Below, in pieces: positions 1 through 64,000 of a stretch of DNA of 64,000 bases. Made by a program: the position numbers and the translations under genes. Source of the stretch: Candidatus Nitrosotenuis cloacae (lineage in GTDB: Archaea > Thermoproteota > Nitrososphaeria > Nitrososphaerales > Nitrosopumilaceae). The stretch is from assembly GCF_000955905.1 (NCBI RefSeq), contig NZ_CP011097.1:445957-509956 (forward strand), given 5' to 3'. Numbering within the stretch: the stretch's first letter is position 1; every line of letters begins with the position of its first letter. The notes beneath the pieces were generated by a model. It did not search any database. It worked only from the letters and a program-made list of their open reading frames with translations, and had not been told where the DNA came from.

Positions 1-1144
1 CATCCAACAGTAGGATTGCTTCTTTTAGCTCCGCTCGTTGTGTTTCTGCTGCAAAGTTTACAATAAATGAAAATGTCCACTTGAATCCCTCTGCACGTCT
101 GCTCAAGAGTCCAGTGTTGGTTACTGTTCCATCTCGGTGCACATCAGAAATTACTACACTCATTATGTTTCCAGGATTATATCTCAAGTCCACATGGATT
201 GGGTCACCCTTCCACGCTGGATTTAGTCTGTCGGTGAGTCGTCTGCTTGCGCTGTTTAGCAGCTTGATTAGTTTTGGTGGACTGTTTTTGTATTCTTCTA
301 GCTTCTCAGTGTCAAGTTCTGCCAGATAAAACAAATTTCTGACAGTCTCTGCTTTGTCAAACTCTTCATAGTCTATGCCTTCTGGTCGCTGCACCTCCTT
401 GAGGTATTCATCCAGATTGATGTTGCCATAGATCTTTTTGTAATCGGAAAAGTACACAAATCTTGGATGCAAGTGCTCCAAGATGAAATTCTCAAGCGCT
501 GTCTTTTCTGTTGCTCCAACTAACAGCTCATCGTATGTCTTCTCTCGCTCTTGGTAGAATCTTGCCCACTCTGCCAAAATATGGTGCTCATCTGATGCAA
601 GCATGTTCAGTGAATTATTAAAGACTGTCATCTCGCTGAGGAACTCGTCTTTACTTTTTGGTGGCGGCCCCTCAAAGAACTTGGTGTCAAACTGGATTCG
701 AATGTGGTTTGGAACCGTAGAGACAAAGTTTAGGATCTTTTCAGCATAATTCTCCCAAGAGTTTAGCGCCCTGTCCTTTTCCTCGCTTAGCTTTACTGAA
801 CCAAAGTCATATTGGACTTGGACATACTTGTTTGATCTAAAAATTCGTACATTGTTAATTTCCGGTAAATGCGGGAATCTCTCCTTTATTATCTTGGTTT
901 CCTTTGGAGTTAGCTGAAAATCGCCCTCGACTAGGGTTACTTCTGATTTTAGCTCCTCGGTCATCTCATCACACAAGTCAAGCTCTGAGACCCGCTCTTC
1001 CTTGTTTAGAAGGGTTAGCGCTTGCAGTATGGTGGTCTTGCCGCTCTCGTTTCTTCCAACAAATGCAGCTAGGTCTCCAACTTTGATTTCGCCAGAATCA
1101 TGAATGCATCGATATGCACGCACTCGGAATTTTCTTAATCGCAT
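1..1144 (-). CDS. AAA/ABC-type ATPase, RecF/OLD-like (3' end outside window)
   Basis: The gene runs off the left edge. The ATG at 1144 gives a protein starting MRLRKFRVRAYRC, with a Walker A motif GRNESGKT at residues 30-37. This is the usual N-terminus of RecF/SMC/OLD-like ATPases that bind DNA or nucleic-acid ends. The middle is charged and probably helical. The last visible residues are LLLD and the next codon starts with G, so the window cuts inside a likely Walker B (LLLDE). The ABC signature, Walker B Glu and any C-terminal Toprim domain lie outside, so OLD nuclease, RecF-like and AAA_15/AAA_21 proteins cannot be separated. It is divergent from the next gene, and no partner gene is visible. 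Confidence 0.8.
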   Translation of the reverse strand, partial: MRLRKFRVRAYRCIHDSGEIKVGDLAAFVGRNESGKTTILQALTLLNKEERVSELDLCDEMTEELKSEVTLVEGDFQLTPKETKIIKERFPHLPEINNVRIFRSNKYVQVQYDFGSVKLSEEKDRALNSWENYAEKILNFVSTVPNHIRIQFDTKFFEGPPPKSKDEFLSEMTVFNNSLNMLASDEHHILAEWARFYQEREKTYDELLVGATEKTALENFILEHLHPRFVYFSDYKKIYGNINLDEYLKEVQRPEGIDYEEFDKAETVRNLFYLAELDTEKLEEYKNSPPKLIKLLNSASRRLTDRLNPAWKGDPIHVDLRYNPGNIMSVVISDVHRDGTVTNTGLLSRRAEGFKWTFSFIVNFAAETQRAELKEAILLLD

Positions 1145-1211
1145 CTAGCGCCCATTTGGGTGGCAACGATTTAACTTATTCGACATTGTCATACGCACAG
1201 ATTTTGCTATA

Positions 1212-1221
1212 GATATAAAAA
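1212..1221 (+). promoter_or_regulatory. TATA box of the exported protein gene at 1245
   Basis: GATATAAAAA lies about 29 bases before the ATG at 1245. That is the spacing of a leaderless archaeal transcript, and it supports this start codon. Confidence 0.5.
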
Positions 1222-1244
1222 CACAAGACGCCAAGAAAAATTAA

Positions 1245-1682
1245 ATGGCATCAAAAGGCATTGCACTTTTTGTAATTCCAATAATCTTCTCGTTTGTATA
1301 TGGTGGATTGGTTCTTGGCTCTGCAATGCAAGGACCTAGAGTAGATTCCATGACAACACACCAGTCCAGCACACTGGAGATTTTAGATCTGCAAGGATCA
1401 TATGCAAGTGGTGAGCGAGTCGGCGTTCAGATATCCGTTAGTGATGCATCATATGATTGCGGTGATCTGTACATTACGGTGTATGATGTTGCCGGAGGAG
1501 CAAAAAAGGCAGTCAAACAAGGTGCATTCTTTGATCAATGTTATGGAACATCTGGGACATTACCAATCTCTGAAAAATTTTCAGAAAACTTTGATGCAGG
1601 ACAATACTCACTAGAGGCACAATTATTTGATAAAACCGGGGACAAGTTTTTGAGTGCGACTCAGAAATTTAGTGTCCAATAA
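1245..1682 (+). CDS. Small exported or membrane-anchored protein of unknown function
   Basis: A 145-residue protein. Residues 5-27 form one hydrophobic stretch (GIALFVIPIIFSFVYGG), a signal peptide or N-terminal anchor. The rest looks like a beta-rich extracellular domain with two cysteines (near residues 67 and 87) that could form a disulfide. Its pattern (an LDLQG start, then alternating strands with conserved Gly and Tyr) resembles an Ig-like or C2-like sandwich, but I cannot name the family. It has its own TATA box, and TFE-beta follows 46 bases after the stop. Small one-domain exported proteins of this kind are common in Nitrososphaerota. Function is unknown. Confidence 0.75.
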   Translation: MASKGIALFVIPIIFSFVYGGLVLGSAMQGPRVDSMTTHQSSTLEILDLQGSYASGERVGVQISVSDASYDCGDLYITVYDVAGGAKKAVKQGAFFDQCYGTSGTLPISEKFSENFDAGQYSLEAQLFDKTGDKFLSATQKFSVQ

Positions 1683-1728
1683 TGCGATGTTATATATTGC
1701 AAACATAGTAAAACACACGTGATTTATC

Positions 1729-2394
1729 ATGGCAAAAAAAGCTGCTGAAAAAGATTCTAAAAAAGACAAGAAAAAAGAAGACAAAAAGGCAGCAAAGGAA
1801 AAGCCAACCAAAGCAGACAAAAAGACACCCAAAGTCGACAAAAAGCCAACCAAAGCAGACAAGAAAGCAAGCAAAGAAGACAAGGCAAAGGAAAAAGCCG
1901 ACAAAAAGGCAGCAGCAAAGGAAGAAAAAAGGAAAAAGAAGGAAGAGGAATCAGAAAGAACACTAGAAGAACAATTAGAAGAAGAACTAACCGATGAGGA
2001 AATCGAAAACTTTCAAATAGAAAAAGTCGACATGGAAAAGCTCACCAACCGTGTGTGCCTATTTTTGGCAAACTATGAGGATGGAATTGTGCAAAGTGAG
2101 CTTTGGAAGAAATTCAAGCTCACAAGCCGAGATGGTTCCAGACTGGCGCTAAAGCTGGAAAGAATGGGAATCATCATGCGTGAAAAGATTCTTGAAAACA
2201 AGAGATGGACATATGTTCTAAAAATCAAAAAGACCCCAGTTAGCACCGATTCAATTGAGAATGCACCATGTCTTGTGTGTCCAGTTGAGCAAAAGTGCTC
2301 ACTTGATGGCGAGGTCAGCCCAAGGACATGTCAGTGGATTGAAGAGTGGACAATCAATGAGCTCTCAAAGCCAAAGAAAAAGAAAGAACAATGA
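1729..2394 (+). CDS. Transcription factor E beta (TFE-beta/RPC39-like)
   Basis: A 221-residue protein. Residues 1-75 are almost entirely Lys, Ala, Glu and Asp. A winged-helix domain spans about 100-165 (TNRVCLFLANYEDGI..., RLALKLERMGI). The C-terminal motif has Cys at 181, 184, 190 and 201. This matches archaeal TFE-beta, the homologue of the Pol III subunit RPC39/RPC34, whose C-terminal Fe-S cluster module binds TFE-alpha and helps open the promoter. The Lys-rich N-terminal extension is not part of the core fold and may bind nucleic acid nonspecifically. The stop overlaps the next start by four bases (ATGA), so it is cotranscribed with the FtsJ-like methyltransferase gene. Confidence 0.85.
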   Translation: MAKKAAEKDSKKDKKKEDKKAAKEKPTKADKKTPKVDKKPTKADKKASKEDKAKEKADKKAAAKEEKRKKKEEESERTLEEQLEEELTDEEIENFQIEKVDMEKLTNRVCLFLANYEDGIVQSELWKKFKLTSRDGSRLALKLERMGIIMREKILENKRWTYVLKIKKTPVSTDSIENAPCLVCPVEQKCSLDGEVSPRTCQWIEEWTINELSKPKKKKEQ

Positions 2395-2987
2395 AGCCAC
2401 TAGATGCACAGCGTGATCATTACCGAAAACTTGCAAAAGAGCAAGGATATCGAAGTCGTGCCACTTACAAATTATTAGAACTAAACAATTCTTATCGAAT
2501 AATTGGACCTGGATTCAACGTGGTGGACTTGGGGTGTGCACCGGGGGGCTGGATGCAGGCCGCAGTCAAGCTTGCGGGAAACAAGGGCAAGGTAATTGGA
2601 GTTGATACATCATACATGGATGACGTGGAAGGGGCTCGCTTTATCAAAGGAAGCGTAGAGGACGAGTCTGTAATAGATGAAATAATAGAGTATCTTGGCG
2701 GGCGTGCAAATGCCGTAATTTGTGATATATCGCCGCAAATCACCGGACACTGGTCAATGGATCATGCAAAACAAATCTCACTGAACTATTCATGCTCTAA
2801 AATAATGGACAGAATCTTGGCAACAAAAGGAAATGCACTCTTCAAAGTATTTGATGGTGAATATTCCATGGAGTTTCGTGACTATCTAAAAAAGAAATTT
2901 GCCAAGGTTCATCTGAAAAAGCCAAATGCAAGCAGAAAGCCAAGCAGCGAGCTGTATTTTGTCTGCCTAGGATATGGGCTGAGCTGA
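2391..2987 (+). CDS. rlmE: 23S rRNA 2'-O-methyltransferase RlmE/FtsJ
   Basis: A 198-residue FtsJ-family SAM methyltransferase that 2'-O-methylates rRNA (or tRNA) ribose. The start region has the family form SRATYKLLELN with the first catalytic Lys. The SAM-binding motif VVDLGCAPGGWMQ is at about 44-56, the catalytic Asp is in ICDISP near 108, and a second Lys in FKVFDG and a Glu in SELYF complete the K-D-K-E tetrad. Length is normal for the family, with no extra domains. It overlaps TFE-beta by four bases upstream, and its 3' end overlaps the convergent trm1 gene by 21 bases. Confidence 0.92.
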   Translation: MKPLDAQRDHYRKLAKEQGYRSRATYKLLELNNSYRIIGPGFNVVDLGCAPGGWMQAAVKLAGNKGKVIGVDTSYMDDVEGARFIKGSVEDESVIDEIIEYLGGRANAVICDISPQITGHWSMDHAKQISLNYSCSKIMDRILATKGNALFKVFDGEYSMEFRDYLKKKFAKVHLKKPNASRKPSSELYFVCLGYGLS

Positions 2988-4115
2988 AAACAATTCCTTG
3001 ATTTTGTCTATTTTGCAGTCGGTCCTAAATCCAGTTGGATTAAGCGAAGTCGGGCTGGCAGAAAATCCGTTTTGTTGAAGGCGCAAAATTATTTGCTCAA
3101 GCGGGATGGGGGCTGATTTTAGCATCTGTGCTATCTCATCTAATGTGTAATAGCAGGCAGGCATTTCTGATTCTAGTAGGGCCTTGCGGATTGATTTTTC
3201 GCATTTTTTATCAGAATAATCTGGTATGTTTTGGATCATTTGTGCAACAAAGTCCCGCTCAAAGAGACTCCCAATCCACAGTGGTCCTGCAAGCTCGACT
3301 TTGTGTGAGCATAGTGTGCAGTTTTGTATTTGCTCTGGTGTGGTGTGGCGGTTTCCGCAATTTCTACAATGTGCGATATATCCAATGTTGTTTCTAGTGT
3401 CTGGCTTGTTTAGTATTCGAAGATATACTCGATAATAGTGCTGATTTGTCTCTACAAAAATTGGTGTTGCCTCTACATCAAGCCTTGCGGCAACTGCAAT
3501 GGATAGGCCCAAGACCAATCTAATTGATATCTCGTTGCTGTATGTTGTTTTGACTGGAGTGCCGTGATACTTTTTCTTGCATGCATCATTGAATAGTCCA
3601 TGCAATACCTGAAGATCAGTTGCACTGATTGATAATAGTCCTTTGTGGACTGTGGCACGCAATCCGCAGTCAATGTATTTTGCAGGCGAGCCAAACGGAT
3701 CGATATCAACAATTGCGCCACGGCTTCCCTTCTTTGAGAATCCATTAAAGAACTGACAAATATCACTCCTTGATATGATATAGTTGTGCAGTCCGTTTAG
3801 TTCTGCCGAGTTTTTTGATAGCTCCAGTGCGCTTGGGTTTAGATCATTGACAAAGACCTCTGTACCTTTGATTTCATTTGCAACTCGCAGTCCACGGGCG
3901 CCAAGACCTGACAGTCCATCCAAGAATGATTTTTGGCCATCAAAGTTTTTCAAAAATGTCGAATACACTATGATGGAAAAGTCTCGGCTCAGCTTTGCCC
4001 TTGGATTAAAAAACGCAATGTCTCGTGGAGGAACCTTTTGCTCTAGTGCTCCCCTTGGTACTAGGATCTGTGTTTTTCCTTCTGTTATGGTTGTGATTTG
4101 GTCGTTTATCTGCAA
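2967..4115 (-). CDS. trm1: tRNA (guanine(26)-N2)-dimethyltransferase Trm1
   Basis: A 382-residue enzyme that dimethylates G26 at the tRNA D-arm/anticodon-arm junction. The N-terminal PRGALEQKVPPRDIAFFNP is a Trm1 hallmark. The SAM fold includes GLSGLGARGLRVA near residue 70 and the active-site VDIDPFGSP near 137. A zinc site follows (CRNCGNRH then CTLC), and the C-terminus is a winged-helix-like domain. The start is a TTG at 4115; no better in-frame start is seen upstream. It is divergent from RNase HII and convergent, with a 21-base overlap, with rlmE. Confidence 0.93.
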   Translation of the reverse strand: MQINDQITTITEGKTQILVPRGALEQKVPPRDIAFFNPRAKLSRDFSIIVYSTFLKNFDGQKSFLDGLSGLGARGLRVANEIKGTEVFVNDLNPSALELSKNSAELNGLHNYIISRSDICQFFNGFSKKGSRGAIVDIDPFGSPAKYIDCGLRATVHKGLLSISATDLQVLHGLFNDACKKKYHGTPVKTTYSNEISIRLVLGLSIAVAARLDVEATPIFVETNQHYYRVYLRILNKPDTRNNIGYIAHCRNCGNRHTTPEQIQNCTLCSHKVELAGPLWIGSLFERDFVAQMIQNIPDYSDKKCEKSIRKALLESEMPACYYTLDEIAQMLKSAPIPLEQIILRLQQNGFSASPTSLNPTGFRTDCKIDKIKELFSAQPIS

Positions 4116-4174
4116 TTGATCGCAAGTCTTTACTTCTAAAATGGTTTAATACGTTATTTGCTAGAGTCAGACTC

Positions 4175-4801
4175 GTGCTTGTTTGTGGTGTAGATGAAGC
4201 CGGACGTGGCTCTATGCTTGGGCCACTAGTTGTTGCTGCCATAACAATAGACAAATCAAAAATCGAGACCCTATCCAAAATAGGCGTCAAGGACTCGAAG
4301 AAACTATCTGCCAAGGCGCGAGAATCACTATACAAGCAAATCATCAAACTAGTAGATGATTATGCCGTGTCCAAGGCAACCCCAAAGCAAATCGACTATG
4401 CTGTAGCTGGACACGATCTGAATAATCTGGAGGCGCAACACATGGCAAAGGTGATAAAAAAACTCCAGCCCTCAGTATCATACGTTGATTCATGCGATGT
4501 GAATGCAGCTAGGTTTGGAAAAGAAATTGCTAGACTATCAAAGACTGGAAAAATAAAATCATACCATCATGCAGATGCAAAATTTGTTGTAGTGTCTGCA
4601 GCATCCATAATTGCCAAGGTTACTAGGGACCGAGCAATATCAAAACTGGCAAAGAATCATCCGGTGGGAAGTGGATATCCCTCTGATCCAAAAACAGTCC
4701 AGTTCGTCAAAAACTGGTTTTCAAAAAATCATACCGTGCCGGACTATGTGCGCAAAAGCTGGGCGCCAGTCAAATTAATTGCGAGTCAGCCTTTGGCGTG
4801 A
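4175..4801 (+). CDS. rnhB: Ribonuclease HII
   Basis: A 208-residue RNase H2 that nicks RNA in RNA-DNA hybrids and removes misincorporated ribonucleotides. The N-terminal GVDEAGRGSMLGPLVVAA holds the first metal-binding Asp-Glu pair. A second acidic site is in VSYVDSCDVN, and AKFVVVSAASIIAKVTRD with GSGYPSD completes the archaeal RnhB pattern. The start is the GTG at 4175, supported by a TATA-like TTTAATAC about 28 bases upstream. It is divergent from trm1, and its 3' end overlaps the convergent fibrillarin gene by 16 bases. Confidence 0.94.
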   Translation: MLVCGVDEAGRGSMLGPLVVAAITIDKSKIETLSKIGVKDSKKLSAKARESLYKQIIKLVDDYAVSKATPKQIDYAVAGHDLNNLEAQHMAKVIKKLQPSVSYVDSCDVNAARFGKEIARLSKTGKIKSYHHADAKFVVVSAASIIAKVTRDRAISKLAKNHPVGSGYPSDPKTVQFVKNWFSKNHTVPDYVRKSWAPVKLIASQPLA

Positions 4802-5514
4802 TATTTTGCCACTACCAGGCCGTGGTCTTTGTCATATGGCTCTAGGCCAATACTTTGTATGACAGTAAAGTCATCTTGCAGCTTTTTTGTCTCGCTTTCG
4901 ATTACCTTTCTTGGTGCTTGGGTAACATCGATGCTTCTGGTTTTGATCACCAAAAACAGATAACCACCATCCTTTAGAAACGCCTTGCAGTTTGTTATTG
5001 CAATTTCTGTCTGGTCTGGCTGCGCTATGTCTGAATAAACAACATCAATTTTCCCATACACTGAAAAGTACTGCTTTGGGTGCCTTGCGTCCTGCAAAAT
5101 AGGTATGACGTTTTTTCTAAAATTGGCAACCCTATCTAGGAAATCACGCGCTACTCTGCTTGCATGCTCTACTGCAAAAACTAACCCATCAAAGCCAACA
5201 ATATCAGATATGTGCGATACTGTAGTGCCTGTTGATGCGCCAAGATACAAGACCTTGGTTCCGCGAGTAATTGGGAACACATCTAACCCAATGTATAGAG
5301 CAGCTGCTAGCTTGCTTCTATATGGATCCCAAACTCTGTATTCTATTTTGGCTTTTTTGTAGAGTTTTTCTCCATAAACCTGGTTTCCCTCTACATAATT
5401 TTCAGTAGCTAGTCTTTTTTGGCCATCAAGTTTTAGCCAAAAAATATCAGTATCTTCGCCTTCCAAACTTTTTTCGCTTATTTCCGTCCCCCCCAAATTC
5501 TCTTCGGGGACCAT
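4786..5514 (-). CDS. flpA: Fibrillarin-like 2'-O-methyltransferase
   Basis: The catalytic subunit of box C/D sRNPs, which 2'-O-methylates rRNA and tRNA. Its core begins at FWLKLDGQKRLAT, with RLATENYVEGNQVYGEK, the SAM motif VLYLGASTGTTVSHISD, EHASR, and DIAQPDQ as in archaeal fibrillarins. About 230 residues fit the family. The start is unsure: the ATG at 5514 (used here) overlaps the end of nop5 by 68 bases, while a TTG at 5466 would overlap by 20 bases and begin just before the conserved core. The frame stays open far upstream, to 6042, but that part lies antiphase to the nop5 repeat tail and is not family sequence. It is cotranscribed with nop5, its functional partner. Confidence 0.92.
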   Translation of the reverse strand: MVPEENLGGTEISEKSLEGEDTDIFWLKLDGQKRLATENYVEGNQVYGEKLYKKAKIEYRVWDPYRSKLAAALYIGLDVFPITRGTKVLYLGASTGTTVSHISDIVGFDGLVFAVEHASRVARDFLDRVANFRKNVIPILQDARHPKQYFSVYGKIDVVYSDIAQPDQTEIAITNCKAFLKDGGYLFLVIKTRSIDVTQAPRKVIESETKKLQDDFTVIQSIGLEPYDKDHGLVVAKYHAKG

Positions 5515-7144
5515 CTGAGCTTGATCTAAAACCGTCTCTTGGTCTAGAGTCTCCTCTGGACCTAAAGCCATCACGTGGCCTGTCCTCTCTTGAACGGAAA
5601 CCATCTCGTTGTCCGAATTCTCGCTGTGGTCTATCTTCTCTTGGTCTGAATTCCTCCCTTGGTCTGAAATTATCTCTTGGCCTGTCATCTCTTGATCTAA
5701 AGTCGTCTCTATCCTCTCTTGGTCTAAATCCACCTCTGTCCTCTCTGGACCTAAAGCCATCACGTGGCCTGTCCTCTCTTGAGCGGAAACCATCTCGTTG
5801 TCCGAATTCTCGCTGTGGTCTATCCTCTCTTGATCTAAAACCGTCTCTTGGTTTATCGTCCCTTGGTCTGAAATTATCTCTTGGTCTGTCATCCCTAGAC
5901 CTAAAACTATCCCGCGGTTTATCGTCACGTGATCTAAAACTATCACGAGGCTTTCTGTCTCTTCGTCCAAAGTCTTCTCGTCTTCGCTCCGTTCTTTGTG
6001 GTTGTGCTGGGCGCTCGGATGGCTCTTTGTATTTTTCGCCAATCTCTGCGACTCGCACGTTTAGCTTCTCAAGCAAAGTCGAATTCAGACCTGCGCCATA
6101 CACATCAACTCGTGATGCAATTGCTGCTTTTGCCGCTATTGCTCGAGCCATCTTACCTCGTTGCCATTTTGGTGCAGCGTGAACCGTTGGGTGCTGGAAC
6201 AAGATTCCGTGCTTTGGTGGCTGGGTTCCAGTCTTTAGCGCTCGGAATAGTGCCTTTTCTGCACCCAGTACCTGGATTGTGCTTGCTGGCAGGGTTGCAA
6301 GTTTTTTGATGCTTCCTGCCTTTGCCAAAATTCTTGCACCGACTGCATTTCCTAGGATGGCTGCCAGGTTTGGAGCAATTGTATTCATCTGAGTTTCAAT
6401 GTGATTTACTAGTGCGTTTCTTGTTTTTGTCATGTCTAGGATTTGTTTTGCAATTGATTGGACGATTGCCAGGTTTTCATTGGATATTTCGCCGCCCTTG
6501 CTTTTTTGCTGAATCACAGACAGCATCTGGACTTTAGAGTCTGGAAAGCCAGCATCTTGGTATACTTTGTCTGAGAGGCCTGCCCTGTTTCCTGCCATCA
6601 CGATTTGCGCATAGCCGTTTATGCTGTCAATGATGTTGTCTAATTCTGGAAAGTGCAAACCATACCATTCCCGCAGTCTGGACGATAAACCATTAATCAT
6701 GACATCGATTTCGTCTAGCGCATTTATTGCCTGGATTATGTGCAGGTCTGGGCTCTGTGATATCTCAGTTACTCTTGATGATGATAGTGATAATGCAAAG
6801 TCCCTAAGCTTTGATATTGCGTCTTGGATGTTTTTTGCAAAGCCCGCATCAATTAGGATCTGTGGTTTGTTTGATTGAATTTCATCTAGCTGTTTTTCCT
6901 CCATCATTTGCACGTCTAGGCCTTCTTTTTTGAAGACCTTGAGCAATGGCTCATCATTTAGGAAAAAGCCGGAATTAATTCCTCGCAGATAATCAATTAC
7001 TGAGCCACCCTTGAGATTTCCTGCTCTGGCCTCTACAAATTCTGCTGCTGGATTATCAAAGGCAAAAGATTTGGTAACTGTATTATTTTCAGAAACAACA
7101 ATTCCTAGCTCTGTTACTATAACAAAATACACATGCATTCTCAC
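5447..7144 (-). CDS. nop5: Nop5 (NOP56/58-like) box C/D sRNP scaffold with long Arg/Asp repeat tail
   Basis: A 565-residue core protein of C/D sRNPs that binds fibrillarin through its N-terminus and L7Ae-RNA through the Nop domain. The N-terminal NOP5 domain, a coiled coil (about 120-200) and the Nop domain (about 215-350, with HIETQMNTIAPNLAAI and GTQPPKHGILFQHP) are all clear. Archaeal Nop5 usually ends soon after this. Here about 190 more residues follow, made of short Arg/Asp/Pro/Phe units such as RPRDGFRSRED and ending in KRKKFGRRRY, reminiscent of RGG or RS tails. The start is the GTG at 7144 or the ATG at 7138. It overlaps and precedes fibrillarin. Confidence 0.93.
   Translation of the reverse strand: MRMHVYFVIVTELGIVVSENNTVTKSFAFDNPAAEFVEARAGNLKGGSVIDYLRGINSGFFLNDEPLLKVFKKEGLDVQMMEEKQLDEIQSNKPQILIDAGFAKNIQDAISKLRDFALSLSSSRVTEISQSPDLHIIQAINALDEIDVMINGLSSRLREWYGLHFPELDNIIDSINGYAQIVMAGNRAGLSDKVYQDAGFPDSKVQMLSVIQQKSKGGEISNENLAIVQSIAKQILDMTKTRNALVNHIETQMNTIAPNLAAILGNAVGARILAKAGSIKKLATLPASTIQVLGAEKALFRALKTGTQPPKHGILFQHPTVHAAPKWQRGKMARAIAAKAAIASRVDVYGAGLNSTLLEKLNVRVAEIGEKYKEPSERPAQPQRTERRREDFGRRDRKPRDSFRSRDDKPRDSFRSRDDRPRDNFRPRDDKPRDGFRSREDRPQREFGQRDGFRSREDRPRDGFRSREDRGGFRPREDRDDFRSRDDRPRDNFRPREEFRPREDRPQREFGQRDGFRSREDRPRDGFRSRGDSRPRDGFRSSSDGPRREFGGDGNKRKKFGRRRY
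5480..6000 (-). repeat. Repetitive coding sequence of the nop5 tail
   Basis: The 3' end of nop5 is built from short degenerate units (RPRDxFRxRDD and similar). Inside it, a block of roughly 90 bases near 5546-5640 recurs almost unchanged at 5735-5829. The offset is exactly 189 bases (63 codons), so the tail has grown by in-frame duplication. Because the units share one phase, another reading frame also stays open through this stretch. Confidence 0.85.
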
Positions 7145-7177
7145 ATTCTCGGATTAAAAAAGCTAACACAAATCAAC

Positions 7178-7186
7178 TATTATAAG
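7178..7186 (+). promoter_or_regulatory. TATA box of pyrD
   Basis: TATTATAAG is centred 27 bases before the GTG start of pyrD at 7209. This fits a leaderless message and supports the GTG over later ATGs. Confidence 0.5.
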
Positions 7187-7208
7187 ACAACAAAACCAAC
7201 TCAATCAA

Positions 7209-8117
7209 GTGACGCCTGACCTTTCCGTATCGATTGGACCAATCTCACTTGGCAGGCCTGCGATGCTTGCATCAGGAATTTTGGGAATCTCACTTGAAGT
7301 TTTTGGCAGAATTTATCGAAGCGGTGCAGGCGCCGTAGTATCAAAATCACTGAGCAAAGAACCATGGGATGGCTATCCAAATCCCACCATAGTTGGAATC
7401 AAGGGCGGATATCTAAATGCGGTTGGCCTCTCAAATCCAGGCGCTCCATACTTTGCAAAAATGATCTCGCAAAACAAGGATGTACCAATCATTGTTAGTC
7501 TGGTTGGCTCAATTGAGGACGAGTTTGAATTCATGGTAAAACAATTTGAAAATTCTAATGTAACGGCGTATGAGCTAAACCTTTCATGCCCTCATGTGGA
7601 AAAGGTAGGGCTTGAAGTTGGCGATGACCCAAGACTGGTAACAAAGATTGTTTCTCGAGTAAAGTCCACAACAAAGGCTCCAGTAATAGCAAAGGTAGGA
7701 CTTGGCACCACAAACTATCTTGATACTGTCAAGGCTGCAATCGATGGAGGAGCAGACGCAATCACGGCAATCAATACAATTCGTGCAATGGGAATTGATG
7801 TGGAGACCCAGCGACCCCTACTTAGCCACAAAATAGGCGGACTATCGGGTCCTGCAATAAAGCCCGTCGCGGTGAGATGTGTCTATGAGATTGCATCAAA
7901 ATACAAGATTCCAGTGATTGGCTGTGGTGGTGTGTCAACCTGGGAAGACGCACTAGAGTTTATCTTTGCGGGGGCATCTGCCATCCAAGTGGGCAGTGCA
8001 ATAGGTGATGGATGGATTGATGTGTTTTCTGAAATTAATGATGGCATTGCAAATTACATGAAGAAAAAAGGATTTTCCAACATATCGGAGATGGTAGGAC
8101 TTGCAAAGCGTTTCTAA
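7209..8117 (+). CDS. pyrD: Dihydroorotate dehydrogenase, catalytic subunit (class 1B)
   Basis: A 302-residue FMN enzyme that oxidises dihydroorotate to orotate in pyrimidine synthesis. The TIM-barrel pattern is clear: MLASGILGISLEV, GIKGGYLNAVGLSNPG, YELNLSCPHV with the class 1 catalytic Cys, VIAKVGLG, and the phosphate-binding end VIGCGGVSTWEDALEFI and AIQVGSAI. Class 1B enzymes work with a PyrK flavin/Fe-S partner, and pyrK follows directly with a 17-base overlap. The start is a GTG with a well-placed TATA box. Confidence 0.94.
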   Translation: MTPDLSVSIGPISLGRPAMLASGILGISLEVFGRIYRSGAGAVVSKSLSKEPWDGYPNPTIVGIKGGYLNAVGLSNPGAPYFAKMISQNKDVPIIVSLVGSIEDEFEFMVKQFENSNVTAYELNLSCPHVEKVGLEVGDDPRLVTKIVSRVKSTTKAPVIAKVGLGTTNYLDTVKAAIDGGADAITAINTIRAMGIDVETQRPLLSHKIGGLSGPAIKPVAVRCVYEIASKYKIPVIGCGGVSTWEDALEFIFAGASAIQVGSAIGDGWIDVFSEINDGIANYMKKKGFSNISEMVGLAKRF

Positions 8118-8913
8118 GACCCCATCAATTAGAGTAATCGAAAAAGTAATCGATGAGACCCCTACCGTTCGCACACTTGTGATTGCCGATCCCAATCTGT
8201 CCGATGTATTGCCGGGACAGTTTGCAATGGTGTGGATTCCAGGCGTTAATGAGCTACCAATGAGTGTAATGGTAACTCAGGAAAAAGGCAAAGCCGCATT
8301 TACAGTACGAAAAAGAGGTGCATCATCGACTGCACTCTATGACCTAAAGGTTGGCAACCAAATTGGCGTGCGCGGACCATACGGGAACACATTTGATATC
8401 AAAAATGGTAAAATCATTCTAGTTGGTGGTGGAACAGGCCTAGTACCATTAATGAGATTGGCAAAATTTGCCAAGCCCACAAACGATGTTACCATATTGA
8501 TGGGTTCCAAATCAAAGGACGAGGTCTTTTTTGAAAACATGGCAAACCAAATCCTATCCGACAAAAAGCATCAAGTCATTGCATGCACAGAAGACGGCTC
8601 GTACGGAGAAAAAGGATTTGTCACAGACGTCTTGGAAAAACTGGTCCAGACTGCAAAATTTGATGCCATCTATACATGTGGGCCTGAGATAATGATGCAC
8701 AAAATAGTCCAGCTTGCAAACTCTAGAGGAATCTTTGTGCAGGCATCACTTGAGCGAATGATGAAGTGCGGAATTGGAATATGTGGTAGTTGTTGCATGG
8801 ATGATGTCTTGGTGTGCCATGATGGTACGATCTTTGATGGCAAGTTTTTGGCAAACTCTGTCGAGTTTGGCCACACCCACAGAGCCAAGTCCGGTGTTTT
8901 GGAAAACTATTAA
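8101..8913 (+). CDS. pyrK: Dihydroorotate dehydrogenase electron-transfer subunit PyrK
   Basis: A 270-residue subunit that carries electrons from the PyrD FMN to NAD+ through FAD and a [2Fe-2S] cluster. The N-terminal beta-barrel has the FAD pattern (MSVMVTQEKGKAAFTVRKRG), the NAD-binding half starts at ILVGGGTGLVPLMRLA, and the C-terminal cluster motif is KCGIGICGSCCMDDVLVC. The start is a TTG at 8101 inside pyrD, so the pair is translationally coupled. It could in principle serve another oxidoreductase, but the overlap with pyrD makes this role nearly certain. Confidence 0.93.
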   Translation: MQSVSKTPSIRVIEKVIDETPTVRTLVIADPNLSDVLPGQFAMVWIPGVNELPMSVMVTQEKGKAAFTVRKRGASSTALYDLKVGNQIGVRGPYGNTFDIKNGKIILVGGGTGLVPLMRLAKFAKPTNDVTILMGSKSKDEVFFENMANQILSDKKHQVIACTEDGSYGEKGFVTDVLEKLVQTAKFDAIYTCGPEIMMHKIVQLANSRGIFVQASLERMMKCGIGICGSCCMDDVLVCHDGTIFDGKFLANSVEFGHTHRAKSGVLENY

Positions 8914-8980
8914 CTCAAAACATAGGCGTAAAAATACCTAAAGGTTTAAAATAAATAAAAAAAGAGACGCCTAAGAGACA

Positions 8981-10711
8981 ATGCCCAAACCAAAGATTGT
9001 ACTGACCGCAGATCGTACTTTAATGTCCAATTATCGAGGAATATCGCTTGCCACATTCTTTGGATGCGCACCAGCACTAGACCCACACCGTGATCACAAC
9101 TCATTTTGGTACAAAATTCTAAAAAACCAAGTTACCCCAAAGGTTCTCTTTGATTTTATTTGTAATCCAATTCCGCACAACAATGGCATTGCATCATACG
9201 CTCCATATGGTCTTCGAAAGGTAGAGGCAGGCCTCTTGCGTGATGGCTTTAAGCGAGAAGACGTCGTAGTTGCACACCCAGACCATGTAGAGAAATTCAT
9301 TGGACCTGAAACCCAAGTTGTTGGAACCTACGAAATGGACCCACTTGGAATGGGCCCTGTCACCATGACATTTACCTATGGAAGAAAGCAAATGTCGTAC
9401 GACGAATATTACAATATTTACCTACACAAAAAAATCATCGAGGCAAAGAAAAAGAATGGCAGCAATGCCAAGGTAATTTCTGGGGCTTCTGGAACATGGC
9501 AGTATAACTATGACCCAGAGAAAATCGAGGAGCTGGGAATCTATGCTATACTGGAAGGCGAGCTTGGAGGAATTGCACCAGAAATAGACGGACACGCTGG
9601 CAGATTTTTCAATTATCTAATTGATGGCGAATTTGATAACATGAATCCGTTTAGGAAAAGAAGTGATTTCAAAGTTGACATTAAAGAATATGAGAGAAGC
9701 GGCAGAAAGATTCATGGAAGATTTGTGAATTTCTGGGACCGACCAGAGATAGATGAAATTCCAGAGATAGTCGAGCCATCAATGCACGGCATGATTGAGG
9801 TAATGCGAGGATGTGGACGTGGCTGCAAGTTTTGCGATGTCACACTAAGATCACTGCGATACTATCCGCCAGAAAAAGTAAAGCGCGAAATCGAGGTCAA
9901 CATCAAAAAGGGCGGCCTGCGAAACGCATGGATTCACAGCGATGATATTTTCGTGTATGGAATGGATCCTCGAACCAACAAGCAGATGGAGCCAAACCGA
10001 GAAGCACTGGAAGAATTGTTCACTGCAGTAATGGATGCAGGCGTAGTTCACACCAACCCAACACACGGAACACTTGCTGGCGCAATTGCAGACGAAAAAC
10101 TAATTCCAAACATTTCAAAAATAATCAAGTCCAGCGCACAAAACCTAATTGGTATTCAATGTGGATTTGAGACCGGCAGCTTGCGATTAATTGGAAAATA
10201 TGCAGATAGAAAACTAGCGCCATTTATGCCAGAGGAATGGCACTGGGTAGTAAAGGAAGGAGTAAAGACACTAAATGAGCACCATTGGGTTCCAGCATTT
10301 ACATTAATCATGGGATTGGACAATGACGAAACCCCAGAAGACTCTTGGGAGACCATCTCGCTAATCAGTGAGCTAGAGCGAGAGCAGCCAGATTCCATGT
10401 TTACTGCAACACCATTGACATTTGTGCCAATTGGGTTGCTGGAGAAATCCGAATTCTTTAACATTGGCAACGAGATGAGTCCTGCACAACTTGGTGTCAT
10501 GTACAAGACATGGCAGCACAACTTCAAGTACGGAATCCAGAAATTCATGACCAAAACCGGCACAAGGCAGACCTCTATGCAAAAACAGTTCTTTAATCTG
10601 CTAGCACGCTCACTTGGAGGCGTTCCGTTATCCGCAATGGAAAAATACGCTCGAAGAAAGGGCAAAGAGCACGAAAAGGTCATCGAAACCATCAAGGCAA
10701 AATACTGGTAA
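8981..10711 (+). CDS. Radical SAM protein, COG1032-like, with possible B12-type N-terminal domain
   Basis: A 576-residue enzyme. The radical SAM cluster motif CGRGCKFCD is at about residues 277-285. About 270 residues precede it, a layout seen in radical SAM proteins with a cobalamin-binding-type N-terminal domain, though the classical DxHxxG base-on motif is absent. The SAM-barrel part includes GIQCGFETGS, a typical SAM-contacting motif, and the C-terminus is basic (ARRKGKEHEKV). It is monocistronic with an A+T-rich promoter region. The substrate is unknown: GDGT ring synthases and methylthiotransferase-like enzymes share this architecture, but nothing here decides between them. Confidence 0.8.
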   Translation: MPKPKIVLTADRTLMSNYRGISLATFFGCAPALDPHRDHNSFWYKILKNQVTPKVLFDFICNPIPHNNGIASYAPYGLRKVEAGLLRDGFKREDVVVAHPDHVEKFIGPETQVVGTYEMDPLGMGPVTMTFTYGRKQMSYDEYYNIYLHKKIIEAKKKNGSNAKVISGASGTWQYNYDPEKIEELGIYAILEGELGGIAPEIDGHAGRFFNYLIDGEFDNMNPFRKRSDFKVDIKEYERSGRKIHGRFVNFWDRPEIDEIPEIVEPSMHGMIEVMRGCGRGCKFCDVTLRSLRYYPPEKVKREIEVNIKKGGLRNAWIHSDDIFVYGMDPRTNKQMEPNREALEELFTAVMDAGVVHTNPTHGTLAGAIADEKLIPNISKIIKSSAQNLIGIQCGFETGSLRLIGKYADRKLAPFMPEEWHWVVKEGVKTLNEHHWVPAFTLIMGLDNDETPEDSWETISLISELEREQPDSMFTATPLTFVPIGLLEKSEFFNIGNEMSPAQLGVMYKTWQHNFKYGIQKFMTKTGTRQTSMQKQFFNLLARSLGGVPLSAMEKYARRKGKEHEKVIETIKAKYW

Positions 10712-10712
10712 A

Positions 10713-10720
10713 ATTATAAA
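10713..10720 (+). promoter_or_regulatory. TATA box of rps30e
   Basis: An ATTATAAA element immediately after the radical SAM gene is centred about 29 bases before the S30e ATG at 10746. Confidence 0.5.
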
Positions 10721-10745
10721 GCCGCTCCCTTAGACACAATACACA

Positions 10746-10928
10746 ATGGCAACTCACGGCTCCATTACAAAGGCAGGAAAGGTCAAAGGCCAAACACCCA
10801 AAGTTGAGGGACGAAAAAGAATAGGAACTATCTCTATTTTGCGAAACAAGAGCAACTTTAGGAAGCGATTCGCTTTACACCGCACTCCTGGTCAAAACAA
10901 ACCTGGCCAAAGAAAACGAAAACGCTAG
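10746..10928 (+). CDS. rps30e: Ribosomal protein S30e (eS30)
   Basis: A 60-residue, strongly basic small-subunit protein shared by archaea and eukaryotes. The N-terminal HGSITKAGKVKGQTPKVE is the family signature, and the C-terminus RTPGQNKPGQRKRKR is the usual rRNA-binding basic tail. Length matches archaeal eS30; eukaryotic versions carry a ubiquitin-like fusion that is absent here. It has its own TATA box and is followed by a long non-coding stretch. Confidence 0.95.
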   Translation: MATHGSITKAGKVKGQTPKVEGRKRIGTISILRNKSNFRKRFALHRTPGQNKPGQRKRKR

Positions 10929-10971
10929 GAAAACTCTCTTTTTACTAATCTGATTTGTGCGCAATCCTAAA

Positions 10972-11095
10972 TTACTCTGGGGATGTAATCATATCCAGAC
11001 AGAATTGGCAAGCAGACCGTTTTGGCGGTTAATGTGGGCATGACTTGGGACGTGCAAATCCCCGAGTCTGCTCATTTCCATTATGGGAAATTATA
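10972..11095 (+). ncRNA. Candidate structured RNA between S30e and a zinc-ribbon gene
   Basis: The 244-base gap 10929-11172 has no convincing gene but shows dense base pairing. A hairpin pairs 10976-10984 with 10993-10999 (two-base bulge). A three-way junction follows: outer helix AGCA/TGCT (11011-11014 with 11069-11072) enclosing two directly abutting hairpins, GACCG/CGGTT (11015-11019 with 11026-11030) and GACTTGGG/CCCGAGTC (11042-11049 with 11061-11068). A third hairpin pairs 11074-11079 with 11086-11091. It is not a tRNA, and I see no C/D boxes. It could also be a 3' element of the S30e message. Strand is assumed. Confidence 0.4.
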
Positions 11096-11172
11096 TTGTA
11101 TGATTTTACCAAATCCGTTGCGCAAATGCACAACATGTTTTTAATTAATTATATGAAGTTCATAATGTATAC

Positions 11173-11331
11173 ATGAAATCCTGCAAGACCTGTGGAAAGG
11201 ACTTTGAGGGCAGTGCACGCGAGTACTGCTCATGGCAGTGCGAGGAAAACCACCTGCATTCGCTAAAAAAGAAAATGAATGATGCAATAAAGCACGACAA
11301 AGGCCACACGCAAAAGCTCAGCAGAGAGTAG
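11173..11331 (+). CDS. 52-residue zinc-ribbon protein
   Basis: A short gene starting ATGAAATCC at 11173. The protein begins MKSCKTCGKDFEGSAREYC and has a CxxC pair at residues 4 and 7 and a second pair (C19, C23), enough for one zinc knuckle. The rest is a charged, probably helical tail. Similar short zinc-binding proteins are frequent in thaumarchaeal genomes and are mostly uncharacterised. A TATA-like ATTATATG sits about 30 bases upstream. Function is unknown; nucleic-acid or protein binding is a guess. Confidence 0.65.
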   Translation: MKSCKTCGKDFEGSAREYCSWQCEENHLHSLKKKMNDAIKHDKGHTQKLSRE

Positions 11332-11365
11332 AAGACTTTTTATCTGAATTTTGGCAAGTTATGCC

Positions 11366-11560
11366 ATGAATGGCAAGCTCAAACTTGTGGCGCTGCTTTT
11401 GATCCTACCTTTACTGACAATAGCAGTTACCAGTGTGCAAGATGCCGATGCCGACAAGGGGGAAAAATCCTGCTCAAAAAAAGACAAAACAATGAAGGGC
11501 TCATCATATAACAAGAGCTCCAAAATGTCAATTAAATCCAGCAAAAGTCTGGAATTCTAA
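11366..11560 (+). CDS. Small exported Lys/Ser-rich protein
   Basis: From the ATG at 11366 this is a 64-residue protein. It has a clear signal peptide (KLKLVALLLILPLLTIAVTS), then a short hydrophilic tail of Lys, Ser, Asp and Tyr with a single Cys. An upstream TTG at 11351 keeps the frame open but adds nothing recognisable. The mature part would be only about 40 residues and probably unstructured. No family recognised. It has no close neighbour on its strand. Confidence 0.55.
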   Translation: MNGKLKLVALLLILPLLTIAVTSVQDADADKGEKSCSKKDKTMKGSSYNKSSKMSIKSSKSLEF

Positions 11561-11630
11561 AAATAATTTTCTAATTCAGTCGGCATAATCAGACCTGTAT
11601 TGAGATATTGTGCTGCTTTAGACTCATACT

Positions 11631-12008
11631 ATGAAAGGACTTGAGCTTGGACTGCTTGCAGTAGGCGGAATGCTGGGTACATTTCTTCGATACAAAATAA
11701 CTGAATCGCCATTGCTGTTTGGAGCACTACAAGTAAATGTCTTGATCGTAAATGTGATTGGCAGCTTTATCTTGGGCTTGTTTTTTGTTCTATCCACACA
11801 ATGGAGTCTTGATACGAAATATGTCTTGTTTGTGGCAGTTGGTTTTTGTGGTTCTCTGACTACAATGTCTGCATTTGCCATGGAATCATCCACACTACTT
11901 GAGAACAAGCAGTTTGGGCTAATGGCATTGAATGTTTTAGCAAATGTCGGACTATCAATAGGTGCAATATTTGCAGGAAAATCGCTGATGAGTCTAGCAG
12001 CTAACTAG
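11631..12008 (+). CDS. crcB: Fluoride channel CrcB/Fluc
   Basis: A 125-residue, four-helix membrane protein that exports fluoride. Family motifs are in place: GGMLGTFLRYKI in helix 1, NVIGSFILGL in helix 2 with the key Asn, and GFCGSLTTMSAFAME in helix 3 with the Phe/Thr track and Na+-site region. Fluc channels work as antiparallel dimers. Only one copy is visible, so it would have to be a dual-topology homodimer unless a partner lies elsewhere. I looked for a fluoride riboswitch upstream and found none. Confidence 0.92.
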   Translation: MKGLELGLLAVGGMLGTFLRYKITESPLLFGALQVNVLIVNVIGSFILGLFFVLSTQWSLDTKYVLFVAVGFCGSLTTMSAFAMESSTLLENKQFGLMALNVLANVGLSIGAIFAGKSLMSLAAN

Positions 12009-12043
12009 CTCAAAATTATTTATGATCAAACTCAGTACTGATA

Positions 12044-12205
12044 ATGTTGAACAAAAAGTGCATTAAATGCGAACAGAATTTTGAGTGCCAGGAAAACGAG
12101 TCTTGTTGGTGCTTTAAGGAAGAGAGAATTAGCCCAGAATATTCAGATTGTGTCTGCAAGAGTTGTCTTTTGGTGCAATATCGTAAGAAATTGATGGGAA
12201 TTTGA
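12044..12205 (+). CDS. 53-residue Cys-rich CWC-type protein
   Basis: An ATG at 12044 opens a 53-residue protein beginning MLNKKCIKCEQNFECQ, with Cys at 6, 9, 15, 21, 23, 36, 38 and 41. The CWC triplet (residues 21-23) and the spacing fit the small Cys-rich CWC family, presumably a zinc-binding fold of unknown role. It follows crcB by 35 bases on the same strand and could be cotranscribed. It is too short for normal ORF cut-offs and easily missed. Confidence 0.7.
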   Translation: MLNKKCIKCEQNFECQENESCWCFKEERISPEYSDCVCKSCLLVQYRKKLMGI

Positions 12206-12362
12206 GTGTAGTTAAAAGGCATACCCTAACAGAAAAACGGGAATCAAATAGAAGAAAGAGCAAATGGATCACAATGATTCAAAATTCAAGTTTAGGTTAA
12301 TACTTCGATCAAGGAAGGACATTTTTAGTTGGTATTGCACTGACAATTAGAGTGAATCATAC

Positions 12363-12917
12363 ATGCTAGAAGAATTTCTTAAACAATTTCCATATTTACA
12401 GACTTTAGCGAGTTATGGTATCTTTGATATTGCAGGTGTTGCAATAGGTGCTTTCATTGCATATTGGTTCGTAAAATCTGACAGACAAAGACGAAAACGT
12501 GAAGAAGAATACTATGAGATGCAGACAAAATCCAACACACATGAAATTCTAAAACATTTTGTCGAAATTGATAGAATATCCAAAAATGATCTATCTGACG
12601 AAGAAGAAGATGTATCGGTTGATATAGATCCGGCAGAAGTTTTAACAGGCTTAAATCAATACTATAAGAGAAATAATAGAAAAATGGAGATGTTGCTGGA
12701 GAATACAAAAACATCTTTGGCTAGATGGGGTGCTCTTAATTCAAACGATCGTACAAAATATAATAAAATAATAACTGATTTTGAATGGTTAACTAAAGAA
12801 TATTTCTCAATATACAAACCATTAGAAATTCAAACCCGTATGTGGGATACTCAAAGAAAAGATGTAACTAAAAAAAGATATGAAATTGATACTGAGCTAG
12901 ATGTGTTAATTAAATAA
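12363..12917 (+). CDS. Membrane-anchored protein with long helical cytoplasmic part, unknown
   Basis: A 184-residue protein with one transmembrane helix near 22-38 (IAGVAIGAFIAYWFVK), followed by a very basic stretch (SDRQRRKREEEYY) that would place the rest in the cytoplasm. That part is charged and alpha-helical. No domain recognised. Codon choice and base composition are more A+T-rich than in flanking housekeeping genes, suggesting a transferred or fast-evolving patch. It ends exactly one base before the convergent gene at 12918. Confidence 0.6.
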   Translation: MLEEFLKQFPYLQTLASYGIFDIAGVAIGAFIAYWFVKSDRQRRKREEEYYEMQTKSNTHEILKHFVEIDRISKNDLSDEEEDVSVDIDPAEVLTGLNQYYKRNNRKMEMLLENTKTSLARWGALNSNDRTKYNKIITDFEWLTKEYFSIYKPLEIQTRMWDTQRKDVTKKRYEIDTELDVLIK

Positions 12918-13670
12918 TTAGTATACTACACCCTTACAGGTTTCTAACACAAAACGTTTCCATTGTGCAATCTCTATGTCTATTGACGCAGTAAATGTTG
13001 CATGTTTTGTTATGTCAAAAGTAATTGGTTCACTAATCTCTTCATCTACAATACCATTCAGCTTGAATATTCCAGCTACAAAATCCCAAGAGGTTACATG
13101 TTTTTTTGCTCGTGTAAAATGAGGATTCTTAGATGCACAGTTTCCCTCATGCATTTTCATTACATCTCTTTCCATTTTACCAAAATCACTTAACCTATCA
13201 AAATCAAGACGAGGTTTTTTAATATAATTCCGCACATTTTCTCTTTGAATTTTTTCAAATAATTTGTCCATTTTTGCTGTTGAAATGAAAATACTTTCGA
13301 ATTTACTATCCTCATCATCAATTAGGAAATCTTCTAGGGTATTTTCAACACTGATTCTGAAATCTTTGGAGCCACATAAAACGAGTATTTGATTGTGGGG
13401 ATTTATCATAAAATGATATACTGGGTTTAACATGATGTAACTCTCATCACCTAGTGGTTGTTTAACCTGAACCTCATGTTTAATTTCACCACCAATAATT
13501 CCATCTCTTTCATAGATTTTTGATATTTTTGTGGTAACGGATAACATCACACCGATATCAGATTTATCTTTAATCTGTCTAGTAATGGTCTTGCCAGTGC
13601 CTACCTTTGTACGTAATTCTGCCATGGTTGGACATAGTTTGTATTTGTAAATCTGAATGGACTTGACCAA
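12918..13670 (-). CDS. Unknown 250-residue protein in an A+T-rich patch
   Basis: A 250-residue, mixed alpha/beta protein with no signal peptide or membrane segment and no family I recognise. The stretch KVGTGKTITR looks like a P-loop but lacks the flanking hydrophobic strand and comes too early to trust. A later Met at residue 16 (MAELRTKVG) could be the true start. It is convergent with the gene at 12363, with no bases between stops. Base composition suggests an accessory gene. Confidence 0.55.
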   Translation of the reverse strand: MVKSIQIYKYKLCPTMAELRTKVGTGKTITRQIKDKSDIGVMLSVTTKISKIYERDGIIGGEIKHEVQVKQPLGDESYIMLNPVYHFMINPHNQILVLCGSKDFRISVENTLEDFLIDDEDSKFESIFISTAKMDKLFEKIQRENVRNYIKKPRLDFDRLSDFGKMERDVMKMHEGNCASKNPHFTRAKKHVTSWDFVAGIFKLNGIVDEEISEPITFDITKHATFTASIDIEIAQWKRFVLETCKGVVY

Positions 13671-13724
13671 TAATTTTAGGATCCTAATGTATTATTTAAA
13701 ACCCGTCTGCCAAATGTGATTAGG

Positions 13725-13988
13725 TTAGTTTGGTATAGCTGATATTGTCTTTTTGTCCGATTCTCTTAGGTTCTTACTAATCGTTTTAACTAGACATTCT
13801 GGACATAGTAAAACACCAGTTTGAGTGGTTAACTCCCACATTTTTTCCAGATATTCGGGAATTTTGATTCGTATTGCTGGCAACCACGCACATTCATAAA
13901 ATAAAACACAGCAAAGTGGTATGTTTTCTTCAAATCCTGTAAAAAACTCCATATGTTCATCGATCTTGGCTGGCAAGATCCTTTGCAA
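13725..13988 (-). CDS. Small Cys-containing protein, unknown
   Basis: An 87-residue protein. The core IPLCCVLFYECAWLPAIR followed by GVLLCPECLVK has a CC pair, a later Cys and a terminal CPEC, suggesting a metal-binding fold. The overlapping frame at 13829-14056 on the same strand has poorer composition, and I treat it as a shadow. It is divergent from the small gene at 14055. Function unknown. Confidence 0.5.
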   Translation of the reverse strand: MQRILPAKIDEHMEFFTGFEENIPLCCVLFYECAWLPAIRIKIPEYLEKMWELTTQTGVLLCPECLVKTISKNLRESDKKTISAIPN

Positions 13989-14054
13989 GGATCAATCCTA
14001 CGATCTAAATGTTTCGCAAAAATGTTTTTACCTTTGAGATAACATTCACAATTC

Positions 14055-14243
14055 ATGAACAGTCTTGATCATGCTAAGTGTCCAAGATGCCCCAATGTAG
14101 CACGCAATGCCAAAGACGTAGAGAAGCTATTTGGATATAGATTGTATCAAGGTCGTACGTACGTTCAGTCAAACTGTAAGCAGTGCAGAAATAGACTTCA
14201 AAAAATAAGGCGTAGGCTAGGATTGGAAGTCCGTCGTAAATAA
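14055..14243 (+). CDS. Basic zinc-finger-like protein, 62 residues
   Basis: A 62-residue protein beginning MNSLDHAKCPRCPNVARN, with CPRC near residue 9 and a second pair, NCKQCR, near 41, spaced for one zinc site. The C-terminus is strongly basic (RLQKIRRRLGLEVRRK), which suggests nucleic-acid binding. It resembles the small basic protein at 63499 in its tail composition and HNH-like finger proteins in its spacing, but lacks the HNH residues. It closes the A+T-rich patch ahead of radA. Confidence 0.55.
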   Translation: MNSLDHAKCPRCPNVARNAKDVEKLFGYRLYQGRTYVQSNCKQCRNRLQKIRRRLGLEVRRK

Positions 14244-14328
14244 TCTCACAAAGAAAAATGAGCCGATTTTTACAGAATAAAAATTTGAGATCTGAGCCAT
14301 CAATTTGATAATTCCATAAACCGACAAC

Positions 14329-14361
14329 TATAATAAGGTATTATACCGTAAAGTACGGTAT
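14329..14361 (+). promoter_or_regulatory. radA promoter: TATA box and palindrome ending at the start codon
   Basis: TATAATAA (14329-14336) lies about 28 bases before the radA ATG, so the message should be leaderless. Between them is a perfect inverted repeat, ATACCGTA-AAG-TACGGTAT (14343-14361), whose right arm includes the A and T of the start codon. It sits where a repressor would block initiation. The binding protein is unknown. Confidence 0.6.
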
Positions 14362-15358
14362 GGTAGATGAATTAAGACTTGACAGTCTTGATGGCGTAGG
14401 CCCAGTTACTACAAAAAAGCTAACTGACGCAGGCGTACACAACATTATGGACCTAGTTGTCAGAGGTCCAGTAGATATCGCTGAAGTAACTGGCATGGAC
14501 AAGGAGACAGCAGAAAAAATCGTAACCAAAGCACGTCATACCCTAATGGAACAGGGCTTGATAGGCAAGGATTTTGTCACTGCAACTGAAATCTACAAAA
14601 GAAGACAGGATATTGGCAAAATTACAACTGCAACCCAATGCCTAGACCAATTACTAGATGGCGGAGTTGAAACACAAGCACTAACCGAGGTTTATGGTGA
14701 GTTTGGCTCTGGCAAGACCCAGTTCTGTCACACACTATGTGTCACAGTACAAAAGCCAAAGGAAGAAGGAGGCCTTGGAGGCGGCGTACTATACGTTGAC
14801 TCTGAAAATACCTTCAGACCAGAAAGAATCGTATCTATTGCAAAGGCAAAGGGATTGGATCCAGAAAAAGTACTGGACAACATCATCGTAGCCCGCGCAT
14901 ACAATTCAGCACACCAAACACTCATCCTAGAAGAGGCAGGCTCTATCATAGAGAAGCACGGAATCAAACTATTGATTGCAGACTCTGCAGTCGGATTGTT
15001 TAGATCCGAATATCTGGGAAGAGGTACACTATCTGAGCGACAGCAAAGATTAAACCGATTCATGCATCTTTTGGTTAGAACAGCGGAAACATACAACTGT
15101 GCAGCAATTGCTACAAACCAAGTCATGGCATCACCTGATGTCTTCTTTGGTGATCCGACAAAACCAATTGGCGGAAACGTAGTTGCTCACACCAGCACAT
15201 ACCGAATCTACTTTAAAAAATCTGGCAAAAAGAGAATAGCCCGAATGGTAGACAGTCCTCATCATCCAGAGGAAGAGGTAATCTTTACGGTTACTGAAGG
15301 CGGAGTCGCCGATCCTGAGGATGAGACCAAAAAGAAGAAAAAAGCAGAAGAGGAATAA
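14360..15358 (+). CDS. radA: DNA repair and recombination protein RadA
   Basis: A 332-residue archaeal Rad51/RecA homologue that forms filaments on ssDNA and catalyses strand exchange. The N-terminal helix-hairpin-helix domain (about 5-60, SLDGVGPVTTKKLTDAGV) is followed by the linker with KRRQDIG, Walker A GEFGSGKTQ near 112-120, Walker B LLIADS near 210, and the L2-type NQV region. Length is normal. The last 15 residues are Lys/Glu-rich. Promoter architecture (see 14329) suggests regulation right at the start codon. Confidence 0.96.
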   Translation: MVDELRLDSLDGVGPVTTKKLTDAGVHNIMDLVVRGPVDIAEVTGMDKETAEKIVTKARHTLMEQGLIGKDFVTATEIYKRRQDIGKITTATQCLDQLLDGGVETQALTEVYGEFGSGKTQFCHTLCVTVQKPKEEGGLGGGVLYVDSENTFRPERIVSIAKAKGLDPEKVLDNIIVARAYNSAHQTLILEEAGSIIEKHGIKLLIADSAVGLFRSEYLGRGTLSERQQRLNRFMHLLVRTAETYNCAAIATNQVMASPDVFFGDPTKPIGGNVVAHTSTYRIYFKKSGKKRIARMVDSPHHPEEEVIFTVTEGGVADPEDETKKKKKAEEE

Positions 15359-15363
15359 GGTCT

Positions 15364-15376
15364 AAGTTTAAAATAA
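15364..15376 (+). promoter_or_regulatory. TATA box of the L21e-Rpo4 operon
   Basis: AAGTTTAAAATAA is centred about 28 bases before the ATG of rpl21e at 15398, giving this operon its own promoter after radA. Confidence 0.5.
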
Positions 15377-15397
15377 GGGCAAAAAACCCTTTTCTTT

Positions 15398-15700
15398 ATG
15401 ACTACAAAGAAGCCATCTGGACACTCTCATGGTTTTAGACACAAGTCCAGATCGTCACTAACCAAGGAAAAACCACGGGGAGTGGCGTTTTTGATGAGAG
15501 AATACAAAACAGGTGAGCAGGCTCTGGTAATCATCGATCCAAGACAGCACAAGTCGTTGCCACACAGACGATATCACGGAAAGGTGGGTACCATCACAGC
15601 AGTGGGCAGACGTGCAGTAACAATGGATGTCAAGCTAGGTAACAAGACGAAAACCTTAATCACTAGATTGGACCATATCAAACCGTTCGGTGTGAAATAA
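15398..15700 (+). CDS. rpl21e: Ribosomal protein L21e (eL21)
   Basis: A 100-residue large-subunit protein of the archaeal/eukaryotic type. It has the SH3-like core with KVGTITAVGRRAVTMDVKLG and the family's PHRRYHGKVG, plus a basic N-terminus (SHGFRHKSRSSLTKEK). Length is typical. It heads a conserved archaeal run L21e, Rpo4, DUF655, KsgA, methyltransferase; its stop overlaps the ATG of rpo4 by one base. Confidence 0.95.
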   Translation: MTTKKPSGHSHGFRHKSRSSLTKEKPRGVAFLMREYKTGEQALVIIDPRQHKSLPHRRYHGKVGTITAVGRRAVTMDVKLGNKTKTLITRLDHIKPFGVK

Positions 15701-16026
15701 TGGAACAAGTAAAGAAAAGCCAGCCAATATCATTGGCCGAAGTAAAAGAGATTTTGGAAAAAGAAGACGCTGAGAAGATGGATCAAATCCAGCGATGGAC
15801 TCATGATTATGTTACCAAATTTGCCAAGCTTGATGCAAAGGCAGCAAAAAAAGTAAAAACAGAACTCAAAAAGGAATGCGGACTGACTGAAGAAGAAGCA
15901 GTAGAGATTGTCAATATCATGCCAACAACGCTAGCAGAACTTCGTGCATTCACATTTGGATGGAAAAAACTCATCCTCGCAGAAACACTAGAAAAAATTC
16001 TAAACATCATCAAGGGGAACTCGTAG
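15700..16026 (+). CDS. rpo4: RNA polymerase subunit Rpo4 (RpoF)
   Basis: A 108-residue Rpo4/RpoF subunit, which pairs with Rpo7 as the polymerase stalk that binds RNA and TFE. The C-terminal helical HRDC-like part is clear (EEAVEIVNIMPTTLAELRAF), with the usual Pro-Thr-Thr turn, and the N-terminal half is tip-associated. It starts at the last base of rpl21e. TFE-beta, another player in promoter opening, is encoded at 1729 in this window. Confidence 0.92.
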   Translation: MEQVKKSQPISLAEVKEILEKEDAEKMDQIQRWTHDYVTKFAKLDAKAAKKVKTELKKECGLTEEEAVEIVNIMPTTLAELRAFTFGWKKLILAETLEKILNIIKGNS

Positions 16027-16042
16027 AAGCAAGTGATTTTTC

Positions 16043-16609
16043 TTGGAAAGGAGCTATAGCGCACCACGCAAGTATGAAGAATATGCATATGTCCTAGACT
16101 ATGTTACGCGTGGCAGGGCAACAACTGTGCGGGGCCGCGAGGGCATCATCATAACAGCAATTGGAGAGGACCGACTAACATTATTAGAAGTATTAGGAAT
16201 GGCAAACACTTCATTTGAGATTGGTGAGCGTATCTACATCGGAAAGGAAGGCCGCACAAAAATAATGTCTGTATTGGGAAAACTAGAGTTTGCAAACATT
16301 TCGGCAGCTGCACAAAGTGAGCTAAAAAATGTCGTGACCACCATAGTCACAACAAATGAGAAAAGATTTGTAGATTACATCAATAATGCGCAACCACTCA
16401 CTCCAAGGATTCATGCATTGGAATTGATTCCAGGAATTGGAAAGACCTACATGAAGACTATACTGGAAGAGCGAGAGAAAACAAAATTTGCAAGCTTTGC
16501 TGATCTGCAGGAACGAGTAGGCCTAAAAGAGCCAATGAAGCACATAGTAGATAGAATAATGGATGAGATAACGGGTGAAGTCAAAGTGACCCTGTTTGTC
16601 AAAAGATGA
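16043..16609 (+). CDS. DUF655 protein with helix-hairpin-helix region
   Basis: A 188-residue archaeal DUF655 protein. The N-terminal half (YEEYAYVLDYVTRGRA) is an OB-like domain. The C-terminal half has a helix-hairpin-helix motif around LELIPGIGKTYMKTILEER, pointing to nucleic-acid binding. The function is not established, but it is found consistently between Rpo4 and KsgA, so a role in rRNA or ribosome maturation is a reasonable inference. The start is a TTG at 16043; no ATG precedes the conserved part. It overlaps ksgA by four bases (ATGA). Confidence 0.85.
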   Translation: MERSYSAPRKYEEYAYVLDYVTRGRATTVRGREGIIITAIGEDRLTLLEVLGMANTSFEIGERIYIGKEGRTKIMSVLGKLEFANISAAAQSELKNVVTTIVTTNEKRFVDYINNAQPLTPRIHALELIPGIGKTYMKTILEEREKTKFASFADLQERVGLKEPMKHIVDRIMDEITGEVKVTLFVKR

Positions 16610-17304
16610 AAAGGCGCCAAAGACTAGGGCAACACTTTCTAAAATCACAAAACATTGCTGAAAAAATAATACAATCAGCCCAGATTACACCAAAGGATGT
16701 CATACTGGAAATAGGCACGGGTCCTGGCATTTTGACGCCTTTGCTGTGTGATAAAGCAAAATCCGTCATTTCTGTAGAGGCAGACGAATCATTGTACTCT
16801 GATGCAATTTTGAAATTCTCAAAGATTCCCAATCTGGAGCTGATGTATGGAGATGGATTTGAAGTGGATGTTGATTTTACCATATTTGTCTCAAATCTGC
16901 CATATTCTGAGAGCAAGCGGGCAATAGAGTGGCTTGCACAAAAAAAGTTCCGTCTGGCAGTAATAATGGTCCAAAAAGAGTTTGCAGACAAGCTGCTCAC
17001 CAAAGGCAAAGAAATGCGCGCAATCTCTGTGGTTGCAAATCACTCCTTTGATATAGAGAAAATCCTCAAGGTCGGAAAAGGCAATTTCTCACCTCCACCA
17101 AAGGTCGATTCTGTTGTATTGAGATTGACTCCAAAAAAACAGATCACCAAAGAATTGATTGATGGTATAGAGAAATTATTCTCCCAGAGAAGAAAGACCA
17201 TCACAAACATTGCAAAATCATTTGGTCATACCATACAATCAGATAAAAGACCAGAGCAGCTAAGCCCAGATGAGATCATAAAAATTGCAAAGCAGATCAG
17301 CTGA
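16606..17304 (+). CDS. rsmA: 16S rRNA adenine dimethyltransferase KsgA/Dim1
   Basis: A 232-residue enzyme that dimethylates two adjacent adenines in the 3' hairpin of 16S rRNA. It starts RRQRLGQHFLKSQNIAEK, the family N-terminus. Motif I is ILEIGTGPGILTPLL, and the catalytic IV motif NLPYSESK stands where NLPY is expected. The C-terminal domain is short, as in many archaeal members. It is part of the L21e operon and overlaps the following methyltransferase by 20 bases. Confidence 0.94.
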   Translation: MKRRQRLGQHFLKSQNIAEKIIQSAQITPKDVILEIGTGPGILTPLLCDKAKSVISVEADESLYSDAILKFSKIPNLELMYGDGFEVDVDFTIFVSNLPYSESKRAIEWLAQKKFRLAVIMVQKEFADKLLTKGKEMRAISVVANHSFDIEKILKVGKGNFSPPPKVDSVVLRLTPKKQITKELIDGIEKLFSQRRKTITNIAKSFGHTIQSDKRPEQLSPDEIIKIAKQIS

Positions 17305-17821
17305 TTCATACGCACCGGCAGAAGATACTTTTTTTCTGGCAGATCACATCAAAAATGAAAAAGGTGTGTCCGCACTTGAAATTGGAACCGGCTCTGGTTA
17401 TCTGAGCAAGATTCTAGAGAAAAACTTTGAGCTGGTAATATCTACTGACATTGATTTTAAATCACTAGTTACACAATCACAAAAAACACAAAATGGAATC
17501 TGTTGTACTGGGGCAGATGCATTGGGCGCAAAATTTGATCTAATAGTCTGTAATCTGCCATATCTGCCATCTGAGAAAATCATTGACAGAACAGTAGATG
17601 GTGGTCCAGAAGGACTGGCGATTCCACTAGATATAATAAAATCTGCAAATTCATGCCTAAAGCCGGGTGGAAAGATGCTGTACCTGACATCCTCTCTGGC
17701 AAACTATGAGAAATTAATCCAAAGTACAACATCAATGGGATCTGCAGCAAAAGTTTTGGCAAAAAAGAAATTATTTTTTGAGGAACTGATTATTGTGCAA
17801 GCAACAAAATTACTTTCTTAG
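17285..17821 (+). CDS. HemK/Mtq2-type protein methyltransferase
   Basis: A 178-residue SAM methyltransferase with the N-terminal SYAPAEDTFFLAD and motif I ALEIGTGSGYLS typical of Mtq2, the enzyme that methylates the GGQ glutamine of class 1 release factors. The catalytic motif reads NLPYLP, a variant of NPPY, as in other archaeal members. It starts at TTG 17285 inside ksgA and ends 12 bases into the convergent icd gene. Eukaryotic Mtq2 needs Trm112; small zinc-ribbon proteins occur in this window but I cannot assign a partner. Confidence 0.85.
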   Translation: MQSRSADSYAPAEDTFFLADHIKNEKGVSALEIGTGSGYLSKILEKNFELVISTDIDFKSLVTQSQKTQNGICCTGADALGAKFDLIVCNLPYLPSEKIIDRTVDGGPEGLAIPLDIIKSANSCLKPGGKMLYLTSSLANYEKLIQSTTSMGSAAKVLAKKKLFFEELIIVQATKLLS

Positions 17822-18871
17822 CTTGGTCTTTGCTATTTTGCAGATCTCATCAGTCATTTGCTGAGTGGTTGCAGTTCCGCCGATATCAAATGTGACATAT
17901 TTTCCCTCATTGATTACCTGGTCCGTTGCCGCAAAGACTGCGTCTTTGATGTGTCGCTCGCCAAGATATTCTGCCATCCAAGCACCAGACAAAACTGCTG
18001 CAGTTGGATTTACCTTGTTCAAGCCCTTGAATGATGGTGCACTACCATGAGCTGCCTCAAACATTGCGTAATTGTCACCCATGTTTGATGAATACACCAA
18101 TCCTATTGAGCCGATTATACCAGATGCCAATTCCGATACAATATCCATGAACAGATTGGTACTTGCCAGAACTGCTCCGTTGAACTGGGATGGGTTTACC
18201 ACCAGTTGCTGCATCATATTATCAATATAGATCTCCTGAACGTCAAGGCCTGGAATCTTGCTGCCAGCAGAACATACTTCATCCCAAAATATCCCATCTG
18301 TAACTTTGAGAATGTTGCGCTTTGTTATGGCTACAAATTTTTTCATATCGTAATTTTTTGCCCAGCTCATTGCAGAATTGATAAATCGTCTGCATCCTGG
18401 TCGTGTAATTTTTCTGATTGCAATTGCGGCATCATCTGTTAGCTGTACCTCGATTCCCGTGTAGAGTCCTTCGGTTGCCTCCCTAAAGCACACAAAATCC
18501 AGATCATGGTTTGGGGTTACTCGCTTGTATGTCTTGATTGGTCGTATGTTGGAGTATAGCTCAAATTTCTGCCTTAATGTAACTGCAACGCTTCGTGGAG
18601 CGCCAGGCTTTGGTATTGTGGTGGTTGGACCCTTGAAGCACGCATTTGTGCTTTCCAACAGTTTCATGGTTTGCTCTGGAATGTAGGTTGGATCTTTTTC
18701 GCCATTTTTTTGCCACTGCTCAGAGCCTGCATCGGTTAGTATGATTTCGGTTTGCGTATTGCATTCTTGTAAGACCTTGATCATTGAATCTACTACTTCA
18801 GGTCCTATTCCGTCTCCTTTGATCACGGTTGCTTTTTTGCCCAAATTCAGATCTTGGAAGACAAAATTCAA
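17810..18871 (-). CDS. icd: Isocitrate/homoisocitrate/isopropylmalate dehydrogenase family, probably isocitrate dehydrogenase
   Basis: A 353-residue decarboxylating dehydrogenase. KATVIKGDGIGPEVVDS opens the fold. The substrate loop SVAVTLRQKFELYSNIRP and FREATEGLYTGIE fit the NAD-IDH/HICDH branch better than the large NADP-IDH. DNYAMFEAAHGSAPSFKG closes the cofactor site. Isocitrate dehydrogenase is the likely role, feeding 2-oxoglutarate to glutamate dehydrogenase. Since this genome makes lysine through aminoadipate, it could also act on homoisocitrate. The start is TTG 18871 or TTG 18844; the TATA-like TTAAATATT overlaps the first, favouring 18844. Confidence 0.85.
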   Translation of the reverse strand: MNFVFQDLNLGKKATVIKGDGIGPEVVDSMIKVLQECNTQTEIILTDAGSEQWQKNGEKDPTYIPEQTMKLLESTNACFKGPTTTIPKPGAPRSVAVTLRQKFELYSNIRPIKTYKRVTPNHDLDFVCFREATEGLYTGIEVQLTDDAAIAIRKITRPGCRRFINSAMSWAKNYDMKKFVAITKRNILKVTDGIFWDEVCSAGSKIPGLDVQEIYIDNMMQQLVVNPSQFNGAVLASTNLFMDIVSELASGIIGSIGLVYSSNMGDNYAMFEAAHGSAPSFKGLNKVNPTAAVLSGAWMAEYLGERHIKDAVFAATDQVINEGKYVTFDIGGTATTQQMTDEICKIAKTKLRK

Positions 18872-18934
18872 TATTTAACTCTAAGGCATACTAAAAGAAA
18901 ACTAAATTACCATATTTGATAAGATCAACTCATA

Positions 18935-19681
18935 ATGATAATTGTCCAGCTGTCTGACATTCATGTCGGCTCACAGTTCAAAGAAGAGACGTTTGAGCAG
19001 GTAGTTGAAGAAGTAAATGAGCTCAGACCGGACGCAGTAATAGTGACTGGTGATCTAACCAATGAGGGCCTATCAAAAGAATATGAGCGATGTCGAGCGC
19101 TTTTGGCAAGGCTGGACACTAAAAAAATAATCTCACTTCCTGGTAACCATGATTATAGAAATACTGGATATTTGTTGTTCAAAAAGCACTTTCCATTTGA
19201 AACTGTAAATGATCTTGGAGGTGATGTGGTCATAGTTACGATTGGAACTGCACGACCGGACCGAGATGAAGGTGAGGTCGGATATAGACAAAACCTGTGG
19301 CTAGAGAGAACCATGAAAAAATATGAAAACAAGGTCAAGATTCTAGCAATGCACCACCATTTGATAGGAATTCCAGATACTGGCTCTGCCAGAGTGGAGG
19401 TAATTGATGCAGGCGATGTTCTAAGAACAATACTTGCAACCAAGGTTAATTTGGTATTGTGTGGACACAAGCACAGGCCGTGGATTTGGAATTTCAAGGG
19501 CTTGTCAATAGTAAATGCAGGAACTGCATCATCAGAGCGAGTCAGAGGATTATTTGAGAACACATACAATATCATCACAATAAAAAACAAGAAAATCCAC
19601 GTTGATCTGAAAATTGTAGGCGGCAAGAAAATTCCACTAGAAAGCATCGTCGAGAACTATTCAAGATCCGGCGAAGAGTGA
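18935..19681 (+). CDS. Calcineurin-like metallophosphoesterase
   Basis: A 248-residue phosphoesterase with all dimetal motifs in order: QLSDIHVGS (D-x-H), VTGDLT, LPGNHDY, AMHHH and CGHKHRPW. The fold is like 3',5'-cAMP phosphodiesterase CpdA and related class III enzymes, but the substrate is unknown; a nucleotide or phospho-sugar would be possible. It has no signal peptide, so it acts in the cytoplasm. It is divergent from icd, and tRNA-Ser follows 33 bases after its stop. Confidence 0.88.
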   Translation: MIIVQLSDIHVGSQFKEETFEQVVEEVNELRPDAVIVTGDLTNEGLSKEYERCRALLARLDTKKIISLPGNHDYRNTGYLLFKKHFPFETVNDLGGDVVIVTIGTARPDRDEGEVGYRQNLWLERTMKKYENKVKILAMHHHLIGIPDTGSARVEVIDAGDVLRTILATKVNLVLCGHKHRPWIWNFKGLSIVNAGTASSERVRGLFENTYNIITIKNKKIHVDLKIVGGKKIPLESIVENYSRSGEE

Positions 19682-19714
19682 ATTTATTTACAGACTGGGC
19701 TTTCCAACCTTTGA

Positions 19715-19798
19715 GCGGGGGTCGCCTAGCCTGGTAGGGCGTGGGATTGCTAATCCCATGTCCGCAAGGACCCGTGGGTTCAAATCCCATCCCCCGCG
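19715..19798 (+). tRNA. tRNA-Ser (GCT)
   Basis: Acceptor GCGGGGG (19715-19721) pairs with CCCCCGC (19791-19797) and the discriminator base is G. The anticodon loop TTGCTAA between TGGGA and TCCCA gives anticodon GCT. A long variable arm (GTCCGCAAGGAC) marks a class II tRNA, as expected for Ser, and the T-loop is TTCAAAT. CCA is not encoded. No intron. A TATA-like AATTTATTTA lies about 28 bases upstream. Confidence 0.96.
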
Positions 19799-19902
19799 CT
19801 TTTCATAATTAAACCAGCTGACGTTCCAATGCCTGACGACATAGGGTTTTAAGGGTATGACTAGGCGAATCGATAGATTCTCTAATAGAAAAAGTGTAAC
19901 TC

Positions 19903-21330
19903 ATGTCAGACAACCAAAACCAAAACAAATCCGGCTGGAAGATTCTTGCCATTCTGAGCTGTCTTGGCTTGATAGTAATGTTTGATGAAACTATGATTTT
20001 GCCTGCGATTCCTGATTTTGTTCGTGACTTTGATATTTCTTACAGTACTTCGTCTTGGTTGCTCTCAGCCTATATCATTGCGGCAGCTGTCATGACACCG
20101 ATTGCAGGCAGACTATCTGATATCTATGGCAAAAAGAAAATGCTGCTCATAGTAATGGCAATCTATACTGTGGGTGTTGTTGCGGGGCGATTTGCCACCA
20201 ACATAGAATTCATGCTGTTTGCAAGAGCATTGCAGGGTGTCGGAATGGCAATGTTCCCAATTTCCTTTGGAATCATACGCGAGTCGCTACCTGAGAAAAA
20301 ATTTGCAACTGCTCAGACCATATTCAGCTCTACATTCCCAGCGGGGGCAATTATCGGCCTCGTTGGTGGGGCAGTAATAATACAAAACTTTGGCTGGCAG
20401 GCTACATTCTTGGTAATTTTACCAATTGCAATAGCGCTTTGGATTGTAATATTGAAGTTCATGCATATCCCGAGCCCGACCTTACCTGAAAATGATCACA
20501 CACCAATGGACAAGTCAATTGACATCAAGGGCACGATACTTTTGACAATCACAATAGTGTCATTTCTAAGCGGCATTACCTTTCTAGAAAGCAAAGAAAC
20601 TGGCTACTATGTTGCGGGATTGTTTATCATATCTGCAATATCGCTTGCAGCATTTATCATAATAGAAAAGAGAGCATCTCAGCCGCTTTTGGATTTGAGT
20701 CTGATGAAAAACAGGAATTTTCTTCCCCCGACTATGATTCTGATGTTGGTGTTTCTTTCTATTTTTACAGTATACCTTACAGTTCCCGTGATGGTGAGAA
20801 GCCCAGTACCTTTGGGATTTGGCGGTGATGCTTTGGCAGTGGCAAACGTACAGTTGCCATTTATGGTTGTATTTTTGGTAACTACGGTTATCTCTGGCTT
20901 TATCCTAAACAAGGTCAAAAATACAAAGCTGACTCTGCTTGGAACTATAATATCCACAATAGGATTTTTCTTGCTAGTAATGTTCCACTCTACTGAAACT
21001 ATGGTTGCAATTGGCCTCACGGTACTTGCAGTTGGATTGTCGCTTTCAATTGCGGGCGGATTCAATGTCATACTTACTTCTGTACCAATGCAGGTGACTG
21101 GAATTGCTCTTGGAATGACAATGCTCTTGGATCTGGTTGGAATGTCGGTTGGTCCTGTTTTCGCTGGAATATTTCAAGATGCATACCGAGGATCTGTATC
21201 TGGTGTGGCAGGAGAATTTCCGACAGAAACGGCATATGTTTTGATATTCATTGCGGCAGCTTTGATTTCATTGACGTCAGTCATTCTTTCAATAATGGTC
21301 AGCAGAAGAAAAATAATTCAGCAACAATAG
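19903..21330 (+). CDS. MFS drug/proton antiporter, DHA2 (EmrB/QacA-like) family
   Basis: A 475-residue membrane transporter with about 14 hydrophobic helices. Motif A between helices 2 and 3 reads GRLSDIYGKKK, helix 1 has MFDETMILPAIPDF (the DHA2 form with D and P residues), and motif C-like GAIIGLVGGA is in helix 5. It probably expels small hydrophobic or cationic compounds using the proton gradient; substrate unknown. It is a single gene, and no regulator sits next to it. Confidence 0.88.
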   Translation: MSDNQNQNKSGWKILAILSCLGLIVMFDETMILPAIPDFVRDFDISYSTSSWLLSAYIIAAAVMTPIAGRLSDIYGKKKMLLIVMAIYTVGVVAGRFATNIEFMLFARALQGVGMAMFPISFGIIRESLPEKKFATAQTIFSSTFPAGAIIGLVGGAVIIQNFGWQATFLVILPIAIALWIVILKFMHIPSPTLPENDHTPMDKSIDIKGTILLTITIVSFLSGITFLESKETGYYVAGLFIISAISLAAFIIIEKRASQPLLDLSLMKNRNFLPPTMILMLVFLSIFTVYLTVPVMVRSPVPLGFGGDALAVANVQLPFMVVFLVTTVISGFILNKVKNTKLTLLGTIISTIGFFLLVMFHSTETMVAIGLTVLAVGLSLSIAGGFNVILTSVPMQVTGIALGMTMLLDLVGMSVGPVFAGIFQDAYRGSVSGVAGEFPTETAYVLIFIAAALISLTSVILSIMVSRRKIIQQQ

Positions 21331-21332
21331 AT

Positions 21333-21746
21333 TTACTGCAATACTCTGGGGATCTTTTTTATTATGTGGGACAATGAGATTCGTCCAGGACCAATCACAA
21401 TCACCATGAGGTTTGCCGCAAGCAATATCAGCGGATATTCGTAACCCATCTGCCCAGTATAGCTAGATGCCTTTAGGACCACAAAAATTGCGCCCATCAT
21501 GATTGTGGCAAGCAATGAGGAGGCGATTCTGCTCAGAACACCCACTATAATCAACGTGCCTGGAATGATCTCGGCTAGTGCGATTAATGGTGCCATTTCT
21601 GTTGGTATGCCAAAGGAAGGCATGTAGCCTGCAAAGACAGGATCGAATTTTTCAAATCCATGAACGATAAATGCCACGCCTATTACAATTCTTAATCCAA
21701 AATGCACAATGTCGTGCAGGATGCCTTCTCTGATCTTTGCTTCCAA
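21333..21746 (-). CDS. DoxX family membrane protein
   Basis: A 137-residue protein with four hydrophobic helices and the DoxX/DoxD-like start GLRIVIGVAFIVHGFEKF, followed by FGIPTEMAPLIALAEIIPG. DoxX proteins are small quinone- or thiol-linked membrane proteins, and members in other organisms take part in thiosulfate or redox metabolism. The exact role here cannot be told. It is convergent with the MFS gene, with two bases between the stops, and divergent from the zinc-ribbon gene at 21848. Confidence 0.85.
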   Translation of the reverse strand: MEAKIREGILHDIVHFGLRIVIGVAFIVHGFEKFDPVFAGYMPSFGIPTEMAPLIALAEIIPGTLIIVGVLSRIASSLLATIMMGAIFVVLKASSYTGQMGYEYPLILLAANLMVIVIGPGRISLSHIIKKIPRVLQ

Positions 21747-21847
21747 CAGTCATTCGGTTTTCGGCTTTAATAAAAACTCTAATCGGCTCTATCGCGTGTT
21801 TTTTCAAATCCTTAAACTTAATAGACGATTCCAAAATTGCCTCTATA

Positions 21848-22009
21848 ATGGGACGCCGAAAGACTCAGAAGATAATAAAGTCAGGTCCAAAAAATGTCAC
21901 AACCGGACATTGCCCAAAATGTCAAACCGTGGGTCGTATTTTTATCATAGGTCAAGTTGGTGCAGAGCATGCAAAATGTGCCTCGTGCAACCAAGAGTTT
22001 GACTTGTAA
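21848..22009 (+). CDS. Elf1-like zinc-ribbon protein, 53 residues
   Basis: From the ATG at 21848 the protein starts MGRRKTQKIIKSGPK and has CPKC (residues 22-25) and CASC (44-47), one zinc ribbon. The MGRRK start and ribbon resemble Elf1, a transcription elongation factor, though this protein is shorter and lacks the acidic C-terminal part. Ribosomal-type zinc ribbons are an alternative. It sits 66 bases upstream of another small gene. Confidence 0.65.
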   Translation: MGRRKTQKIIKSGPKNVTTGHCPKCQTVGRIFIIGQVGAEHAKCASCNQEFDL

Positions 22010-22074
22010 TTGAGCAAGCTGGCAAAAAAACCAACCCATAAATTTTTAAGCTCTTTTTCTGATTGTACGGTGTA

Positions 22075-22248
22075 ATGAGTTCAACTGAAGGCGAGACCAT
22101 TTACGAGCGCGTAGCCAAACTAGAAGACGAAATTGCGTCTCTGCGAAACGAGGTAGATGTTCTAAAAAAGGCACTACGTAACAAGCTGGCACGACACGAA
22201 ATCTCGCAAATCAAAAGGGGCCACGACGTTACATCAATTATCGATTAA
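22075..22248 (+). CDS. Small coiled-coil protein, 57 residues
   Basis: The ATG at 22075 gives a protein that is one heptad-patterned coiled coil (YERVAKLEDEIASLRNEVDV) with a basic end. It has no membrane segment. A TATA-like AAATTTTTAAG lies about 30 bases upstream and supports this start over the earlier in-frame codon at 22063. Prefoldin-like or adaptor roles are possible, but nothing specific is seen. The 3' end overlaps the convergent SirB1-like gene by 11 bases. Confidence 0.6.
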   Translation: MSSTEGETIYERVAKLEDEIASLRNEVDVLKKALRNKLARHEISQIKRGHDVTSIID

Positions 22249-23062
22249 GCTTATCTCTAGTGTTTCTGATTAGCTCCAAAATAAAATCAACGTCTTGGGC
22301 TTCGGGTGCAATCTCCAAGTACTTGTTGAGATGATCCAGTGCCTTTTGGTATTTTTGCAGTCTTTCCAGAACGATTCCCTTGTCCCTAATTTCATCTGGC
22401 GAGTCTGGCTCTACTGCAAGTATCATGTCGGCGCATCGCAAGGCCTTATCATACGCATATGATTGAGCGTACGAGTTCTTCAAGTTTCTAATTATTCTAA
22501 CTAGAATCTTGTCCTCTGGCAGCTCATCTAAAAACTCCGGTGAGAATTCTATTTCTTCGCCAAAGTTTCGATATAGGATCTCCTCCAAGTCTTCCATAGA
22601 TAAGAGTCGCCCGCCGCCAAACGGGTCTAGTATGATGTCTTCTCCGTGCTTTACCACAACATGGCTTGGAAATCCACAGACCTTCAAGTCCAGTCCTATT
22701 CGCTTTGCTATTTCCACATATAGTATGGATAGTGTGATTGGAATGCCACTTTTCTTTGCTAGTACCTCATTTAGAAAATTATTCTTTGGATCATAGTAAT
22801 CGTCAGTATCACCTTGAAACTCTAATGTGGTGAAGAGGTGCTCATTTAGCATTGATATGAGATATGTCGGATTTTTCACATCCGATAATAACACCTTGAG
22901 TGACTTTGCCATATCATTGATTTTTTGAATATTTTGTGTAATGTCCAAGTCTGGATATTCCAGAATTTGTGCCAGCTTGAGGCATTTTTCCACCAGATTG
23001 TACTTTGGATCAGACGAATACGCAACCCATTCGGCAACAAACGGATCAAATGATTCTGGCAT
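22238..23062 (-). CDS. SirB1/transglutaminase-like protein with TPR repeats
   Basis: A 274-residue protein. The middle part has the SirB1-family signature: NNFLNEVLAKKSGIPITLS, YVEIAKRIGLDLKVCGFPSH and ILDPFGGGRLLS, a transglutaminase-like fold. The C-terminus (about 185-265) holds tetratricopeptide-type helices (ADMILAVEPDSPDEIRDKG, KALDHLNKYLEIAPEAQD). SirB1 proteins are widespread but poorly understood. Start and stop overlap by one base with the upstream gene at 23062, so the two are surely cotranscribed. Confidence 0.85.
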   Translation of the reverse strand: MPESFDPFVAEWVAYSSDPKYNLVEKCLKLAQILEYPDLDITQNIQKINDMAKSLKVLLSDVKNPTYLISMLNEHLFTTLEFQGDTDDYYDPKNNFLNEVLAKKSGIPITLSILYVEIAKRIGLDLKVCGFPSHVVVKHGEDIILDPFGGGRLLSMEDLEEILYRNFGEEIEFSPEFLDELPEDKILVRIIRNLKNSYAQSYAYDKALRCADMILAVEPDSPDEIRDKGIVLERLQKYQKALDHLNKYLEIAPEAQDVDFILELIRNTRDKLNR

Positions 23063-24261
23063 TATTCCTTACTGATTCTTTTCAGATATAACTGAGGATC
23101 TTTGAGCTCGCGCGTGTTTGGTGGATTTTGAATCAAAATCTGGAATGTTTCCTTTCCATACTTGTTGTATACTGCCCTGGTGAGGTCTTTGCCCATGTGC
23201 TTTCGAACTTGGTATGATGAGATATCAGTTCCCATGAACTGGTTTAGGTATTGCGCAAAATCCTCATCCTCTGATAGAATGTTTTGAACGCAAAACTCGG
23301 CCATTCCCTCCATGGTTGAGAATGCCGCGTGGTGTCGTTGTATGGGTCCAAGCCACCTTTGGTAAATGTCCAATAACTGTGGAACCATGCTGGAGATGGT
23401 CGGGTCTATTTCCACCTTGGTAAATGTCATCACATCAGGACCAAGCACATTTACAATGAAATTGTCCGGATTTAGTGTAAAGAACAGGTTTGCCCTCTTT
23501 GCAATTGGAAATTCTGATGGTACATCTGGAAGCTGCAAATACTCTGATAGCTTGGTTGCAGTGTTATCATCCAGGGCTAGAATGATTTTTGCAAGCTCTT
23601 CGTTTATCTTGTTTACCTCAATTACTGCTAATTTGTTTTGCTCATACAAATTGTGCTGAATAGAGTGAACCAATTCCTCCAATATGGTCATCTTTAGAGC
23701 ACCGACATAGCCAGAGTTTACCATCTCAAATCTCAGATTGTATGGCTTTCCCTGCTTGTAGAGAATTATCTGCGGATAGCTGGACAAGACAAAATTATTC
23801 ACATAGATCACACCATCCAAATAGTCGCCATATGTTGTGGATATTTTGGAAATGTAGGCCTTGGCATATGTGGAATAGACCAAAAATTTCGTAGTGTCTT
23901 CTTTTATTATGCTGGCAATGGACTGTCGCTCTTGTTTTGCAAGTGCTGTAAACAGCTTGTCCACATAGTCACGAACATCTGGAGTGGTGAAGACCTTTCT
24001 GCCCTTGATTTTTTTTAGTTCTTCTAGGTTTGGGAATTCTGCTCTAATGTCCTGGTTTGGTGCAATGCCTGTAAACTCGGCCAATCTCTGCTTTAGTGGG
24101 CTGATGATTCTGTCTGTTATTTGGGCTGGTGTCTCAAATTTTATGGTGAATTCTGAGTCCTCTGAAATTCTAGTCGATAATGTGGAAATATCTTTTTCTT
24201 CGTTTATCTCCACTGATATTTGGTCCAACAAAGCATCGGCAAACTCCTCAACTTCAGTCAT
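23062..24261 (-). CDS. Unknown protein with a zincin-like core (EExxH variant)
   Basis: A 399-residue cytoplasmic protein. Near residue 192 it reads TILEELVHSIQHN, which has the shape of a zincin helix (HExxHxxQ) but with Glu in place of the first His. About 125 residues later TMEGMAEFC looks like the third-ligand Glu segment of gluzincins (EGxAEY). So the fold is probably a metallopeptidase relative that has lost or altered its metal site. N- and C-terminal parts are helical and unrecognised. It is cotranscribed with the SirB1-like gene (one-base overlap). Confidence 0.7.
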   Translation of the reverse strand: MTEVEEFADALLDQISVEINEEKDISTLSTRISEDSEFTIKFETPAQITDRIISPLKQRLAEFTGIAPNQDIRAEFPNLEELKKIKGRKVFTTPDVRDYVDKLFTALAKQERQSIASIIKEDTTKFLVYSTYAKAYISKISTTYGDYLDGVIYVNNFVLSSYPQIILYKQGKPYNLRFEMVNSGYVGALKMTILEELVHSIQHNLYEQNKLAVIEVNKINEELAKIILALDDNTATKLSEYLQLPDVPSEFPIAKRANLFFTLNPDNFIVNVLGPDVMTFTKVEIDPTISSMVPQLLDIYQRWLGPIQRHHAAFSTMEGMAEFCVQNILSEDEDFAQYLNQFMGTDISSYQVRKHMGKDLTRAVYNKYGKETFQILIQNPPNTRELKDPQLYLKRISKE

Positions 24262-24358
24262 TGATAGTTTGAGCTTTTCTCAGTCAATTTAACATTAACT
24301 GGGTTTGTTTGATTGACACAACCTCATTCCTATATGATTTGGTGTGTTATGTGTAATA

Positions 24359-24826
24359 ATGCAGGTAAATGATACTACGCAGAAAAAATCGGAATGGGCA
24401 AGCCTTGGAGAAGAGCTTGGAAAAGAAGAACCACAGTATCTTTCGGTGTGCGATGTGTGGAAGGATAGCGTCCACAAGCTAGTAACCAAGGCAGAATACC
24501 AGACTCCGATTTACTTGCAGGCCTATACACAGGTCCATACGGAATTTCTGCACTGTGTTGATAATCTGTTTGGGACGTGCTATCTTTGGCAAAAACAATA
24601 CTTTGATCGACTTGGAATAGACAAGGGAGTGCTCAATGTATATGGGCAACTCTATGACAGCTGGGTTGATCAAACACTAAATGCAATGGATACATATGCA
24701 AACTACAAAAAAATGCAGGCAGATATGATGGTTAATACCATGAAGCTTGGAAATGACATTCTGCATTCCTGGATTGATGCATATGGCAGAGCAGTCTCAT
24801 TTTGGATGAACCAGTTCAACCACTAA
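24359..24826 (+). CDS. Helical, Trp/Tyr-rich protein, possibly phasin-like
   Basis: A 155-residue protein from the ATG at 24359, with TATATGA about 28 bases upstream. It is all helical and unusually rich in Tyr, Trp, Gln and Asp, with repeated amphipathic stretches (VLNVYGQLYDSWVDQTLNAM, HSWIDAYGRAVSFWMNQF). That pattern recalls phasins and PhaE-type subunits bound to polyhydroxyalkanoate granules, which thaumarchaea can make, but there is no PHA gene nearby and no diagnostic motif. No signal peptide or membrane helix. Confidence 0.6.
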   Translation: MQVNDTTQKKSEWASLGEELGKEEPQYLSVCDVWKDSVHKLVTKAEYQTPIYLQAYTQVHTEFLHCVDNLFGTCYLWQKQYFDRLGIDKGVLNVYGQLYDSWVDQTLNAMDTYANYKKMQADMMVNTMKLGNDILHSWIDAYGRAVSFWMNQFNH

Positions 24827-24860
24827 GATATTAATTCGCAATAAATTTCTCAAAGCTGAT

Positions 24861-25733
24861 TTGTATCATCACACCATAAAATATCTAAAATGCGTAAGGT
24901 GTCATTCAGGATTAAAACTAGAATCATACATAGAAGACTCGGAAATAATTGAAGGGATTCTATCATGTATGAGATGCGGCTTGGTATATCCGATTGTTTC
25001 AGGCGTGCCGATTCTATGGAATGATTTTACTAGTTATCTTGCAAATAGGCAAAAGCTTGGCGGTGAATTATTGCTGTCTGTCAAGTTCCCCAAGCTAAAA
25101 TCACTCATAAAATCCTCATTGAGCAAGGCAAGCAAGGACACAAACGATCTATCTATAATAGAAAAAAGATGGGCTGCAATATACCAAAAAAACCAAAAAT
25201 CCAGATTTTATCAAACTGTAAAAAAATCATTTGATCTTGACTGTGAATTGTCTGTAGAATATGGTTGCTCAATTGGTGTGATGAGTGCACATTTGGCAAA
25301 GCACAGCACAACATCATTTGGGATTGACAAATCATTCTATGCTATAGTACAAGCAAAAAAGACGCCACACCAAAACCTGGACTATATCATAGCAGATTCA
25401 CTAGAGCCACCATTTGACAAGACAAAGTTTGATCTCATACTAGGGCTGAATCTCTTTGAGCTAATCGAACCAAAAAAACTCTTAAAATTATTGTCTGGAC
25501 AGATGAGAAAAAATAGTACACTGGTGCTATCTGATCCGTATGATTATGAGCGCGGAGCAAAATCCATCAAGGAGCCACTATATCCTGACTCGTTACGAAA
25601 AGAGCTCATCAAGCTAGGCTATACAATATCGCGCAAAACAAAAAAGCCAAGCCACATCATATGGGATCTCAAACTACACGATAGAGCAAAGCTGCAATAC
25701 TTGGTTGATCTGGTGATTGCAAAATTTGGCTAA
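24861..25733 (+). CDS. SAM methyltransferase with Trm112-like zinc ribbon
   Basis: A 290-residue protein. Residues 1-55 form a Trm112-like zinc ribbon (LKCVRCHSGL then CMRCGLVYPIVSGVPIL). Residues 125-240 are a Rossmann methyltransferase with motif I SVEYGCSIGVMSAHLA and motif II GIDKSFYA. Fusions of this kind methylate RNA, proteins or lipids, and the substrate is not evident. The start is a TTG at 24861, with TTAATTC about 27 bases upstream. The DsbA-like gene follows on the same strand after 31 bases. Confidence 0.75.
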   Translation: MYHHTIKYLKCVRCHSGLKLESYIEDSEIIEGILSCMRCGLVYPIVSGVPILWNDFTSYLANRQKLGGELLLSVKFPKLKSLIKSSLSKASKDTNDLSIIEKRWAAIYQKNQKSRFYQTVKKSFDLDCELSVEYGCSIGVMSAHLAKHSTTSFGIDKSFYAIVQAKKTPHQNLDYIIADSLEPPFDKTKFDLILGLNLFELIEPKKLLKLLSGQMRKNSTLVLSDPYDYERGAKSIKEPLYPDSLRKELIKLGYTISRKTKKPSHIIWDLKLHDRAKLQYLVDLVIAKFG

Positions 25734-25764
25734 TGTTTTTTAAACAAAGAAAAAAACCATTCCC

Positions 25765-26487
25765 GTGGGCAAGCACAACAAAGAATCCAACAAGGACAAG
25801 CCAAACAAACCAAACCAAAACAAGGCAAAATCCAGCAAGGCAAAGTTTGTCGGAATTGGAATCATAGTAGCAATTGCTGCAGTAATTGGAGTTGCAGCAG
25901 GAACAGGTGCAGTAGATTTTAGCCCAACCAAGACGTCTGTTGATACCACAAAAGGCTCACCTATTTTGGGCTCAGAGTCAGCACCGATTACCATAATAGA
26001 ATTTGGCGATTACCAGTGTCCATACTGCCAAAAATGGAATCAAAACACAAAACCAATCCTAGAGCAGGAATACATTGAGACCGGAAAAGTAAAGCTAGTC
26101 TACATCGACTTTCCTATAGTTGGTGCAGATTCACTAGATGCACATTCTTCCAGCTATTGCGCAGACGAGCAAGGCTTGTACTGGCAATATCATGACTTTT
26201 TGTACAAAAATCAAGGACATGAAAACAATGGATGGGCAAGATCCGAGAAAATCAAGGACTTGGCAGCAATGTTGCTAGGACTGGATGCAGAAAAATTCAA
26301 TGCCTGCCTAGATTCTGGAAAATATAACAGTCGGGTTCAGGAAAATAAAAACATGGCAACAAAAAGCGGTGCCAGATCAACTCCGACATTTATAATAATT
26401 GGGCCTGATGGCGAAGGCACACAGGTAAGCGGCGCACAGCCGTATTCGGTTTTCCAGTCTGTAATTGAAGAAAAACTAGCTACGTAA
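25765..26487 (+). CDS. Membrane-anchored DsbA-family thiol oxidoreductase
   Basis: A 240-residue protein. A very basic N-terminus (KESNKDKPNKPNQNK) is followed by one transmembrane anchor (VGIGIIVAIAAVIGVAAG, about 29-46) and a thioredoxin fold outside the cell. The active site is CPYC (residues 85-88), with a helical insertion and the cis-Pro STPTF near 211. It should form or rearrange disulfides in exported proteins, several of which in this window contain Cys pairs. GTG start at 25765 with a TTTTTTAAA box 27 bases upstream. Confidence 0.88.
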   Translation: MGKHNKESNKDKPNKPNQNKAKSSKAKFVGIGIIVAIAAVIGVAAGTGAVDFSPTKTSVDTTKGSPILGSESAPITIIEFGDYQCPYCQKWNQNTKPILEQEYIETGKVKLVYIDFPIVGADSLDAHSSSYCADEQGLYWQYHDFLYKNQGHENNGWARSEKIKDLAAMLLGLDAEKFNACLDSGKYNSRVQENKNMATKSGARSTPTFIIIGPDGEGTQVSGAQPYSVFQSVIEEKLAT

Positions 26488-26616
26488 TTACGCCAGTGGT
26501 TTTCCACATGATGCACACTTTAGATGCGTTGCAAGCATTGCATATTCTTGGGATTCATTGACATTAACACATTGCTTTCCGCCTTCTTTGCACAAATGAC
26601 AAAATTCTTTGTTCAT
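26488..26616 (-). CDS. 42-residue zinc-ribbon protein
   Basis: A very short gene from ATG 26616. The protein begins MNKEFCHLCKEGGKQC and ends with CASCGKPLA, giving CxxC pairs at residues 6/9 and 34/37 for one zinc site. It starts its stop codon on the base after the DsbA-like gene's stop (convergent). It is below usual length cut-offs. Its CPKC/CASC style matches the ribbon at 21848. Function unknown. Confidence 0.6.
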   Translation of the reverse strand: MNKEFCHLCKEGGKQCVNVNESQEYAMLATHLKCASCGKPLA

Positions 26617-26675
26617 GGTTTTATTCATCAAAAATATGATAAAGCGATTTGGATGTTTACAACCAACAAACAGCT

Positions 26676-26876
26676 TTAGACCTCATAATACAAAATCAGA
26701 TATTCATTTTCATTTTTACGGGCTTTTTTTGCTTTTAGCGCATCTTGATACAAATCAAAATGCTCAATCAGGTATAGCCTGTTGCCAATCGTACCAAACG
26801 GGTCGATTCCCACCAGATTGAATCCTGATTCTGGAGTGAGTGCTTTTTTCTCCTCATCTGTGATTGGCTGGTCCAT
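26676..26876 (-). CDS. Small unknown protein, 66 residues
   Basis: A 66-residue soluble protein with no Cys and no hydrophobic segment. It reads like a small alpha/beta domain (SGFNLVGIDPFGTIGNRLYL, then a helix rich in Lys and Ala, then a terminal strand). No family recognised. The promoter region contains a TATA-like TATAATG inside an inverted repeat (see 26891), 23-29 bases from the ATG. Confidence 0.55.
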   Translation of the reverse strand: MDQPITDEEKKALTPESGFNLVGIDPFGTIGNRLYLIEHFDLYQDALKAKKARKNENEYLILYYEV

Positions 26877-26890
26877 TGTGAGTGTTTTTT

Positions 26891-26909
26891 CACTCTACAT
26901 TATAGAGTG
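26891..26909 (-). promoter_or_regulatory. Inverted repeat over the TATA region of the gene at 26676-26876
   Basis: CACTCTA (26891-26897) and TAGAGTG (26903-26909) form a perfect seven-base inverted repeat with loop CATTA. Read on the minus strand, the centre contains CTATAATG, spaced as the TATA box of the gene starting at 26876. A second short repeat (GAGTG at 26880-26884 with CACTC at 26891-26895) could form an alternative hairpin. It also lies just 3' of tRNA-Met, so it might be a processing or termination element. Confidence 0.4.
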
Positions 26910-26912
26910 TAA

Positions 26913-27015
26913 TGCCGGGGGTGGGTTTTGAACCCACGACCTCCAGATTATGAGTAATGCCCTTGTATCGGAGGGATAGAAGACTGGCACTCTAACCAGG
27001 CTGAGCTACCCCGGC
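26913..27015 (-). tRNA. tRNA-Met (CAT), elongator type, with intron
   Basis: Acceptor GCCGGGG pairs with CCCCGGC and the discriminator is A. The start GCCGGGGTAGCTCAG is that of archaeal elongator tRNA-Met. The T-arm GTGGG-TTCAAAA-CCCAC is intact. The mature anticodon arm is CCAGA-CTCATAA-TCTGG with anticodon CAT (26950-26952). A 28-base insert splits the 5' strand of the anticodon stem. Lacking the initiator features (AGC start, GGG/CCC anticodon stem), it is taken as elongator; tRNA-Ile2 (CAT) is less likely. Confidence 0.93.
26956..26983 (-). other. Noncanonical tRNA intron (between positions 30 and 31)
   Basis: The 28 bases 26956-26983 interrupt the anticodon stem after CCAG and before the A completing CCAGA. 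This places the intron between tRNA positions 30 and 31 rather than the common 37/38 site. Removing it restores a perfect five-pair stem and a 75-base tRNA. A short internal CCC/GGG pairing suits a relaxed bulge-helix-bulge fold cut by the archaeal splicing endonuclease. Confidence 0.85.
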
Positions 27016-27068
27016 ACAAAATCGGCTAATTTTATGGCGCAATTAAATGATTCTGCTTTTATTGTAAC

Positions 27069-28634
27069 TTACTGAGCTGCAACGTCTTTCCATTTGGAAT
27101 CGACTGATTTGACCCAAAGGAATTTTCGCTGAAGCGATGTGGTGTATAGTTTTTCCCAATCTGCTTTCACTTCATCAGTCCATGCCTTGAACACACGGGG
27201 ATCGATATAGTTTCGCAGTGATGTACCTAAATTGTAATCGCGAGTCTTTTCCTGCAAGTCTATTGAGAGTTTTAGCTTTTCCTGTCTTAGCTTGAGTGCC
27301 TCTTTTTGCTTTGGTGTCTTTGGTACTGATTCTTTTAGCTTCTTTAGCTGTTCTCGCTTTTTCTCAAGGCCTGCTTCGAAGCTCTTTGGAATGGTTCGTT
27401 TGTGGTTGCACATTACTGCTGCTTGCAGGTTTGCCATCTTTGCGATGTAGAGTTTTTCGTTTTCTGTTTTTCCTTTCACATCAAGCTTGTCAGATAGGTA
27501 TCGCTTGACCTCAGTTGTTGCCAAGTATGTTCTAAAGACCTTGGCAGTAAGTCCCTTTACCACTCCACTTAGAAACTCGTTTACGTGTCTAGATGTTACA
27601 CCATCAAAGATCTCATCTTTTGGTGATTTTGAGGATGTGAGCTTTTTGAGATTCTCATATAGCATGGTGTCGTTTCCTTGTGATGGTATGGTTTCCTCCC
27701 ATCTTACACTGTCTTTGCCCAAAAAGTCAAAGTGAATTGCATTATTATCAAACTTGACATGTTCTTTGCGTAGTGTGGTGGCACCTACTGTGTCTGCCTC
27801 ATCTGGATCCTTTTCGTCGCCGACCCTCATCGATGTTCTGTATATGAGATAGCAAGCAGTGGCAATCTTGGATTCCTTTGGGTCCTTGGATTTCATTGCA
27901 GAAATAATTTTTTCTTCTACCTTTTTGATCTCTTTGCCGAGTTTGGCTGCCTTGTCGTATTTTGCCATGTCTCGCTCTTGTTTTAGTCCGGCAGTATCTG
28001 CTAACCAGACATACTTTATCTTCTCAGATAGAATGTCAGTCCAGCAGGCAAGCCACATAGAATCATTCTCATGAACAATTTTACCCCAGTTTCCTGGCGG
28101 GGCCTTGGACTCTTTGCCAAGATTTAGTGTAACGTCTTTGTGAGTGATCTTTGGCTTCCATTTTCCTCGCATTGGATGATCTCCTCTTCCAATGAAGATT
28201 CCTGGAGGCTCTGCCATGTAGTTGGCCACTTCGACTTCTTTACCGTCCATGATTGCCTTACCATAAATTCCCTTCATTTTTTCTCGGAGTTCTTTGCGCT
28301 TTTGGGCAATAGATTTTTTCTCTTCCTTTGTGACTAGTAATCGTGCATCTTTTTCCTTATCGACTAGCTTGAATGCATCTGAAAAATCAATATCGGAAAT
28401 TGTCAAATTCTTGTATTTACCATTAAATGTAGCAGCAAAGTCTGCAACAAAGTTTTTTTGAAATACCTTATCCTGTACATACGGGGTGTCTTTTTTCTTT
28501 GCCCACTGGTAGATCATCTCTTCTTGGAGTACGTCCAGCTTTACCAACTCGCCCTTTATTTTGACCTTGATTCCCTTGGACTCGTAGTCTGGCGGAAAGA
28601 TGATTCCATTGTGTTGTAGTGTTTTCCATTTCAT
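27069..28634 (-). CDS. top1B: DNA topoisomerase IB (eukaryote-like)
   Basis: A 521-residue type IB topoisomerase that relaxes supercoils through a 3'-phosphotyrosine. The N-terminal KWKTLQHNGIIFPPDYE is the eukaryotic TopIB core start. The catalytic Arg/His residues fall in ACYLIYRTSMRVGDEKD and the RHVNEF-LSGV region, and the C-terminal TSLRNYIDPRV carries the nucleophilic Tyr in the form used by eukaryotes. A Lys-rich coiled linker separates the two. The enzyme is a marker of Nitrososphaerota. It is a single gene with the stop next to tRNA-Met. Confidence 0.95.
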   Translation of the reverse strand: MKWKTLQHNGIIFPPDYESKGIKVKIKGELVKLDVLQEEMIYQWAKKKDTPYVQDKVFQKNFVADFAATFNGKYKNLTISDIDFSDAFKLVDKEKDARLLVTKEEKKSIAQKRKELREKMKGIYGKAIMDGKEVEVANYMAEPPGIFIGRGDHPMRGKWKPKITHKDVTLNLGKESKAPPGNWGKIVHENDSMWLACWTDILSEKIKYVWLADTAGLKQERDMAKYDKAAKLGKEIKKVEEKIISAMKSKDPKESKIATACYLIYRTSMRVGDEKDPDEADTVGATTLRKEHVKFDNNAIHFDFLGKDSVRWEETIPSQGNDTMLYENLKKLTSSKSPKDEIFDGVTSRHVNEFLSGVVKGLTAKVFRTYLATTEVKRYLSDKLDVKGKTENEKLYIAKMANLQAAVMCNHKRTIPKSFEAGLEKKREQLKKLKESVPKTPKQKEALKLRQEKLKLSIDLQEKTRDYNLGTSLRNYIDPRVFKAWTDEVKADWEKLYTTSLQRKFLWVKSVDSKWKDVAAQ

Positions 28635-28700
28635 GATTTTCGTACCTAGGTTGCGGACTTTGATAAAAACTGACTTTTTTGCCTATATCAAGCTAACCAG

Positions 28701-29528
28701 TCAAAAGAGTTCCTTTTTCAGATAATTCTCAAACTCGATATCTGTCTTCATTTTCTTTGCCTCCAAAAACATTGACGCATCATTACCAACTGGATATCTT
28801 GGCAATGGATTTTTTTCCTTTAGTGCCTTTATGATCACATCTGCTACTTCCTTTGGGGGAGTACCCATCTCTGCCATCATCTTGACTCCTGCCACTACCT
28901 TGTTGGTAATTTCCTTGTATGGCGAGTCTGGCTTTGCATTCTTTGGCATCTTCATTGAATCAAAGAAATTGGTCTTGATAACACCTGGCTCTATTATTAT
29001 GGTGTTGACGCCAAATGGCGATAACTCATACCTGAGGCATTCCGATAGTCCTTCCAGTGCGAATTTGGAGCTAATGTATGCTGGAGAGCCTGGAAACCCT
29101 ATCTTGCCTGCTACCGAACTAATGTTCACTATGGCACCGGTCTTTTGGTTTCTCATGATTGGGGCAATCTCCTGGATTAGTCTTACTACGGAGAAAAAGT
29201 TGGTATCAAACTGTGCCTTTAGCTCATCCACTGTGAGATCCTCCAAACATCCAAAGACTCCATAGCCTGCATTATTCACTAAAACATCGATTCTCTTGCT
29301 TTCTGCCATGATTTGATTAATTGCAGCTTTGATGGATTCTGGTTTATCGACATCAAGCGGTATTATTGTAATTGGAAGGTTTTCCTTTTTTGCAATCTCT
29401 TGGATCTTTGCGCCCTTTTTTGTGTCCCTCATTGAGGCATAGGTGTGATAGCCTTCTCTTGCTAATGCCAAAGATGTCTCAAAGCCGATCCCACTAGAGC
29501 TTCCAGTGACTAGGGCAATCTTATCCAT
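28701..29528 (-). CDS. Short-chain dehydrogenase/reductase
   Basis: A 275-residue NAD(P)-dependent SDR. The cofactor motif GSSSGIGFE is at the N-terminus, NNAGYG follows near 87, and the catalytic Ser-Tyr-Lys set is in ISSVAG and AYISSKFA. Classical SDRs of this size reduce or oxidise alcohols, fatty acyl chains or steroids, and the substrate is open. It has no close neighbour on its strand apart from the topoisomerase downstream, and no obvious pathway context. Confidence 0.87.
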   Translation of the reverse strand: MDKIALVTGSSSGIGFETSLALAREGYHTYASMRDTKKGAKIQEIAKKENLPITIIPLDVDKPESIKAAINQIMAESKRIDVLVNNAGYGVFGCLEDLTVDELKAQFDTNFFSVVRLIQEIAPIMRNQKTGAIVNISSVAGKIGFPGSPAYISSKFALEGLSECLRYELSPFGVNTIIIEPGVIKTNFFDSMKMPKNAKPDSPYKEITNKVVAGVKMMAEMGTPPKEVADVIIKALKEKNPLPRYPVGNDASMFLEAKKMKTDIEFENYLKKELF

Positions 29529-29580
29529 GAATATGATTTACACCAAGTTCTTAATTAATTGTGAATAAAAATAAAAAAAA

Positions 29581-30132
29581 TTACTGGGCTTCGACTTTTT
29601 CTGGATGGAATGTTCCCTCGATTTCCTTGGTCTTTATCTTTGCATAGATGTGAACCGTTGGATGCCCTTCTCCTTCTGGGGTGTATTCTCCGGTGTATGT
29701 TCCTGCCTTTTTGGGATCTTCCTTTATGGTCAGGGTCGTCTTTTTGTCATTTAGTGTGACATCGACTTCTAAGACCTTGGCTAGTCCCTTTACACCTGAT
29801 TTGTGTGAATGAGTTGTTTTTGTTGTGGTCTTTTTGTCTGGTTTGTGTTCGTGATCAGAGTGAGTTGCCTTTTTCTTCTCCGTGGTCTTTTTCTCAGTTT
29901 TTTTCTTGGAGTCTTTATGATCGTGCGAGTCCTGTGAGGCTTTTTTGTCACTAGGTGCAGCTTTTGCAATGACTATTTCTATTGCGTTTTTCTTGCCTGC
30001 CACTGGAGGCTCTTTTACCCATCCTACTTCAATATCATAGTCTCCGATGACTTGGGATTTGTGGGCAAATGCATTGCCGACAAGACCAGTAGCTACAAAA
30101 AAGACTACCATTGCGGCAATTTTGGTATTCAT
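29581..30132 (-). CDS. Exported His-rich protein, possibly copper-binding (YtkA/FixH-like)
   Basis: A 183-residue protein with signal peptide MNTKIAAMVVFFVATGLVG. The mature start IGDYDIEVGWVKEPPVAGK resembles small extracytoplasmic beta-sandwich proteins related to YtkA/FixH in copper and oxidase handling. Residues 58-115 are a Lys/Thr insert with many His (SHDHKDSK, THSDHEHKPD, TTHSHKSG) that could bind metal. The beta-domain resumes afterwards. The promoter carries the shared 17-base element (see 30167), so it belongs to the local regulon. Confidence 0.7.
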   Translation of the reverse strand: MNTKIAAMVVFFVATGLVGNAFAHKSQVIGDYDIEVGWVKEPPVAGKKNAIEIVIAKAAPSDKKASQDSHDHKDSKKKTEKKTTEKKKATHSDHEHKPDKKTTTKTTHSHKSGVKGLAKVLEVDVTLNDKKTTLTIKEDPKKAGTYTGEYTPEGEGHPTVHIYAKIKTKEIEGTFHPEKVEAQ

Positions 30133-30153
30133 TATTTCATTTACTCATTTTGT

Positions 30154-30183
30154 ATAGATAATGATGTTGGTAGAATTATCAAA
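30154..30183 (-). promoter_or_regulatory. Promoter of 29581-30132 with shared 17-base element (site A)
   Basis: Read toward the gene, 30183 to 30167 is TTTGATAATTCTACCAA. Five bases later comes TTATCTAT (30161-30154), a TATA-like box centred about 25 bases before the ATG at 30132. The same element at the same five-base distance precedes three other promoters in this locus. Confidence 0.7.
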
Positions 30184-30206
30184 GAGAAAAATATTCTATT
30201 ATGTAA

Positions 30207-30704
30207 TCAGATGGAGCTGAATATGTCTGAGATGTTGTCTGCAGTTCTCTCAAATAGTGATGTCTTGTGTCTTGCAATGATTTCTCTGACGTAGTTAGAA
30301 TCTGTTATCTCAAAGACAAGCTCGCTTTCTTGGAGTTTTCTATTAATGATGTTTTGTTCTGTTAACTCCTTGAGATATACTGATACGGTTCCCTGTGACT
30401 TGCCTGATTTGTGTGTTATTTCTCTAAATGAAAGACTATGATCAAGCAATGATGTGATGATTTTTTTCATTGTTGGGTTTCTGAGACTCTTGATGAGGTC
30501 TGCTTCTTGTTGCTCTATCCCACATGGATATATTCTGGCAACTCGAGGAGTTCTCTGGATTTGTATTTTACCAGATTCCTCGATTTTTGACAAGTGGTGA
30601 CTGAGAACTCCGTTTTTGAATCCAGTCTCTCGCATTATCTCAGAGTAACTGATTCCGGGATTTCTGTTTACGATTTCTAGTATTTGGTCTGCTCTAGTTT
30701 CCAT
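30207..30704 (-). CDS. Transcription regulator with two winged-helix domains
   Basis: A 165-residue DNA-binding protein with no sensor domain apparent. The first winged helix (about 1-60) reads EIMRETGFKNGVLSHHLSKI, the second (about 70-140) REITHKSGKSQGTVSVYLKEL, both ArsR/MarR-like. One Cys (residue 62) lies in the linker. It is encoded directly behind, and overlapping by one base, the membrane protein at 30704, in a unit whose promoter bears the shared element. It is therefore the best candidate to bind that element and to control itself. Confidence 0.8.
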   Translation of the reverse strand: METRADQILEIVNRNPGISYSEIMRETGFKNGVLSHHLSKIEESGKIQIQRTPRVARIYPCGIEQQEADLIKSLRNPTMKKIITSLLDHSLSFREITHKSGKSQGTVSVYLKELTEQNIINRKLQESELVFEITDSNYVREIIARHKTSLFERTADNISDIFSSI

Positions 30705-31093
30705 TAGTCTCTCCTGAATACGCCTATTGAGAATATGCCCAACATTCCTATAATAAGCATATGACTAATTTGCTCCAAGGTAATACTTCCTAAATAAAAT
30801 GTGTAAGGCCAAGTCACATCCACTATTTTGATTATCTCTGATGCTACAAACAATGAAAACGCAATTGATGTGATTGCCAGCTTTTTGGTTTTAATTTTGG
30901 CATATGCGTATGCTGCAGAAACGGTAAGAAATGTAGCAAGTGCGATTCCACCAACATGCAAAAAGATGTGGGCGATGTGATATCCATGGAAAAGATTTGG
31001 TATTATGATTGGCAAAAACAGTATTCCAATTACCCCAAGTATGCTGGCAACGAACATGTTGCTTTTTTGCTCAATGAATGCGGTAAGTGACAA
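30704..31093 (-). CDS. Four-helix membrane protein of unknown function
   Basis: A 129-residue integral membrane protein with four hydrophobic helices (FVASILGVIGILFLPIIIP, IFLHVGGIALATFLTVSAAY, LAITSIAFSLFVASEIIKI, ISHMLIIGMLGIFSIGV). His residues sit at helix ends (LFHGYHIAHIFLH), which could bind metal or haem. It starts at TTG 31093, with TTAAATTT about 27 bases upstream. It is the first gene of a two-gene unit with the winged-helix regulator, so it may sense or relay the signal. No family recognised. Confidence 0.65.
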   Translation of the reverse strand: MSLTAFIEQKSNMFVASILGVIGILFLPIIIPNLFHGYHIAHIFLHVGGIALATFLTVSAAYAYAKIKTKKLAITSIAFSLFVASEIIKIVDVTWPYTFYLGSITLEQISHMLIIGMLGIFSIGVFRRD

Positions 31094-31115
31094 CTATACC
31101 TAATGATGATTTTTG

Positions 31116-31145
31116 AAATTTAAGGCGACTGGTAGAACTATCAAA
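31116..31145 (-). promoter_or_regulatory. Promoter of the 31093-30207 unit with shared 17-base element (site B)
   Basis: 31145 to 31129 read on the minus strand is TTTGATAGTTCTACCAG, followed after five bases by TTAAATTT (31123-31116), centred about 27 bases before the TTG at 31093. It matches site A at 15 of 17 positions. Confidence 0.7.
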
Positions 31146-31172
31146 AATAAAGAAAAAGAGTGAACTTTCCCT

Positions 31173-32354
31173 CTATGGGAATGTGTATTGACCATTACTT
31201 GTTGGTCCTGGATTAGTATAGTTTCTTGGCGCCTGATCAGATATTGGGTTTCCTGGGACTGGGTTTAGCGTGTTGATTGCATTTGCAATGTCTTCTAGAA
31301 TATTCCAAATATCCCAAGTGTTGTCTCTGATCTGCCCGATTGCTGTCCTGATGTCTGTTGGATATGTCTGCTCGTTTGTTCCGGCACTGTTGTCAGGCCA
31401 AGCTATTCCCTGCGAATAACCGTTTGTAGTTGGACTAGATGTAAAATTACCTAATCCAAATCCTCCACTAATTGTGGCAGTTCTGTTTGCTACACTTCCT
31501 GTGTAAGTCTGTTTAACGTTGTTTGTGTAGTTTGTTCCCTGAGATAAAGACAAGGTTTTGATGTTCTTGCCATCAGTCCAGAGGTTGATGTTTGTTAAAC
31601 CAATGCTGGTGTCGTTATAGTAGTTGATACTGCCATACACGTGGTATAGAGTTAGGCCTTGTTGGGTGTAATGTTGTCTAGTGCTTTGTCTATACGTACC
31701 ATCGAGGTTAAATCCAATTGGGACTTCATGTGCAGCCAATGGTCTTCCAAACATATCTGTTCTACTATCTGTATATCCAAAAGATCCTCCAGCATTTGGC
31801 ACACAATTATTTGCATTTCCAATCAACACATTGCTGCTTACCGTGCCTGAACTGTTACACCAAAATCCCGCCGTGTTCGCACCTGGATTTGTACCGGAAT
31901 TGTCATACTTTACTCCACCATAGAGTGCTTTGCCACCAGATGTGTAGCTGTAAAGTGTTGATGCTGGGTAAAAATATGCGTCAACTTTGAGAATTTTACC
32001 GGTTGGTGAAAAATCACTCTGTTGATAAGCCGTCTTTGTCTGGTCCTTATGTGCATTATTTACTCCAAATGATGTTTGCATGTGGGTCATTCTGATTTCT
32101 AAATCATGAATTCCGCCTGTGTAAGCAGGCTCGTCAGTTTCGCCTATCCCAATTCTGACTGTGTGGTTGCCATTGGTTGGGGCAGTACCGGTGCCTGAAC
32201 TAATGGATCCGCCAGAACCCTTGAAAACTCCGCTTCCTGGAACAATGTCGAAGCTCATATGAGCATATGCAGCATCAAAATTAATCATAAACATGACTGA
32301 AGAAGCCACAATAGCAACCATCAATAGATGTTTGATGTTTTTTTGCGTTATCAT
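31173..32354 (-). CDS. Large exported Gly/Thr/Asn-rich protein, unknown
   Basis: Using the ATG at 32354 the protein has 393 residues and a signal peptide (NIKHLLMVAIVASSVMFMIN) cut near AYA-H. An upstream TTG at 32390 would overlap the promoter. The mature chain is rich in Gly, Thr, Asn and Tyr, with a beta-domain first (HTVRIGIGETDEPAYTGGIH, HDLEIRM), which resembles extracellular domains seen with copper proteins. One Cys pair is near residues 155-175. The C-terminus is Pro/Asn-rich and lacks an anchor. Its promoter has the shared element (site C). Confidence 0.65.
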   Translation of the reverse strand: MITQKNIKHLLMVAIVASSVMFMINFDAAYAHMSFDIVPGSGVFKGSGGSISSGTGTAPTNGNHTVRIGIGETDEPAYTGGIHDLEIRMTHMQTSFGVNNAHKDQTKTAYQQSDFSPTGKILKVDAYFYPASTLYSYTSGGKALYGGVKYDNSGTNPGANTAGFWCNSSGTVSSNVLIGNANNCVPNAGGSFGYTDSRTDMFGRPLAAHEVPIGFNLDGTYRQSTRQHYTQQGLTLYHVYGSINYYNDTSIGLTNINLWTDGKNIKTLSLSQGTNYTNNVKQTYTGSVANRTATISGGFGLGNFTSSPTTNGYSQGIAWPDNSAGTNEQTYPTDIRTAIGQIRDNTWDIWNILEDIANAINTLNPVPGNPISDQAPRNYTNPGPTSNGQYTFP

Positions 32355-32379
32355 ATTTTGATTTTTAAAAAATTTGTAG

Positions 32380-32409
32380 ATATTAAACAAAATTGGTAGA
32401 ACTAGAAAA
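32380..32409 (-). promoter_or_regulatory. Promoter of 31173-32354 with shared element (site C)
   Basis: 32409 to 32393 on the minus strand is TTTTCTAGTTCTACCAA, then five bases, then TTTAATAT (32387-32380), about 29 bases before the ATG at 32354. This is half of a divergent promoter pair with site D. Confidence 0.65.
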
Positions 32410-32413
32410 TTTG

Positions 32414-32442
32414 TTTGGAGATTCTACTAGAAATCATATAAA
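32414..32442 (+). promoter_or_regulatory. Promoter of 32467-33147 with shared element (site D)
   Basis: TTTGGAGATTCTACTAG (32414-32430) is followed after five bases by ATATAAA (32436-32442), about 28 bases before the ATG at 32467. It is the weakest match to the other three sites but has the same orientation and spacing toward its gene. Confidence 0.65.
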
Positions 32443-32466
32443 CAAAATCTCAAGTCAAAAACTAAA

Positions 32467-33147
32467 ATGAAGACCTTTGACACCAAACTGATAATTGCGG
32501 TAGTGGCTACTGCTGTAGCATTAGGTAGTTTTACTTACCATTATGCGATTGCTAGTCATGGTTTTGAAACAGGAGCAATAGGTGGAGGACTACCTACTGT
32601 TGCAAATGTGATGCTAGCTGGACAAGTAATGAGACCTGGTGATTATCTCGCAATTGCAGATTTTAGCCCAAACTATGTAAGCGGACATTTACTAGTCAGA
32701 ATACCATGTGATCCTACAACAAAGAAACCTTTGGTTACTCCGGTTGCTGGACACATTGATGAGCTTCTTGATAGAACATGGGTGGCTCCAGCACAGCTAA
32801 ACCTTGTTCCACATGCCAGTTCTGGTGGAATTCGAGGAGTCACAGGAACATGTGTATATCATTCACACATTCCCGCGCTAGATACTACTGGAGTAGGTAA
32901 TCCAGGTGCACCAAGAGTAACGGACATTGGCTTGTTAAATCAGGGACAGACTAATGTGGTGTTTAGAACCTCAAACTCTGCATCATTTACTTTACTCAGA
33001 GTTGTAGGTGACATAAATCCACCAAATCAATACGGCCCAACCGGTTCAATGCCTGCGCCGTATAATGCAGTGACCTTTCCTGAAGTAAATCTCTCAAACC
33101 CTCAGGCAAGTATCAGTATCGACACTGCTTCACACAGCGGCCACTAA
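32467..33147 (+). CDS. Exported protein with CxxHxH motif, unknown (possibly copper-binding)
   Basis: A 226-residue protein with signal peptide MKTFDTKLIIAVVATAVALG. The mature part is beta-rich with two Cys. The second is in GTCVYHSHIP; the YHSH form recalls metal-binding turns of multicopper oxidases and cupredoxins, though no full cupredoxin pattern is present. Repeated His residues (GHLLVRIPCD, GHIDE, VPHASS, HSGH end) support metal binding. The stop is two bases before the next gene, so the two share a message and the site-D promoter. Confidence 0.65.
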   Translation: MKTFDTKLIIAVVATAVALGSFTYHYAIASHGFETGAIGGGLPTVANVMLAGQVMRPGDYLAIADFSPNYVSGHLLVRIPCDPTTKKPLVTPVAGHIDELLDRTWVAPAQLNLVPHASSGGIRGVTGTCVYHSHIPALDTTGVGNPGAPRVTDIGLLNQGQTNVVFRTSNSASFTLLRVVGDINPPNQYGPTGSMPAPYNAVTFPEVNLSNPQASISIDTASHSGH

Positions 33148-33149
33148 AA

Positions 33150-35480
33150 ATGGCTCTTTTTTCATTTTTTTTGATTAGGTTACTTGAACAACAATTGCTA
33201 TGTGGTAATCAAGGTGCGAGATCCAACTCACCAAAAATTGATACTAGATTTCTAGAGTTGGGAGTTTTACTGTCTCTTGTCTGTTTATCTCCAGCACTAA
33301 ATGAGGCACATGGACTAACCACTGCCAAAAACTGTTCTGGCTGTGTCAATAACACAAATACACAAATTTTGACAATTTTTAATTTTCAAACAGAAGCTAA
33401 TCCGTTTCTTGGTGGCAATACTACATTTATCATAACTCCAAATCCGTATGCTCACGCAACCAACGCAACTGATTATCTGGATCTTACCACCTGGTTTAAT
33501 TTCGTAGTTTCAGACAATGATCAACTAGACTCCGATCCAATGCCGGGAATAATAGAACTAGTTGGGGTAAACAATGGTACGTATAGTGTGATGCAGATCA
33601 AGGGCACTGCTGGATTTGGAATGGCTGCGTATCCTGCAGCATCGGATGAAATTATGGGAACGACTGGATTCAGCTATATAACGCAGACTTTTGTCAACTT
33701 TACCACAACTACATCTGCTACTATTGAACCCCCATTAATCAGCGATACACTATATGACAAACTCAAAAACACTGGAGGCGCCAAAATAAACGGTGTTGCA
33801 ATATCTAGCAAAAATGACCTACCTCCAGCCAAGATTGTCGTAGCCTCTCAAAAACTAACGGCAACTCCGCCTGACCATGTTGTCTTTACTCAGACATTTT
33901 CAACTTCTGCTACCCCATCCACATTGATTAGCACATTGGGAATCCCTACATATTCGCCGCCAACTGACACTTCGTCTGGCACCAGCACTTCATTCATTCC
34001 ACCAGTGTATGTTGCTCCAGTTTCAAGTAATGGGGGAAATTTCATCCTTACACCTGTAATGGACACCATAGTACCAGGTTCCAATATTGTGATAAGAGCA
34101 GATAAGGTATCTCAAGGCGGTGATCATCCGATGCTAGAGTCAATTGAACTACCAATGAATACACAAGGTAGCAATGTTGGAATTAGTGTAAAAGTTGATG
34201 ATGCCATTCCTTCTGGTTCTCCTTCAGTACCTTCTGGATTTGCTAAAATATATTTGGATTTTCAAACAAGTGGTGATATTGATTTTTCTAATTCTGCCGT
34301 ATATGCAGAAAAACCAACCATTAGGTTCACATTAGAAAAAGTAGGATCTGATTGTCCAACAGGTGTGACTTTGTATCTTCAACAGGGAAGCAGTTGGAGT
34401 ACAGTTGGCTCTAATCTATCCGCAACTTCAACTGGTACACATACGTGTACATATTCAAAAACTGTTGATCACTTTTCATCATATTTGGTTGGAACCGGAA
34501 ATACAGATGCAGGACACGGTCACAGTGATTCCTCACATTCATCATCACATGATTCATCTCATACTGCATCTCATACAGGACACACTCATTCTACAACAGA
34601 CCATGAAATGGACCCAATGCCAGGTGATCACCCATACGAGCATGCAATCATGGAAATAACAAAGACACTCATGATATATGAAATCCAGTATTCACTGGAA
34701 ACCGGCTCTGCCCAAATCATAATTGGAACAACAGGCTCAGTAGGTGATATCGAGGTCCAGGCTCACACCAGAGCCGGCGGACTGGTCACTGCTAAACCAG
34801 TAAAAAATAACCCGTTTGAGCTGTTCAACAAGCAAAGCATTGGAGATCTGAACAAGTATGTCTTTGAGATTCCGCTAAATCCAAGCGAGACTTACTTTAG
34901 AATATCTGTGGATGACTCGCAATATACTCTGGCGCAAACTGTTGCAATAGATGGTATCAGAGGCAAAGTAATTCCATGGTATGTAGATGTATCTGGAGTA
35001 TCTGATCATTCGGACCATTCTACATCAGAGTCAACAACCAATTCAGCAGAATATGCAGTCAAGTTCGATGGTGGAATCAAGACCGTTTCGTATAATGATG
35101 TGCAGTTTCCGATCAAGTATGAAATGGCAGGCTCTATCTCTGGAATTACAGTAGATGAATCGTCCAAATCTGTGACATTTTTGCTTGGCGAGGTAGTGGG
35201 TGGATTGGCCACAATTCAGGTGCCAAGAGGTCTGGTTGATGCCACAGGGAATAATTTTGTAGTGTTTGTTACCGCATCGCCACAAGAGCAGATCGAGTAC
35301 GAGTTGGTATCATCCACATCCGATCATTATACATTGCAAATGAATCTGCCAGAAGGCGCATCATCTCTTACCATAGTTGGCACTGCAGTTGTTCCAGAGT
35401 TTGGATTGCTTGCGCCAATAATTCTGAGTCTTGCAATCATACCTATAGTTCTGGCAAGAAAAAGACTAAATCAATTATAA
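33150..35480 (+). CDS. Large PEFG-anchored surface protein with His-rich linker
   Basis: A 776-residue exported protein. A hydrophobic segment (LGVLLSLVCLSPALNEAHG, about 37-55) serves as signal. Several beta-domains follow. One near 300-450 resembles the PGF-pre-PGF type and ends in DHFSSYLVG. A His/Ser-rich linker (about residues 452-490) has many His. Further beta-domains lead to VVPEFGLLAPIILSLA and a basic tail at the C-terminus, the PEFG-CTERM signal that archaeosortase-type systems use to anchor proteins. The start at 33150 lies two bases after the previous stop. Confidence 0.75.
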   Translation: MALFSFFLIRLLEQQLLCGNQGARSNSPKIDTRFLELGVLLSLVCLSPALNEAHGLTTAKNCSGCVNNTNTQILTIFNFQTEANPFLGGNTTFIITPNPYAHATNATDYLDLTTWFNFVVSDNDQLDSDPMPGIIELVGVNNGTYSVMQIKGTAGFGMAAYPAASDEIMGTTGFSYITQTFVNFTTTTSATIEPPLISDTLYDKLKNTGGAKINGVAISSKNDLPPAKIVVASQKLTATPPDHVVFTQTFSTSATPSTLISTLGIPTYSPPTDTSSGTSTSFIPPVYVAPVSSNGGNFILTPVMDTIVPGSNIVIRADKVSQGGDHPMLESIELPMNTQGSNVGISVKVDDAIPSGSPSVPSGFAKIYLDFQTSGDIDFSNSAVYAEKPTIRFTLEKVGSDCPTGVTLYLQQGSSWSTVGSNLSATSTGTHTCTYSKTVDHFSSYLVGTGNTDAGHGHSDSSHSSSHDSSHTASHTGHTHSTTDHEMDPMPGDHPYEHAIMEITKTLMIYEIQYSLETGSAQIIIGTTGSVGDIEVQAHTRAGGLVTAKPVKNNPFELFNKQSIGDLNKYVFEIPLNPSETYFRISVDDSQYTLAQTVAIDGIRGKVIPWYVDVSGVSDHSDHSTSESTTNSAEYAVKFDGGIKTVSYNDVQFPIKYEMAGSISGITVDESSKSVTFLLGEVVGGLATIQVPRGLVDATGNNFVVFVTASPQEQIEYELVSSTSDHYTLQMNLPEGASSLTIVGTAVVPEFGLLAPIILSLAIIPIVLARKRLNQL

Positions 35481-35485
35481 AAAAA

Positions 35486-35544
35486 CGGTGAGAAATCACA
35501 CTTGTCGAATCAGGTCCCTTTGGTATTCATTTGGTTTCTCACCG
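35486..35544 (+). terminator. Long hairpin after the PEFG protein gene (terminator or RNA element)
   Basis: CGGTGAGAAATC (35486-35497) pairs with GGTTTCTCACCG (35533-35544), twelve pairs with one G-U, around a 35-base loop. Inside, GAAT (35507-35510) can pair with ATTC (35525-35528). It starts six bases after the stop of the surface protein gene. There is no following T-run, so it may stabilise the message end or control the next gene rather than terminate. Confidence 0.55.
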
Positions 35545-35592
35545 AGGTATTACACATCAAACCATACCAAAATAATTAAGAAAATTGGTACA

Positions 35593-35630
35593 TTTACCAA
35601 ATCTACTATTGTGGATTCTTCGTTTATTAG
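35593..35630 (+). promoter_or_regulatory. Promoter of 35653-37371 with weak copy of the shared element
   Basis: TTTATTAG (35623-35630) is centred about 27 bases before the ATG at 35653. Upstream, TTTACCAAATCTACTAT (35593-35609) matches 11 or 12 of the 17 positions of the shared element, but 13 rather than 5 bases separate it from the box. TTGGTA/TACCAA (35585-35600) also forms an inverted repeat here. Confidence 0.35.
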
Positions 35631-35652
35631 CCGGATCTGGCTCAACTCAGGC

Positions 35653-37371
35653 ATGAAACCACGAATAATTCTTCTCCTTACTGTGATTGCTCTGATTACA
35701 TTCTATACGCAGCCATCATTTGGACACGGCGTAGGCGGAGAAACCTTACCGCCAGTTCTAATTGATGGCAAAAATGCTACATTATCACTCAACATCAATC
35801 CTCCAATCTTTGATAGTACAACCGGAGAATATGAGATCTTGATTCGACTCTATGATGCCAATACACAAGAAGTAATCCCACATGTGACATATTTGGTAGA
35901 GTTATCCAAAGACGGCAAGCAATTACTGCGAGAAAGATTCCACGATGATTCGAGCAATCTATCCATCAAGGTAATTCCAAAAAATGGCCCAATCAAGATT
36001 CAGGGGAATAATTTTGGCGAGCTTGGATGGATGAAAAACACGGATCTATTCCCACTAAAAATTGAGGGGCCAATTTTTCTCTCAGGCGGCCTGTACAAGT
36101 TTCACATCGAGATTTTGACAGTTAATGCAGATTCCAATGTTCTAAAAAATCCAGTAAAATATGACGCATCAATTAGCCTTGCGCAAAAAACTATACACCA
36201 AGTGTCTTATGAGAAAAAAAACTATGACATTGGCGTGATGACATATTATGATGTGATACAGGACTTTGAATTTGATGAACCATCAAGAACCATAACATTT
36301 TCAATGCCATACGAATGGAGCCAAAAAAACATCGAGCAGACAAATGTAATACATCAAGAACTCCACATCCCAAAAACATTTCCAGAGCTATTAGTGACAA
36401 GATATGATGGACTGGTCAATGGCATTCCAATACTGGAACATGCAATCACAATAGATGATTACACCACAGACAGCAGAATCGTCCATGTGGTTTTGAACCA
36501 AAAAGAATTATTCTCAATGGTTGACTCTATCCAGGACAAATCAAAGATTGACTTTACCATAACACCAAGCAAGATGGAAAAATTCCCGCTAAACGCATTC
36601 ACTCACAATGCCATATTCCAAGTGGGCCTTTCCTGGGAGCCTACTCCAATTATGCCTGATCAGAACACCAGATTCTTTGTCGATATCACCAGGTATTTTG
36701 CGCCTAAAATCCAAGAGGACGCCAAGTTTGACCTTGTCATAAAACAGCGCGGATCAGAATTATACCGCAAATCCGTTACTGGCTTGATTGGTGCTCAGGA
36801 AAAGACCAACTATTATGATTATACTTTCTCAGAAAAAAACCTCGGACCAGTAATAATATCAATAGAAGGCATAAACGGAGAAAAACTATCTTCTGTTGAT
36901 TATGTGATTGTGGTGTCTCCAAAGGAAACCAAAAAGACATTTCCCATTAGAATCCCAAGTACAACGCAAGATCGCACCCAAGGAAATTATTTTGTTGATC
37001 TGACTTGGATTCCAGAAAACCTACAGCCCGGTGAGACCGAATTCATCTTTACCATATACGATAGGAATCTGCAACCCGTACCAAAAGCAGAATATGATTT
37101 CACAATATTGCAAAACGGGCAGGCACTCTACAAAAATTCCGGCATGGCCCAAGCAGGCGGAAGCTTTGAGGATGTAATATTTTTTGAGAGCAACAAGGGA
37201 CCGATCACACTACAAATAGAAAACATCAACCAGAGTGATGAGTCGATAGAGATTCCAATCATGGTGACACCTGAATTTCCATTAGGGCTATCTCTGGTGC
37301 TTGGTACACTATTTGCTATTGTGATCATACTATATCACAAAACCGGGCAAATTCTGCGTCATCCTTTTTAG
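35653..37371 (+). CDS. Exported multi-domain surface protein with PEF-type C-terminal anchor
   Basis: From the ATG at 35653 the protein has 572 residues and a clean signal peptide (KPRIILLLTVIALITFYTQP). The frame is open upstream to 35488, but that part would run through the hairpin and promoter. The mature chain has repeated beta-sandwich domains, including matching segments near the middle and end (LSWEPTPIMPDQNTRF and LTWIPENLQPGETEF). The C-terminus VTPEFPLGLSLVLGTLFAI is a PEF-CTERM-like anchor with a basic tail. It follows the PEFG protein and may share a surface complex with it. Confidence 0.7.
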   Translation: MKPRIILLLTVIALITFYTQPSFGHGVGGETLPPVLIDGKNATLSLNINPPIFDSTTGEYEILIRLYDANTQEVIPHVTYLVELSKDGKQLLRERFHDDSSNLSIKVIPKNGPIKIQGNNFGELGWMKNTDLFPLKIEGPIFLSGGLYKFHIEILTVNADSNVLKNPVKYDASISLAQKTIHQVSYEKKNYDIGVMTYYDVIQDFEFDEPSRTITFSMPYEWSQKNIEQTNVIHQELHIPKTFPELLVTRYDGLVNGIPILEHAITIDDYTTDSRIVHVVLNQKELFSMVDSIQDKSKIDFTITPSKMEKFPLNAFTHNAIFQVGLSWEPTPIMPDQNTRFFVDITRYFAPKIQEDAKFDLVIKQRGSELYRKSVTGLIGAQEKTNYYDYTFSEKNLGPVIISIEGINGEKLSSVDYVIVVSPKETKKTFPIRIPSTTQDRTQGNYFVDLTWIPENLQPGETEFIFTIYDRNLQPVPKAEYDFTILQNGQALYKNSGMAQAGGSFEDVIFFESNKGPITLQIENINQSDESIEIPIMVTPEFPLGLSLVLGTLFAIVIILYHKTGQILRHPF

Positions 37372-37394
37372 TCTGATCTGAAGGTGAGCATTAG

Positions 37395-37682
37395 ATGAAA
37401 TCTCTTGCAGTTTTGATGTCTGTTTTGTTATTGTGTGCAGGATCACTCGGTGTCGCATTTGCAAAGTCCTCAAAGCAAAACATGAGTCCAGAAGAAAAAG
37501 ACAAATTTATCAAAAATGCAAAAGCCTTGGCAGAGGATTCCAGAAAAAAGGCACTGGAAAAAACACTCAAGGACTCTAATGCAAAAAAAGATAATGCAAA
37601 AAAGCAGATTGCCTTGGAAGCAAAAGCACTAGAAGACGCAAAGAAAAAGCTAGTCCTCTACAAGACCAAATCCAAAAACTAG
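37395..37682 (+). CDS. Small exported Lys-rich helical protein
   Basis: A 95-residue protein with a signal peptide (SLAVLMSVLLLCAGSLGVAF) and a mature part that is one charged helix of Lys, Ala, Asp and Glu (DAKKKLVLYKTKSKN at the end). It lies 23 bases behind the surface protein and is probably cotranscribed. No family recognised. It ends two bases before the convergent helicase gene. Confidence 0.6.
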   Translation: MKSLAVLMSVLLLCAGSLGVAFAKSSKQNMSPEEKDKFIKNAKALAEDSRKKALEKTLKDSNAKKDNAKKQIALEAKALEDAKKKLVLYKTKSKN

Positions 37683-37684
37683 CC

Positions 37685-40195
37685 TCAAACCAATGGTTTG
37701 TCGCCCTCTGTGGGCTCGATTATCTCAGTTATCTCACCGTCATTGATTTTCTGCAAGATTTCTTGTGATGCCTTTTTGTGCAAAAACTCGTTATTGTTGC
37801 CACACCTATACGAAAATGTGCATCGCGGACAGCCGGCCTCATTATTGCACGGACATTCTTTTACTATGGATAGGCTGCGCTCTAATGCCTTTTCCAATCT
37901 GTCGTATAGTGCCTTGCTTGCACCATTACCACCTATTGCACCATCATAAATGAAGATCAAGCCCGACGTTCCAAGCGATATTCCGCCCAAGTCCTGCGAT
38001 ACGCCGCCAGTTACCATGTTGCTGCCCTCTATGATGATATGTTCTGTTGCATGATATCCACTTGCCTCGGTGTATTCGGGATTATCAGATGACTCCATTT
38101 GTTTAGTGGGCTTTGGCGCATGAATCACAATTCCCTTTGTAACAAAATCATATTCAAGCGGCTTTTCCAGCAATACTTTTTGGCCTTGGTTCACCTCTTG
38201 GCCTAGCTCGATATTGACATAGCCATAGACCTGCTTTTGTATGTGCAGTTTGCAAAAATACACCTCAATCCCGAATGCCTGTCTTTTTTCGTATACTGTT
38301 TCGATTGTAGGCCACTCCTCTGTGAGTGCCTTGGTATAGTATGGATAGTCGCGTGGAATGGACACAAGCTTGGCGTACTGTTTTTTTGGATAATCAAACT
38401 CTTTTACCTTGTATCTGGTCCCAGCAAGAAAATAGATTGCAGATTCATGCAGTTCCTCTAGTGCCATTGGCAAGACTCGCTCACCAATTTTCTTATCATT
38501 ATAGAAAATATCGATGGATTTTCCAATACCCCTGATAGAATATTCTTCGAGTGTCTCTTTTATGGAATCATAGTTTGGCACATAGCGGTTTTCTTGCAGT
38601 ATCAGTCTTCCAGAATCGACGTGTCTTTGAATTACCTCAGAATGCTCTGATAATTCGTGCCTAGCAATTGGCTTGTCACACGCCATTGCAAGCACATGAA
38701 ATTCCTCCACAAAGGGGTTTTTTGGATCAATGTAGGTTTTCTCTATATCTTCAAAATAGTTGTCTGGGTGATTCTTGTAGTATTGTGATATGGGATCATT
38801 ACCCAGTGCCAAAAAAGCAAATCCTTTTTGGCCCTTTCTGGCTGCGCGCCCAATTCTTTGCATCAGTCTATTTACTGGAATTGTAGATGAAATGACACCA
38901 TCCACATTTCCGACATCAATTCCAAGCTCCAAAGTCGGCGTGCAAGATATTGCCATTATTTTGTCATCCTTGAAGGACTTTTCCACAAAGTTTCTATAAT
39001 TTGCCATGAGGCCTGCGCGATGGACGCGAATGTCTATTTTTTTCTTTTTTGCCTGCATTGCGACAAGCTCTGAATTTAGGTGCGAGTTGCTAAACACCAT
39101 GGTCTTATGTTTTTGTACGACTAGTCTTTCCAGCAGATCTATTGTCAGTGCCCTTTGCGTTCGCAATGATGGGAATATTATGACAAAGTCTGTCTCGCCT
39201 TTTTTGCCAGAACCATTAATCAACTGCATCTTTTCCCCAAAGAGCTGCTCGCAAAACTCTTGTGCATTATCCAGTGTGGCAGACGATGCGACAAACTGGA
39301 TTTTTTTGCACATTCGCTTTAGTCGTTTTATGATATAGTGTACATTAGAGCCAAAAATTCCGGAATAAACATGGGCCTCATCCGCTATGAGAAATTCAAT
39401 GTTGGATAACATGGATGCAAACTTGGTCCTATACATCAGATGATAATGAATGACATCAAAGTTTGTCACAATGATATCTGGTGGGTTGTCCAGGATCTCT
39501 AGTCTTTCCTTTTGCTTTGTATCACCATCAAACACATCTGCTGTTATGCCTGCATTTTTTGCAAGCTCTGAAATCTTTGGCAGCTGGTCTCGCGCCAGCG
39601 CCTTTGTGGGATAGACAAAAACGGCAGAAATTACGCCTGTTTTTCCCATCCTTGCTATCTTTGTTATGACTGGTATGGCAAAGGCCTCAGTTTTGCCAGA
39701 TGCCGTGGGTGCTGTAATGACTACGTTTTGTCCAGATATTATCTCAGAAATGGCATCCTCTTGGAACTTGTAGAATTGTTTGATGTTTTTTTGGTGCAGA
39801 TATTGTACTGTGCTGTCATCAAGGCCCATCTCGTCTACTAGCATTCCAAATGTGGGATCTGGCTCTTTAATGGTCTTGTAATATGAGATGTAGTCTTTTT
39901 TTGAATACAAAACGTCCTTTGTTATCTGCTCTGGCGTGTTTCCATGAACCATCTTTTCTATTTCGGACTTGTCTCGAACTATTCCTGCTTCCTTTAGTTC
40001 TACGTTCATCTCTTTTTTGTTGGGCGTCTGTCCTTGGTCGTATCGCGCCAAAAACTCCAAGTAAACCTCGTCAATGTTTTTTGTATATTCTACCAAGTCC
40101 TGCAGGCCGCAATCGGAGCATGTAATCATGAATTTTTTGTTAAATGTTTTTTGAATCTGAATCCCAGAATCACACTTGGGGCAAGAATACCTCAA
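37685..40195 (-). CDS. DEAD/DEAH helicase of the MrfA/Hrq1 type with DUF1998
   Basis: An 836-residue SF2 helicase. The N-terminus is a zinc ribbon (CPKCDSG then CSDCGL). The helicase core has Walker A APTASGKTEAFA, the DEAH box FLIADEAHVYSG, SSATL, and QRIGRAARKGQKG as motif VI. The C-terminal DUF1998-type domain ends with a four-Cys site (CPCNNEAGC, CTFSYRC) that in MrfA binds zinc. Relatives act in DNA repair of crosslinks or alkylation. It is monocistronic and convergent with the small exported gene. Confidence 0.88.
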   Translation of the reverse strand: MRYSCPKCDSGIQIQKTFNKKFMITCSDCGLQDLVEYTKNIDEVYLEFLARYDQGQTPNKKEMNVELKEAGIVRDKSEIEKMVHGNTPEQITKDVLYSKKDYISYYKTIKEPDPTFGMLVDEMGLDDSTVQYLHQKNIKQFYKFQEDAISEIISGQNVVITAPTASGKTEAFAIPVITKIARMGKTGVISAVFVYPTKALARDQLPKISELAKNAGITADVFDGDTKQKERLEILDNPPDIIVTNFDVIHYHLMYRTKFASMLSNIEFLIADEAHVYSGIFGSNVHYIIKRLKRMCKKIQFVASSATLDNAQEFCEQLFGEKMQLINGSGKKGETDFVIIFPSLRTQRALTIDLLERLVVQKHKTMVFSNSHLNSELVAMQAKKKKIDIRVHRAGLMANYRNFVEKSFKDDKIMAISCTPTLELGIDVGNVDGVISSTIPVNRLMQRIGRAARKGQKGFAFLALGNDPISQYYKNHPDNYFEDIEKTYIDPKNPFVEEFHVLAMACDKPIARHELSEHSEVIQRHVDSGRLILQENRYVPNYDSIKETLEEYSIRGIGKSIDIFYNDKKIGERVLPMALEELHESAIYFLAGTRYKVKEFDYPKKQYAKLVSIPRDYPYYTKALTEEWPTIETVYEKRQAFGIEVYFCKLHIQKQVYGYVNIELGQEVNQGQKVLLEKPLEYDFVTKGIVIHAPKPTKQMESSDNPEYTEASGYHATEHIIIEGSNMVTGGVSQDLGGISLGTSGLIFIYDGAIGGNGASKALYDRLEKALERSLSIVKECPCNNEAGCPRCTFSYRCGNNNEFLHKKASQEILQKINDGEITEIIEPTEGDKPLV

Positions 40196-40357
40196 CTCAC
40201 ACCCCGTTAGGTGCAGTATGGATTTATGGTTTGGTTATGGTATGGTATCCCTAAACCACTGCTGATCGCCACATTCCATTGGTCAACCTAAACTCAGTAA
40301 CCATGACAATATCATACACTTGACAAAGTTATCTATCTGGTGTGGCTCTACGATATC

Positions 40358-40564
40358 ATGGGAAGTAGTGCTGGAAGCTATGCCAGAGGCGTAGCGTCAA
40401 TCCACAGAAAATACCAATCTGCCCTAAAACGCGCCAAGTCCAGACAGCAAGTTCTTAATGCTTATTGGAAGCACAAGAAAGAGTCTGAACGATTACTGGC
40501 ATCACATCTCCGAGATGAGATGGGTGAGGTAAAGCGCATCAAGGGCAAAATGGAATACAGATAG
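40358..40564 (+). CDS. Small basic protein, 68 residues
   Basis: From the ATG at 40358 (AGTTATCTAT about 28 bases upstream) the protein reads MGSSAGSYARGVASIHRKY, then one long basic helix (RAKSRQQVLNAYWKHKKES). No Cys, no signal. Possibly an RNA- or DNA-binding or ribosome-associated protein; family not recognised. The 162 bases before it, back to the helicase start, hold nothing else I can support except short TGGTTATGG-like repeats near 40225. Confidence 0.5.
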   Translation: MGSSAGSYARGVASIHRKYQSALKRAKSRQQVLNAYWKHKKESERLLASHLRDEMGEVKRIKGKMEYR

Positions 40565-40604
40565 ATACAATTGGAATTGGGCCAAAACCCAAATTCCGCA
40601 CTTT

Positions 40605-41375
40605 TTATGCCTTGAGACGATACAGGTTCTGCTCTAATCTCTTCTTTGCAAAGTCGTGGTATTTTTTGACAATCTCAAATCCCAAGTAATTTCGGTTTAT
40701 CTGCTTTGATACTACGGCTACCTGACCGGACCCCAAGAAAGGATCACACACCAAATCTCCCTCCTTGCTGGAATATTGCAAGATTTTTTTTATCACTTCT
40801 GCTGGGAGTTTGGTTGGGGTTTTTTGGTCTCCAGTCCAGTATTCTCGCTTGATGTCCCAGACATCTTCCTTGTCCTTATAGTGCAAGCTGCGCCCTTCGG
40901 ATGTTTTTTGGTTTTTACCAAATCTCACAAACGGATAGAACTTGCGCTTTTTTGGATTTTTACATACATACACACAGTGATAGTGAGATGTGACAAACTT
41001 TGTCTTGGTAACCACGCCGAACTGGTACTTCCATATGATGTGATTAATGGTCACAAATCCAACATCATCCAGTGCACTGAGAATATCCTTGAGATTATTC
41101 CATCCAGAAAAAACATACATGCTTCCAGACTCTTTTAGGATTCGAAACGCCTGCTCCATCCATTTTACTGAAAAATCGTAATAGTCTTTTTGCTTGATTT
41201 CATTATATCCCTGCATTACGCGCGACGCAGTACGGTTGTAATTTTGCTTTGTTGCCTTGAAATCGATTGCAAACGGCGGATCAGTAACAATTAGGTCAAT
41301 TTTGCTTTGTGGCAACAGCTTCATGCCATCAATGCAATTTACATTATAGATCTGGTTTTGCGCAATCTTGTTCAA
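40605..41375 (-). CDS. Orphan DNA methyltransferase, beta class (N6-adenine or N4-cytosine)
   Basis: A 256-residue amino-methyltransferase. The catalytic motif IV IVTDPPFAID precedes the SAM motif I VCDPFLGSGQVAV, the beta-class order. NCIDGMKLLPQ is the usual start. DPPF points to N6-adenine or N4-cytosine methylation. There is no restriction enzyme or specificity subunit nearby, so it may act in regulation or as a relic of a restriction system. It lies two bases from the tatA-like gene on the same strand. Confidence 0.87.
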   Translation of the reverse strand: MNKIAQNQIYNVNCIDGMKLLPQSKIDLIVTDPPFAIDFKATKQNYNRTASRVMQGYNEIKQKDYYDFSVKWMEQAFRILKESGSMYVFSGWNNLKDILSALDDVGFVTINHIIWKYQFGVVTKTKFVTSHYHCVYVCKNPKKRKFYPFVRFGKNQKTSEGRSLHYKDKEDVWDIKREYWTGDQKTPTKLPAEVIKKILQYSSKEGDLVCDPFLGSGQVAVVSKQINRNYLGFEIVKKYHDFAKKRLEQNLYRLKA

Positions 41376-41377
41376 GA

Positions 41378-41716
41378 TTAACTAGTGTCCTTTGTGTCTG
41401 GGCCTGCCATCTTTGATGCAATTATTTTTTTTAATTCTTCGTCTGTCTTTCCTGCAAAGTCAATCCCAAGGGATTTTGCAATGAACTCCATCTTTTGCCT
41501 TTCATTTTGTACTGGTGAGGTGACATTGAGATTAGAATTGTATGTTCCGGTGATTTGATTTTGGATTTCGTTTTTTGTCTTGTTGTATTCACCAACAGCT
41601 CGTCCAAGTTTTTTTGTAATGTCTGGTAGCCTGTTGGTTCCCAAAAGCGCAATTAGGGCCACAAAAACAATGATTATCCATTCACTGCCTACTATGTTGA
41701 GCGAATAATCCAGCAT
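41378..41716 (-). CDS. tatA: TatA/TatB-like twin-arginine translocase subunit
   Basis: A 112-residue protein with an N-terminal membrane helix (EWIIIVFVALIALLG), the short hinge TNRLPD and an amphipathic helix (ITKKLGRAVGEYNKTKNE), which is the TatA/B architecture. A TatA would form the pore that exports folded proteins; no tatC is in this window. The C-terminal 50 residues are variable. It is possibly cotranscribed with the DNA methyltransferase behind it, which is functionally unrelated. Confidence 0.85.
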   Translation of the reverse strand: MLDYSLNIVGSEWIIIVFVALIALLGTNRLPDITKKLGRAVGEYNKTKNEIQNQITGTYNSNLNVTSPVQNERQKMEFIAKSLGIDFAGKTDEELKKIIASKMAGPDTKDTS

Positions 41717-41835
41717 GCCTTGGCTTTGTCATATTGCAAAAATAAGCCTATCCAAAGTCTAGATCTGTCCAGCAGTCACTATACAATTCTACACAATCTA
41801 ATTAAAGATCCTAAAGCCCCCTCGAAAACTGAACG

Positions 41836-43407
41836 ATGAAGGCGTTATTGATTATTCTAGCTATGTTGGTAAGTACAATGGCAGTCATCCCAGCATATGC
41901 TGTCATAATTGACTTGAAGGCTGAAAAAACATCTTACAAAAAAGGAGATCAGATAATAATTGTTGGAAAAACAGACAGTGCACATGCCAATTACAATATT
42001 GGTGTCAGAGTGACTGATTCCAATGGTGTTGGAGTGGCATTCACACAAGCTTATTCTGATGGTGATGGAAATTTTAAAACATTTGCAATAGATACATCAA
42101 AAGAAAAAACTTCTAATAAATTCACTATAAAAGGAATTTACAATGTAACTGCATTTTATGCTGATGATCCTCAACCTCAAAAAATCTGGAAATTTACACT
42201 GTTTGATTACTCATCTGATGGCTCACCAGTATCTCCATCTGCTGCACAAATAATGGGACAGCAATCACAACCATCAATTCCAGCACCTACTCCAACTCAA
42301 CCCACAACGCCAACACAACCGACCACTCCAACTACACCCACACCAAGTACTCCACCACCATCAACTCCAGCACCAGTCATACCAAAGTGTGGAACCGGAA
42401 CAGTATTTGATGAAACATCACAGACCTGCATTGTAGCGCCAGCCATTGAGCCGGAACCCGAGCCAGTACCAGAACCTATTGCAGAGGCAGAAGAGATTAC
42501 AGGCCCAAAAAAGACACACATTCCAGGATTCCCAGACCCAACCAAAGATCCACAATCATACATTGACAGATACAACAACGAGCCAGCATACAAGGAATGG
42601 TTTGATAGGAATTTCCCAGATGATTCCATTTATGATATAGTGGGAGTCAAGGGTCCAAAAAAGACACACATTCCAGGATTCCCAGACCCAACCAAAGATC
42701 CACAATCATACATTGACAGATACAACAACGAGCCAGCATACAAGGAATGGTTTGATAGGAATTTCCCAGATGATTCCATTTATGATATAGTGGGAGTCAA
42801 GGGTCCAAAAAAGACACACATTCCAGGATTCCCAGACCCAACCAAAGATCCACAATCATACATTGACAGATACAACAACGAGCCAGCATACAAGGAATGG
42901 TTTGACAAAAACTTTCCAGACGATACCATCTATGATATTGTAGGAGTAGATGCCCCAACACCTGCAAGTGCATGTGGTCCGGGGACTCATGCAGAAAACG
43001 GAGTATGTGTCTTGGACAAAAAGGAAGGAATTGGCCAGTGCGCAATTGCAACAGCAGCGTTTGGAACCGAGCTTGCACCCCAAGTACAGATGCTAAGAGA
43101 AGTCCGAGACAATGTTTTGTTTAGTACCGGAACAGGAACAACTTTCATGGCCGGCTTTAACGACTTTTACTATGCGTTCAGTCCGGCAGTAGCCGACTTG
43201 GAAAGACAAAGTCCACTGTTCAAGGAAATCATCAAAACCACAATAACACCAATGTTATCGACTCTGTCAATTCTGAACTATGTTGATATAGATTCCGAGC
43301 AGGAAATGTTGGGATATGGAATTGGAATCATTTTATTGAATATGGGATTGTATTTTGTCGCACCGGCCATCATAATACTACAACTACGAAAATACGTAAA
43401 ACTCTAA
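41836..43407 (+). CDS. Exported CFI-box surface protein with three near-identical 50-residue repeats
   Basis: A 523-residue protein: signal peptide (KALLIILAMLVSTMAVIPAYA), a beta-domain (to about 125), a Pro/Thr-rich linker (about 150-180), Cys-framed CGTGTVFDETSQTC, then three 50-residue repeats (GPKKTHIPGFPDPTKDPQSY start each). After these comes CGPGTHAENGVC and a CFI-box-type C-terminal domain (GQCAIATAAFGTELAPQ, VADLE) ending in a membrane helix. The CFI-box domain is common in archaeal surface proteins. The repeats are nearly identical at DNA level (see 42502). It has no visible operon partner. Confidence 0.8.
   Translation: MKALLIILAMLVSTMAVIPAYAVIIDLKAEKTSYKKGDQIIIVGKTDSAHANYNIGVRVTDSNGVGVAFTQAYSDGDGNFKTFAIDTSKEKTSNKFTIKGIYNVTAFYADDPQPQKIWKFTLFDYSSDGSPVSPSAAQIMGQQSQPSIPAPTPTQPTTPTQPTTPTTPTPSTPPPSTPAPVIPKCGTGTVFDETSQTCIVAPAIEPEPEPVPEPIAEAEEITGPKKTHIPGFPDPTKDPQSYIDRYNNEPAYKEWFDRNFPDDSIYDIVGVKGPKKTHIPGFPDPTKDPQSYIDRYNNEPAYKEWFDRNFPDDSIYDIVGVKGPKKTHIPGFPDPTKDPQSYIDRYNNEPAYKEWFDKNFPDDTIYDIVGVDAPTPASACGPGTHAENGVCVLDKKEGIGQCAIATAAFGTELAPQVQMLREVRDNVLFSTGTGTTFMAGFNDFYYAFSPAVADLERQSPLFKEIIKTTITPMLSTLSILNYVDIDSEQEMLGYGIGIILLNMGLYFVAPAIIILQLRKYVKL
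42502..42948 (+). repeat. Tandem repeat, three units of 150 bases, within the CFI-box gene
   Basis: Units start at 42502, 42652 and 42802. The first two are the same over nearly their full length, and the third is identical for about its first 100 bases and then diverges (FDKNFPDDT instead of FDRNFPDDS). The period of exactly 50 codons keeps the frame. Such identity points to recent duplication or ongoing unit exchange. Confidence 0.9.
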
Positions 43408-44552
43408 GCGGTATTTGGCTCTAGCGACTTTTTCTTTATGGCACTGATTATGGTGATTCCAATTCCCAGCGCAAAAAACGCCAAATATGGTGTAGCGTTT
43501 CCTGAAAACTCCGAGATCAACCCAGCAGCGATTGGCCCAATTGACCAGCCCATGCCAAATGTTGTCTCGTATGCACCTATTGTCATACCAGAACTTTGAG
43601 TGGGTGTCTTTCTTAGTATGATTTCCAGCGTTAATGGAAATATTATTGAAAATCCAAATCCCATCAAAAGCATTGCAACTGAAAACTCGATAATGGAATC
43701 TGAGTAAAATGACAATACAAGTCCTGCAGAAATGGCCAAAGTCGATGCAATTAGTGTCGTGCTGGTATGGTTTGCCAGCCTATCTGCCAGTGCAAGGGTC
43801 GCCACACGCGATGCACCAAAGACAAAAAACAAGATCTCTATTTCTGTTGCCGACATGGACCTATCGTTCAAAAATGCAGGATAAATGGTCAGAATCATCC
43901 CAAACGAGGATGCACAATAAATCAAAATCATGATAACGACTGGGAATTTTGTTACTTGCTTTATTGCAGAAAATGAGAATGTGCTATGGTTGGATTGTGT
44001 TTGTCTTTTTGTTAATTGTAGTGCAAAAATTATCGAAGACGCCATCACAAATGTCGCAATCTCAAATAATCCACGATACGAGACATCCAGTCCCTCCAGC
44101 AGGAATGTCCCAATTAACGGCCCGATCATAAAGCCGGCAACAAAAAACCCGGTAAATCGCGAAATGTTCTTGACGCGTGTATTTGCCTCACTCACATTAG
44201 AAATGATTGCCTCGGCCGGCGGCCAAAAAAATGCATGCGCAATTCCAGTCATTGCACGCAATGCCATTACTTCTGGAACGGTTCTTGCCAAAGACAGCAA
44301 AAATACCGATGCCGTGTTTATCACAACTCCGACACAAAGCAGCCTGCCATTGTTGAATCGGTGAACCAACATTCCGACAAAAACCGGGATGAACATGTAT
44401 GGGATAAAATTGGCAAGGCCGATCAGGCCCAGCTCCGCATATGATGCACCTATCTCATTTTTGGCAAAAATAGGAACAATCGGGTTGTGTATGCCGTATG
44501 ATATTCCAATTAAGAGTCCTGTTAGGTTCAGGATTAGTAGTGTCCTATTCAT
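43404..44552 (-). CDS. MFS transporter
   Basis: A 382-residue carrier with about 12 hydrophobic helices and a short motif A-like loop (VGMLVHRFNNGRLL). The N-terminus NLTGLLIGISYGIHNPIVP resembles drug/metabolite MFS members. It lacks a clear signature for sugars or nitrate. It overlaps the UbiE-like methyltransferase by four bases, so the two are cotranscribed, and a role in export of a small modified metabolite is possible. Its stop overlaps the CFI-box gene's end by four bases (convergent). Confidence 0.85.
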   Translation of the reverse strand: MNRTLLILNLTGLLIGISYGIHNPIVPIFAKNEIGASYAELGLIGLANFIPYMFIPVFVGMLVHRFNNGRLLCVGVVINTASVFLLSLARTVPEVMALRAMTGIAHAFFWPPAEAIISNVSEANTRVKNISRFTGFFVAGFMIGPLIGTFLLEGLDVSYRGLFEIATFVMASSIIFALQLTKRQTQSNHSTFSFSAIKQVTKFPVVIMILIYCASSFGMILTIYPAFLNDRSMSATEIEILFFVFGASRVATLALADRLANHTSTTLIASTLAISAGLVLSFYSDSIIEFSVAMLLMGFGFSIIFPLTLEIILRKTPTQSSGMTIGAYETTFGMGWSIGPIAAGLISEFSGNATPYLAFFALGIGITIISAIKKKSLEPNTA

Positions 44553-45238
44553 TTGTAAGCTGCAACCATTATTGCGCCACCCATCAAATCCTGTTCAAAT
44601 TCAACTCTGGAGAATTTTTCCAAAATCAATCCCTCTAGCTTTTTGTTTTGCGGCCAGCGCTTGTATGTGCCGTATAGGGTGCCGAATTTTAATCCCAATC
44701 TTCCGCCAACTGCAAATGCAATCATTGGTAAAATCACCCTAAGATAGAATGACACGCCGGCCCTTGATATTGGATTATCTGGCTTGCCCAAATCCACAAT
44801 AACGAATCGTCCATCTTTTTTTAGCACCCGGTGAATTTCGGAGATTGCAATTCTTAGATTTATGGCATCGCGCAACGAATATCCGCACAATACCGCATCA
44901 AACTGTTCTTCCTTGAATGGAATGTGCTCAAACACACCGCACGACATGTCTGGTGTTTTGGCAAAATATGTGCCGGTGTTCTTTAGCATTGGAACTAATG
45001 GATCATAAAGTGTAATGGAAAGATTCCCGTCGCAGATTTTTTCTGCAGTCTTTGACATGTTGCCAAAACCAGAACCCGCATCCAAGATGTGATTCCCTGG
45101 CTGCACCCGATTTGTGATTCCTCGAATTCGATGTTCTTTGTCTTTTCCTAGTGAGATGTACGAGTTTACCTTATCATAAATGGGGATTATCTGCCGAAGT
45201 ACCTCAATTACCTCGCCCCAATAACTACCAAGACCCAT
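44549..45238 (-). CDS. UbiE/MenG-type SAM methyltransferase
   Basis: A 229-residue methyltransferase with motif I NHILDAGSGFGNMSKTAE, motif II TLYDPLVPML, and the post-motif HRVLKKDGRFVIVDLGKPDN as in UbiE/MenG. The family methylates demethylmenaquinone, and thaumarchaea do contain menaquinones, so a role in quinone synthesis is plausible but unproven. A hydrophobic stretch (ISFYLRVILPMIAFAVG-like) near residue 165 may associate with the membrane. It is cotranscribed with the MFS carrier. Confidence 0.75.
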   Translation of the reverse strand: MGLGSYWGEVIEVLRQIIPIYDKVNSYISLGKDKEHRIRGITNRVQPGNHILDAGSGFGNMSKTAEKICDGNLSITLYDPLVPMLKNTGTYFAKTPDMSCGVFEHIPFKEEQFDAVLCGYSLRDAINLRIAISEIHRVLKKDGRFVIVDLGKPDNPISRAGVSFYLRVILPMIAFAVGGRLGLKFGTLYGTYKRWPQNKKLEGLILEKFSRVEFEQDLMGGAIMVAAYK

Positions 45239-45281
45239 TGGTTTTGATTATCATATTGACATAATTTGTAGTAACTAGTGA

Positions 45282-46007
45282 CTAGTTTGGCTTTGGAAAC
45301 TTTTCTTTTGCGGCTTTGGAGTATTTTTCCAAGTCTGAATCGTTTACCTTTTGCAGGGTGCGATTGTCCTTGGTGATTCGAGACATTTTGATGCTTTTTT
45401 CTTCTTTGGTCTCGCTTTTGAGCTCGATTGCAGCAATTGCCAGGGCGGACGCATCATCCAATGACATGTCGTCTTTGTAGTTTTTCTCCAAAAACGAGTT
45501 CACATCGTCGGCTCCTGCACCGATTGCCACTGCTGAATAAGAAACAAAGGTTCCTGAAGGATCAGTCACGTAAATCAGATTGCCTCTTTGGTCAACGCCT
45601 GAAATTATCAATGCTACTCCAAATGGTCGCACACCAGAATACTGGGTATATTGGTGGCATCTGTCCGCCAGATGTTTTGCCACGGTTTCAACCTCTACTT
45701 CCTCATCATAGATTAGCTTGTGACTCTGGGAAAATGTTCTTGCATCGTCAACTTGGACTCGTGCATCTGGGATGTAACCAGCTGCGGCAATTCCAATATG
45801 ATCATCGACTTGGAATATTTTTTGTGTGATACCTGAAACTTGGAGCTTGCGTGGAATCTCTTCTACTGCCATTACGACTCCGTCCTTACTTTTTACGCCG
45901 ACTGCCAGTGTTCCGCGCTTTACTGTCTCTATGGCATACTCTACTTGGTATATTCTTCCATCCGGAGAATACATTGTAGGCGTCATGTCGTATCCGCGTG
46001 CTGGCAT
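45282..46007 (-). CDS. psmA: Proteasome alpha subunit
   Basis: A 241-residue alpha-type 20S proteasome subunit from the ATG at 46007 (start MPARGYDMTPTMYSPDGRIY). The N-terminal helix and QVEYAIETVKRGTLAVG are the family signature; alpha subunits form the outer ring and gate substrate entry. The C-terminal half is normal. The open frame extends upstream to 46037, but those residues are not conserved. It appears monocistronic, and beta subunits and the ATPase are not in this window. Confidence 0.94.
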   Translation of the reverse strand: MPARGYDMTPTMYSPDGRIYQVEYAIETVKRGTLAVGVKSKDGVVMAVEEIPRKLQVSGITQKIFQVDDHIGIAAAGYIPDARVQVDDARTFSQSHKLIYDEEVEVETVAKHLADRCHQYTQYSGVRPFGVALIISGVDQRGNLIYVTDPSGTFVSYSAVAIGAGADDVNSFLEKNYKDDMSLDDASALAIAAIELKSETKEEKSIKMSRITKDNRTLQKVNDSDLEKYSKAAKEKFPKPN

Positions 46008-46134
46008 CATAATGATCAAAGCTGTTCTAGTTGTCAATTTAAGCGTTAGTTGGGGTATTCAGCCTCGAATTCTGGTGCAATGTGGAGGAGATTTGGAAAT
46101 AGTGTTTTAAGCAAAAATCTGATCCATAAATCCA

Positions 46135-46518
46135 ATGAGCCTAGAAAAACTACAAGAGATCAAAGAGATGGTAGAAAAAAAATCCGGATCTGCGCGCACA
46201 CCGGATCGGGATGCAAAACTACTGCTCCTCTACGTCTTTACTGGGACTCGGGGTGGATTTACCCGACTACAGATAATCAACTTGCTATCCGAAACCCCGA
46301 TGAACAAAAACCAGCTTGCCCAAATAATGAATCTGGATTACAAGGCAATCCAGCATCATCTCAATGCACTGGAAAAAAACAATCTAGTCACAAAACTGGG
46401 CGAAAAATACGGCGCAACCTTTCATCTATCGAACTATTTGGAGGCAAACATTCTGGCTTTGCATGTTGTGATAGAAAAGCTCGAAAGACAGATGAGCCGC
46501 AAAATTGTATACCTCTAA
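46135..46518 (+). CDS. Winged-helix transcription regulator
   Basis: A 127-residue DNA-binding protein with an ArsR-like winged helix (about 40-100): TRLQIINLLSETPMNKNQLA then IMNLDYKAIQHHLNALEK. The N-terminus is helical and there is no ligand domain or Cys site for metal. The C-terminus (HVVIEKLERQMSRKIVYL) is a likely dimer helix. Its four-base overlap with the convergent gene at 46515 makes antisense effects possible. Target unknown. Confidence 0.8.
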   Translation: MSLEKLQEIKEMVEKKSGSARTPDRDAKLLLLYVFTGTRGGFTRLQIINLLSETPMNKNQLAQIMNLDYKAIQHHLNALEKNNLVTKLGEKYGATFHLSNYLEANILALHVVIEKLERQMSRKIVYL

Positions 46519-46883
46519 ATCTTAACAGCGATCCCTGCCAGGTTGTCTTTTTTGAATAATCCGATGATCTTTGCCCTAAAGCCATACTTTTTGTAGCGCA
46601 GTCTTATGGTATTTTGCATCTCTGGTTCGGTTGCAATTCTTGCCAATCCCTCAACCCACTCCCCTTTAGAATCCCCTCTAATTCCGCAAGGCATTATCTT
46701 GATGGTGGGATTGTTCCTGATTCGTTTTATTTTGCCTGTATTTTGTGAGGTCAGCACAAAAATCTGCTCATCTGATATCACAAACCAAACAGGAGTTCTA
46801 ACAGCTTGTCCGCTTTTTTTGTAGGTCTCCAAATTGATGTACTTGTGGCCTGATAATGTGGCAAACTTGTCTGAGCTCATCAT
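46515..46883 (-). CDS. PPOX-class flavin/F420-type oxidoreductase
   Basis: A 122-residue split-barrel protein of the pyridoxamine phosphate oxidase superfamily. It has the typical start (YINLETYKKSGQAVRTPVWF), the strand IFVLTSQNTGKIKRIRNNP and VEGLARI, as in F420-dependent Rv2061c/DDN-like members. It probably binds FMN or F420 as a dimer and reduces a small substrate; the substrate is unknown. Thaumarchaea make F420. It is divergent from gdhA. Confidence 0.8.
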   Translation of the reverse strand: MMSSDKFATLSGHKYINLETYKKSGQAVRTPVWFVISDEQIFVLTSQNTGKIKRIRNNPTIKIMPCGIRGDSKGEWVEGLARIATEPEMQNTIRLRYKKYGFRAKIIGLFKKDNLAGIAVKI

Positions 46884-46930
46884 GGTATGATATTAGATCG
46901 GATATTTTAGGATAAGATTTCTCAACAGAC

Positions 46931-46938
46931 TTAAATAG
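46931..46938 (+). promoter_or_regulatory. TATA box of gdhA
   Basis: TTAAATAG is centred about 32 bases before the TTG start at 46967, consistent with a near-leaderless message and with TTG as the start. Confidence 0.45.
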
Positions 46939-46966
46939 AATTTGCCTTCATCAGATCTCGATCAAA

Positions 46967-48238
46967 TTGGTTCAGGCAGATCCATTCAAGAATGCACTAA
47001 AACAACTTGATGATGCATGTTCAATTCTAAAAATTGACAAAGGCACCAGGGACTATCTTGCAGAGCCAAACAAAGTCTTGCGTGTAAAACTACCAATAAA
47101 GATGGACAACGGAAAAGTTCGAGTCTTTACTGGATTTAGGAGTCAGCACAACAACGATCGCGGTCCATACAAGGGAGGGATCAGGTACTTTGATCCAGAA
47201 GGCGGCGTTGACTACATGGAAAAGGAGGTCAAGGCGCTATCGTCTTGGATGACTTGGAAGTGTGCAGTAGTTGATGTTCCACTAGGTGGGGGAAAGGGCG
47301 GAATCTTCGTCAATCCTAAAAAAGAAAAACTATCTGTGGGCGAGCTCGAAAGACTGACTAGAAGATTTGCATTTGCAATATCTGAAATCATCGGTCCAAC
47401 AAAAGACATTCCGGCACCTGACGTGTACACGACAGGCGTAGAAATGTCTCAGATAATGGATGTTTACAGCAAACTAAATGGCATGGGAAGCCAGCCTGGA
47501 GTAATCACGGGCAAACCACTATCACTTGGTGGCTCTCTTGCAAGAAACGTAGCGACAGGTCTTGGATGCGCATACTGTGTCCGCGAAGCTGCAAAGACAA
47601 TCGGCCTCCGACTAAAGGGGGCAAAGGTTGTCATTCAGGGATATGGCAATGCGGGAACATTTGCTGCAGAGTACCTAGAGAAAATGGGTGCAAAAATAAT
47701 CGCAGTAAGTGACACCAAGGGCTCTATCATAAATCCAAATGGACTAGACTCCAAAAAGGTACTAGAGTTCAAAAACAAGACAGGCTCAGTCGTTGGTTAT
47801 CCTGGAAGCAAAAAGATCTCAACAGAACAACTGCTAACAACAAAATGTGATGTACTGGTTCCAGCGGCGCTGGAAAACCAGATCAATGCAGCCATTGCAA
47901 AGAAACTGCAATGTAAAATAATTGCAGAGGCCGCAAACGGTCCTACAATGCCGGAAGCAGACCCAATCATATATGGAAAGAAGATAATCGTCATTCCAGA
48001 CATTTTGGCAAACTCTGGCGGTGTTTGTATCTCATATTTGGAATGGGTACAAAACAACATGGGCTACTACTGGTCATTTGATGAAGTAGCATCAAAGATG
48101 GAAAACCACATCACACGAGGATTCAGAGATACACTCGCTTTATCCAAAAAGCACAAAATCGACATGAGACGCGCAGCAATGGTTTTGGCAGTCGGTAGAG
48201 TTGTTGAAGCATTCAAAGCAAAAGGCCTTTGGCCATAA
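46967..48238 (+). CDS. gdhA: Glutamate dehydrogenase
   Basis: A 423-residue hexameric-type Glu/Leu/Phe/Val dehydrogenase that makes glutamate from 2-oxoglutarate and ammonium. Substrate residues lie in GPYKGGIRYFDPEG and the catalytic Lys region MTWKCAVVDVPLGGGKGGI. The Rossmann domain begins VVIQGYGNAGTFAAEYL. In an ammonia oxidiser this is one way ammonium enters biomass. It starts with TTG at 46967. The icd-family gene at 17810 could supply 2-oxoglutarate. Confidence 0.95.
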   Translation: MVQADPFKNALKQLDDACSILKIDKGTRDYLAEPNKVLRVKLPIKMDNGKVRVFTGFRSQHNNDRGPYKGGIRYFDPEGGVDYMEKEVKALSSWMTWKCAVVDVPLGGGKGGIFVNPKKEKLSVGELERLTRRFAFAISEIIGPTKDIPAPDVYTTGVEMSQIMDVYSKLNGMGSQPGVITGKPLSLGGSLARNVATGLGCAYCVREAAKTIGLRLKGAKVVIQGYGNAGTFAAEYLEKMGAKIIAVSDTKGSIINPNGLDSKKVLEFKNKTGSVVGYPGSKKISTEQLLTTKCDVLVPAALENQINAAIAKKLQCKIIAEAANGPTMPEADPIIYGKKIIVIPDILANSGGVCISYLEWVQNNMGYYWSFDEVASKMENHITRGFRDTLALSKKHKIDMRRAAMVLAVGRVVEAFKAKGLWP

Positions 48239-48292
48239 AATCCTCATTTTTCATTTTATAATACTAAAATTATGCCTAGATTAGGTTGATTC

Positions 48293-48811
48293 ATGGCAAA
48301 CAAGCACACCATCATAGTTGTAATATCAATAGCAGTAATTGTGGGCTCTTTGGGTTATTCATCGCTAAATGTGGTATCTGCTAAGAATCTCGAGTTTGGC
48401 TGGCCTGGCCAGTCGTTTGATTTTTTGGCGGCACTAACTGGCAAGACAATACATGTTTGTAATAATTCAGATCTTCCTGCAACATTTTCGCAATATTCCT
48501 TTACAATGATTTATGATGGTGATGATCTTGGCACGTACAGCACAGGCTCTGGCGGACTAAACCCTCACAGCGATGGCGTAGTGTTTGGAAAATTTGAATC
48601 AAAGGATGATAGAATGTCTGCATTGTTTTTCTCATTTTTGGATACAGAGATGGGTGGAACAGATGTTACTCGAATTAACAAGGACAAAATCATTGTCATA
48701 ACAAAGCTAGACACCACCATACTTGGAGTGGTGCCATTTTCCATAACGGAGCAATATTCCGGCCAAGAGTTTTTGGATCTGATAAACAAAAAGCCAAGCT
48801 GTGATGTATGA
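48293..48811 (+). CDS. Exported beta-sandwich protein, unknown
   Basis: A 172-residue protein with signal peptide IIVVISIAVIVGSLGYSSLN and a mature beta-rich domain with two Cys (near 63 and at 170). Strand patterns (HVCNNSDLPATFSQYSF, FGKFESKDDRMS) resemble a LEA-14/WHy-like fold, only as a hint. TATA-like TTTATAATAC lies about 34 bases upstream. The stop overlaps the following glutamine amidotransferase start by four bases (ATGA), a tight pair for an exported protein and a cytoplasmic enzyme. Confidence 0.65.
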   Translation: MANKHTIIVVISIAVIVGSLGYSSLNVVSAKNLEFGWPGQSFDFLAALTGKTIHVCNNSDLPATFSQYSFTMIYDGDDLGTYSTGSGGLNPHSDGVVFGKFESKDDRMSALFFSFLDTEMGGTDVTRINKDKIIVITKLDTTILGVVPFSITEQYSGQEFLDLINKKPSCDV

Positions 48812-49485
48812 TGAAAAATGTCTTGGTAATCCAAAACGCAAGACTAGAGGGACCTGGCACCATTGGAGAACTGCTACAATCAGATGGATTCTCCATGCAA
48901 ACAATACTTGCAAAAAAAGAAAAAATCCCACCATTAAATCATGATCTGGTATTAGTCCTTGGCGCACCAGAAAGCGCAAACGATGATCTCCCGTATCTCA
49001 AAGATGAGATGGTACTAATCAAAGAGGCAGCGCAAAAAAATATCCCCGCCCTTGGGATTTGTCTTGGATCTCAGCTAATGGCAAAAGCACTTGGGGCGCA
49101 AGTCTATGCAGGACCAAAAAAGGAAATCGGTTTTTACCATAACATCATACCTGATGAGAAATCGAGCCTGTTTTCTGGCATATCCTCGCCTTTTACTGTG
49201 TTTCATTGGCATGGCGACACATTTGATATTCCGCCCGGCGCTCACCGATTGGCTCATTCTGAATCATACAACCAGGCGTTTCGGTATGGTACTGCGGTTG
49301 GCCTGCAATTCCATCTTGAGGTAAACTCTGATATCGTCCAGTCTTGGCTTGATCACACACACGAGGATCTGCCAAAGTACATCTCACCGAGTGTAATCAG
49401 ATCGGAGCTTGATCTGCACATTGGTATGGTCCAATCAAACATGAAAGCATTTTACAAAAACTTCAAGTCAGAATTTGGCCTCTGA
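48808..49485 (+). CDS. Class I glutamine amidotransferase-like protein
   Basis: A 225-residue GATase. The nucleophile motif is ALGICLGSQLMAKALG with Cys near 87, and the His-Glu pair sits in VGLQFHLEVN. HWHGDTFDIPPGA is also typical of the GMP-synthase-like subgroup that lacks a synthetase partner. It may transfer amide nitrogen, or act as gamma-glutamyl hydrolase on small compounds. It follows the exported protein at a four-base overlap. Confidence 0.85.
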   Translation: MMKNVLVIQNARLEGPGTIGELLQSDGFSMQTILAKKEKIPPLNHDLVLVLGAPESANDDLPYLKDEMVLIKEAAQKNIPALGICLGSQLMAKALGAQVYAGPKKEIGFYHNIIPDEKSSLFSGISSPFTVFHWHGDTFDIPPGAHRLAHSESYNQAFRYGTAVGLQFHLEVNSDIVQSWLDHTHEDLPKYISPSVIRSELDLHIGMVQSNMKAFYKNFKSEFGL

Positions 49486-49488
49486 CAC

Positions 49489-49499
49489 AAATTTAATAT
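49489..49499 (+). promoter_or_regulatory. TATA box of the acyl-CoA synthetase gene
   Basis: AATTTAATATA is centred 34 bases before the ATG at 49528 and runs up to the alternative TTG at 49501. This makes the TTG unlikely as a start. Confidence 0.5.
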
Positions 49500-49527
49500 A
49501 TTGAGCGAGGATGTGTCCGATCACCTA

Positions 49528-51639
49528 ATGAACACACAGAAAATTTTTGATGAAACAATGAAAACAGATCACAAGGTTATCACTGAAGATGTCTCTAAAT
49601 CAATCCTAAAATCATATGGAGTCAAGGTTCCACCATATGCATTGGCAAAGACTGCGGCAGAGGCAGTCAAGGCATCAAAGAAAATAGGCTTTCCACTGGT
49701 AATGAAAATTGTATCGCCACAAATCCTACACAAGACAGATGCAGGCGGAGTCAAAGTCGGTGTTGCAAACGCAAAAGAAGTCAAGACTGTGTTTAATCAA
49801 ATTCTAAAAAATGTGAAAAAATACGACAAGAAAGCCGAGATCAAAGGCGTTCTCCTAGAGAAGATGGTCCCAAAGGGAGTTGAGATGATTGTCGGACTAC
49901 AAGTAGACCCACAATTTGGCCCAGTGATAATGGCAGGCCTTGGCGGTGTAATGACCGAAATTTTCAAGGATGTAGCATGGAGAATGCTACCAATCACAGT
50001 AGCTGATGCAAAATCAATGATTGAGGAATTAAAGTCATCAAAACTATTCAAGGGCTTCAGAGGCTCCCCACCAATTGACCTCAACATGCTGGCACAAGCA
50101 CTAGTCCAGATTGGAAAAATAGGCGTAGACAATGCTTCACATGTAAACAGCATTGACTTTAACCCAATAGTGGTATATCCAAAATCCTACTTTGTAGTTG
50201 ATGCAAAAATAATACTTGCAAAAGAGGTAAACCAAAACGCCATATCAAAAGCAAAGCCAAATGCTGAATTCATGGAGAAGTTCTTTACACCACAATCCGT
50301 GGCGCTAGTTGGCGCATCTGCAACACCGGGCAAAGTCGGCAACTCTGTTTTGGACAGCCTGGCAAAGCATGACTATACCGGTAAGGTATACCCAATCAAT
50401 CCTAAGGCAGAAGAGATCCTCGGTGTAAAGTGTTATCCTGCAGTTGATGCAGTCCCTGACGCAGTTGATCTTGTAGTAGTCTGTGTTGATCTATCCGTAA
50501 CGGCTCCAGTTTTGGAGCAATGCGCAAAGAAGGGAGTTCATAATGTTGTAATTGTTTCCGGCGGTGGAAAGGAACTTGGTGGCGAACGAGCTGCATATGA
50601 GGCCCAAGTAAAAGAGTTATCTGAAAAACACAAAATAAGAATTATTGGTCCAAACTGCATCGGAATGTTCAATGCAGCAAACAGACTCGACTGCGCATTC
50701 CAAGGCCAAGAAAGAATGGTTCGCGCAAAGCTAGGAAATGTTGCATTACTATCTCAGTCAGGTACAATGGGAATTAGTTTCCTAGAGTCTGCTGACTCGT
50801 TTGGGTTATCAAAGATGGTCAGCTATGGAAACCGCTCTGATGTTGATGAAGCAGACATGATCTGGTATCTGGCAAACGATCCACAAACCAAAGTTATAGC
50901 ACTATACGTAGAGGGATTTGGAGATGGACGCAAGTTCATTGAAACCGCAAAGCAGGTAATGAAGGAAAAGAAAAAGCCAGTAGTAATCTGGAAGAGCGGA
51001 AGAACCGAGGCTGGAGCAAAGCAGGCAGCATCCCACACTGGATCACTTGGCGGCTCTAATGCTATAATCATGGGCGCATTCAAGCAAGCTGGCATAATTT
51101 CAGTTGATAGTTACCAAGAATTAGTAGCAGTAACAAAGGCACTTGCATGGCAGCCAGCAGCAAAGGGCAACCGAGCTGCAATGTGCAGTAACGGAGCAGG
51201 TCCAATGATTGGAGGAATTGATCACTTTGAGCGATTAGGCCTCGAGCTTGCAAAGGTAAGCCAAAAGACACTAGATGAGATGAAGGCGCACTTTCCACCA
51301 ACATATGTCATTGGCAAAGGAAATCCAGCAGACGTTACCGGCGGTGCAAATGCCGAGGACTATCGTTATACCATAGAGAAATTCTACGAGGACCCAAATG
51401 TCGATATCGTGATGCCTTGGTTTGTATTCCAAGACGATCCACTGGAGGAGACAATCATTGATCATCTGGCTAATTTCTCAAAGCAGCAGAAAAAGCCGCT
51501 GCTAGTAGGCGGAAACGGAGGACCATACACGGCCAAAGTATCCGCACTGATTGAAAAACAAGGCGTACCTGTCTATGATGACCTTCGAGACTGGGTGGCA
51601 GCTGCGTCAGCGCTTGCTCAATGGGGCAAGCACCTCTAA
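49528..51639 (+). CDS. ADP-forming acyl-CoA synthetase, probably 3-hydroxypropionyl-CoA synthetase
   Basis: A 703-residue NDP-forming acyl-CoA synthetase. An ATP-grasp (beta-type) half comes first ([20 protein letters not shown]), then a CoA-binding domain ([20 protein letters not shown]) and a succinyl-CoA-ligase-like part with the phospho-His [11 protein letters not shown]. This fused form is the thaumarchaeal type that activates 3-hydroxypropionate (or 4-hydroxybutyrate) with ADP instead of AMP formation, saving energy in carbon fixation. The hydratase 33 bases downstream, as with Nmar_1309/Nmar_1308 of Nitrosopumilus, favours the 3-hydroxypropionate enzyme. ATG 49528 is preferred over TTG 49501. 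Confidence 0.85.
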
Positions 51640-51672
51640 AGGTTTATTTCAAGCAGAAATTTTTCCAAACTC

Positions 51673-52434
51673 ATGGCTTTAGTTACGACATCAAAATCAA
51701 ACGGAATTACTACAGTCAAAATCAACAGACCAGACAAGCTAAATGCAATGAACATGGATGTTGCAAGAGAACTCGTCGCAGTCTTTACACAATTGGACAC
51801 CGACGATGAGACCAAAGTAATCATCCTGACTGGTGAGGGCGAAAAAGCATTCTCGGCAGGTGCAGACATTGAATACATGTCAAAGATCACTGCAGACCAA
51901 TCAGTTGAATATGCAAAACTTGGACAGCTAGTCACCAATACCGTGGAGCTAGTATCCAAGCCGACAATTGCGGCAGTAAATGGATTTGCATTGGGTGGAG
52001 GATGCGAGCTTGCAATGTCTTGCGATATTAGAATTGCAGCAGACACTGCAAAGATGGGCCAACCAGAAGTCACAATAGGAATTCCACCTGGATGGGGCGG
52101 AACACAACGACTAATGAGAATTGTTGGAATCGCAAAGGCAAAAGAACTAGTCTACACTGGTAAGATGATAAAGGCAGATGAGGCAAAAGAAATTGGTCTT
52201 GTCAATCAAGTAGTGCCATTGGCATCGCTAATGGAAGAAACACTAAAGATGGCAAACCAAATTGCAGCAAATTCCGTTTCTGGAGTGAAAATGTCCAAAA
52301 TAGCAATCAACAAGGGACGCAATGCGGATCTTGATACGGGCCTTGGAGTAGAACTCTTGGCTTGGAGAAACTGCTTTACCGATCCTGATCGTGAAGCACG
52401 CATGACTGCATTTGTGAACAAGTCCAAAAAATAA
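51673..52434 (+). CDS. Enoyl-CoA hydratase, probably 3-hydroxypropionyl-CoA dehydratase/crotonyl-CoA hydratase
   Basis: A 253-residue crotonase. The oxyanion/substrate segments are [15 protein letters not shown] and [17 protein letters not shown], and the catalytic Glu region is [19 protein letters not shown]. Both Glu residues expected for a hydratase are present. In thaumarchaea one such enzyme handles both 3-hydroxypropionyl-CoA dehydration and crotonyl-CoA hydration in the HP/HB cycle. Its place behind the acyl-CoA synthetase supports that role. Confidence 0.85.
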
Positions 52435-52467
52435 GCTAAACCTAATTTTTCTTTATTCCTACTAGTT

Positions 52468-52490
52468 ATGAGGTGAAAACCTTATTATAA
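52468..52490 (+). promoter_or_regulatory. Promoter of the A-type Fe-S carrier gene, with inverted repeat
   Basis: TTATTATAA (about 52482-52490) is centred 26 bases before the ATG at 52512. Directly upstream, ATGAGGT (52468-52474) and ACCTTAT (52479-52485) form a seven-pair stem (one G-U) around GAAA. It may be an operator or the 3' hairpin of the upstream message. Confidence 0.45.
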
Positions 52491-52511
52491 TTTGGAACGA
52501 CTAGCACATCC

Positions 52512-52862
52512 ATGGCAACTGAACAAACAGAAAAGCTCGTAACAATCACACCAAAAGCAGCGGAAAAGATTGCCGAGTTTATGAAAGAGGAAGCAGACAA
52601 GCCAGAATACCTACGAGTATATGTTCAAGGCGGAGGATGCTCAGGTCTATCCTATGGAATGGGCTTTGAGGCAAAGCCAGAAGAGGACGATTCCGTCATC
52701 GTAGAGCAAGGCGTCAAACTACTAGTTGACAGCTACTCACAAGAACACCTCAAGGGAGCAAACATCGACTACATCGAGTCTCTGATGGGATCCGGATTCA
52801 AGATTAACAATCCAAATGTTACAAAATCCTGCTCATGCGGACACTCTTTTAGCACCGAATAA
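52512..52862 (+). CDS. A-type Fe-S cluster carrier (IscA/ErpA/HesB family)
   Basis: A 116-residue protein with the three invariant Cys in GGGCSGLSYGMGF (near residue 43) and CSCGHSF (near 108-110). It carries and hands over [2Fe-2S] or [4Fe-4S] clusters during Fe-S protein maturation. Length is standard. Many proteins of this window need clusters (PyrK, the radical SAM enzyme, TFE-beta). It has its own promoter. Confidence 0.93.
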   Translation: MATEQTEKLVTITPKAAEKIAEFMKEEADKPEYLRVYVQGGGCSGLSYGMGFEAKPEEDDSVIVEQGVKLLVDSYSQEHLKGANIDYIESLMGSGFKINNPNVTKSCSCGHSFSTE

Positions 52863-52958
52863 ACTCTTTATTTTCTCATTTTTGTATTGATCTTTGCCGA
52901 GCCTAGATCATGATAAGCACTTATATCTGTGATTGCAAAAGCCAAACCATTGAACTTT

Positions 52959-52965
52959 AGGAGGT
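52959..52965 (+). promoter_or_regulatory. Strong Shine-Dalgarno sequence of dnaG
   Basis: AGGAGGT ends ten bases before the TTG start of dnaG at 52976. Most genes here look leaderless, so this leadered gene stands out, and the site fixes the TTG as the start. Confidence 0.75.
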
Positions 52966-52975
52966 ATACTATCAA

Positions 52976-54124
52976 TTGCCATCAGCAGGAATTGTCAAAT
53001 ATCACGTTAAGTTATCCTTTGATGTTGACGGACTGGTTGAAAGAGCAGATATCATAGGCGCAATCTTTGGCCAGACCGAAGGTCTGCTAGGCCCAGAGAT
53101 GAACCTAAATGAACTGCAACGTCTTTCAAAAGTCGGACGAATCGAAGTAACTGCAACCAGCACTACAAACACTACTAAAGGTGATGCTCTTATTCCAATG
53201 AGCACTGATGTTGATACATCAGCACTAATCGCTGCTGCAATTGAAAGCATAGACAAAGTAGGTCCATTTGACTGCAAGTTCAAGCTAATCGCAATAGAAG
53301 ATGTTCGTGCCACAAAAAAGGACGATATCATCAAGCGAGCAAAAGAGATCAAGCAGCAATGGGCAACAAAGACCATCTCAGAAGGCGATACCATGCTAAA
53401 AGACATCCACGAGGGAACATCTACATCCGGAAAACTAACCACATATGGTAGGGGAAAACTCCCATGCGGACAAGGCGTCTTTGACTCTCCTTGGATTATC
53501 CTAGTAGAGGGAAGAGCCGATGTGATCAATCTGCTTCGTGCAGGAATTGACAACTCACTTGCCATTGACGGCGCAAGAATCGACGAATCAATCCGTGATT
53601 TATGCGACCAAAAGGACAAGGTGATTGCATTTTTGGACGGGGATAGAGCAGGCGGATTCATCCTAAAGGAGCTCAAAAGCGTAGTCGACATAGACATCGT
53701 ACATAGAGCACCAGAAGGAGTCGAAGTCGAAGAACTCACACCACAACAAATCACCGACATTCTAAAGGATACCATAGAAGAGATGAAAAATCCAAAGGCA
53801 AAGCCAACGCTTTCTGATCCAACAGACAAGCCAATGGCAGAGCTTGCAGAAAAGACATTCTCACAAATCAATGAAACTCTAGAAGCAATTGGATTAGACG
53901 CAGACAGAAAAGAGGTCTTCAAGGTACCAATTTCAGAACTTGTCTCAAAGCTTTCAGTACAATCCGGCATCAAATATCTGATACTTGACGGGATAGTAAC
54001 CCAGAGACTGGTAGATGGCGCAAAGCAAGCAGGAATCGAGTGTGTCATTGGACACAGAGTAGCGAACCTGACTAACAAAGACGGCATAGCGCTCAAAACA
54101 TTTACCGAACTCGGGGTCGCTTAA
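52976..54124 (+). CDS. dnaG: Archaeal DnaG primase-like protein
   Basis: A 382-residue protein. The Toprim domain starts at IILVEGRADVINLLRAG (near 174) and continues with VIAFLDGDRAGGFILKEL, giving the Glu and DxD metal ligands. The N-terminal part is archaeal-specific (SAGIVKYHVKLSFDVDGLVE, GPEMNLNELQ), and there is no bacterial-type zinc domain. Archaeal DnaG has primase activity in vitro and associates with the exosome. TTG start with a strong SD. ribK follows 39 bases behind on the same strand. Confidence 0.93.
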   Translation: MPSAGIVKYHVKLSFDVDGLVERADIIGAIFGQTEGLLGPEMNLNELQRLSKVGRIEVTATSTTNTTKGDALIPMSTDVDTSALIAAAIESIDKVGPFDCKFKLIAIEDVRATKKDDIIKRAKEIKQQWATKTISEGDTMLKDIHEGTSTSGKLTTYGRGKLPCGQGVFDSPWIILVEGRADVINLLRAGIDNSLAIDGARIDESIRDLCDQKDKVIAFLDGDRAGGFILKELKSVVDIDIVHRAPEGVEVEELTPQQITDILKDTIEEMKNPKAKPTLSDPTDKPMAELAEKTFSQINETLEAIGLDADRKEVFKVPISELVSKLSVQSGIKYLILDGIVTQRLVDGAKQAGIECVIGHRVANLTNKDGIALKTFTELGVA

Positions 54125-54163
54125 GATAAAATCTTAAACACTATCTTTTTTATTTTTAAAATA

Positions 54164-54841
54164 ATGTCAGAGCTAAAAATCCAGCACCTAATCACGCTAA
54201 CCGAACTATTATCAAAAGGTGCAAAGAACAACTTTATCCCAATCACCACATCCACTCTGGGCAAAAACATACACAAGTCCCAGCAGGCAGCCTCAAAACA
54301 CCTACTGGAACTAGAAGAGGGCGGATTTATCTCCAGAATAATGTCTGGCAGAAAGGTCTCAGTCAAGCTAACGCAAAAGGGATTTGATCAAATTTCTGAT
54401 TTGTATAATTTGCTAAAGAACAGCTTAGAATCTGTCCCATCTACGATTGATCTGTCTGGTGTGTTAGTTGCTGGAATGGGGGAGGGAAAATACTACATGT
54501 CACTCAAGGGCTATACAAAACAATTTGCGCAAAAAATTGGATACGTGCCATTTCCAGGAACACTGAATGTCAAGCTGGACAAAAAAGAACACATCGAATC
54601 GCTACGCCAACTGAACAATCTGGATGGAACAAAAATCGACGGCTTTTCTGATGGCAAGCGAACATATGGATGGGTCAAGTGCTTTGCCTGCAAGCTGAAT
54701 GGTAAGGTCGATGCTCAGTTAATCATACTAGAGAGGACTCACCATGATCTGTCTACTATAGAATTAATATCAAAACTTGAGATACGCAAAAAACTTGGAC
54801 TAAAGTCAGGCTCGTCAATATCGATTAAAATTACACTCTAG
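54164..54841 (+). CDS. ribK: CTP-dependent riboflavin kinase RibK with N-terminal winged helix
   Basis: A 225-residue enzyme that makes FMN from riboflavin using CTP. Residues 1-85 are a winged-helix domain (LGKNIHKSQQAASKHLLELE), and 95-225 the RibK barrel (GMGEGKYYMSLKGYTKQF, PFPGTLNVKLD). The fusion is known in archaea, where the DNA-binding part can repress riboflavin genes, so it may be a sensor as well as an enzyme. It converges with the FAD synthetase gene, overlapping by four bases. Confidence 0.92.
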   Translation: MSELKIQHLITLTELLSKGAKNNFIPITTSTLGKNIHKSQQAASKHLLELEEGGFISRIMSGRKVSVKLTQKGFDQISDLYNLLKNSLESVPSTIDLSGVLVAGMGEGKYYMSLKGYTKQFAQKIGYVPFPGTLNVKLDKKEHIESLRQLNNLDGTKIDGFSDGKRTYGWVKCFACKLNGKVDAQLIILERTHHDLSTIELISKLEIRKKLGLKSGSSISIKITL

Positions 54842-55452
54842 ATTCCGTGTAGGGCTTCGCCGTATTCTTTTTCTATTTTGGAGCTGGAATATTCCGGAAT
54901 TGGGGATTGCAGTCTAGCTACTCGTACATTCAATCCAATCACTTTGCATCCGTCTGTGATGAATTTTTCCTGGTGAACCTGATCATAACCCAGCGCGATT
55001 ATATCTGGTCTAACAAGGGACACTGTCTTGAAAATGTCCCCCTCCTTTCCTACCAGGCACAAGTCCACTGTAGATAATGCACCGATGAGCTCTTGTCTTT
55101 GTGTTTCTGCGTGCAGTGGTCTGCGCTTTTTCATTTTTACTGCAGTATCGCCAGTTGCAATAACTACAACCAGTACATCGCCTAGTGCCTTTGCTGCATT
55201 TAGGGTGTAGATGTGGCCTGGATGTATGATATCAAAGACACCACCAGCCAATACAACATGCAATGAGGTTCTGCCAAACTCTGTCAGCATTCCGCTTTCA
55301 GATAACAGCAGATTTTTTTTCAGGGCATCGATTCTGTCATTGATGTATGTCTCTGAGAGATTTGTCTTTTTGATGCAATGTGTGATTGGGTTCTCGCCAG
55401 TTATTGAGCAAACATAGAAAGATGTGAGTATTTTTTTATCGATAATATCCAA
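54838..55452 (-). CDS. ribL: Archaeal FAD synthetase (RibL-type nucleotidyltransferase)
   Basis: A 204-residue cytidylyltransferase-fold enzyme that should adenylate FMN to FAD. The nucleotide motif GGVFDIIHPGHIYTLNAA is near residue 71, and the C-terminal SSKIEKE region corresponds to the second signature. An extra 60 residues at the N-terminus form a winged-helix-like piece (TNLSETYINDRIDALKKN) not present in short RibL. It faces ribK with a four-base overlap, so the two flavin steps are adjacent but on opposite strands. Confidence 0.88.
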   Translation of the reverse strand: MDIIDKKILTSFYVCSITGENPITHCIKKTNLSETYINDRIDALKKNLLLSESGMLTEFGRTSLHVVLAGGVFDIIHPGHIYTLNAAKALGDVLVVVIATGDTAVKMKKRRPLHAETQRQELIGALSTVDLCLVGKEGDIFKTVSLVRPDIIALGYDQVHQEKFITDGCKVIGLNVRVARLQSPIPEYSSSKIEKEYGEALHGI

Positions 55453-55489
55453 AGCATTACTCCTGTGTATTCATCATTTTTAATCCGTT

Positions 55490-56527
55490 CTATGGAATTT
55501 CCGGCTCGATTCCCTTTGCTATTCGCAGCGCATCCACCAAACCATCGGCATATCCAATTGATAATATGGCAAGCTCATCTTGGCCCTGAGAATAGAATCG
55601 CTCTGCGTCCTTGATGTACAAGTCTGCATTTTCCAATACTCCGGCAAATTCCTTTGAGTCCTTGTAGTATGGTGTTATCTGGTCTAGTGCGCGTCGGACC
55701 ATTGGGATGTACTTTTTCATCATTTGTGCAGATATCTTTTCTATTTTTGGGGTGTTGTCCTCTGGTGGCTCAATGCATTCTGCTAATACCTTTAGTGCAT
55801 CTGACTCTGTAAAGTGCATCATACCTGGAATAATGATAGTGTGTGGTGCTTCACCAAAGTCTGTTTTGGATAGTGAGGAGAATTTCCCTGCAATTATCTT
55901 TTGATTGTCTTGGCCAATCCTTGATGCAACTATTCCATAGGTGTCATCTGAGAAGACCTTTCTTGCCTGCTCTTTTTCCTGGACTTTGAGGCTGGCAATT
56001 GCGTCCTTTGGGTCCAAAAAGAAATTCTTGTTTTGGTTCCATTCTAATAATACGATGGTGTGGTTGCCAAGCTTTAGGTTCTCAAATATTGTATAGTATG
56101 CAGTAGATGATGATATGCCACTCATTATGGTGACTGTCTTTCCTACTTTGTAAAAGTGCAAACCACACTCGCCAATCAGAGATGTAATGGCAGATGATCC
56201 GTGGATGGTGTCTGTTTTGATATCATCAGAGATTGCACGAATTCGCAATTCTATGTGCGTGGTTGCAATGTATGGATCTCCGTATGATAACAATGCTACC
56301 TGCTTTGTCTTTGCAGCCTCTAGGATTTCCTTTCCGTCTTCGACTAGCCATCTTGGGGCAAGCTTGAATTGGCCCTTTGTTAGTTGTTCTAGGAATTTGG
56401 TTTCATGTTCTTTCATTGGACTAGTAAACTGCTCAAAATACACCACACCTGATTCTGAAATTATTTTTTTTATTTTATCCGATAATGCTTCGGCTCCGCC
56501 AATTCCTAGGCCTACAAACCAGAGCAT
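55490..56527 (-). CDS. dphB: Diphthine synthase DphB fused to a DUF357 domain
   Basis: A 345-residue protein. Residues 1-255 are DphB, which methylates the EF-2 histidine derivative on the way to diphthamide: start MLWFVGLGIGGAEALS, then LLSYGDPYIATTHIEL, SITSLIGECGLHFYKVG-like core and APHTIIIPGMMHFTE. Residues about 270-340 (IPMVRRALDQITPYYKDSKE and LSIGYADGLVDALRIAKG) are a DUF357 domain, normally a separate small helical protein. It overlaps the lysK start region by one base (downstream in the operon). Confidence 0.9.
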   Translation of the reverse strand: MLWFVGLGIGGAEALSDKIKKIISESGVVYFEQFTSPMKEHETKFLEQLTKGQFKLAPRWLVEDGKEILEAAKTKQVALLSYGDPYIATTHIELRIRAISDDIKTDTIHGSSAITSLIGECGLHFYKVGKTVTIMSGISSSTAYYTIFENLKLGNHTIVLLEWNQNKNFFLDPKDAIASLKVQEKEQARKVFSDDTYGIVASRIGQDNQKIIAGKFSSLSKTDFGEAPHTIIIPGMMHFTESDALKVLAECIEPPEDNTPKIEKISAQMMKKYIPMVRRALDQITPYYKDSKEFAGVLENADLYIKDAERFYSQGQDELAILSIGYADGLVDALRIAKGIEPEIP

Positions 56528-57657
56528 TACTTTTCGCTTTTGGAATCGTGCAGTCGTTTTAGATGATGCAGCGTATTTCTGATAACCTCAATTCCTCTTA
56601 GGTATTCATTCATAGAGACTCGCTCATCTATAGTGTGCGATGCGTGTGGGTCTCCCGGACCATATGTTACCACTGGGACATTCCATAGCGTGCCAATGAT
56701 GTTCATGTCTCCAGTCCCTGTCTTTCTAATTAGGGCTGGTCTTTTTCGCTCTACATCCATTACACCCAGAGTAAATGCGCGCACCAAAGGCGAGTTCATT
56801 GGCGCCTCAAAGGGTTCGGTCTCATCAATCACCGAATACATTGCCTCCACTTGCTGCTTGTTTGCAAGCTCACTCACCTTGGTAGAAATCTTTTCCCCCA
56901 CTGCCTTGCAGTTGAGCGTAACTGGAATTCTAATGTCCATTATGGTATTGCATTCCTTTGGAGTTACGTTGTGAGAGTCACCACCTTTGATCTCAGTAAT
57001 GGTGGCAGTAAGCATCATTCCTTTTGATTTTCCTTCCTGGTTTTCCTCCAGTGCCTTTTTGAGCTCGCTTGTAAACTTCATGGCTTCCTCGATTGCATTC
57101 TTTGCAAGCCAGGGGGCAGATGCGTGTGCAGAATCTCCCACATTGACTTTGAGGTTTATTGCAATTCTTCCCTTGTAAGCTATTGTGACATTGGTGATGC
57201 CGCTTGGCTCGCCAAACACTGCATAGTCAATGTCGAGCTTTTGCTTTGCCAGATTTTTAATTCCGGTTGCGTTTCCTTCCTCATCTACTGCTCCTACAAA
57301 AATTATGGTGCCATTGTTTTTTTGTAGAGTGGATGCAGCTAGTAGCATTGCCATCAGTGGGGCCTTTGCGTCCGATGCTCCGCGTCCATACAAAAAATCA
57401 CCCTCCTTTCTTACCTTGACCTTTCCTGGAACTGTATCCATGTGGCCGCACAACAAGACTCGCGGCGAGCCGGAGCCAATTGTTGCAATAAGATTTCCTA
57501 CCTCATCAATTTTGATACTATCAAATCCTAAATCATCGCACTTGTCTGCCAGAAATTCTGCCATTGGCTTTTCAGCTAGTGATGGTGTGTAGAGTCTGAG
57601 TGCCTTTTCTAGCATCTTTATCGAGAATCTGGGGGTTATAGTAAATGACGAGTCCAT
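56527..57657 (-). CDS. lysK: [LysW]-lysine/ornithine hydrolase LysK
   Basis: A 376-residue M20-family metallopeptidase that releases lysine (or ornithine) from LysW in the last step of the pathway. Metal ligands are in LLCGHMDTVPGK, YGRGASDAKAPL and VDEEGNATG, and near the end DPHASHTIDERVS. The dimerisation domain is in the middle. It lies three bases after lysX and one base before dphB, inside the lys cluster. LysK enzymes of this type can serve both lysine and arginine synthesis. Confidence 0.92.
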   Translation of the reverse strand: MDSSFTITPRFSIKMLEKALRLYTPSLAEKPMAEFLADKCDDLGFDSIKIDEVGNLIATIGSGSPRVLLCGHMDTVPGKVKVRKEGDFLYGRGASDAKAPLMAMLLAASTLQKNNGTIIFVGAVDEEGNATGIKNLAKQKLDIDYAVFGEPSGITNVTIAYKGRIAINLKVNVGDSAHASAPWLAKNAIEEAMKFTSELKKALEENQEGKSKGMMLTATITEIKGGDSHNVTPKECNTIMDIRIPVTLNCKAVGEKISTKVSELANKQQVEAMYSVIDETEPFEAPMNSPLVRAFTLGVMDVERKRPALIRKTGTGDMNIIGTLWNVPVVTYGPGDPHASHTIDERVSMNEYLRGIEVIRNTLHHLKRLHDSKSEK

Positions 57658-57660
57658 TTT

Positions 57661-58506
57661 TTATTTTCCTGATTTTACTGCGTATTCTAAAATCTTTCCA
57701 GCAATGTCCACGCCTGTCACTCGTGCTACGTTTCGATATTCTGTGGTATTGTTGATTTCATGAACCACCAAGCCTCGCTCTTTGCTCTCCATTAGATCAA
57801 TTCCTACTATTTGGCCCTTGACAGAGTCCTTTGCCTTGATGCATATTTCTTCCAGTTCTGGGGTTATTTCGCATATTTCGGCAGTACCTCCTAGGTGTGT
57901 GTTTGTCTTCCAGTTTTCTGTAGTGGAATTGCGATATATTGCACCCTCTACCGTATCACCAATCACTATGGCTCGGATGTCTCGTGGCGGTCTTTGCACA
58001 AATTCCTCCAAATAATGAATCTGGTAAATTGGATACATTTTCTCTCGCTCTTCTATGATTCCTTCGGCGGCTTCTTTGTTGTTTAGTCTCTGGACCATTC
58101 TGCCCCAGCTTCCGACGGTTGGCTTGATCACCTTTGGATAGCCGATTTCATCCAGTGCAGTAAGTGCCGAGTCTTTTGAAAATGCCACACTGACATACGG
58201 TGTTTCAATTCCTACGTTTTTTAGTAACATGTGCGTGAAGAGCTTGTTGCCTGCATAAACTCCGCAATACAAAGAATTGATAACATTGGCACCCATTCCC
58301 TCCAATGCAGCAGTTGCGTGCAGGTTTCTGTAATAGCTGACACATCTTTGCAGTACTGTTTGGTATTGGGATTTCTTATCTACATCTAAAACAAGGCTCT
58401 TACAATCTACCATCTCGATTTTGATGCCCATCTTGGTTGCAGCTTCTGTCAGGGCTTTTTCTTCTGGTCGAATTGTGTCGTAGAGAACCGTTATCGGGGA
58501 GCTCAC
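57661..58506 (-). CDS. lysX: Alpha-aminoadipate-LysW ligase LysX
   Basis: A 281-residue ATP-grasp enzyme of the RimK type that attaches alpha-aminoadipate to the C-terminal Glu or Gln end of LysW. ATP-site pieces are KVIKPTVGSWGRMVQRL and VQRPPRDIRAIVIGD, and the substrate end is GLVVHEINNTTEYRNVAR; the NTTEY form is that of LysX. It starts with GTG overlapping the lysW stop by four bases (GTGA). A second, similar ligase is at 63756. Confidence 0.92.
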   Translation of the reverse strand: MSSPITVLYDTIRPEEKALTEAATKMGIKIEMVDCKSLVLDVDKKSQYQTVLQRCVSYYRNLHATAALEGMGANVINSLYCGVYAGNKLFTHMLLKNVGIETPYVSVAFSKDSALTALDEIGYPKVIKPTVGSWGRMVQRLNNKEAAEGIIEEREKMYPIYQIHYLEEFVQRPPRDIRAIVIGDTVEGAIYRNSTTENWKTNTHLGGTAEICEITPELEEICIKAKDSVKGQIVGIDLMESKERGLVVHEINNTTEYRNVARVTGVDIAGKILEYAVKSGK

Positions 58507-58670
58507 TGGCCCCAGTCCTCTCCGACGCTTTGAGCTGGTTTTAGCCCAAATCCGCCTGAAGATTTGATTATCTCAAAGCTTGCGCCGCAATCGGGACAAG
58601 TTACAAGCTCGCCTTCTAGGGCATCACTTGGAATTGAAATATCTGAATCACATTCAGCACATTTTGCCAT
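58503..58670 (-). CDS. lysW: Amino-group carrier protein LysW
   Basis: A 55-residue protein starting MAKCAECDSDISIPSDALEG, with a zinc site made of CAEC and CPDCG and the C-terminus EDWGQ. In LysW the last residue is the attachment point, usually Glu (EDWGE). Gln here is unusual. It is the scaffold to which aminoadipate and later intermediates are linked. It overlaps lysX and is two bases from lysS. It is too short for normal gene-finding cut-offs. Confidence 0.94.
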   Translation of the reverse strand: MAKCAECDSDISIPSDALEGELVTCPDCGASFEIIKSSGGFGLKPAQSVGEDWGQ

Positions 58671-58672
58671 GG

Positions 58673-59854
58673 TTAATCCTTACTGCTTTTTGCGTCATTA
58701 ATTATCTTTCTTTCAAGCTTACCATCAAGTGGGATTTCCAATAGGTCCCCCATTCTGAGGTTTTTAAGCCCGGCAGCAACTGCCTTTGCCTGCTCGTCGT
58801 TTTTTGGCAAGCCAAGCAATGACATCAAATATGCTGATCCGCCCTTTCCAGCTAATTCTCCAAAGACTATCTTGCGTCTATTCCCTACCACTCTTGGCGG
58901 AATTGGCTCATAGGCTGCGGGATTTCTGAGTATTGCAGACAAGTGAGTTCCTGCCTTGTGCTTGTAGGCAGTTGGCCCAACAAGTGGCTTTGAGTCATAT
59001 GGTACAATTCCGGTATATTCCTCAATTAGTCTGGATAGGTCAGTTAGCATGTCTAGTCTGAAATCATTTGGTGACTTGTAAAGATAGGTCATGGCAACTG
59101 CGACTTCTGCCAGCGATGGGATTCCTGTTCTTTCTCCGACACCATCAATTGTGGTGTGGATTTGATCTGCTCCTGCATCAACTCCTGCAAATGCGTTTGC
59201 TACTGCCAGTCCTATATCATTGTGACAGTGAACATCAAGTGGCACTTTGATCTTTTCTTTGACCATTTTAACAAAATTGAACATGCCTTTTGGTCTCATT
59301 ATTCCAACGGTATCTGGCAGACTGATTCTGTCCACTCCAGCTTCCTCGATTGCCTTGCAAACTTTGAGTAAGAACTCTGGATCTGCTCGAGAGCCATCCT
59401 CTACGGTAAATCTCATCTTTAGTCCATGAGACTTTGCATACTCGACTGTTTCTACTGCACGTCTTAGTGCTTCCTCTCGAGTGATTCTGAGCTTGTCCTT
59501 TAGGTGAATGTCTGATATTCCAAGATATGTTGCAGTCCACTTTGGATCACACTTTAGTGCGACATCAACGTCTTCTTTTAGTGCACGAACGTGTGCTACA
59601 ATGTCTGCTTTGAGGCCTTGCTTGATGATTGTCTTTGTCGCCTCAAAATGATCCTCTGATACTACTGGTGAAATTTCAATTTGGTCTACGCCAAAATAAT
59701 CAAGCATCCATGCAATTTGGATTCTCTGCTTGTTGGTAAATGTGACTCCTGGGTGCTGCTCTCCTTCCCTTAGTGTACTGTCCAGTACGTGGATTCTTCG
59801 CGGCTTTTTGTCGTACTCGTTGTACAGATGTGCGTAATAGTTTGGGTCACTCAT
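58673..59854 (-). CDS. lysS: Homocitrate synthase LysS
   Basis: A 393-residue acyltransferase that condenses 2-oxoglutarate and acetyl-CoA to homocitrate, the first step to aminoadipate. DSTLREGEQHPGVTF and DVHCHNDIGLAVANAF are the HCS/IPMS motifs. The short length (no regulatory LeuA domain) and place in the lys cluster favour homocitrate synthase; residual isopropylmalate synthase activity cannot be excluded. The ATG at 59854 is chosen; the frame is open to 59869, but a TATA box lies 27-35 bases before the ATG. Confidence 0.9.
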   Translation of the reverse strand: MSDPNYYAHLYNEYDKKPRRIHVLDSTLREGEQHPGVTFTNKQRIQIAWMLDYFGVDQIEISPVVSEDHFEATKTIIKQGLKADIVAHVRALKEDVDVALKCDPKWTATYLGISDIHLKDKLRITREEALRRAVETVEYAKSHGLKMRFTVEDGSRADPEFLLKVCKAIEEAGVDRISLPDTVGIMRPKGMFNFVKMVKEKIKVPLDVHCHNDIGLAVANAFAGVDAGADQIHTTIDGVGERTGIPSLAEVAVAMTYLYKSPNDFRLDMLTDLSRLIEEYTGIVPYDSKPLVGPTAYKHKAGTHLSAILRNPAAYEPIPPRVVGNRRKIVFGELAGKGGSAYLMSLLGLPKNDEQAKAVAAGLKNLRMGDLLEIPLDGKLERKIINDAKSSKD

Positions 59855-59868
59855 TTGCAGAGATAGCA

Positions 59869-59911
59869 AGCCGCAATACCTGTTATAAACATATTCGTAC
59901 TAAAAGCGGCT
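59869..59911 (-). promoter_or_regulatory. lysS promoter with inverted repeat around the TATA box
   Basis: AGCCGC (59869-59874) and GCGGCT (59906-59911) form a perfect inverted repeat that flanks the TATA-like GTTTATAAC, about 32 bases before the lysS ATG. The paired arms around the box look like a binding site for a dimeric regulator such as the neighbouring Lrp-type protein. Confidence 0.4.
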
Positions 59912-59972
59912 AGTATCAGAGATTTATGGTTATTTTTCGGCTAAAAGCAGAGAAAGTAGTTCGATTTTCGTC

Positions 59973-60392
59973 TCAGGTTACTTCGCGTAGAATGATGACT
60001 GTGTTGGTGTCTGATACGCCTGGTACCTTTCGGAGTGCGTCAATTGCTAGATTAATCTCTGTAATGTTTGGCGATGAGATTATCACTGCAATGTCGTACT
60101 GTCCTGTGATTTCGTACACTGTCTTTACGCCATCCAGCTTGGTTAGTCTTGCTGAAACCTTGGATGTGTCCATGGATGACTCTACTGAAATGAGAACAAT
60201 CGCCTTGGTAGAGTTTTGCTCACCGATTTCGATTGTGAATTTTTTAATTATCTGGGCATCTGTTAGGTTTTTGACTCGACGCCTTACCGCTGACTCTGAT
60301 AGCTTTAGCTTTTTGCCAATATCTACAAAGGATTCTCTGGAATCATCCCGCAAGATTCTAAGAATCTCATCATCTACGCTATCCTTGTGCAT
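59973..60392 (-). CDS. lysM: Lrp/AsnC-type regulator, LysM-like
   Basis: A 139-residue Lrp/AsnC protein. The winged helix (RESFVDIGKKLKLSESAVRRR) is followed by a RAM-type ligand domain (AIVLISVESSMDTSKV, YEITGQYDIAVIISSP). LysM of Sulfolobus controls lys genes in response to lysine, and the location in the middle of this cluster strongly suggests the same job. It overlaps lysJ by 14 bases, so it is transcribed with lysY-Z-J. The 118 bases downstream hold the lysS promoter. Confidence 0.88.
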   Translation of the reverse strand: MHKDSVDDEILRILRDDSRESFVDIGKKLKLSESAVRRRVKNLTDAQIIKKFTIEIGEQNSTKAIVLISVESSMDTSKVSARLTKLDGVKTVYEITGQYDIAVIISSPNITEINLAIDALRKVPGVSDTNTVIILREVT

Positions 60393-61563
60393 TCTTTCGT
60401 CTCTCCGACTCCTTGGTAAATAATCGGTCCAGTACCTCTAATACTTTTGTTATTTCTGCTTCTGACATTACTAGTGGTGGTAGGAATCGCAGTATGTTTC
60501 TGCCCGAATATAACAGTAAAACACCTTCTGCAATACCATCCATCAAAATGTCCTTGACCTCAAACTTCATCTCTACTCCAATCATCATACCTTTGCCACG
60601 GACCTCTCTGATGATATTGTGCTTTTCTCTTAGCTTTTCCAGTCCATCTCTGAATATTCTGCCCACTCTTGCTGCATTGTCCACTAGTCCGTCTTGTGTT
60701 AGTGCTTGGATAGTTGCAATGCCGGCTGCACATGATAATGGGTTTCCTCCAAATGTTGAGGAATGCTCACCCTTGCTCATTGCAGCCAAAATGTCTGGTC
60801 TAGTCAAAGTGGCACTCATTGGAACACCACCTGCAATTCCTTTTGCTAAGCATATGATATCTGGTGTCGTATTCCAGTGATCACACGCCCACATCTTGCC
60901 TGTTCTGCCAAGACCAGCTTGGATTTCGTCAAAGATTAGCAGGATTCCGCGCTCATCACAAAGCTTTCTGACATCTTGCAAAAATCCATCTGGAGCTACA
61001 TTGATTCCACTCTCTCCCTGAATTGGCTCCATTATCACAAATGCCGTATCGCTATCGATTTTTGTTCTCAGTGCTTCTATATCGCCAAATGGGGAGAATG
61101 CAACTTTTTCCACTAGTGGCATGAATGCTTTACGATATTTTGGATTAAACGTAACTGATAATGATCCTAGTGATTTTCCATGGTATGATCCATTCATTGC
61201 AACCATTCCGGATTTGCCTGTGAACTTTCTTGCAAACTTGATTGCAGCTTCGACTGCTTCGGTTCCGCTGTTTCCAAGATGAACTTGGGTTAGACCCTTT
61301 GGTGCAATCTTTATGAGATTCTCTAAAAATTCTTCTCTTGTTTTGTTGTACAGTGAGGTGTGAACTGTGATGATCTTATCCAATTGTGCTTTGAGTGCAG
61401 CAACAACTCGTGGATTTCTGTGACCAACTAAGGCAACTCCGTATCCGCCCATGCAATCAATGTATTCTTTACCATTAATGTCGTAGAGTTTTGCGCCTTC
61501 CCCTCTCTCTATTGTGACTGGGAATCTTTGGTATAGGCTACCAAGAAAATTGTCTTCACTCAT
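60379..61563 (-). CDS. lysJ: [LysW]-aminoadipate semialdehyde/glutamate semialdehyde aminotransferase LysJ
   Basis: A 394-residue PLP enzyme of the ArgD class that transaminates the LysW-bound semialdehyde. PLP contacts and the Schiff-base Lys lie in LLIFDEIQAGLGRTGKMWAC and ICLAKGIAGGVPMSA. GGNPLSCAAG and the N-terminal GYGVALVGHRNP fit the family. The start is ATG 61563, in a four-base overlap with lysZ (ATGA); the upstream in-frame ATG at 61581 would overlap more. The same enzyme often serves both lysine and ornithine branches. Confidence 0.92.
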   Translation of the reverse strand: MSEDNFLGSLYQRFPVTIERGEGAKLYDINGKEYIDCMGGYGVALVGHRNPRVVAALKAQLDKIITVHTSLYNKTREEFLENLIKIAPKGLTQVHLGNSGTEAVEAAIKFARKFTGKSGMVAMNGSYHGKSLGSLSVTFNPKYRKAFMPLVEKVAFSPFGDIEALRTKIDSDTAFVIMEPIQGESGINVAPDGFLQDVRKLCDERGILLIFDEIQAGLGRTGKMWACDHWNTTPDIICLAKGIAGGVPMSATLTRPDILAAMSKGEHSSTFGGNPLSCAAGIATIQALTQDGLVDNAARVGRIFRDGLEKLREKHNIIREVRGKGMMIGVEMKFEVKDILMDGIAEGVLLLYSGRNILRFLPPLVMSEAEITKVLEVLDRLFTKESERRKNAQG

Positions 61564-62360
61564 TTTGAAATCACTGTGCATTTTGTGTGAGAAATTGCCG
61601 CTGATATAGGATTTTCGCGCTGACCATTGCCAATTAGTGCCTCTTTTACTCCCATGTCTAGGGCTTCGGTTGCAGCTAGGATCTTTTTCTCCATTCCAAA
61701 GCCTACCTTTGGTCTGATCTCCTTGGCTTCGGCATTTGTCATCTTTTCGACTAGCCTGTCATTCATCAAAAGGCCATCCACATTTGTCAAAAATAGGATC
61801 TTGTCGCTCTGGATGGCGCCAGCCACATTTGCTGCCGCCCTATCACCATCAATGTTTAGCATATCAAATTCCTTGCTCATTGCAATTGGGGATACTACTG
61901 GCGTGTAGCCCTTGTCTAGGAGCATCTTGAGCAGCTCTGAATTTACCTTGGTTACCTTACCAGTATAGCCACCATCAATAATCTGTTTTCTGCCCTTTTC
62001 ATTCACTATGACTAGCTTTTCCTTTCGCTCTGCTAGAAATATCTGGCCGTCAATTCCACTAAGGCCTACTGCATTGATTCCGTGCTTTTGGAGCATTTGC
62101 ACAATTGCCTTGTTTATCTTACCTGACATTACCATGGTGAATATCTCTGCGGTTTCCTTGTCTGTGTATCGAGATTTTATTCCACTAGGAGATACTACGA
62201 ATCTTGGCTCTTTTCCTAACAACTCGCAGGTCTTGGTGACTTCTTTTCCTCCACCATGCACTAAAATAACTCCTTCTTGGTCTGCGACTTTTTTAATATC
62301 TGATATGGTGCTTGGATGAAGATTTTCTACGACGCTTCCGCCGATTTTAATTGTAATCAT
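61560..62360 (-). CDS. lysZ: [LysW]-aminoadipate/glutamate kinase LysZ
   Basis: A 266-residue amino-acid kinase of the ArgB/NAGK type. It phosphorylates the LysW-linked aminoadipate. Motifs: TIKIGGSVVENLH at the start, VLVHGGGKEVTKT, and NIDGDRAAANVAGAI with FLTNVDGLL at the end. No regulatory extension. It lies four bases after lysY and overlaps lysJ, in a closely packed operon. Confidence 0.92.
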   Translation of the reverse strand: MITIKIGGSVVENLHPSTISDIKKVADQEGVILVHGGGKEVTKTCELLGKEPRFVVSPSGIKSRYTDKETAEIFTMVMSGKINKAIVQMLQKHGINAVGLSGIDGQIFLAERKEKLVIVNEKGRKQIIDGGYTGKVTKVNSELLKMLLDKGYTPVVSPIAMSKEFDMLNIDGDRAAANVAGAIQSDKILFLTNVDGLLMNDRLVEKMTNAEAKEIRPKVGFGMEKKILAATEALDMGVKEALIGNGQRENPISAAISHTKCTVISK

Positions 62361-62364
62361 TTTT

Positions 62365-63420
62365 CTAAACTGGGGTTAGTGGCGAATATCTGAGGCCATC
62401 CATTTCATCAAAGCCTGACATTACGTTCATGTTTTGAATGGCAGAGCCTGCTGCACCCTTCATCAAATTGTCTGATGCGGATAGTGCGACCAATCTATGA
62501 TTGTCCTCATCAATGTCAAATCCAATATCACAGAAATTAGATCCTACTACGAACTTTGGATCTGGGAACTTGTAGAGTCCTTTCTTGTCGCGAATCAATC
62601 TGATGAATCTTTCATCTTTGTACATTTCGCGATACATCTTCCATAGCTCAATCTCAGTCACTTCTCTGTTTAGGAACGTGTGGTTTGTGCACAAGATTCC
62701 ACGGACAATATCTACTGCGTGTGGGCTCATTGATACCTTGATTGGTTTTCCCGCAATTTCTGATAGTTCTTGTTCAATCTCACCCGTGTGTCTGTGCTTT
62801 GCTGGCTTGTATGGTCGAATTACACCTGAACGCATTGCATGATGTGTGCCTGCAACACTGCCTGCACCTGCACCAGATGAGCCGATTTTAGAGTCAACTA
62901 CGATATGCTCTGTGTCGATAATGTTGTTTTTGATTAGTGGTGCTATAGCTAGTATTGATGTCACTGCCATGCATCCAGGACATGAAACAAGTTTAGCATC
63001 CCTGATTTTTTCTCTGTGCAACTCTGGCACACCAAAGACTGATTTTTCCAAATACTCTGGGTGTGGGTGCTCCCATCCATACCATTTTCCATATGCATCC
63101 TTGTTGTGCAATCTGTAATCTGCTGATAAATCGATAACCTTGAGGCCTCTGTCGTATAATGCCTTGACAATCTCTGTTGCGGTTCCGTGTGGAACTGCAG
63201 TAAATACCAGGTCACACTTGTCTGTCATTCTGTCATAGTCTAATTCCGAGAATGTCATCTCTGTGAATCCCTTTAGTGCCGGTTGGACTCGGTGCAAATA
63301 TTCCCCAACATACTGTCGTGATGTAACTTGGGTGATCTCTACTTTTGGATGTGTGACCAAAAGACGTAGCATTTCTCCTCCGACATAACCGGAAGCTCCG
63401 ACTACTCCTACTCGCAACAT
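62365..63420 (-). CDS. lysY: [LysW]-aminoadipyl phosphate/glutamyl phosphate reductase LysY
   Basis: A 351-residue ArgC-type semialdehyde dehydrogenase. It starts MLRVGVVGASGYVGGEMLRL at ATG 63420 (the frame is open to 63486 without conserved residues). The catalytic Cys is in LVSCPGCMAVTSIL, and a matching His lies in SPHAVDIVRG. NADPH reduces the LysW-bound acyl phosphate. It is the first gene of the lysY-Z-J-M unit and has a TATA box about 22 bases before the ATG. Confidence 0.92.
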   Translation of the reverse strand: MLRVGVVGASGYVGGEMLRLLVTHPKVEITQVTSRQYVGEYLHRVQPALKGFTEMTFSELDYDRMTDKCDLVFTAVPHGTATEIVKALYDRGLKVIDLSADYRLHNKDAYGKWYGWEHPHPEYLEKSVFGVPELHREKIRDAKLVSCPGCMAVTSILAIAPLIKNNIIDTEHIVVDSKIGSSGAGAGSVAGTHHAMRSGVIRPYKPAKHRHTGEIEQELSEIAGKPIKVSMSPHAVDIVRGILCTNHTFLNREVTEIELWKMYREMYKDERFIRLIRDKKGLYKFPDPKFVVGSNFCDIGFDIDEDNHRLVALSASDNLMKGAAGSAIQNMNVMSGFDEMDGLRYSPLTPV

Positions 63421-63424
63421 GTTC

Positions 63425-63464
63425 CTACACTGAATGCGGTATAATTTATTGTATTCTGATGTAG
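63425..63464 (-). promoter_or_regulatory. lysY promoter with imperfect inverted repeat around the TATA box
   Basis: GGTATAATTT (63438-63447) holds the TATA box on the minus strand, 18-27 bases before the lysY ATG. CTACACTGAAT (63425-63435) and ATTCTGATGTAG (63453-63464) form an imperfect inverted repeat on either side. This is the same layout as at the lysS promoter. Confidence 0.35.
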
Positions 63465-63498
63465 AAAAAAATTTATTCAATTTCATATAGCTCAGTTT

Positions 63499-63753
63499 TT
63501 GTTGGCAAAATCTGATCGCGATTTAGTAAAAAAACGAAAGGCCGACTATAATCGAAATAGATACAAAAAAGACCCGGCATTCAAGGAACGACTAAAAGAG
63601 TCATACAAAAAGTGGTATGCAAAAAACAAAAAATCTGTAGTTGAGCGAGTTTCTACAAATCATCAGAAAAATCACTCGGATTACTTACAATATCAAAAAG
63701 AACACTATCGATATCTCAAGTACAGAAGAAAGTATGCATCAAAGAGTGGCTAG
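63499..63753 (+). CDS. Small very basic protein, unknown
   Basis: An 84-residue protein, about a third Lys and Arg with many Tyr (DYNRNRYKKDPAFKERLKES, KWYAKNKK, HYRYLKYRRKYASKSG). There is no hydrophobic core or Cys. It probably binds nucleic acid or ribosomes. It starts with TTG at 63499 or 63502, with AAATTTATTC about 28 bases upstream. It splits the lys cluster by running opposite to lysY and the second ligase gene. Confidence 0.55.
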   Translation: MLAKSDRDLVKKRKADYNRNRYKKDPAFKERLKESYKKWYAKNKKSVVERVSTNHQKNHSDYLQYQKEHYRYLKYRRKYASKSG

Positions 63754-63755
63754 AA

Positions 63756-64000
63756 TTATTTTCTGATTTGTGAGGCTGCGAATTTTACCATTTCCTGTGG
63801 GATGTTTTTCTTGGCAACTCGCGCCAATCCCTTGAACTCTACTGTGTTGTTTACCTCATGACAAACCAATCCGCGAGCTTTGTCTTCCATAAGATCAATT
63901 CCTAGAATTCCGCCGCCAACTGCATTTGATGCCTTGAGGCAAATGTCTTCCACTTCTGGTGTAATTTCACACAGTTCTGGGTCGCCACCTAATGCGATGT
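63756..64000 (-). CDS. argX: Second LysX-like ligase, probably ArgX (5' part outside window)
   Basis: The C-terminal 81 residues of an ATP-grasp ligase close to LysX at 57661: (N)IALGGDPELCEITPEVEDIC, GILGIDLMEDKARGLVCHE and NNTVEFKGLARV. Its motif is NTVEF where LysX has NTTEY, which fits ArgX, the enzyme that links glutamate to LysW for ornithine and arginine synthesis. The start and ATP-binding half lie beyond the right edge. The stop is two bases from the convergent small basic gene. Confidence 0.82.
   Translation of the reverse strand, partial: IALGGDPELCEITPEVEDICLKASNAVGGGILGIDLMEDKARGLVCHEVNNTVEFKGLARVAKKNIPQEMVKFAASQIRK

Follow-up and report, generated by a model that had tools for sequence, protein, structure and literature searches.

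The window analysed here, a 64,000-nucleotide stretch of the Candidatus Nitrosotenuis cloacae genome, holds a cluster of genes for exported and membrane proteins, together with the gene of a small candidate regulator (Table 1). A sequence-only reading of this DNA had described four 17-base elements in the cluster, each separated by five bases from a TATA-like box. Upon re-reading the sequence, we found all four of them, letter for letter, at the same coordinates and on the same strands. The gap and the TATA-like stretch following the element are CATCA and TTATCTATA for the His-rich gene, TCGCC and TTAAATTT for the membrane protein gene, TTTTG and TTTAATAT for the Gly/Thr-rich gene, and AAATC and ATATAAAC for the CxxHxH gene. 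In all four units the element lies about 5 nt upstream of the A/T-rich box and ends 34–38 nt before the start codon, the most likely start of the membrane protein being TTG 31093.

Table 1. Coordinates of genes and candidate operators in the window and, where a locus handle (L) is given, at related loci.
Feature	Position	Strand	Remarks
Exported His/Lys-rich protein, AHK/AHKT family	29581..30132	-	Filamin-like Ig segment (weak match)
Candidate operator TTTGATAATTCTACCAA	30167..30183	-	Before the His-rich exported protein gene; ATG 30132
Candidate regulator, 165 aa	30207..30704	-	Two tandem winged-helix domains; HTH_5 / HTH_24 in both halves
Small membrane protein	30704..31093	-	Co-transcribed with the regulator; adjacent to it in nearly all relatives examined
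Candidate operator TTTGATAGTTCTACCAG	31129..31145	-	Before the membrane protein + regulator operon
Exported Gly/Thr-rich protein	31173..32354	-	ORF opens at 32390; ATG 32354 is the likely start
Candidate operator TTTTCTAGTTCTACCAA	32393..32409	-	Before the Gly/Thr-rich exported protein gene; ATG 32354
Candidate operator TTTGGAGATTCTACTAG	32414..32430	+	Before the CxxHxH exported protein gene; ATG 32467
Exported CxxHxH protein	32467..33147	+	Cys129 and His132 invariant among homologs
PEFG-CTERM surface protein	33150..35480	+	Target, probably in an operon with the CxxHxH gene
Genes of the paralogous locus	L091 5067–6620 and 10599–11482		Dps-like protein, CDF cation-efflux protein, third two-winged-helix regulator and small membrane protein
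Element of a PEFG gene's own	L097 12819–12834
Element of a PEFG gene's own	L096, promoter		PEFG gene at 3–1592, - strand

Sequence and geometry of the element

Allowing up to three mismatches, the consensus occurs 13 times in the window, versus 0.87 times in shuffled sequences. Moreover, when the 70 window ORFs of at least 80 aa were scanned for TTCTACYA 20–75 nt before a candidate start, exactly four had it, and these are the four units described above. A looser core, TTNNNNNTTYTACYA, showed no enrichment genome-wide (79 matches, against 69 for the reversed control), so that only the core taken together with its geometry is informative. The first third of the genome has 30 loose-core matches, and apart from these four none lies convincingly at the right spacing before a start; of the remaining matches, one falls within an antisense ORF that precedes an argC-like gene and one within a coding sequence.

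The 17-base element forms an imperfect inverted repeat: its matrix correlates with its own reverse complement at 0.54 in register and at no more than 0.21 at other offsets. It is thus probably bound by a dimer, or by both winged-helix domains of a protein together.

Three further matches were considered separately. At 35585–35600, the perfect half-sites TTGGTA-CATT-TACCAA stand 52 nt upstream of position 35653, the probable actual start of an exported GHG protein (ORF 35488–37371), whose orthologs have weaker versions of the half-sites at a different spacing. The palindrome TTGGTAATTTTACCAA at 20410–20425, which lies within the ORF of an MFS-like transporter (19903–21330), is probably due to chance and was not counted as a site because it is in coding sequence. 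A match upstream of a fumarase-like gene (G000 531440, and L251 in G014) was also taken as chance, its spacing not being conserved between the two promoters.

Conservation of the element in related genomes

The expectation of the sequence-only reading that the element would be conserved at orthologous genes in relatives was very strongly borne out. Within the genus, 47 of 61 distinct promoters of homologous genes matched the element at 13 or more of 16 positions, compared to 1 of 247 control promoters, which belong to other genes at the same loci (Fisher p~1e-41, a value that overstates independence, since the 61 promoters are related, some of them closely, and since each promoter of either group was scored at the best of several offsets). 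Even so, the effect is seen among genomes at ~50% protein identity, a divergence at which intergenic DNA evolving neutrally is expected to be saturated. The element stays before the His-rich, Gly/Thr-rich, CxxHxH and membrane protein genes even where these have moved or turned, and it is kept 33–35 nt ahead of the start in homologs of the His-rich gene. We conclude that the element is a real regulatory site.

The PEFG homologs of G005 and G010, unlike the gene in the window, have an element of their own, 35–37 nt before the start. Near the end of a contig in G002 (G002:C9:44470-44634; L243, L306), the membrane protein gene is interrupted by stops and preceded by an intact element, and the regulator was not found in that assembly.

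Across the order, where the membrane protein and regulator genes are adjacent, 80 of the 85 distinct operon promoters have the core N[AT]AC[CT]A with a TATA-like box 4–6 nt downstream, versus a mean of 1.4 and a maximum of 5 in shuffled promoters, the count being descriptive since the pattern was picked after inspecting the promoters. This retention supports autoregulation of the regulator's own unit, as had been suggested earlier. The form of the element at this operon is TTGATAGTTCTACCAGT in Nitrosotenuis, TTCGAGAGTTGTACCAGT in Nitrosotalea, TTCGANNNTTGAACCAGT in Nitrosopumilus and TTCTGGCTTTGTACCAAT in Nitrososphaera. In another family (L108, L168 and L185), the operon promoter reads GTACCAATAATTAATTATATA, with the element and the TATA region nearly fused.

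Further copies in the same genome

A private regulon of one locus, as originally proposed, is refuted, because two other loci of the same genome (G000), one paralogous and one with CopC-CopD, also have the element. The paralogous locus, at 1.451–1.455 Mb, encodes paralogs of the regulator (30% identity), the membrane protein (35%), the His-rich protein (45%) and the CxxHxH protein (24%), and has a third two-domain regulator, a CDF cation-efflux protein and a Dps-like protein as extra genes. Variants of the element precede the homologous genes there, at the same gene types, and the paralogous regulators could share these sites or split them. A forward site at L091 9490–9505, followed by a TATA-like stretch and the ATG of a very short ORF, could mark a gene for a tiny peptide or the remnant of a gene. 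The corresponding cluster of G008 contains a CsoR-type metal repressor (L110 4879–5136).

At position 1477100, a site with one mismatch lies 39 nt before the gene of an exported AHKT protein, which is divergent from a CopC-CopD fusion gene (profile matches with E=1.8e-12 for CopC and E=3.3e-21 for CopD). This site is kept in G001, G002, G013 and G015. The element is oriented toward the AHKT gene, and CopC-CopD itself may be controlled from it as well. Moreover, the form of the element changes in concert at the two kinds of promoter. The Nitrosotenuis-type TTGATAGTTCTACCAG is present at both the regulator and the AHKT/CopC-CopD promoters (at the latter in G013), the Nitrosopumilus-type TTCGANNNWTGWACCA at both in G094 and G129, and the Nitrososphaera-type, with TTCNGGNTTT ahead of GTACCA, at the regulator as well as the CopC-CopD promoters of G216. 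Such parallel drift is best explained by one protein reading both promoters.

Candidate regulator, membrane partner and target proteins

The fold of the regulator is predicted with confidence (pLDDT 86.8), and HTH_5 matches the protein at 1.7e-15. Its nearest solved folds, as found by Foldseek, are BigR, HlyU and CzrA, i.e., ArsR/SmtB-like proteins. The halves of the regulator have the winged-helix fold of these metalloregulators (BigR, HlyU, CzrA, SmtB), but the latter are single domains of ~100 aa with a Cys/His metal site (alpha3N, alpha5 and similar), whereas the window regulator has 165 aa in two tandem winged helices, is paired with a membrane protein and has its candidate operator upstream of BRE/TATA. 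Its score against NCBIfam HTH_metalloreg (42.7 bits) is under the cut-off of 55. In the sequence alignment no metal site was evident (a single Cys, no CxC and no family-conserved Cys), so that copper would have to act elsewhere. Residues N31, G32, V33 and S35 of the recognition helix of the first domain are invariant in 17 aligned homologs, which a conserved site would lead one to expect.

The N-terminal half of the regulator matches the HVO_0163-type HTH (PF24266) at 32 bits, above the cut-off of 31, and the G216 homolog reaches 44.8. For the membrane partner, DUF7471 (PF24283) gave weak matches in 4 of 18 homologs (best 1.5e-5) and none for the window protein. We found no description of the function of either family in the open-access literature. 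CsmR of Haloferax volcanii is likewise an archaeal winged-helix regulator and inferred activator with a semi-palindromic site upstream of BRE/TATA, but it is a single small domain (13 kDa) concerned with motility and cell shape, and its site, TATCA-N4-TGATA, is different (PMC13286277).

In the membrane protein, His33, Glu77 and His102 are invariant and His37 is near-invariant (numbering of the 120-aa form), and the protein probably takes part in sensing. With regard to the targets, no solved structural relative was obtained for the His-rich family, which gave weak Filamin-like matches only. The predicted model of the CxxHxH protein is of modest confidence (65.9) and had no significant PDB match, so the fold search does not support a cupredoxin.

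Link to copper limitation

The genome G216 is taken here, from its size and gene content, to be that of N. viennensis. Profiles built without G216 matched its regulator homolog at 1.5e-44 and its membrane protein homolog at 2e-25; a strong match of profile A3 to its CxxHxH homolog was discarded, as that sequence was in the alignment.

A motif, TTCSGSMTTTGWACYANT, with 12 instances, was published in 2020 at −35 to −70 of N. viennensis genes induced by copper limitation (PMC7785015). It is present in two copies before copC/D_b and also before NVIE_014290, which is presumed to be co-transcribed with the ArsR-family gene NVIE_014280 in an operon upregulated under copper limitation, and its regulator was left open (PMC7785015). 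NVIE_014290 was later named a putative cation channel and is induced in biofilms (PMC12448741). NVIE_014280 is the homolog of the window regulator, and the homologous operon of G216 carries TTCSGSMTTTGWACYANT at one mismatch. The published arrangement is seen in G216, where a winged-helix gene is accompanied by a membrane protein gene, which has the motif, and by two CopC-CopD genes, the second of them with the motif in duplicate.

The published motif has the same length as the window element, the same layout (TT....M.TT.WACYA) and the same place before the start, and it accompanies the same kinds of genes, namely CopC/D, exported proteins and a membrane protein + 'ArsR' operon. The genera differ in the left half of the motif and in the base preceding WACYA, but elements of the TT....M.TT.WACYA type were found 35–70 nt before starts, and Nitrosotalea- and Nitrosopumilus-type intermediates link the two forms. 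The sequence-only reading knew of no description of such a system; its Nitrososphaera form had in fact already been published for copper-limitation genes, without a regulator (PMC7785015). The same reading had suggested a metal or envelope signal because of the His-rich cargo. A metal signal finds support, the basis being not this cargo alone but also the published motif and the CopC-CopD neighbour. No protein assigned to the motif was found in the open-access literature, a search in which a subscription paper could be missed. What is new here is the assignment of a regulator, the order-wide conservation and the membership of the regulon.

Proposed regulation and alternatives

We consider it likely that the element serves as operator in a copper-responsive regulon, in which the two-winged-helix protein, with its membrane partner, promotes its targets when copper is scarce. 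The regulator would be made from one operon with the small membrane protein, its probable sensing partner, and its binding site would be the imperfect inverted repeat TTGRTA-N4-TACCAR immediately upstream of BRE/TATA. When copper is scarce, it would raise its own operon together with exported and membrane proteins, which presumably bind copper at the surface of the cell. The regulon would comprise the AHK-family His-rich, CxxHxH, Gly/Thr-rich and PEFG surface proteins, plus the CopC-CopD/AHKT pair elsewhere in the genome. By analogy with N. viennensis, copper limitation appears the likeliest signal in the organism of the window. That the two-domain winged-helix protein is the probable binder, as the sequence-only reading had it, is supported by the site at its own promoter throughout the order, by the inverted repeat and by the duplicated locus with its own regulator.

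The same protein on the same operator could, however, be a repressor that blocks TFB/TBP at the BRE when copper is sufficient and lets go when it is short. The proximal half-site does abut the BRE, the ArsR/SmtB-like proteins that are the nearest solved folds are mostly repressors, and the N. viennensis operon rises with its targets (PMC7785015), as would be seen with derepression and with positive feedback alike. Nevertheless, the fixed orientation and spacing of the element upstream of the TATA box favour activation, as do the two separate sites of the divergent genes (32393–32430), since an activator needs these and a repressor does not; moreover, the site lies upstream of the TATA box and start, not over them. 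We therefore infer that the regulator activates rather than represses, and regard derepression as unlikely. A quite improbable reading is that another factor, be it a different winged-helix protein or a TFB isoform on an extended BRE, reads the element, the regulator gene being merely a target. In line with this, the element adjoins the BRE, and thaumarchaea have several TFBs. Moreover, G011 keeps the element at its AHKT/CopC-CopD promoter, while neither the regulator nor the membrane protein was found in this assembly (98% complete, 20 contigs), which makes a second binder possible. The CopC-CopD region of G009 is nearly identical to that of G011 and G009 has the regulator, so G011 may also reflect a recent loss or an assembly gap. 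Against another factor, both the order-wide site before the regulator operon and the symmetry of the repeat fit the local regulator, the duplicated locus carries its own regulator along with its own sites, and in G014, where the regulator is missing, the AHK-family genes have no well-placed sites either.

There is next to no chance that the similarity merely reflects non-functional shared ancestry of duplicated promoters, or coincidence. Several of the target genes are indeed paralogs, and the loose core is not enriched over the genome, but the target families have no visible homology to one another, and this reading is already refuted by the conservation tests, both by the fixed spacing kept across saturated divergence relative to control promoters and by the excess over shuffles at the order's operon loci.

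Returning to a copper-responsive activator, the pair may, tentatively, represent an ancestral copper-limitation unit of ammonia-oxidizing archaea, in which the membrane protein would sense envelope copper with its conserved His and Glu residues and hold or release the cytoplasmic two-winged-helix activator; we see this as a conceivable but rather doubtful extension. If true, it would be a metal-sensing pathway without a histidine kinase and without a metal site in the regulator.

The analysis provides a named candidate regulator, an operator with fixed promoter geometry, a target list and an order-wide footprint, and the hypothesis is open to testing with protein and DNA of cultured N. viennensis or Nitrosopumilus, without genetics. 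It would place many functionally uncharacterized exported proteins in the context of copper, and would answer how ammonia-oxidizing archaea switch on their copper-scavenging genes.
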